Below, one piece after another: positions 1-22,577 of a DNA stretch of 22,577 nucleotides. The notes under the pieces are model-generated. The model had not been told where the DNA came from and ran no database searches. It worked only from the letters and a program-made list of their open reading frames with translations. The position numbers and the translations under genes were made by a program. This DNA is from a virus: IMG/VR virus record IMGVR_UViG_3300045963_000141, positions 1 to 22,577 of that record. The stretch is one strand, 5' to 3'. Each line of letters begins with the position of its first letter. The first letter of the stretch is position 1.

Positions 1-2939
1 GCCGCGTTCTTGTAGATGTTCGTGAGCCAAGCCCGGAACCGCTGGAACATCGGCTGGATCTCAAGGTTCGGCGCCTTGCCCTCGAGGAGGTAGGACTCGA
101 ACCCGCGGGCCCACTTCTCGTGCGCCTCCCGGAGCTCGGGCGAGATCACGCCGGTGTCACGGTAGGACTGGTTCAGGGCAGACCATTCTTCCGGCGACAT
201 CCCGAACCACTTCGCGATCGCCGCAACGTCGGTCTTGATGCCGTCCATCGCGTTCGGGGCGTCGGCCAGCTTCGTGTAGAGGTCCAGGAAGAAATGCCCG
301 GACTCGTGCAGGAAGGTCGAGAGGTTGGCCGCCCGGGTGATGCGGAGCGATTGCGTCAGCGGGTCATACGACCCGCGTTCGGTCTGGTTAAAACCGTCGC
401 CTACCTCCTCGCCGTTGACGTGTGTGGTCCGCACGATCTTGTCATCGAACACGACCAGATTGCGCGAGCCTTCGCCAGCGTTTCGGCTGTTGCCGTCTAG
501 GTACTTGATGCCTTTGATGCCGGCGTTGTCCAAGGTCGCGCTAGCTTCGCGGCGCATGTCCTCGGCCCCGTTGCCGCCAGCCAGCGCTTTGTAAAGTTCC
601 TCTCCCGGCTTATCGTGAAATAGCGCCAAGTATTTAGGATCATAGCCGGCCGCTTCTAGCGCGCGAGTTACGTGTGGTTGCTCACTCAGCGGCTTGTCCC
701 AGTCCAGGAAGTTGGCGACGTGGTGGTCCGGGATGTCTACGGTGTAGACGGCGCCGCGTATGGCATCGGCAGCCGCTTGCGTTTCAGGCGAGGCATCAAA
801 ATCCCCGGGGGATTTGAACAGCGCGTTAAGCGCTTGTGAGGGATAATCAAAACCGAACCAGTCGTCAGCGGCGAGCGCTTTTATCACCCGCGCCATCTTC
901 GGGGGCGCATCATCGCTTTTTGCCCACTCCAGCGCTTCATCGGTGCCGGCGTCATCTGGCATTTCGTTTCTGAATTGCCGAACCAAATCCCGGTACGTCA
1001 AAGCGCTTTTGTACCCTTCCGCCACGGTAGGGTTTTCCGCAAAATACAACCCGTGCCCGTAGGCTTGCGCGCCTTCGCCCGTGCCAATGTGGTTCAAGCT
1101 GAACCGTTTGAACTCATGCGGCGTGCCGTGGTAAGCCAACTGATCAAACCCACGGTCCCCCACCCCGCCCATGATCGTGGGCCCATGCTCGGCGTAGAGG
1201 GCGGCGGGCTCGACCCCGGCGCGGTGGGCCGCGACCGTGATCCCTTCCCGCATGAATTCCGCGTTCATCTTCGCGACGGCAGGGTGGTACATCCCGGTCT
1301 CGGTCAACTGCCGGTAGATGTCGTCGTAGATGTCCTGCCGCTGCTGCTGGTACGCGTCGTCGGCTTGCTTCTCGCCGGCCAGACTTTCGGCCAGCTGCTG
1401 CATCCGCTCGACCTGGGTCTGGTAGAACGCCTGCGCCTCCTCAAAGGTCTTGCCCTGCGGGTCGGCCTTCAACTGCTGCAGGATGTCGGCGTCGAGCGGG
1501 CCGCCCGCGATGTGTGTCGCGTAGTCGGCGACCGGGATCTGGACATCGCCCTTGGTCTGAAGCGCCTCGGTCATCTGGGCGTCAACGCCTGGCAGGGTCT
1601 GGGCCAGTTGCTCCCGGGTGATGCCTCGGGCGTCCAGGATCTTGGCGAGCGCCTCGCCGTTGACGTAGACGTTCGGAATCTTGCTGTCCTCGGTCACCGT
1701 CTGCAAGAACGCGTGAAACCCTTCGGGGTCGCGCTCGCGGTAGGGCCCGATGGTGGACAGTTGACCCAGGACCGCCAGACTATTGAGGTCGCGCTCGGCC
1801 TGCGCCGCCTGCGCGGCATCGGTGTAGGTTTGCCGGATCGCTTCTTGAACCCGGCGCTCGTGGGCGTCGTTCACCCCGTGCGCGCCGAAGATCGAGCCGG
1901 CCAGCGCCGACAGCATCACGTCCTCGGGGTCGAACTTCTGCTGCATCGTGTCGGGCAGGAAGTCGTTCATGATGGAGCGGTTCGCCTCGCCCTGCACCGC
2001 ACCCACCCCAGCGCCCACGAGCATGCGCGAGAGCAGCGTTCCCGGCGCGGACATAGGCATGATGCCGCCAGCAGTCTGCGTCCCGTACGAGGCTTCTCCG
2101 GCCCGTATGGCCTGCCCCATGTCGCCGGTCTGCGCGTAAACGTCCTTCATGGTGCTGACGGCGGCCGGCAGTGCTGTGGGGGCCATCCCCCGCACGCCAG
2201 CGCCCAGCGTGCCAGCGACAGCGCGCGCGACAGTCGAGGCGGCCGCTTCGGGGGCAGCGCCGCCCAGCGGCATCTTCGACAGCGCATCGACTACCCCGCC
2301 GGCCATGTACAGCGCCTTACCCACGATCCCGGTATCGGGGTCCGGGCTGAAGTCGCCGCCCTGCATCGCCTCGTCGTGAGGCGCTACAAAATTGCGGAAT
2401 ACAAAATCCTGTATGTCGGTCTTGGGCTTGCCGGTCATGAGCCCGGCAGCGGCGTCGATCGGCACGGCCAGCCCACCCAAGCCCAAGCCCAGCGTGCGCG
2501 CCAGCGAGCGGGTGCCGGCGCCGATCGCCCGGAACGGTTCCACCAGCATTTTGCCGACCAGCGGGCTGGCATCGGTCGCATACTCGCTGGCGCTGGCCGG
2601 CATAGAAAAATTGCGAGCGGCCTCCTCGGTGTCTGCCGTCTGCGGCACCGCGTCGTGGATCAGCGCAGCGGTCTGCGGTTTCTGGGTCAGGGTGTCGGCC
2701 AGGACCGGCGCCTTCTGCAGGGCCGCGTTCGCGAGCTCGGCTGCCGCCCGCTGCCGGTAGTCATCCGGGAACGAGGACACGACAGCGGGCGGCACGTTGA
2801 ACTTGCGCGCGAGCGCGTTATCCACGGCCGCTTTGTCGGGCGCGGTCTTCTGGGCGTCGACCACATTCTGGGTCGCGGTCGCGGTCGTGTTCCGCTGCAG
2901 CTGCGCGAAGTTTTGCTCGAGCTCGTCGTCAGAGATCAT
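1..2939 (-). CDS. Large ejected polyvalent virion protein with ART-like and zincin domains (partial, C-terminus off the left edge)
   Basis: The frame stays open from ATG at 2939 to the window edge, giving at least 979 codons. The start overlaps the stop of the upstream gene by one base (TGATG). Residues about 1-130 are polar and Ala/Gln-rich, and about 145-260 hold Gly/Ala-rich hydrophobic stretches. A segment near 465-475 reads GDVQIPVADYATHI, typical of polyvalent proteins. From Y603-H604-G605 through HGLYFAE (629-635) to GEGSRNLVVFDD (822-833) it matches the ADP-ribosyltransferase module of polyvalent proteins. H878-E879-S880-G881-H882 is a zincin HExxH motif, followed by the WARGFESYLLEGKAP stretch common in these zincins. 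Position last in the tail/ejection block suggests a counterpart of the T7 gp16 ejection protein. Family assignment is from recognition; enzymatic activity and ejection are inferred. The ART region is less G+C-rich than its flanks. Confidence 0.85.
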   Translation of the reverse strand, partial: MISDDELEQNFAQLQRNTTATATQNVVDAQKTAPDKAAVDNALARKFNVPPAVVSSFPDDYRQRAAAELANAALQKAPVLADTLTQKPQTAALIHDAVPQTADTEEAARNFSMPASASEYATDASPLVGKMLVEPFRAIGAGTRSLARTLGLGLGGLAVPIDAAAGLMTGKPKTDIQDFVFRNFVAPHDEAMQGGDFSPDPDTGIVGKALYMAGGVVDALSKMPLGGAAPEAAASTVARAVAGTLGAGVRGMAPTALPAAVSTMKDVYAQTGDMGQAIRAGEASYGTQTAGGIMPMSAPGTLLSRMLVGAGVGAVQGEANRSIMNDFLPDTMQQKFDPEDVMLSALAGSIFGAHGVNDAHERRVQEAIRQTYTDAAQAAQAERDLNSLAVLGQLSTIGPYRERDPEGFHAFLQTVTEDSKIPNVYVNGEALAKILDARGITREQLAQTLPGVDAQMTEALQTKGDVQIPVADYATHIAGGPLDADILQQLKADPQGKTFEEAQAFYQTQVERMQQLAESLAGEKQADDAYQQQRQDIYDDIYRQLTETGMYHPAVAKMNAEFMREGITVAAHRAGVEPAALYAEHGPTIMGGVGDRGFDQLAYHGTPHEFKRFSLNHIGTGEGAQAYGHGLYFAENPTVAEGYKSALTYRDLVRQFRNEMPDDAGTDEALEWAKSDDAPPKMARVIKALAADDWFGFDYPSQALNALFKSPGDFDASPETQAAADAIRGAVYTVDIPDHHVANFLDWDKPLSEQPHVTRALEAAGYDPKYLALFHDKPGEELYKALAGGNGAEDMRREASATLDNAGIKGIKYLDGNSRNAGEGSRNLVVFDDKIVRTTHVNGEEVGDGFNQTERGSYDPLTQSLRITRAANLSTFLHESGHFFLDLYTKLADAPNAMDGIKTDVAAIAKWFGMSPEEWSALNQSYRDTGVISPELREAHEKWARGFESYLLEGKAPNLEIQPMFQRFRAWLTNIYKNA

Positions 2940-4708
2940 CAGAAACCCTTGTACATTTTCTGGATGCTGTCCTCGGTCACCGGCATGCCTTTCTTCTGCA
3001 GGAACGAGGTGATCCGGCTGCGGTCAGCCGGCGGGACAACGAACGGCGCCGCGCGTTGATCTGGCGTCATTTGGTAGACAGGCTTGTGGGCCGGACCCCC
3101 GATCTTCATCCCGAACAGGGTGGTCTCGGTCCCGGCCAGGGACTGGTCCTTGATCAGGGCGTGCCCGATACGGGTCAGATCCTCGTCGGCCAGCGGCTTG
3201 CCGGCCTCCTTCTGACGGAGGGCGACTTCGTCGTGGTACGCGGTGAATAGCTGCTCCATCTGGCGCGCGGCCGAAGTGCCGGGCTTTGGGTTCGTGTCGA
3301 ACCCGGCCGCCTCGAGGTCGATCTTCATCCGCTGAATCCCACGAACCGCCATGTCGGTCGGGTCCTCGCGCTTGACCGCGTTGCTCTTGATCTGGCCCTG
3401 CCGCTCGATCAGCGCCTGCAAGTGCGGCTTGGTCAGGCTGCCGCCCACCTTCAGCAGGTTCATGTCCGCGAACGCCTGCCGGTTGTCCGGGTCCGCCGAC
3501 ATCGCGAGCAGCGGGAAGAACGTCGCACTGTCGTCCGTTTTCGCGGTGTCCGGCTGCGCGGCGTTGATGTACCCGGTCAGGGTCGGCCCCAGATTGTTCC
3601 GGGTCATGTAGTCGTAATCAGCCGGCGACATGCTGGACAGTTTGAAGTTGCCCTTCGCCTGCATGATCTGGTTGTAATACTTGCCCAGGAACTGAGTCTC
3701 AGCTTGGCGCTGGGCGTGATCCTGCCGGGTGACGTCGGCAGACAGGTGCTGCAGCGCCACGTCGTAGGTGGTGGCGTCCAGCTTGCCGCCGCGGCGCAAG
3801 TCCTTGAGCGCTTCCTCCTGCGCACCGAAGTCGTTCGGGTGGTCCTTCTGCAGCTGCAGCGCAGTGTCGAGCCCGGCGTCCTTGGAGCTCCCGACCTGGA
3901 CCTGCTCCCCGAGCCGATCGCCAACCGCGACCGGCAGCAGACTGCGCACCGAATCCAGGTACTGTTTCGCGCCGGCGGTCTGGTTGTTGTTGAGCAGGTG
4001 CTGCACAACGGACGCGTCGGCGGTCGCCAACGTGTCGTGGACGTGTTGCTTCAGCGCATCGCCCTCAAGGCCCAGCGTCAGCGGGTCGCTGGCCGAGCTC
4101 GCGACCTCGGCCTCGAGCGCTGCCCGGTTGGCGAAAAAGTACGAGTTGTCGGCGCCCGGCACCGGGTTGTAGGAGACCGCCATCGCTTGCGTGAGCGCGC
4201 TCGCGCGGGCGGCGCTGGAGTCCACCGCGGCGACGTGCTGCTGCTGGGTCTTGTGGTTGGCGATCGCCGACGTCGCCGAGTTCAGGGTCGACGCCATCGG
4301 CCCCTGCAGCATGTTGCGGACGGCGTCGTTTGACGCTCCCTCGAGCAGCTGCTTCTGGGTCTTGCCGAGGGAGTCCAGGGTGTCGCCGGCGGCATCGACC
4401 GCGGCCTGCCCCCGCAGCGCCGAATACCCGGGGGTGTTCGACTGCGGATCACCGTAGAGTGCTGCGGTCGTGGCCTGCACCATCTGGGCGTGCAGGTTCT
4501 TGGCTTCGGTCTCGTTCTGCTGGATCTGCTGCTGGACCGCGATCTGGTTCGCCTCGGCGCCAGCCTGCTGTAGGTTCTGACCGGTTCGGATGGTCTCGCC
4601 CGGGCCCAGGTCCGCGAACGACATCAGCCGGGTCGGCGCCTGCAGCCGGATGTCGGGGACGTTCTGTGGTGTCGCTTGGGGCGTGTCGTAAATCGGAATC
4701 TGTGGCAT
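2939..4708 (-). CDS. Internal virion (ejection) protein, T7 gp15-like by position
   Basis: A 589-residue polar protein rich in Gln, Ala, Asp and Thr, with long predicted helical stretches (for example around residues 40-130 and 270-340) and no signal peptide or membrane span visible. It begins one base after the stop of the small internal virion protein and its own stop overlaps the start of the giant ejected protein by one base, so the three are probably translated as a coupled set. In podoviruses this slot, after the nozzle gene and before the largest internal protein, is filled by the second ejection/core protein (gp15 in T7, which is somewhat longer). Sequence similarity to T7 gp15 cannot be judged by eye; the call rests on order, size and composition. 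Confidence 0.75.
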   Translation of the reverse strand: MPQIPIYDTPQATPQNVPDIRLQAPTRLMSFADLGPGETIRTGQNLQQAGAEANQIAVQQQIQQNETEAKNLHAQMVQATTAALYGDPQSNTPGYSALRGQAAVDAAGDTLDSLGKTQKQLLEGASNDAVRNMLQGPMASTLNSATSAIANHKTQQQHVAAVDSSAARASALTQAMAVSYNPVPGADNSYFFANRAALEAEVASSASDPLTLGLEGDALKQHVHDTLATADASVVQHLLNNNQTAGAKQYLDSVRSLLPVAVGDRLGEQVQVGSSKDAGLDTALQLQKDHPNDFGAQEEALKDLRRGGKLDATTYDVALQHLSADVTRQDHAQRQAETQFLGKYYNQIMQAKGNFKLSSMSPADYDYMTRNNLGPTLTGYINAAQPDTAKTDDSATFFPLLAMSADPDNRQAFADMNLLKVGGSLTKPHLQALIERQGQIKSNAVKREDPTDMAVRGIQRMKIDLEAAGFDTNPKPGTSAARQMEQLFTAYHDEVALRQKEAGKPLADEDLTRIGHALIKDQSLAGTETTLFGMKIGGPAHKPVYQMTPDQRAAPFVVPPADRSRITSFLQKKGMPVTEDSIQKMYKGF

Positions 4709-4709
4709 G

Positions 4710-5246
4710 TCAGCCCCCCGTCGATTTGCGGTATGCGTACCAGGACTTCGCTACCCCGGCAGACCCAGCCAAGAGCGAACCCGCCCCAGCGGTAAACGGA
4801 CTGATCGCGCCGGCCGCGCTCTTTTCGGCGGCCGACTCGGCGTTGTAGTTGTCGGCGTTTACACCGTATCCCCACGCCCGGCGCGCGGCGTTGTCGCGAA
4901 TCGTGAGGGCATCGCGCTCGCCCATGTACTTGGAGCTCGCCAGGATCTCGCTGGCGCTGCCCTGCCCCATGTCCACCCCGCTGGCCGCCAGCGCCGTGCG
5001 CTGGTCGCCCATGAGCGCGGCGGTTTTCATCCGCTGGGCGTTCTCCTGGATCTGGCCTTGCTGGAGCTCCTGCGCTTGCTGGTAGTGCGCGATCAAGGCG
5101 TTGTTCGCCGCCAAGCCGGCCTGGTAGTCGAGGACGCCTTTTTGGGTATTGGCTTGGTTGATCGAGCCGACCAGCGACATCCCGGCGCCGGCGGTCTGCG
5201 CCATCGTGCCGTACTGCGCCAGGGATGCGGTATCTGGGATTGACAT
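4710..5246 (-). CDS. Small internal virion/core protein, T7 gp14-like
   Basis: A 178-residue Ala/Gln/Gly-rich protein. A perfect Shine-Dalgarno, TAGGAGG, lies five bases before the ATG and overlaps the end of the nozzle gene. Residues about 45-80 form a Gln-rich helix, followed by a conserved-looking GDQRTALAASGVDMGQGSASEIL segment, and the C-terminus (about 145-168) is Ala/Gly-rich and hydrophobic. Proteins with this pattern are the first of the three internal virion proteins in T7-type tails and are thought to help form the channel through which DNA enters the cell. Its neighbours, the nozzle upstream and two larger ejection proteins downstream, fit this role. Confidence 0.75.
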   Translation of the reverse strand: MSIPDTASLAQYGTMAQTAGAGMSLVGSINQANTQKGVLDYQAGLAANNALIAHYQQAQELQQGQIQENAQRMKTAALMGDQRTALAASGVDMGQGSASEILASSKYMGERDALTIRDNAARRAWGYGVNADNYNAESAAEKSAAGAISPFTAGAGSLLAGSAGVAKSWYAYRKSTGG

Positions 5247-5247
5247 C

Positions 5248-7476
5248 TCAGCCTCCTACGGCCAGGTCCATTGAGATCAGCGACACGTCGAGCGGCAGCG
5301 GGTCGGTCTGCTGGATGCAGACTTGGCCGCTCTGGCCCCAGGTCGGGGTGAGAATGAGCTCCACCAGATCGCTGATCAGATTCGGGGGCGAACCGTAGGG
5401 CTCGGTCGAACGCAGCCGGTACGGGGTCAGGTGTGTGAAGTCCGGGCCGGCGTAGATTCCGCTCGACCGGTAGACCCGGATGTAAATCTTGTTCACGTTC
5501 TTGAGGACGCCCTGCCCCGCCGCGGGGTCGGTCTGGGTGGTGACCGGCATCGTCTGCAGCTTCGCCACGATCGGCAGCCCGACCGCCACCTTGCTGGCCG
5601 AATGCGGCAGGGTAATACTGCCGCTCGTTACTACCTGCGGCGGTACGACCGCGCCGTCGGCCAGGATGTTGACGGTCTGGCCGTTGAGCCAGGACAGCCC
5701 CGACACCGTCGTCACCGGCGAGCCGAAGGTCTGCTGCGCGCCGCAGTCCACGTAATAGCTGTCGGCCAGCGTGGCGTAGAGGCGGGTGTGCAGCTGCTCG
5801 ATGAACCGGTAGGTCGTGCCGCTCAGAGTCCGGCGCACGACCGCGTATAGGACGTCTTCGTTGTTCTCGGTGATACAGCACACACTCTCAAACCCGTCGG
5901 TCGCGGTGTTGCCGGTGACGTGCTGGTGCCAGGCGGCGATCTGTTGCTCGGGCACGTAGGTCATGCCCAGCAGCTTGCCGGACGAGCTCACGCACCAGAG
6001 CGTCGGGATCGGGCCCTTGCAATACGTCATGTCCACAATGCTGTTGTAGTCGAACAGGTGCGGGGCCAGGATCGCGATGTCGTTGGTCAGGTAGCCATTG
6101 ACCCGAAAGTCGTAGCTCATCTCCCGGATGTGGCCGCCTCGAGCGGCCGCGAAAAGCACGGTGTTCCCGACCACGATCGGCTGCACGTTGTTGGCGCCGA
6201 TATAGCTCTGGGGTCGAACGCTCAGGTTCGACGGGGACAGGCCGCCGGCGCTGGGCGCTGTCACCACGAATTCGCAGCTGGCTGTCAGAAGAATCAGGCT
6301 AGACACCGGCACGATATGCCGGACGGCGCTTGCTTCCCGGGCTGCGATTCGGAACGCGAGCCGGTTGTCGGACAGCGTCGGAATCGTGTAGGTCATGTTG
6401 CTTTCGGTGCCCGACTTCGTCGCCCAAAAATTCTGCGGCAAATTGGTCGTGCCAGCGAAGCATCGGCGCTGCTCGAAGTAGCTCACGGACGCAGGGTAAT
6501 ACCCGGCGCCGGTCGAGAATTTGGAATCTGACAGCGGTGGAGTTTTCGTGCTGTCGGGCGTGATGTTGTTGTCGGTGAACGGACTCGAGGTCGCCTGCCC
6601 GACGTACGCCCAAGTTCCCTGGAACAGACGATAGACGTTGTACCGGATCGACGTGCCAGGGCTGGAATCGGTCCAGGTGACCGTGTTCGTATTGTTCGCG
6701 TAGTTCAGATTGTTGTTGGCGGCCGCTGTCGTGCCGGCGCCGATAACCGGCGACTCCTCGAAGGTGTCGGGCGCTACCGTGGTCACCGCGTACTGAAATG
6801 AGATATTGCCGCCGGCGGGGATGGACGTGACGATGTTCGCGGTCAGGGTGGCCGCAGTGATCGTGTTCGTCGGCGGCGCGAAGGTCACAGTCACCAACTG
6901 CCAGTTTGTGGCGCCCACCCGTCGGAGCTCGCGCGCGGCGTAGCCAGGGTGCACCAGGGTCAGGACGTCGCTGGACTGGACGAAGTGGATGTCGAACAGG
7001 TCCGCCGCCGCGTAGGGGTTCGGGATCTCGTACGTGCCGTCTGATGGCATCGCGTACCAGTAGGTCGCGTTCGGGGGCGCTTGGTTCGTGTTCGCCAGGA
7101 TGCAGTAGTAGTTGACCCCGCCCGACACTGCGAGCGAGCCCTGCACGTAGGCGGTGACGTTCGACCAAGCGGCCGGGCTGCCGGCGCCCAGGGTCGTTCC
7201 TTGGAAGTGGAACCGGAAATAGCCGGCGCCCATCTGGATTGCGAATGCCTGCGCACTGTTGTAGGTGAACGGGATCACCCGGGTCGCGACCGCGATGTTC
7301 TTGACCTGTTGCACGTAGAGCGTGCCGGGGCGGTTGACTGCCGGCCCGTGCGGCAGGATCTGGAAATTCTGGCAGAGCGCCAGCCCTTCCTGGGCCTTGC
7401 TGAGATCGACCCGGCCGAACAACTCGGGCGTGAGCTCGCCGGACGAGAACGACCGATGGAGGGCGCGAGTACCCAT
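5248..7476 (-). CDS. Tail nozzle protein (tail tubular protein B-like, T7 gp12 family)
   Basis: This 742-residue protein opens with the nozzle signature SGELTPELFGRVDLSKAQEG (residues 12-31), followed by LPHGPAVNRPGT (41-52). It would form the distal end of the short tail, below the adaptor protein encoded just upstream, with which it shares a one-base TGATG overlap. Two inserted regions stand out. Residues about 104-141 (AWSNVTAYVQG ... YWYAM) look like a small carbohydrate-binding module of the ChtBD3/CBM5 type. Residues about 207-314 look like a fibronectin type III domain ending YNVYRLFQGTWAYVGQA...FTDNNITP. The remainder resembles the beta-rich nozzle core, and the C-terminus (LISMDLAVGG) fits the family. 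The core assignment is firm; the insert identities are by eye. Confidence 0.88.
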   Translation of the reverse strand: MGTRALHRSFSSGELTPELFGRVDLSKAQEGLALCQNFQILPHGPAVNRPGTLYVQQVKNIAVATRVIPFTYNSAQAFAIQMGAGYFRFHFQGTTLGAGSPAAWSNVTAYVQGSLAVSGGVNYYCILANTNQAPPNATYWYAMPSDGTYEIPNPYAAADLFDIHFVQSSDVLTLVHPGYAARELRRVGATNWQLVTVTFAPPTNTITAATLTANIVTSIPAGGNISFQYAVTTVAPDTFEESPVIGAGTTAAANNNLNYANNTNTVTWTDSSPGTSIRYNVYRLFQGTWAYVGQATSSPFTDNNITPDSTKTPPLSDSKFSTGAGYYPASVSYFEQRRCFAGTTNLPQNFWATKSGTESNMTYTIPTLSDNRLAFRIAAREASAVRHIVPVSSLILLTASCEFVVTAPSAGGLSPSNLSVRPQSYIGANNVQPIVVGNTVLFAAARGGHIREMSYDFRVNGYLTNDIAILAPHLFDYNSIVDMTYCKGPIPTLWCVSSSGKLLGMTYVPEQQIAAWHQHVTGNTATDGFESVCCITENNEDVLYAVVRRTLSGTTYRFIEQLHTRLYATLADSYYVDCGAQQTFGSPVTTVSGLSWLNGQTVNILADGAVVPPQVVTSGSITLPHSASKVAVGLPIVAKLQTMPVTTQTDPAAGQGVLKNVNKIYIRVYRSSGIYAGPDFTHLTPYRLRSTEPYGSPPNLISDLVELILTPTWGQSGQVCIQQTDPLPLDVSLISMDLAVGG

Positions 7477-8147
7477 CAGCGGTTCTGCACCAGCGACGAC
7501 AACGGCGTCGGCACGACGCGGCGCTGGTTTGAATCAGACTCGACTGCCTTTTCCTTCATCAGCATGAAGGCTTTCAGCATGTCTTGTGCGGCCTGCCGCC
7601 CTTCCCCACCCTTGATCAGCGGGCCGGCCAGTTTGGACGCGACGTAGTACGCAAGCGTATCGGTGAACAGCGGCGGGAACTTGGTGGTGTCGGTCACCGC
7701 TTGGGTGTAGCGCAGGACCGCGTCTTGCTGGTTCGTGAGGATCAGATCGTTGCCGTTGGCGTCGATCTCGACCTGGAACTCCTTCGCCTGCGGCGCGGCC
7801 GCGCCGGCGGGGATTGAGTAGGGAGACCACGCGTACTGCTGGGTGCTGAAGGTATACTCGCTGGCCGCGGCTGGGTCCAGCACCTCAAGGTAGTTCAGCA
7901 CGTTCGACGGGGCGTTGTAAGCGTAGGCCCAAGTCGTGCTTGGGTTCGCCGCGGCGTAGGCCAGCGTGACGCGGGTGGTGCTGAACCCCCATGCGTGCAT
8001 CTCGAGGAGCGCATCGCGGGCGATCGGGTAGAACCTGGCGCAGTGGGACGCCTGCGCCGACGAGTCCGGCGGGCTGATGCTGGAGACCGCGGCGACGTCG
8101 CCCAGATAGCCCAGCGCCAGGTTACAAATATCGACGTCGGATGCCAT
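7476..8147 (-). CDS. Tail tube/adaptor protein (tail tubular protein A-like, T7 gp11 family)
   Basis: A 223-residue protein beginning DVDICNLALGYLGD (residues 4-17), the usual opening of tail tubular protein A, with HCARFYPIARDALLEMHAWGFSTTRVTLA around 35-63, also typical of the family. It forms the ring between connector and nozzle. The ATG at 8147 follows an AGGGGA ribosome site, and it is the first gene downstream of a strong terminator. It therefore needs either read-through or a promoter hidden near 8150-8210; no convincing promoter is visible there. The C-terminus ends SSLVQNR and overlaps the nozzle start by one base. Length matches the family (about 200 residues). Confidence 0.9.
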   Translation of the reverse strand: MASDVDICNLALGYLGDVAAVSSISPPDSSAQASHCARFYPIARDALLEMHAWGFSTTRVTLAYAAANPSTTWAYAYNAPSNVLNYLEVLDPAAASEYTFSTQQYAWSPYSIPAGAAAPQAKEFQVEIDANGNDLILTNQQDAVLRYTQAVTDTTKFPPLFTDTLAYYVASKLAGPLIKGGEGRQAAQDMLKAFMLMKEKAVESDSNQRRVVPTPLSSLVQNR

Positions 8148-8160
8148 TCCAATCCCCTAG

Positions 8161-8185
8161 AAAAAACGGGGGCACAAGGCCCCCG
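8161..8185 (-). terminator. Rho-independent terminator after the capsid block
   Basis: On the minus strand the sequence forms a perfect 7-bp stem, CGGGGGC (8185-8179) pairing with GCCCCCG (8173-8167), with a five-base loop, followed directly by six T (8166-8161). It lies 27 bases after the stop of the 81-residue gene and just before the ribosome site of the tail adaptor gene. There is no T run on the other side, so it acts only on leftward transcripts. It may be a partial terminator that lowers tail/ejection transcript relative to capsid transcript. Confidence 0.9.
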
Positions 8186-8212
8186 CGAGGTACTACCTTC
8201 GGAGGAGAAGGT

Positions 8213-8458
8213 TCAGATCAGGCCTGCCTGCGGCACCGCATTCCCGGGATCGCCGGTCTGCGCCGCCGCTTGCTGGCGCGCCACTTGGTCAGCTTTCAAG
8301 GCAACCGCGTCGGCGGCAGCGGCGTCCGCTTCGGCTTGGGCGGCATCGTCCAGCGGCGTCAAGTTCGGGCCGGGGATACCTTCGTATTCGATGACCTCCC
8401 CTTCCTCCCGGATCGCGTTGCCGACGAACGATTTGCTGTTGACTGTGTAGCGCGCCAT
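8213..8458 (-). CDS. Small conserved phage protein between cement protein and tail adaptor
   Basis: An 81-residue protein with a good AAGGAGA ribosome site before ATG 8458. The N-terminal 35 residues (RYTVNSKSFVGNAIREEGEVIEYEGIPGPNL) look like a small beta domain, as in short phage proteins that accompany the capsid genes. The rest is an Ala/Asp/Gln-rich helix ending in a Gly/Pro-rich tail. It is the last gene before the terminator. The function is not known; a minor capsid or head-completion role is only a guess from position. Confidence 0.75.
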   Translation of the reverse strand: MARYTVNSKSFVGNAIREEGEVIEYEGIPGPNLTPLDDAAQAEADAAAADAVALKADQVARQQAAAQTGDPGNAVPQAGLI

Positions 8459-8471
8459 GTTTCAAGTCTCC

Positions 8472-8978
8472 TTACAGAACGGCGAAACCGTTCGGGTAGA
8501 ACTTCTGGCCGTCCTGGAACTCGGCGCCGATGTCCACGAACGCGGTGCCCGCGGAGCCGGCGCCGACGATCACGAAACGACCAGACATGTAGCGCTGGCC
8601 CTTGCTGCCGATGCGGGGGTTGATCTGGGCCACGAGGCGGGCGCCCAGGGTCAAGTTCGCCAGCAGGACAGCGCCGGTGGTGCCGACGACGGTCACGTTC
8701 GTGCTCTGCGCGGTGTCATCGTGCTGGATCGCTTGGAACTCGACCGAGGTCGCGCCCGCAAAGGCAGTGGTCACGATCGTGCGCAGGTAGTCGTAATCCG
8801 CGCCCGACCCCATGTCGCGGGTCTGGCCGGACGGGATGCCGCCGGACGCCAAGTCGATCACGTTCGTGCTGAGCACGCTCGTGTTCGTGCCGACGATGCT
8901 TTGGCCGGTGATGGTCACCGTGCCGCCCGAGTAGGCGATAGAACCGCCCAAAACGAGGTTGTTGTCAACGTATGCCAT
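8472..8978 (-). CDS. Capsid cement/decoration protein, Bbp16-like
   Basis: A 168-residue Gly/Thr/Ser/Val-rich beta protein lying directly after the major capsid gene, with an AAGGAG ribosome site before ATG 8978. Features such as SGQTRDMGSGADYDYLRTIVTTAF (residues 50-73) and GQRYMSGRFVIVGA (127-140) match the cement protein family of Bordetella phage BPP-1, whose jellyroll trimers lock the outside of the shell. Gene order (scaffold, capsid, cement) supports this. The assignment is from family recognition, not an alignment. Confidence 0.85.
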   Translation of the reverse strand: MAYVDNNLVLGGSIAYSGGTVTITGQSIVGTNTSVLSTNVIDLASGGIPSGQTRDMGSGADYDYLRTIVTTAFAGATSVEFQAIQHDDTAQSTNVTVVGTTGAVLLANLTLGARLVAQINPRIGSKGQRYMSGRFVIVGAGSAGTAFVDIGAEFQDGQKFYPNGFAVL

Positions 8979-8990
8979 GGTGCGGTCTCC

Positions 8991-9995
8991 TTAGACGACG
9001 CGTGCTTCGGTGTTGAGCAGCTGGTCAACCCGGCGCAGCGGCACGCCTTCGAACGACAGCCAGTTCATCGGGGTGCCGAACTGGTTCAGGCCCTTGTCAA
9101 CGGCCAGCGCGTAGTTCGACTTCTGCAGGGCTTGGAGGCGCAGGATCGAGTAGACCGTGCGGTTCATGTAGAAGCTGGCCTTGCCCATGCCCCACATCGG
9201 GATGCGGTCCAGAGCGCGCGACATCAGCGCGATCAGATCGGCGGCGGCGGTGTTGGCGATCAGGTTCGCGGTGTTGATATTGCAAATGCGAACCACGAAA
9301 CGCCAGTCCTTCACGACCAGACCGTTCTTCCACTGGTAGCGGGTTGCCAGCGCCTGCAGGCGGGTGCCGTCCGAGTTGAACACGGTCTGCTCGCCCAGGT
9401 CCTGGTGCATCAGGCCGATCTCGCTGCCCTTCGGGAAGATGCCGAAACAGGTCTGGTCGCCCCACACTACGAGGTAAATCGAGGTGTTGTTCGTGGACAG
9501 GCCGCCCGCGTCAAGGATGTTCTGGGCGTTGCCGGCGCCGCTGATGGCGCCGAATCGGGGAGCCAAGCCCAGGTACTGGCGTGGGTCCGTTGCCGGGTTG
9601 CCGTAGAACAGGGTCGAGGCTTGGGTCTGGTTCATCGCCTCAATGAAGGCGCGGTCCTCGGACAGGCGGAACGCAGCGGTATTGCCGTTCAGCATTGCCA
9701 GGTCCTTGTCCACTTCCGAGCGTGCTTCCAGGATGCCGGCCGACTCATCCACCTGAGCGGTCGTGGACTTGCTGTTCGGCACGCCTTGGTTCAGCGAACG
9801 CCAGTAGACCTGCGGCAGGCCGGTGCGGATCGTGACCCGGTGGCCGGTCGGCAGGTTGCCTTCGACGAAGACCATGTCCTCGAGGATTTCGTTGCTCTGG
9901 TTGAGCAGTTCAGCGACGGCGGGAACCTTGCCGTCCGGGTCCAGCCGCTTGGCCCAATCGGCCAGCGTGAGTGCGGTTTGCGTCAAGACTGCCAT
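8991..9995 (-). CDS. Major capsid protein, BPP-1-like
   Basis: A 334-residue protein placed between scaffold and cement genes. The start at 9995 follows TAGGAG, which includes the stop codon of the scaffold gene. It begins AVLTQTALTLADWAKRLDPDGKVPAVAELLNQSNEILEDMVFVEGNLPTGHRVTIRTGLP, the N-terminal arm and first strands seen in this capsid family, and continues with a long helix-rich middle (EARSEVDKDLAMLNGNTAAFRLSEDRAFIEAM, about residues 90-121). In BPP-1 the related protein has an HK97-like fold with an altered strand connection (known from cryoEM). No N-terminal propeptide cleavage site is obvious, consistent with use of a separate scaffold protein. Confidence 0.92.
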   Translation of the reverse strand: MAVLTQTALTLADWAKRLDPDGKVPAVAELLNQSNEILEDMVFVEGNLPTGHRVTIRTGLPQVYWRSLNQGVPNSKSTTAQVDESAGILEARSEVDKDLAMLNGNTAAFRLSEDRAFIEAMNQTQASTLFYGNPATDPRQYLGLAPRFGAISGAGNAQNILDAGGLSTNNTSIYLVVWGDQTCFGIFPKGSEIGLMHQDLGEQTVFNSDGTRLQALATRYQWKNGLVVKDWRFVVRICNINTANLIANTAAADLIALMSRALDRIPMWGMGKASFYMNRTVYSILRLQALQKSNYALAVDKGLNQFGTPMNWLSFEGVPLRRVDQLLNTEARVV

Positions 9996-10007
9996 GATTT
10001 ATTACTC

Positions 10008-10688
10008 CTAGGATGCGTTGCCGTAGAGGCGGGACGCGAGATCCTTGGGGGCGCCCTCGGGGGGCTTGGTGCCACCAGGAACCACGTTGTCCGCGGTCAG
10101 TTTTTGCCCGGCTCGGAAGAACGCCCGGATCACTTCCGGGTGGTTGTGCAGCCCCGAGTCGGCCAGCAACTTGCGCAGCCCATCGGACGCCAGGGCTTGG
10201 AAGCCCTTCTGAGCGATGGCAATGTTGGTGTCCCAAGTCTTCGCGTCCCCCTTGCCGCCGAGCTCGGGGTCGGCTTTTGATGCCGCCTCCATCTGAGCGA
10301 CGGCGGCCTGCACCGCGGCCTGCTGCTGCGAGGCAGTGGCTTTGGTGACGGCAGGACCAAGTTTGTCGACCAACTTCTGCGCGGCTTCCTGGGACAGGCC
10401 GAGTTCCTTCGCCACACCGGAGAGTTCGGAGACCACGGACGGGTCGAGGCTGACCCCTTCCGGCGCCTTGAATTCGTACTTCTCGGGGGCTTGGGGCGTC
10501 GTGGCGGCAGGCGTTGCAGCCGGCGCGCTGGCCTTTCCTTCGGCGCCTTGCGGCTGGGTGCTGGCGGGCGCGGCCGGTGCTACGGCCGGCGCTACGTCAG
10601 CGGGTGCGGCTGCTGGTGCTACAGCAGCTGCGGGCGTGGCACTGGCGCTGTTGTCCGTCGCTGCCGGTGCCGTCGCTTGTTCAGTCAT
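10008..10688 (-). CDS. Capsid scaffolding protein
   Basis: A 226-residue acidic protein. Residues 1-75 are a low-complexity Ala/Pro/Thr tract with no aromatic residues. It is followed by YEFKAPEGVSLDPSVVSELSGVAKELGLSQEAAQKLVDKLGP (about residues 79-120) and a helical, Gln/Ala-rich region, and it ends near GGTKPPEGAPKDLASRLYGNAS. This layout, disordered Ala/Pro head then YEFK.PEG..LD, is characteristic of podovirus and siphovirus scaffold proteins that shape the procapsid and then leave. It starts inside the end of the Bbp19-like gene (8-bp overlap) and is followed by the major capsid gene. Confidence 0.85.
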   Translation of the reverse strand: MTEQATAPAATDNSASATPAAAVAPAAAPADVAPAVAPAAPASTQPQGAEGKASAPAATPAATTPQAPEKYEFKAPEGVSLDPSVVSELSGVAKELGLSQEAAQKLVDKLGPAVTKATASQQQAAVQAAVAQMEAASKADPELGGKGDAKTWDTNIAIAQKGFQALASDGLRKLLADSGLHNHPEVIRAFFRAGQKLTADNVVPGGTKPPEGAPKDLASRLYGNAS

Positions 10689-10989
10689 CCTTGCTCTCCT
10701 GGATCATCAGGTTGTAGTGCTCGGGGGTCGCGAACTCCACGAGGACTGCGAAGCTGGTTCCTTCGCTTCGGCGCCCTTCGTTGAAAGCCATCTGCAGCGC
10801 GTTCGTGTTAAAGCTCGACTGCCAAACCCCGGCACGCCTCAAAATTCGGAATACGATCCGGCGCCCACGCTTGGAGGTCATCAGCCACTTGATGTCATCC
10901 GCGGCCTGCTTCTCAGCGAGGTCGGCCTTTTTCTTGGCTTCCTCGCGAGCAGCTTCCTGCTCAAACGGGTCGGTCGGGTCGTAACTCAT
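10681..10989 (-). CDS. Bbp19-like phage protein
   Basis: A 102-residue charged protein with an Ala/Glu/Lys helix at residues 9-30, then DDIKWLMTSKRGRRIVFRILRRAGVWQSSF (31-60), a signature of the Bbp19 family first named in Bordetella phage BPP-1, and NTNALQMAFNEGRRSEGTSFAVLVEF. In these phages it sits just upstream of the scaffold and capsid genes, as here. Its biochemical role has not been established. The ribosome site before ATG 10989 is weak, and the 53 bp between it and the repeat-protein gene show no clear promoter. Confidence 0.85.
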   Translation of the reverse strand: MSYDPTDPFEQEAAREEAKKKADLAEKQAADDIKWLMTSKRGRRIVFRILRRAGVWQSSFNTNALQMAFNEGRRSEGTSFAVLVEFATPEHYNLMIQESKDD

Positions 10990-11042
10990 AGCGACCCGAC
11001 ACTACCTTGAGATTTCCGGCCGATGGAGAATTGAGGCTTGCG

Positions 11043-11741
11043 TTACCGGCGGCGACCGGCGACGAGGCGCCAGCCTGGTGAACCCTGGAGGGTGCTGCCG
11101 TCGTTGGCGGCGAAAATATCCTGCTCGACCAGCACGATCGCGCCGGTCACGGTTGTGACTGCGGTGCCGGTGGCCGCCAGCGTGTCCGACTCGGTCAGCG
11201 TTGTGGTAGCCGCGGTGCTCACGTCGCCGATTGCAACCAGCGTGTCGGACTCGGTGAGCGCTGCGGTGCATGCTGTTGCTACAGATCCCGCCGCTGCAAG
11301 GGTGTCGGACTCGGCCAGCGCCGAGGTGCCTGCTGTTGCGACAGATCCCGCCGCCGCGAGGGTGTCTTGCTCGGCCAGCGCGATCGCCGCCGACAGGCTT
11401 GTTCCGCCAGCTGCTGCCAGTGCGTCGGATTCGGTGAGCGCGATCGTGCCGTTGATCGGCGCGCTGGCGTCAGAAGCCGCGAAGGTGTCCTGCTCAACGA
11501 GTGCTGCCGTGCCGGACACCGTGGCCGTGCCGGTTCCGGCCAGCGCATCAGACTCGGCCAGGACAACCGCGCCCGACGTGCTGACATCACCCGTTGCCGC
11601 AAGGACATCGGCTTCAGTGAGTGCAGCGGTGCCGGCAGTTGAGACCGCGCCGGCTGCGGTAAGGGTGTCGGCCTCGGTGAGAGCGGCCGACCCCGTGACT
11701 GCTGCCGCCGCCGCCCGCGAGAGCAGGAGCAGCAGAGACAT
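11043..11741 (-). CDS. Repeat protein with ten ~20-residue E-x-D-T-L-A-A repeats
   Basis: A 232-residue protein, almost entirely made of ten tandem repeats (residues about 15-219) with the approximate consensus G-T-A-A-L-x-E-x-D-T-L-A-A-x-G-x-V-x-T-A. The N-terminus is MSLLLLLSR followed by Ala, short and hydrophobic but not a convincing cleavable signal peptide. The C-terminus ends basic (WRLVAGRRR). A TAGGGG ribosome site precedes ATG 11741. Alternating small, beta-prone residues with regular acidic positions suggest a fibrous beta-repeat rod. Similar S/T-D-T-L-x-A-T-G repeats occur in uncharacterised phage virion proteins. A fibre or decoration role is inferred from repeat character and position. 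Confidence 0.8.
   Translation of the reverse strand: MSLLLLLSRAAAAAVTGSAALTEADTLTAAGAVSTAGTAALTEADVLAATGDVSTSGAVVLAESDALAGTGTATVSGTAALVEQDTFAASDASAPINGTIALTESDALAAAGGTSLSAAIALAEQDTLAAAGSVATAGTSALAESDTLAAAGSVATACTAALTESDTLVAIGDVSTAATTTLTESDTLAATGTAVTTVTGAIVLVEQDIFAANDGSTLQGSPGWRLVAGRRR
11085..11699 (-). repeat. Ten tandem ~60-bp coding repeats
   Basis: The DNA behind the ten amino-acid repeats has a period close to 60 bp. The most alike neighbours, 11271-11320 and 11331-11380, agree at 44 of 50 positions by hand count; others have diverged further while keeping the protein pattern. Copies 4 and 10 share a variant (V-E-Q-D then F-A-A) in place of the usual T/A-E-S-D-T-L. The array could gain or lose units by recombination without shifting the frame. 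Confidence 0.85.
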
Positions 11742-11753
11742 CTCAGACCCCTA

Positions 11754-12440
11754 TTAGAGCGGGACTTCTTCCCAGACGATTCCCGAGACAGCGGACTGCG
11801 CCACCGGAGTCGTGACAGCCATCAGCGCCAAGACCCCACCAGGCGGAACGATCAACGAGCCATCGAAATTCTCGACCGTCGCGGTGTACGGCGTCATGAA
11901 TCCCGCCGCCGTGCCAATGCTCGAGATGCTGTACGCAGGGCCAGAAGCGATGCCGGAACCCACAACAGCCGCAAGCGTACCCGTCATTCCGGTCAGGGCT
12001 GCGCCGCCGAACACTTTGGCATACGAGCCGTATGCGTTCAAGGTCTTGGAGTTGATCGGGACGTTACCAGTGCTGATCACTGAGTTACCAGCCGCACCCA
12101 TCCAGACGAACGGACCGCCACCAGTGGCAGTCAACGCGCTCAAGACGGTTGCCAGTTGAGCCTGCAGGATCACCAGATTGACCGGCGAGGTGAGCGGGTT
12201 CCATAGCCCCACGATCGGAGTCGCCGTGGCGCCAGTGGTCGCAGTCGTGAAGGTCGCGTTGGCGATACTGGTAAGCGCAGTCATGCCGCCACGGTAGACG
12301 TTGCCACGGTAAGTTTGCTCGTAGAAACGCCCGTGCAGTTCCTGCACCACCAACTCAGCGCCCTTGCCTTGGCGGAAAGGCTGGCTTACGCCGTCCTGGA
12401 GTACCTGCGGCCCTACCTGTCCTTCGATCTCAATGCCCAT
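11754..12440 (-). CDS. Phage structural protein of unknown function
   Basis: A 228-residue protein with a GAGGT ribosome site five bases before ATG 12440. The N-terminus (EIEGQVGPQVLQDGVSQPFRQGKGAELVVQELHGRFYEQTYRGNVYRGG, residues 4-52) is polar and looks like an attachment region. The rest is Ala/Thr/Gly/Val-rich and beta-prone, with PFVWMGAAGNSVIS near 111-124 and VPPGGVLALMA near 199-209, patterns seen in phage tail and head accessory proteins. It lies in the appendage block between small structural genes and the repeat protein. No specific function is assigned. Confidence 0.75.
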   Translation of the reverse strand: MGIEIEGQVGPQVLQDGVSQPFRQGKGAELVVQELHGRFYEQTYRGNVYRGGMTALTSIANATFTTATTGATATPIVGLWNPLTSPVNLVILQAQLATVLSALTATGGGPFVWMGAAGNSVISTGNVPINSKTLNAYGSYAKVFGGAALTGMTGTLAAVVGSGIASGPAYSISSIGTAAGFMTPYTATVENFDGSLIVPPGGVLALMAVTTPVAQSAVSGIVWEEVPL

Positions 12441-12447
12441 GATTACC

Positions 12448-12732
12448 TCAAATTGATGATTCGTCGCCCAGCATGTCGCCGGGGGTGATGGTGATTCCCG
12501 CCATGTGGCACAGCAGCAGGTTGTTTGCGCGTTCGATCGCGACTAGCTCTTTCAGCAGTTGCAGCACGTCCGGCATGTTCTGATCTAACGTCGGCAATCC
12601 GTTGCCAACTGCGACAAGCGACTCCGGTCCCGTCTCGCCACCCATATCCAGGCCGACAACCTGGGTCTTGGCCGTGGTTCTATCGATCGTGCGGATCGTG
12701 TCCGCGCCGGTCTGGACGGTGTTATCGCTCAC
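12448..12732 (-). CDS. Small phage protein of unknown function
   Basis: A 94-residue protein starting with GTG at 12732, inside the stop of the upstream gene (4-bp GTGA overlap), so translation is probably coupled. The middle, LDQNMPDVLQLLKELVAIERANNLLLCHMAGI (about residues 49-80), is an amphipathic Leu-rich helix, and the ends are polar and acidic. Short helix-bearing proteins of this kind are common among phage structural genes and may be oligomerisation or linker subunits. I recognise no family with a known function. Confidence 0.7.
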   Translation of the reverse strand: MSDNTVQTGADTIRTIDRTTAKTQVVGLDMGGETGPESLVAVGNGLPTLDQNMPDVLQLLKELVAIERANNLLLCHMAGITITPGDMLGDESSI

Positions 12733-13139
12733 GCGCCTGCTGCCGTGTCAGTCAGCGAGGTGACGTTTACCGTGGTTCCGGTCGTGATCGAGACAGTGCC
12801 CAGCTGCATGTCTCCGCCGCCACCAGTCGCAGTCACGGTGCCCTGGAGAACCGCATTAGTCGTGGTCGCAGCACTCGGGTAGATGCGGAAGTAACCCGCC
12901 GTGCCGGTGCCCGACGCCGCGGCGCCCGTGATCGCGTTAGCGGTCAGCACCCCATTCACCGGAGCGGGCGCGAAGGTGGCGTTGCAGGTCAGGGTCGCGA
13001 GCAGCGATCCAGTGTCAGCAGTAGCGCAGTTGGTCGGCACGGTGCCGGTGAAAATCTTCAGCAGGCCCGACGCCCCGACTTGGGTGGTGATGTCGGCCAT
13101 GTTGTTGTTGCGGTGCGTGGTGCTGTATTGGACGCCCAT
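12729..13139 (-). CDS. Phage structural protein of unknown function
   Basis: A 136-residue Thr/Ala/Gly-rich, beta-prone protein. A GAGGG ribosome site overlaps the end of the upstream gene before ATG 13139. It opens MGVQYSTTHRNNNMADITTQVGASGLLKIFTGTVPTNCATADTG and has GTGTAGYFRIYPS near residues 79-91, a pattern I recognise from uncharacterised phage proteins of about this length. Single-domain beta proteins like this are often minor tail or decoration subunits. An internal ATG at residue 14 (MADITT) is an alternative start but lacks a better ribosome site. Confidence 0.75.
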   Translation of the reverse strand: MGVQYSTTHRNNNMADITTQVGASGLLKIFTGTVPTNCATADTGSLLATLTCNATFAPAPVNGVLTANAITGAAASGTGTAGYFRIYPSAATTTNAVLQGTVTATGGGGDMQLGTVSITTGTTVNVTSLTDTAAGA

Positions 13140-13142
13140 GGT

Positions 13143-13619
13143 TTAGCCCTCTAGCATTTTGGCGATGCGCTTACGCGCGGCTTCGATCTTGGCCTCGAGG
13201 GCGTCGAGCTCGGCCTGCTTCTGCCGGATAGACTCAATGATCAGGCTGCCTTGACTGCGAAGGGATTCCAGCCGCTCGGCCCCGTCGGCTTCGATCTGCT
13301 GGGCCCGGGCGCTGGACTGCTCCCGCGACTGCTTCGCCGCCTGCTCCGCGTCCGCGACAATCTGCTGCGCCTTCGCGTGCGCTTGGTCGACCAAGCTGGC
13401 CGCATTCTTGTCGGCTTCCTGGGCCGCGTGCAGCGCCGAGTCCCGGGTGCCTCGAGCCAGGTCGGCGGCCGCCCGCAGCTTCTCAAGCTCGACCTTCGCG
13501 TGCTGGGTCGCGGTCTCGATACTGGTCAGACCGTCCAGCGAGTTGGCGAGGTCGATCACTGCCTGAAAGGTGCGGGCGACGGAACGGACGTCCTCGATCG
13601 CGGTGCGCTTGTCAGCCAT
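13143..13619 (-). CDS. Coiled-coil phage protein of unknown function
   Basis: A 158-residue protein that is almost wholly alpha-helical and coiled-coil in character from about residue 15 to the end, rich in Ala, Glu, Gln, Arg and Lys with regular hydrophobic spacing (ADAEQAAKQSREQSSARAQQ; KQAELDALEAKIEAARKRIA). It has no Cys, Trp or membrane segment. Its start overlaps the upstream stop by 8 bp. Such proteins can act as trimeric stalks or assembly chaperones for fibres. That role is inferred only from its place among appendage genes. Confidence 0.75.
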   Translation of the reverse strand: MADKRTAIEDVRSVARTFQAVIDLANSLDGLTSIETATQHAKVELEKLRAAADLARGTRDSALHAAQEADKNAASLVDQAHAKAQQIVADAEQAAKQSREQSSARAQQIEADGAERLESLRSQGSLIIESIRQKQAELDALEAKIEAARKRIAKMLEG

Positions 13620-13968
13620 TTGACTTTTTCCTGATCGCGATCGTGACCGTTATCTGGGTGGTGCCGTCGCCGCCGGTGACGTTCGGGCGGATCATGTCGA
13701 TGTTCTCGAGCACGGCCCGCAGATCCGCCGACCCGATCAGCAGCTTCGCGCCGGTGGGGTCGCGGAGCGTGTTCCAGTTCACCCCGTCGAGGCTGCCCTC
13801 AATGGCTACTAGGCCGTTCACGCCGAACGTGCCCGAAACCTGAACCGTGCGGTCGCCTGTCGCGGTGCCGCCGGCCGGGTCGCCGACATCCCCCAGCGCC
13901 ATCGGCCCCCACGCGGCCAGGATGTTGCCGAAATTGAAGTCGTTCTGTCGGCGGGTGATCGTCGCCAT
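13612..13968 (-). CDS. Small beta-rich phage protein of unknown function
   Basis: A 118-residue protein with the pattern DRTVQVSGTFGVNGLVAIEGSLDGVNWNTLRDPTG (about residues 39-73) and IDMIRPNVTGGDGTTQITVTIAIR (about 90-113). This resembles a family of uncharacterised phage proteins found among head and decoration genes; the SLDGVNW turn recalls jellyroll/discoidin-like beta sandwiches. The start overlaps the stop of the staple-like gene by one base (TGATG). A decoration role is plausible but not shown. Confidence 0.75.
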   Translation of the reverse strand: MATITRRQNDFNFGNILAAWGPMALGDVGDPAGGTATGDRTVQVSGTFGVNGLVAIEGSLDGVNWNTLRDPTGAKLLIGSADLRAVLENIDMIRPNVTGGDGTTQITVTIAIRKKSNG

Positions 13969-14306
13969 CAGCTGCCCCCGTACAGTATTGACTCGACACT
14001 ACGCGCGCTGGCGCTCTGCTGCGGCACGACGTCGAGCTCAGTGATTTGCAGGCACAAGCGCACGTCCACGTCGCTGCCGTCCTCGCCCTCGGCGGCCTCC
14101 TCGGCCGGGTCGGACTCCATCGACACCCGCGTGACCCGGGCGATCGCCTGGATCGTCACCGTGCTGCCGGCCGGCGGGGGGTTCTTGTCCAGGCCCAGCG
14201 CCTCGACCTGCTCCTCGGACAGGCTGATTTCCAGCCCGTATCCGTAGGGGTTGTCCTGGGGCGATGGGTATTCGCTGCTGTTTACGTCCATCTTCACGAG
14301 TGGCAT
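13968..14306 (-). CDS. Capsid-staple-like protein
   Basis: 112 residues from ATG 14306, chosen because AGGAGA lies at 14316-14311. A longer frame from 14381 would run back through the end of the spike gene without a ribosome site. The sequence YGYGLEISLSEEQVEALGLDKNPPPAGSTVTIQAIARVTRVS, then an acidic Glu/Asp-rich loop, then DVDVRLCLQITELDVV, follows the pattern of phage capsid staple proteins (Y-G-L-x-I-x-L, then E-x-L-G-L, P-x-G-S, then L-Q-I-T-E/D). These bind the outside of the capsid and hold neighbouring capsomers. It lies away from the capsid block, among appendage genes. Family call is moderate. Confidence 0.7.
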   Translation of the reverse strand: MPLVKMDVNSSEYPSPQDNPYGYGLEISLSEEQVEALGLDKNPPPAGSTVTIQAIARVTRVSMESDPAEEAAEGEDGSDVDVRLCLQITELDVVPQQSASARSVESILYGGS

Positions 14307-14310
14307 GTAA

Positions 14311-14316
14311 TCTCCT
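14311..14316 (-). promoter_or_regulatory. Shine-Dalgarno site fixing the start of the staple-like gene
   Basis: AGGAGA on the minus strand, four bases before ATG 14306. It favours the 112-residue product over the 137-residue frame that begins inside the spike gene. Confidence 0.8.
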
Positions 14317-14332
14317 GCGGGCCAGGGTGCGG

Positions 14333-15928
14333 TTATGCGGACGCCGCCGGGAGCGCGGTAAGAATTCGATTTGTTGCGCAAATAAAATCAATCGAGATAT
14401 TTACCACTCCGTTGACAGCTCCACCAAATCGAAAGGCATTCAAAATGGTTCCGGGAGTGTTGGTGGTATTGTGACTCACTCCATCCAGCTGGAAAAACCC
14501 GGTAAAATTAGGAATTACAGAGGCAACGCATCTATCATATTCGCCAAGTCCGTTGCTATTTGCCACCCCAAGAGTTGTCAAGTTGCCGAAGTTAACTTGA
14601 TTGGAATTAAACGTAAAGCTATGCAATCCAGTCGTCGAGTTCATGTACATCAACATTGAATGCTCAACCGAGCAATTTGCTGGATATGTTGTAACCGCGT
14701 CTCTCTTTAGTAAAAATTCCCAAACACCAACCGTTCCAGATACAACACCGTTTGCCGCAACTGTAGGAGTTCCAGAAATAACAAGCCGAACGACTGGTGA
14801 GCCTGTTGATCCCGTAAGAGTGTCAAGAGCAGAATTAGTCGTGACAGTCCACGTCATCGTTAACCCAGCAGTGGACGTATCGTCTTGCGTAGCCCAGCCT
14901 AAAGGAGGAGTTCCTACAAATGTAGCTGCACCTGAGTTTGTTCCGCCAATAGCGGTAAATCTACCTTGGGCCCCATGAACATTACCGCGCGGCGCTGTTG
15001 ACGCGTTGTATACATCACTGGGGCCTGTCAGGGCAAAAGGTTTTTTGCGATAAAGTTGTTGCACTGCAGGCTGAAGCGCAAGCCGTTTTGCGTATCTTCC
15101 GTATCCCGAGCAGTGCAACCCTGCCCCTACACCATCCCGTAACACTCCGCTTACCGTTGCTCTATTTCCGTTTCCAACCGAAGTGTATATCGAAGATGTG
15201 GTATCCAAAAAATACGGGGTAGTGTCTGCAAAAATTGCATCTGGAACAGACCTGCAATATTGTCGATACGCAGTATTAAGACTTATCGTGGCCGCAGTTG
15301 ATCCTGCTGTTGGGTCAACATTCATTAGAATCAAATGCCTCCCCCCGGCAGTGCGAAACGCGTTGTGATATTTGATCACGTTCGCAATAACTGTTTCAGG
15401 CGAAACTGACGCCCCGATGTCGTTAACGCCAATTGTAAGCACCATATCTACGGCATATCCAGACGCAATAGCATTGCCGACATTTAATGCCATATTTGCC
15501 AGCCGAACCGTGCTGGTCAAACTGGTGTTATTTGTTGCCGGAGTAGTTGTGCTGGTCCCATTTGATTGTGAGCCACCTACCCCAATCGAATTTGTCCATT
15601 GCGCCGCGCCTACAGCGGCAGTGCCAGCATTTGAATAATTCAACTCAATATCATACGGCTGAAAGCAAGTAAGCCATTTGATTGCCTCTTTTGGCTCGTC
15701 GGATTTGCTGTCACCGTCAAACATTACTTGCACGGTTGGGAAAATCTGCGAAGTTTGTCGCTTGAATTGCGATGAAACAGACACCACCCCATTCGCAATC
15801 GAGATGCCGGAGCCTGCGGTGCCGCCGACGCCGATCTGCTCCTGCCCACTACCATCGAGAAACCCTTGCACCGATTTGGTAATAGGGTCCAGCAGTCTGC
15901 CGTCCGGCGTTTTGATATATCCACTCAT
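14333..15928 (-). CDS. Tailspike/receptor-binding protein with SGNH-hydrolase (esterase) domain
   Basis: A 531-residue protein with GAGGA before ATG 15928. Residues 1-55 look like a virion anchor (SGYIKTPDGRLLDP; GGTAGSGISIANGVVSVSS). The next domain carries SGNH blocks: D71-G72-D73-S74 (nucleophile Ser), G167-V168-N169-D170 (block III), and D265-G266 with H272 in RDGVGAGLHCSGYG (block V). The rest (about 300-531) is beta-rich and probably folds into the trimeric receptor-binding part. SGNH spikes usually remove acetyl groups from surface polysaccharides. From about 15780 to 14360 the DNA is clearly poorer in G+C than the neighbours (29 of 60 at 14521-14580 against 42 of 60 at 17401-17460), suggesting replacement of everything after the anchor. 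Confidence 0.85.
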   Translation of the reverse strand: MSGYIKTPDGRLLDPITKSVQGFLDGSGQEQIGVGGTAGSGISIANGVVSVSSQFKRQTSQIFPTVQVMFDGDSKSDEPKEAIKWLTCFQPYDIELNYSNAGTAAVGAAQWTNSIGVGGSQSNGTSTTTPATNNTSLTSTVRLANMALNVGNAIASGYAVDMVLTIGVNDIGASVSPETVIANVIKYHNAFRTAGGRHLILMNVDPTAGSTAATISLNTAYRQYCRSVPDAIFADTTPYFLDTTSSIYTSVGNGNRATVSGVLRDGVGAGLHCSGYGRYAKRLALQPAVQQLYRKKPFALTGPSDVYNASTAPRGNVHGAQGRFTAIGGTNSGAATFVGTPPLGWATQDDTSTAGLTMTWTVTTNSALDTLTGSTGSPVVRLVISGTPTVAANGVVSGTVGVWEFLLKRDAVTTYPANCSVEHSMLMYMNSTTGLHSFTFNSNQVNFGNLTTLGVANSNGLGEYDRCVASVIPNFTGFFQLDGVSHNTTNTPGTILNAFRFGGAVNGVVNISIDFICATNRILTALPAASA

Positions 15929-15937
15929 GATCCGTCC

Positions 15938-16225
15938 TCAATAAAACGCGACGATGCCGGTCGCGCTGGTGCCGGTCGCGTAGACCTTTTTGACAGCGAT
16001 CGGGAGCAGCACGCCGGTGGCGGTCGCTGGGATCGTCATCGTCACGGTGCTGCCGTCTGCCATGTCCACCTTCAGCGTGCCGGTGGCGCCGATCAGCAGC
16101 GCCCGGGTTGCCTTCGCGGTGTCCCCGTTCGGGGGCACAAGGTTCAGCGCGTCCGAGGTGGTGACAGCTAGCGCGCTCTCGACCGGCTGGGTCGAGACCG
16201 CCATGAAGCGCAGGAACGGATCCAT
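15938..16225 (-). CDS. Spike-base-like small protein (GTA spike base family), copy 2
   Basis: A 95-residue protein with a GGGGAGG ribosome site before ATG 16225. The pattern VTTSDALNLVPPNGDTAKATRALLIGATGTLKVDMADGSTVTMTI ... LPIAVKKVYATGTSATGIVAFY matches the short spike-base proteins described in gene transfer agents and podophages (A-T-R-A-L-x-I-G, then G-x-T-V, then a C-terminal A-T-G-T-x-A-T-x-I-x-A-x-Y). It is clearly a paralogue of the upstream neighbour. Being just ahead of the spike gene, it could seat the spike on the virion. Family call is by recognition; the exact role here is inferred. Confidence 0.7.
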   Translation of the reverse strand: MDPFLRFMAVSTQPVESALAVTTSDALNLVPPNGDTAKATRALLIGATGTLKVDMADGSTVTMTIPATATGVLLPIAVKKVYATGTSATGIVAFY

Positions 16226-16227
16226 GT

Positions 16228-16527
16228 TCAGCCTCCCCGATACAGGGCGTAGATGCCGGTGGCGGTGGTGCTGGTCGCCAGAATCCGCTGGGCCGAGACC
16301 TCAACGATCTGGCCGGCGACCAAGCCGGTCAGCACCGCGGTGCCGCCGCCTGGCAGGTTGATGTTCACGTTGCCGGGAGCGGTCACGTAGATCGCGGCGC
16401 ACGGGCCGTTGGTCAGATCCACCGAGTCGCTGGTCGTGACGGCATAACCATCGAAGTCGGCCTGCGGCTTGTTGACGGTGAAATTCTTCGCTTGATTGAC
16501 CTGGGTGGTCTGGAATCGCAGTCCCAT
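16228..16527 (-). CDS. Spike-base-like small protein, copy 1
   Basis: A 99-residue protein with AAGGAG before ATG 16527, overlapping the end of the portal gene. It shares with the next gene the order VTTSD(S/A)..L, then a G-x-x-x-I/V core (GNVNINLPGGGTAVLTGL), then ILATSTTATGIYALYRGG at the C-terminus. It is thus a diverged tandem duplicate within the spike-base-like family. Residues 1-25 (GLRFQTTQVNQAKNFTVNKPQADF) are extra compared with its partner. It is likely a minor virion protein; attachment of spikes near the connector is an inference. Confidence 0.7.
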   Translation of the reverse strand: MGLRFQTTQVNQAKNFTVNKPQADFDGYAVTTSDSVDLTNGPCAAIYVTAPGNVNINLPGGGTAVLTGLVAGQIVEVSAQRILATSTTATGIYALYRGG

Positions 16528-16529
16528 GG

Positions 16530-18239
16530 TTATGCTCCTTGTGGGCTACCGTAGCCCGAGAAAAGTCCGAGGATGTCGTTGGCCGCGTTGCTCTGGCCGC
16601 CTTGTGTCTGCACCTGGCCCAGCTTCGCTGCGCTGTTCGCCATCTGCTCCTGCTGCGCTGCCTGAGCCTGCTGGGCCTGAGCCTGGGCCCGCTGCTGCCG
16701 GGTTGCCTGGACTTGGGCTTCGGGCACGATTAGCTCGGGGTCCACGCCCAGCACGTCGGCGTAGTGGTCGGCCCACGCGTCCGCGTCCAGCTTGTCGAGG
16801 ACCTCGGGCTTCATCTGGGCAATCATCCCCATCGACTGCACGAATCGGTCGATCGCGTTGGTGCTGATTGCTTTCTGGGCCTGGGCCAGCATCGACACGA
16901 GCTCGACGTCGATGGTCTTGCCCTGCATCGCGGGCGGCGGCGGCGGCAGAATGCCGGCATCCATCACCGCATCGAACGCCAAGTCGATCACCGGCTGCAG
17001 GAACTCGTTGTGCAGCCGCTCGAGGACCGGGCCCAGCATGAGCATCTTCTCCTCATGCCGCTCGGCCACTTCGGTCGCGGTCATTCGGCCATCGTCCACT
17101 TGGCTGATCATCAGGAATAGATCCGCGTAGAACGCGTTGCTGATCCGTTGGCGCACGTCCTGGATGTCGGCGCTCAAGTGATTGATGTCGAGGTTGACCT
17201 CGAACATGGTCTTGATGCCGGGTGACTGCGCGCTCGTGTCATAGAACGTGACGCCACCCGGGAACCGATCGACGTCGCGGTTCTTTAGCTGGCTGGGAAC
17301 CTGGATCGGTGGGTTCGACTGGTAGTCGATCGCTTGCGACTTCCGCAGCTGCTCCTGCTGCAGCTGCTTGATGTCGCCCAGCGCTTCCATCCCCGGGCCG
17401 TTGCCATAGACGTCGCCGCCGGTCACGTCCCAGCGCGGCACGACGCACGGGAACCGCTTGAACCCGGACTCGCGCAGCGGCGTGTCGTTCTTGCCGCCGA
17501 CCTCGAAATAGATCGAGCGCCATGCCATGTTCAGATTGTCCAGCTTGCTTGGGTCGCGGTCCCCGCGTGGCTCGATCGCGTGCACGATCTTGACCCACTT
17601 GTCGAGGCTGCCCTGCTCAAACATCTTGCGGGTGTGATCGCTCACGTTCTCGATCCCGAACTCCTTGACGACCTCGCCCACGGTCTTTTCGAATTCGCGG
17701 TAGAGGGTGACCACTTGGCCTTTCCAGTCGGTCTGGATCGCGTATTCGCCGACCGTCATCGGGTAGAGGTGGATCACGTTGTCGAAGTCGGGCACGACGA
17801 TCGCAGCCCCCGTGCCGAACGCCCCGAGCTCCTGGTACATGCCATGCGCCACCCGGTAGAAGTTGGACTTCGCGAATACGTCCAGCAGCACACGGGTGCA
17901 GAGCGACAGCCATTGCTTGACGTCGGCCTGTTCGGCCAGCTGCTCGTCGCCCACGGTCAGCCGGAACCATGGCCGCGCCGGCGAGGTCAGCCCGCCCATG
18001 AGCCCGGCCGCCAGCACGCGCAGGCTGCGGGTGCCGCTGTTGTCGTAGATGTTGTTGTGGCGCTTGTAGCCCTTGTTGCGGTCTTCCTGGAAGTACCGGC
18101 CAGACCGTGGGAGCAGGTAGGTGCTGATCTCGACCCACTGCTGCCACCAGCTGGATCGCTCGGACTTGAGCAGGCCCAGCCGCGTCATGACCTGCTGACG
18201 CGGTGTCTGGCCGTTCATCGCCTGCATCGAGCCTTCCAT
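16530..18239 (-). CDS. Head-tail connector (portal) protein, T7 gp8 family
   Basis: A 569-residue protein, close to the usual length of T7-type connectors. Diagnostic stretches are LGLLKSERSSWWQQWVEISTYLLPRSGRYF (residues 21-50), NNIYDNSGTRSLRVLAAGLMGGLTSPARPWFRL (62-94) and GAFGTGAAIVV near 140-150. The last ~70 residues are a Gln/Ala-rich helix, as in related portals. Twelve copies would form the vertex ring through which TerL pumps DNA and to which the tail adaptor binds. ATG 18239 is three bases after the upstream stop; M5 and M8 are possible nearby alternative starts. Confidence 0.93.
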   Translation of the reverse strand: MEGSMQAMNGQTPRQQVMTRLGLLKSERSSWWQQWVEISTYLLPRSGRYFQEDRNKGYKRHNNIYDNSGTRSLRVLAAGLMGGLTSPARPWFRLTVGDEQLAEQADVKQWLSLCTRVLLDVFAKSNFYRVAHGMYQELGAFGTGAAIVVPDFDNVIHLYPMTVGEYAIQTDWKGQVVTLYREFEKTVGEVVKEFGIENVSDHTRKMFEQGSLDKWVKIVHAIEPRGDRDPSKLDNLNMAWRSIYFEVGGKNDTPLRESGFKRFPCVVPRWDVTGGDVYGNGPGMEALGDIKQLQQEQLRKSQAIDYQSNPPIQVPSQLKNRDVDRFPGGVTFYDTSAQSPGIKTMFEVNLDINHLSADIQDVRQRISNAFYADLFLMISQVDDGRMTATEVAERHEEKMLMLGPVLERLHNEFLQPVIDLAFDAVMDAGILPPPPPAMQGKTIDVELVSMLAQAQKAISTNAIDRFVQSMGMIAQMKPEVLDKLDADAWADHYADVLGVDPELIVPEAQVQATRQQRAQAQAQQAQAAQQEQMANSAAKLGQVQTQGGQSNAANDILGLFSGYGSPQGA

Positions 18240-18242
18240 GCG

Positions 18243-19199
18243 TTACCCCAGCAAAGTCTGACGGTTGAAGGACAAGAGCGCGTCCAGGCTGTTGCCCTGG
18301 CCGCCGCCCAAGAGCGTGCCCGCGACCCCGCGGTTGCCGCCCAAGTAATTGCCGTTGTTGAGCGAGCCCTCGACCCCGGTGTTAGCACCCAGCGCTCCCT
18401 GCAGCGGGGTCGGCGCGTTGCCACCGCCCGCCGGCGCTTGCGGGGCTTGTGGCAGGTTGATCAGGTTGGAACCGCCCGGCAGCCCTATGCCGCCGGTTGC
18501 GGGGTCGAAGAAATTGCCGGTGTTCACGAAGCTGTTCGGGTCGCCTATGCTCGCGCCGGGTGGGATCTTCACGCCGGGGGCAGGAACCTCGCCCGGGCCG
18601 CCCAGCCCTGGGGTTGACCCGCCACCCAGCGAGTAGTCGGCGGGCCCTGCGCCCAGGATCGTGCCGCCGGTGTTCACGAAGCTGGCGCCATCCCCCAGCG
18701 CTGCGCCGGCGGGGATAGAGACCCCAGGCGCCGCCACCGTGCCAGGCGCGCCCAAGCCGATACCCTCAGGCATGCCGGCCGCCAGCGAGTAGTCGGGCGC
18801 GGTGTAGCCAGCGGTGTCACCGACTGCAGTGCCGGTCGCGCCAGCCCCGGTCACGGCGCCCAGGACGTTGCCGGTGTAGTAGGCGATCGTTGCCTGCACT
18901 ATCGACGGCAGCAGATTCTCCCAGAACCCGCTGCCCTGGTCGGGATGCTGCAACTGCGCATACGCTCGATAGTTGCCGTCGCCGTTGTCGTCCTGAGCGA
19001 TGTAGTGCGTGATCGTGCCGTCGGGGTTGGTGACCGACGATCGGTACATGGCTGGGGTCGCGGCAGTGGCGCCTCGACCGTCTGCGTCCCCGCTGCTACC
19101 CAGATCCGCTGCCGTGAAGTCGCCCTTCAGCGTCCCGCCGTTCACCGTGAAGGTGCCGGTGGCGGGATCGAAAGCGACTTTGTCGAGCAGGTTAGCCAC
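18243..19199 (-). CDS. Gly/Pro-rich phage protein with internal repeat, unknown function
   Basis: A 318-residue protein starting with GTG at 19199, one base after the upstream stop and without a good ribosome site, so probably translationally coupled. Residues about 1-110 form an ordered domain (FDPATGTFTVNGGTLKGDFTAADLG; THYIAQDDNGDGNYRAYAQLQHPDQGSGFWENLLPSIVQATIAYYTGNV). The middle carries two similar ~45-residue units (DYSL ... APGVSIPAGAALGDGASFVNTG and DYSL ... APGVKIPPGASIGDPNSFVNTG). The C-terminus is Gly/Asn-rich and ends in RQTLLG. Placed between terminase and portal, it may be a minor head or ejected protein. No family of known function is recognised. Confidence 0.75.
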   Translation of the reverse strand: MANLLDKVAFDPATGTFTVNGGTLKGDFTAADLGSSGDADGRGATAATPAMYRSSVTNPDGTITHYIAQDDNGDGNYRAYAQLQHPDQGSGFWENLLPSIVQATIAYYTGNVLGAVTGAGATGTAVGDTAGYTAPDYSLAAGMPEGIGLGAPGTVAAPGVSIPAGAALGDGASFVNTGGTILGAGPADYSLGGGSTPGLGGPGEVPAPGVKIPPGASIGDPNSFVNTGNFFDPATGGIGLPGGSNLINLPQAPQAPAGGGNAPTPLQGALGANTGVEGSLNNGNYLGGNRGVAGTLLGGGQGNSLDALLSFNRQTLLG

Positions 19200-19200
19200 G

Positions 19201-19479
19201 TCAGGAACCCAGCAGGGTCTTTTTGACGGTGGGCAGCCCGGCCGGGTTCACGCCCCCAGCCCCGGACAGCATGGTGGGTCCTGCGCTCGCTGACCCGCCG
19301 CCTGGCTGGCCGTTGTTGCCTTGCAGCCCAGCTAAGATCGTGCTCGCGTCCGGCACCTTGCTGGCCTGCGGGGCGGGTGGCGCCGTTGGGACCTGCGGCA
19401 TCTGGGGCTTTGGACTCATCGCGCCCAGCGCCAACCCAGCCAGCAGGCTCGATCCCATTGTTCCGAAGTCACCCGACAT
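19201..19479 (-). CDS. Small Pro/Ala/Gly-rich phage protein, unknown function
   Basis: A 92-residue protein with AGGAGA before ATG 19479; the start lies inside the end of the acetyltransferase gene (11-bp overlap). The N-terminus MGSSLLAGLALGAM (residues 8-21) is short and hydrophobic, the middle is a Pro/Ala/Gln-rich linker, and the end reads TVKKTLLGS. It shares the C-terminal T-L-L-G ending with the 318-residue protein encoded next, and both precede the portal. Similar small proteins occur next to T7-type portals in GC-rich podophages. The function is unknown. Confidence 0.7.
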   Translation of the reverse strand: MSGDFGTMGSSLLAGLALGAMSPKPQMPQVPTAPPAPQASKVPDASTILAGLQGNNGQPGGGSASAGPTMLSGAGGVNPAGLPTVKKTLLGS

Positions 19480-19924
19480 GGTTGAGTCTCCTGGTCATGC
19501 ATACGGTCCGCGCCGTGTAGCCATGCTTCACGAGCGCGCCCTGAAAGTCGCTGCCTACTGGCGCCTGCCACACGATGTGCTGGGCGCCTCGCTCTTGGGC
19601 GGCCGCCTCGAGCCCGTGGATCAGCCGGCCGCTGATTGATGTGCCCCGCAAGTAAGGCAGCACGTACACCGACTCGACCGTGCAGATCGTGACGCCGGGG
19701 TTCATGGCGCTGGGCACGATGCAGGCTGTCGCGTACCCGGCCAGCATCCCAATCCGGTTGCGGGCGCCCAGGCACATCCACACGCCGGCGTCATACAACC
19801 GCTGGTAAACCGCGGGGTCGGGCTTGAAGTCGAACTCCTGCGCCCAGCCGAGTTCGCGCCAATGCTCCTGGAACAGGTGCTGGTGCTGGGCGAACTCGTC
19901 AGGCGTGAGTGCAACAATCCGCAT
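19469..19924 (-). CDS. GNAT-family N-acetyltransferase
   Basis: A 151-residue protein with the GNAT layout: N-terminal helices (PDEFAQHQHLFQEHWRELGW), the central strand pair WMCLGARNRIGMLAGYATACIV (about residues 49-70), and motif A VESVYVLPYLRGTSISGRLIHGLEAAAQERGAQHIVW (about 83-119). In motif A, R-G-x-S-I-S-G approximates the acetyl-CoA pyrophosphate loop R/Q-x-x-G-x-G/A. The end, FQGALVKHGYTARTVCMTRRL, is the usual final strand region. The substrate is unknown. Phage GNATs in this slot between terminase and portal are recurrent, so it may modify a virion or host protein during assembly. Confidence 0.85.
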   Translation of the reverse strand: MRIVALTPDEFAQHQHLFQEHWRELGWAQEFDFKPDPAVYQRLYDAGVWMCLGARNRIGMLAGYATACIVPSAMNPGVTICTVESVYVLPYLRGTSISGRLIHGLEAAAQERGAQHIVWQAPVGSDFQGALVKHGYTARTVCMTRRLNHVG

Positions 19925-19931
19925 CCCGGCC

Positions 19932-21299
19932 TCACCGGTTGAAGTTCAGCGGATCGTATTCCTGCGCGGATTGCCGATGGAGAATCCCGCCGACGGGGTC
20001 ATAGTCCATGACGCTGTGGCGGGCTGAGTTTGTGGCCCACGGCATGCGCTTGGAGACCGGGAACGCGAACGTGGTCGCCAACGCGTCAGCAATGTCGGGG
20101 CTGCCCTGCTTGGGCAGGCGCTTGCGGATGTCGTCTTTGGACTCGAGGCAGATCCGGTTCTGCACGTCGAAGCTGTACTTGGGCGTGGCGAGCTCCTGCT
20201 TGAGCTCCAGAATGTTCGGGATCGCGCCGCCTGCTGCCAGCCACTCTCGGATCGACCACCACATCTCGGTGCGCTTGTTGACAAACCGGCCGCTGGTGGA
20301 GCGGCCACCGAAGTTGACCTCGATCACGTCATGCCCCAGCTGCCGTAGCCGGTCGATGACGCCTGCCCCGTTGCCGACGTCGATGAACGTGGCGTCGGGT
20401 TTCTCGTGCTCAATCAGGTTCGCGATGTTGCCGGCAAGCGTCATGTTGTCGATTCCCGGGTACACCACCGGCGTGAACGCCTGCAGCCCTCGCCGCTTGA
20501 TGATGACCGAGCGATCGCCACCGAATCGTGCGGGGTCGACACCAATCAGCAGCGGGGCGTGCTCCATCGTGCCTGGCTTGTGCATGCGGTGAGCCGCGAC
20601 CTCGGCATCACCCAGGCTGATCAGCTGGTCGTCGCCCGCAGCGCTGAAGTCGCACAGAAACTCTCGGCTGAACGAGGTCTCGCTCATGGTCGCCTTGAGT
20701 CGGGCAACCTCGGTCGGGTTCAGGGCGTCGGTGTCATAGACCGTGTACAGCGCCCGGCCCCAGTCGGGCAGGTTGGCTGCCCTGAAGTACAGGTCGCTGA
20801 ACAGGTTCACGCCGTCGGGTGTGCCGATGAACAGGGCCCAGCCCTCGCGGTCAGATAGCGCCGGCTGGATGATGTCGTCCCAGACCTCGGGCTTCATCTG
20901 GGCGACCTCGTCCAGCACGCAGCCATCCAGGCGAACGCCCCGCATCGCGTCGGGGTTGTCGCCGCCGTATAGCCGGATCGTGGCCTTGTTGTGCAGGAAA
21001 GTGACGGACAGATTGCTTTCAGATATCTCGACCGCGCCATAGGGAATCAGCGGGGCGCACTTGGATTTGAGGCGCTCCCATGCTACCGACCGCGCCTGCT
21101 TGAGCAAGGGGCAGACGTAGAAGAACAGCGGCAGGTCAAGCCGGCACTGCATGGCAGCGTCTATCAGCTTCATGATCGCGAACTCGGTCTTGCCGGCTCG
21201 CCGGTGCAGGACCAGGACCAAGAATCGGGCCACGATCGCGTGGCAGCGTTTCTGCCACAGACGCGGCAGGTACGACAGACGGATGCTGGTGGTACCCAA
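19932..21299 (-). CDS. Terminase large subunit
   Basis: 455 residues from TTG 21299, two bases after the TerS stop. The frame is open further upstream, but that part overlaps TerS in another frame, has no ATG or GTG near the junction and reads as a shadow. From the TTG the protein begins LSYLPRLWQKRCHAIVARFLVLVLHRRAGKT, the proper family start, with Walker A H32-RRAGK-T38. Walker B is CVLDE with D130-E131, and the coupling motif is IGTPDG (158-163). The C-terminal nuclease has D255 (GVDPARFGGD), D307 (ATFIDVGNGAG) and D402/D405 (SPDIADA). It packages DNA into the procapsid through the portal and cuts the concatemer. Confidence 0.93.
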   Translation of the reverse strand: MGTTSIRLSYLPRLWQKRCHAIVARFLVLVLHRRAGKTEFAIMKLIDAAMQCRLDLPLFFYVCPLLKQARSVAWERLKSKCAPLIPYGAVEISESNLSVTFLHNKATIRLYGGDNPDAMRGVRLDGCVLDEVAQMKPEVWDDIIQPALSDREGWALFIGTPDGVNLFSDLYFRAANLPDWGRALYTVYDTDALNPTEVARLKATMSETSFSREFLCDFSAAGDDQLISLGDAEVAAHRMHKPGTMEHAPLLIGVDPARFGGDRSVIIKRRGLQAFTPVVYPGIDNMTLAGNIANLIEHEKPDATFIDVGNGAGVIDRLRQLGHDVIEVNFGGRSTSGRFVNKRTEMWWSIREWLAAGGAIPNILELKQELATPKYSFDVQNRICLESKDDIRKRLPKQGSPDIADALATTFAFPVSKRMPWATNSARHSVMDYDPVGGILHRQSAQEYDPLNFNR

Positions 21300-21301
21300 G
21301 C

Positions 21302-21706
21302 CTAGATCAGGTCGTGATCGTCGATTGTAGGGGCCTCTACGCCCGTCACAACCGCAAGACTGACCGCGCCCTCGTGCTGAATTTTGCTTCGGTCGGTGAA
21401 TTGATCCGCCGCCAGGTTCTTCAGCATGAAGATCATGAGGCTGTCGGAACCGTTCAGCGCCCGCCGTTTTGCTTCGCTGATCAGCTGGTCCACCGCGACC
21501 CTGCGGCTGGCGGCCGCCTTCTCGCGCCCGACCGGGTCGTTGCGGAACCAACGCCAAAACGTCACCCGGTGGATACCCAGCGCCTCGCAAATTTCCAGAT
21601 CCTTGGCGCCGGCCTCAAGCATCTCGAGCGCGACAGCGCGCATCTCGCCCCGTGTCACCGGGGGGCGGTCGGTTGGATCGAAGTCCTGGTCGTCGTCGGT
21701 TGCCAT
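21302..21706 (-). CDS. Terminase small subunit
   Basis: A 134-residue protein immediately upstream of TerL. It has an acidic N-terminus (DDDQDFDPTDRPP), a helix-turn-helix at about residues 34-55 (AKDLEICEALGIHRVTFWRWFRN) and the C-terminal signature SLMIFMLKNLAADQFTDRSK (89-108), which is common in phage terminase small subunits (L-I-F-x-L-K-N ... F-x-D-R). It recognises the packaging site and guides TerL. It probably forms an operon with the small HTH gene upstream and TerL downstream. Confidence 0.9.
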   Translation of the reverse strand: MATDDDQDFDPTDRPPVTRGEMRAVALEMLEAGAKDLEICEALGIHRVTFWRWFRNDPVGREKAAASRRVAVDQLISEAKRRALNGSDSLMIFMLKNLAADQFTDRSKIQHEGAVSLAVVTGVEAPTIDDHDLI

Positions 21707-21730
21707 GCCAGCGACGATAGCGCCGCCCGG

Positions 21731-21961
21731 TCAGTCGATGGAGAACCGGATCCGGGCCGCCACGGAGCGCCGCGCCGTGTAGTTGACTACCTTGCCGGCC
21801 TGAGCCCGCGAGCAGCCGAAACGCCGGGCGATATCCACGATCTTCATGCCGCCTTCACGAAGCTGGCGCATCAGTTCGACCTCGTGATCCGAGTACCGAG
21901 CGTTCGGGTGAGAGTCGCCGACAAGTTTGCCGTCCTCGCTCATTTTCGTAATTTTTTGCAC
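21731..21961 (-). CDS. Small helix-turn-helix DNA-binding protein
   Basis: About 76 residues from GTG 21961, chosen because GAGG lies five bases upstream. An ATG at 21943 lacks a ribosome site, and a TTG at 21982 lies inside a repeat. The domain SHPNARYSDHEVELMRQLREGGMKIVDIARRFGCSRAQAGKVV is a Hin/resolvase-type helix-turn-helix with recognition helix CSRAQAGKVVNYT. It lies between the repeat-rich region and the terminase genes, so it may be a late-gene regulator, or an accessory protein that binds the nearby repeats. Neither role is shown by the sequence. Confidence 0.7.
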   Translation of the reverse strand: MQKITKMSEDGKLVGDSHPNARYSDHEVELMRQLREGGMKIVDIARRFGCSRAQAGKVVNYTARRSVAARIRFSID

Positions 21962-21986
21962 GATTGCCTCGCTGGTCTGCAACGAT

Positions 21987-22187
21987 TCAGTTTTCCAGAT
22001 ACAGCACCGATTCGGGGTGCAACGATTGGGCCCCTACTACGTAGGGGGTCCCCAATAGTTGCTGTTTGCCTGCAACGATTCGCGAATCGTTGCCAATCGT
22101 TGCAGTCGTTGCTGCTGTTTCTGCAGAAATTTGCACGCCAAATTCGTGCAAAAAACTGCAATCTGCAAATTTCTGCACGATTTTCAT
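21987..22187 (-). CDS. Doubtful 66-codon ORF across the repeat region
   Basis: An ATG at 22187 overlaps the stop of the ATPase gene (ATGA) and opens a 66-codon frame (MKIVQKFADCSFLHEFGV...) ending five bases before a possible TTG start of the HTH gene. In favour are the coupled start and an AGGG about ten bases upstream. Against it, the whole frame is built from direct and inverted repeats, is richer in A+T than real neighbours, and resembles no known protein. I think the DNA structure is the functional element and the ORF is probably incidental, but a small leader peptide cannot be excluded. Confidence 0.3.
   Translation of the reverse strand: MKIVQKFADCSFLHEFGVQISAETAATTATIGNDSRIVAGKQQLLGTPYVVGAQSLHPESVLYLEN
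22025..22056. repeat. Extended inverted repeat around CCCCTAC-TAC-GTAGGGG
   Basis: CCCCTAC (22031-22037) and GTAGGGG (22041-22047) form a 7-bp perfect stem with a 3-base loop. Outer arms ATTGGG (22025-22030) and CCCAAT (22051-22056) extend it, with an asymmetric GTC bulge at 22048-22050. It is not followed by a T run on either strand, so it is not an intrinsic terminator. Confidence 0.75.
22072..22093. repeat. 22-bp perfect palindrome GCAACGATTCG-CGAATCGTTGC
   Basis: Two iteron copies meet head to head with a CGCG centre to give an exact 22-bp palindrome with no loop. This is the form expected of an operator for a dimeric HTH protein or of a core site in a replication origin. Confidence 0.85.
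22122..22177. repeat. 14-bp inverted repeat in A+T-richer DNA
   Basis: TGCAGAAATTTGCA (22122-22135) is repeated exactly as its reverse complement TGCAAATTTCTGCA (22164-22177), 28 bp apart. Inside lies a second pair, TTGCACG (22131-22137) and CGTGCAA (22145-22151). The A+T-rich character beside the iterons resembles the unwinding part of an origin. Confidence 0.75.
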
Positions 22188-22577
22188 GCCACTTTCCCTT
22201 CAACAATGACCGCATGGCCGAGCGCCACGAGGCACTCGACAGCCCTCATCACCCGCTGCCGGCGGGTATCTCTACCCCCCGGAGACCCCGCCGGCAGGTT
22301 CTCAACGGCAGCATCAATCCACTCAGCCTGAGAGACCGGGCCAGCTTCCTTGAGCTCACCCAGCACCCTAAGCGCCACCTTTTCGACAGCACCCCTGGCC
22401 GGCACCTTGCGCTTGGATACCTCGCCGGTATGCTCGACCACCTTGCCAACGATCGGCTTACCCTTGGGGCTGACACCCAGCAGCACGTCGGCCAGCACAA
22501 AACCAAACTCCTCGCCGGTCTCGCCGTCCTTCTGCTTGGTCACGGTCATCGAGCGCCCGTGACCGCTATCAATGACC
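22184..22577 (-). CDS. C-terminal part of a RepA-like replicative AAA ATPase (partial)
   Basis: The frame is open from the right edge to the stop at 22184, giving 130 codons in the window. The Met at 22549 is internal: codons before it read VIDSGHGRS and join smoothly to MTVTKQKDGETGEEFGFVLADVLLGVSPKGKPIV. The order GHGRS then TVTKQKDGETGEEFGF then VLLGVSPKGKPI is typical of the end of phage and plasmid RepA-like RecA-fold ATPases (AAA_25 type), where a final strand pair precedes a C-terminal winged-helix-like region (here about the last 60 residues, with REDTRRQRVMRAVECLVALGHAVI-like content). It would act in phage DNA replication, as helicase or helicase loader. The catalytic Walker motifs lie outside the window. 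Confidence 0.7.
   Translation of the reverse strand, partial: VIDSGHGRSMTVTKQKDGETGEEFGFVLADVLLGVSPKGKPIVGKVVEHTGEVSKRKVPARGAVEKVALRVLGELKEAGPVSQAEWIDAAVENLPAGSPGGRDTRRQRVMRAVECLVALGHAVIVEGKVA

Follow-up and report, generated by a model that had tools for sequence, protein, structure and literature searches.

Injected phage proteins that combine an ADP-ribosyltransferase (ART) with a metallopeptidase were described in 2017 among the polyvalent proteins, large phage proteins encoded near virion genes that join ART, zincin, and LPD domains, and that paper already records mosaic exchange of polyvalent domains in Helicobacter jhp1044 (Iyer et al. 2017, PMC5512222). The combination of ART and zincin is therefore a known polyvalent theme and not new. 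The zincin family CLCA_X, with consensus HExxHxxxD, was described in 2013 with residues 700-1000 of Bbp10 from Bordetella phage BPP-1 (AAR97676.1) as a seed, and its sister family CLCA comprises secreted animal and bacterial proteins that self-cleave (PMC3650047). A precedent in function is T4 Alt, an ART that the phage carries inside its head and injects (PMC5512222, PMC9503650), although it is an R-S-E class ART and a separate protein without a zincin.

The window, meaning the whole stretch of DNA analyzed, is a 22,577-base IMG/VR fragment. Positions 3-2939 on its minus strand hold a frame that starts with ATG, stays open for 979 codons, and is truncated where the contig stops. Its complete relatives measure ~1,900-3,100 aa, and the window holds only the N-terminal half. 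Judged from its sequence, this giant frame encodes the N-terminal part of a homologue of BPP-1 Bbp10, with an LPD22 domain, a conserved middle region, a putative ART, and then a zincin of the CLCA_X/polyvalent type, uniting domains with unrelated predicted activities in one polypeptide as polyvalent proteins do. Bbp10 shares with it the conserved parts, which we call the chassis, as well as gene order and a zincin with HESGH, but the cargo in the variable slot of Bbp10 is PBECR1, a predicted RNase, whereas the window cargo is a putative ART. We consider it probable, although well short of certain, that the frame represents a Bbp10-type ejection protein of a BPP-1-like podovirus, with a fixed chassis and an exchangeable enzyme slot in the zincin sheet, loaded here with an ART of H-Y-N type, and that this protein is packed, ejected, and cut, with the ART acting early. 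The features are as follows.

3..2939, minus strand: first 979 residues of a Bbp10-type giant protein truncated where the contig stops (open frame; homology and gene order with Bbp10)
2604..2867, minus strand: LPD22 domain, residues 25-112 (Pfam, 37.6 bits against a cut-off of 28.6)
1170..1811, minus strand: middle region, a conserved chassis part, residues 377-590 (found in 127/127 homologues used)
1140..1148, minus strand: candidate N-side cargo border FDQ, residues 598-600 (motif statistics; position)
405..1145, minus strand: cargo, predicted ART-fold domain, residues 599-845, with H604, Y632, and N827 (profile, model pLDDT 91, fold matches, conservation)
384..392, minus strand: candidate C-side cargo border FNQ, residues 850-852 (motif statistics; position)
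3..353, minus strand: predicted zincin metallopeptidase domain, residues 863-979 (motifs, fold matches, conservation; PMC3650047, PMC5512222)
294-308, minus strand: zincin HESGH, residues 878-882
117-119, minus strand: zincin second-helix Glu 941
2939..4708, minus strand: 589-aa gene at the bbp11 place (gene order alone; no family match)
4710..5246, minus strand: putative internal virion protein, T7 gp14-like (phrog_418, E 3.5e-22; PF24072 at 26.6 bits, just below the cut-off of 27)

The giant gene lies beside virion genes in a block encoded on one strand, comprising the small and large terminase, a portal-type adaptor, a virion structural protein, a Bbp18 homologue, the capsid, the Bbp16 cement protein, tail proteins, the T7 gp14-like protein, the 589-aa protein, and the giant gene itself. 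This order corresponds to that of BPP-1 from bbp18 to bbp10, with the giant gene in the bbp10 place, and together with Bbp16 (Pfam, 55.1 bits against 27.1), a BPP-1-type capsid (phrog_212), and tail genes it bears out the BPP-1-like podovirus setting proposed in an earlier note on this DNA. Gene order and family likewise suggest that the giant protein enters with the DNA. Whether the giant gene closes the ejection block, as that note further proposed, cannot be judged from a truncated gene; in relatives, where downstream genes are shown, they are usually tail fibre or tail spike genes, with lysis genes in some. Megablast of the window returned a sole match, a 253-base capsid stretch in Pseudomonas phages. 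Within the virion block, a 531-aa protein (14333-15928, minus strand) shows over one stretch a weak likeness to GDSL lipases/esterases (PF13472, 24.8 bits against 32.9) and has no PHROG match. The gene at 10008-10688 (minus strand) bears the PHROG label "protease" (phrog_458), yet its product is the 41% homologue of BPP-1 Bbp18 adjoining the capsid gene, and we did not detect any Pfam protease domain in it. As BPP-1 capsid proteins are moreover uncleaved (PMC3863775), the label looks unreliable, and this product is an improbable candidate for an enzyme processing the giant protein.

Using tblastn, 36 phage records were matched by the giant protein, BPP-1 Bbp10 and Pseudomonas relatives matching in the middle region and zincin and not in the ART. 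Slots were searched for with profiles of the middle region (residues 377-590 of the window protein) and the zincin (863-979). The order middle region, slot, zincin was found in 85 fetched proteins, 70 of which were kept after removal of near-duplicates, and 56 further proteins of like layout came from genome contigs, mostly of Proteobacteria, giving 127 homologues with the window included. Across these homologues, fixed N-terminal and C-terminal parts flank one slot for unrelated enzymes, including ARTs, PBECR RNases, GNAT, and zeta toxin. Slot length varies from 21 to 1,926 aa inside the constant chassis, and the stretch after the zincin is ~1,100-1,350 aa in nearly all complete proteins. Among 71 slots, Pfam identified ART-PolyVal (31), GNAT (6), PBECR5 (5), LPD3 (4), DUF7178 (4), MuF_C (3), PBECR1 (3), zeta toxin (2), and PBECR3 (2), as well as RadC, ddrB-ParB, and others; the ART is one among many cargoes at this position. 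Over the 1,293 aa that lie outside the slot, two homologues (L109 and L123) show 98% identity, yet inside it they have nothing detectable in common, which is direct evidence of cargo exchange. Another (L167, 8665-9054), with a chassis 74% identical to that of L165, has a 130-aa slot similar to a portion of the larger L165 slot, which bears an ART; the L167 slot lacks the H and Y motifs and is possibly decayed cargo.

Besides Bbp10 with its PBECR1, Carin1 gp32 carries PBECR5. Gp39 of Caulobacter phage Jess A and the ORFs of ctEw122, DC33, and vir555 resemble the window protein in that the slot preceding their zincin holds an ART, but those of Jess A, ctEw122, and DC33 belong to another ART branch, with typical ART-PolyVal scores above the cut-off, while vir555 gives a weak match and belongs to the same H-Y-N branch as the window, but without an LPD22 match. 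The annotation of Jess A and other relatives would make the giant protein a lysin or "crystallin" acting on the cell wall, and residues 720-837 of the window protein give a weak match to a PHROG named "endolysin". That stretch, however, falls within the ART cargo, and Pfam scans of the window protein and, over their whole length, of seven relatives returned no lysozyme, amidase, or crystallin domain, so that a cell wall function appears very improbable. A match to PHROG 9880 spans residues 238-587.

The predicted zincin of the window protein received no family call from Pfam or NCBIfam, and a sequence search against solved structures returned nothing credible for it. Its motifs are nevertheless those of zincins, with an Asp four residues past the second His (HESGHFFLD, 878-886) and a second-helix Glu (HExxAxxxE, 940-948). 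HExxH is intact in all 127 homologues, of which part of the viral set was fetched by an HExxH-like pattern and 56, the genome set, were gathered without HExxH in the pattern; the second-helix Glu motif is present in 124 of the 127. A model of the homologue with the shortest slot (L130, 21 aa; pLDDT 83.4) shows a single strand directly ahead of the slot and two more behind it, followed by the HExxH helix, and its matches in the PDB, weak with a best E of 0.054, include the zincins lethal factor, IrrE, N4 vRNAP, abylysin, and selecase. Since the polyvalent zincin domain is described as having an N-terminal helix and a sheet of three strands (PMC5512222), the most likely place of the slot is between strands 1 and 2 of this sheet, the pairing being read from the order of secondary structure.

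Both ends of the slot are marked by a short motif. In the first set, hydrophobic-x-Q was found on the C-side in 69 of 71 slots (z 12.4 against shuffles) and on the N-side in 57 of 71 (z 6.5), z-scores that overstate independence because the sequences are related. As the motif had first been noticed by eye on this initial set, it was retested on the independent genome set, where the C-side motif occurred in 53 of 56 proteins against 18 expected, with L, F, or Y as first residue in 52 of the 53, and the N-side motif in 42 of 56 against 21 expected. Altogether the C-side motif is present in 122 of 127 homologues, and 89 of 116 loaded slots have the motif at both ends. The first Q is mostly 10-13 residues past the middle region, and, as a point against a border on this side, the N-side motif and the first ART strand overlap in the model of the window protein. 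The border codons vary (Q is CAG in 38 and CAA in 30; 13 codons occur at the first position), and the constraint therefore acts on the protein; LxQ as a DNA recombination site is unlikely for the same reason.

In the reading that we favor, the giant protein would be packaged into virions and ejected alongside the DNA and the gp14-like and bbp11-like proteins, the zincin would cut near the [L/F/Y]xQ borders and so free or trim the cargo, and the freed ART would modify host molecules with NAD ahead of phage gene expression. The cleavage proposed for the giant protein gains support from the self-cleavage of the sister family CLCA (PMC3650047) and from the proposal by Iyer et al. that polyvalent proteins are autoprocessed (PMC5512222). 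We did not find virion proteomics on Bbp10 or its family in the open literature. Alternatively, the polyvalent protein may stay uncut, the zincin acting on host proteins or in assembly only, the cargo working while attached, and the LxQ motifs being either structural linkers by which the hairpin of the zincin is closed or relics left where modules were joined. The N4 vRNAP, which has a related domain, is packaged uncut (PMC5512222), and this counts against cleavage, as does a Pro after the Q in 9 of 68 C-side borders. The zincin is also intact in 10 of 10 nearly empty carriers, most of which still have motifs (a single motif in five carriers, two motifs in three carriers, and none in the other two), so that cargo release cannot be its sole role. 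Against an uncut protein, the motif also recurs between modules in long slots, away from the zincin: ART modules with further cargo behind them end in it in 17 of 18 cases against a 33% background (p 7e-8). Spacing from the C-side motif to the chassis is variable as well. On balance we judge an uncut protein to be unlikely, although it deserves serious weight, and retain cleavage at the borders as the preferred reading.

The cargo of the window protein matches ART-PolyVal (PF18760) at residues 602-645 with 23.4 bits in the full protein (E 1.1e-4) and 28.7 bits when the segment is scanned alone (E 2.5e-6), both below the cut-off of 31.2. Searching solved structures by sequence gave spurious gp41 matches and one very weak toxin match for the ART. 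In the PDB, a model of residues 590-979 (pLDDT 91.1) matches best the cholix and exotoxin A catalytic domains and, lower down, tankyrase, all H-Y-E-type ARTs, and all weak matches (E 0.17 or worse), while it matches models of viral ART-PolyVal-like proteins down to E 1.8e-18. The motifs YHG (603-605), HGLYFAE (629-635), GEGSRNLVVFDD (822-833), and HESGH (878-882) lie exactly where the earlier note placed them, and neither they nor HExxH can be attributed to chance, given the conservation of the latter and the invariance of H604, Y632, and N827 in 42 of 42 relatives, which include small stand-alone ARTs and ARTs of other large phage proteins and were gathered with patterns that covered Y632 and not H604 or N827. 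One giant protein in a BPP-1-like virion block does join a predicted ART-fold domain to a zincin as that note had supposed, but not with an H-Y-E site: the His and Tyr of the NAD site are present, whereas the acidic third residue of the H-Y-E/D superfamily is Asn, giving the triad H604-Y632-N827. In the sister branch the third position is E, D, T, or others, and the 99.5% profile match of that branch is somewhat inflated because two H-Y-N sequences were among those that built the profile. An alignment spanning middle region, ART, and zincin together was discarded, its middle region being misplaced in most rows. On sequence grounds we file the window ART as a putative distinct branch, related to or working like ART-PolyVal.

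The Asn makes ART activity uncertain, and the H-Y-N branch may be either an active ART or a binding module. A catalytically dead or merely binding cargo would fit the strict retention of N827 where the sister branch has E, D, or T and where Iyer et al. give polyvalent ARTs as H-Y-D (PMC5512222). Against it, H604 and Y632 are kept as strictly as N827, and so are the pocket residues around them. Some PARP-type ARTs that lack the Glu are still active, which also counts against it. A dead or binding cargo seems improbable to us, if credible. The boldest form of the preferred reading makes these proteins injected cargo carriers, holding exchangeable enzymes inside the metallopeptidase that frees them, with an [L/F/Y]xQ processing site closing every module, and regards the H-Y-N ART as a new branch that is catalytically active; as a whole, we rate it as rather doubtful.

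Iyer et al. do not, in the accessible part of their paper, describe a single defined slot that sits within the zincin and is bordered by [L/F/Y]xQ (PMC5512222), and a search of the open literature (subscription journals and supplementary files being outside it) found neither a constant chassis whose one slot is set into the zincin nor the border motif nor the H-Y-N branch, all three of which are, within that literature, new here. The giant protein of the BPP-1 group, now labeled "hypothetical", "crystallin", or "lysis protein", thereby gains a concrete anatomy of conserved carrier and cargo slot. If the favored reading is true, it names a cut-site motif checkable by mass spectrometry of virions or infected cells, accounts for the exchange of injected effectors among related phages, and draws attention to an ART branch whose third active-site residue is unusual.

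In Sulfitobacter phage phiGT1_5 (L009, 4620-5783) and loci L019-L098, H-Y-N ARTs also occur as small separate proteins (~300-450 aa) and in other giant proteins, and the branch is therefore widespread beyond the BPP-1 group; the small phiGT1 gene sits directly after the portal gene. Limnohabitans phage DC33 (L014, PQ492659) is filed under Inoviridae, yet has a 39-kb genome with a BPP-1-like giant protein and tail genes.
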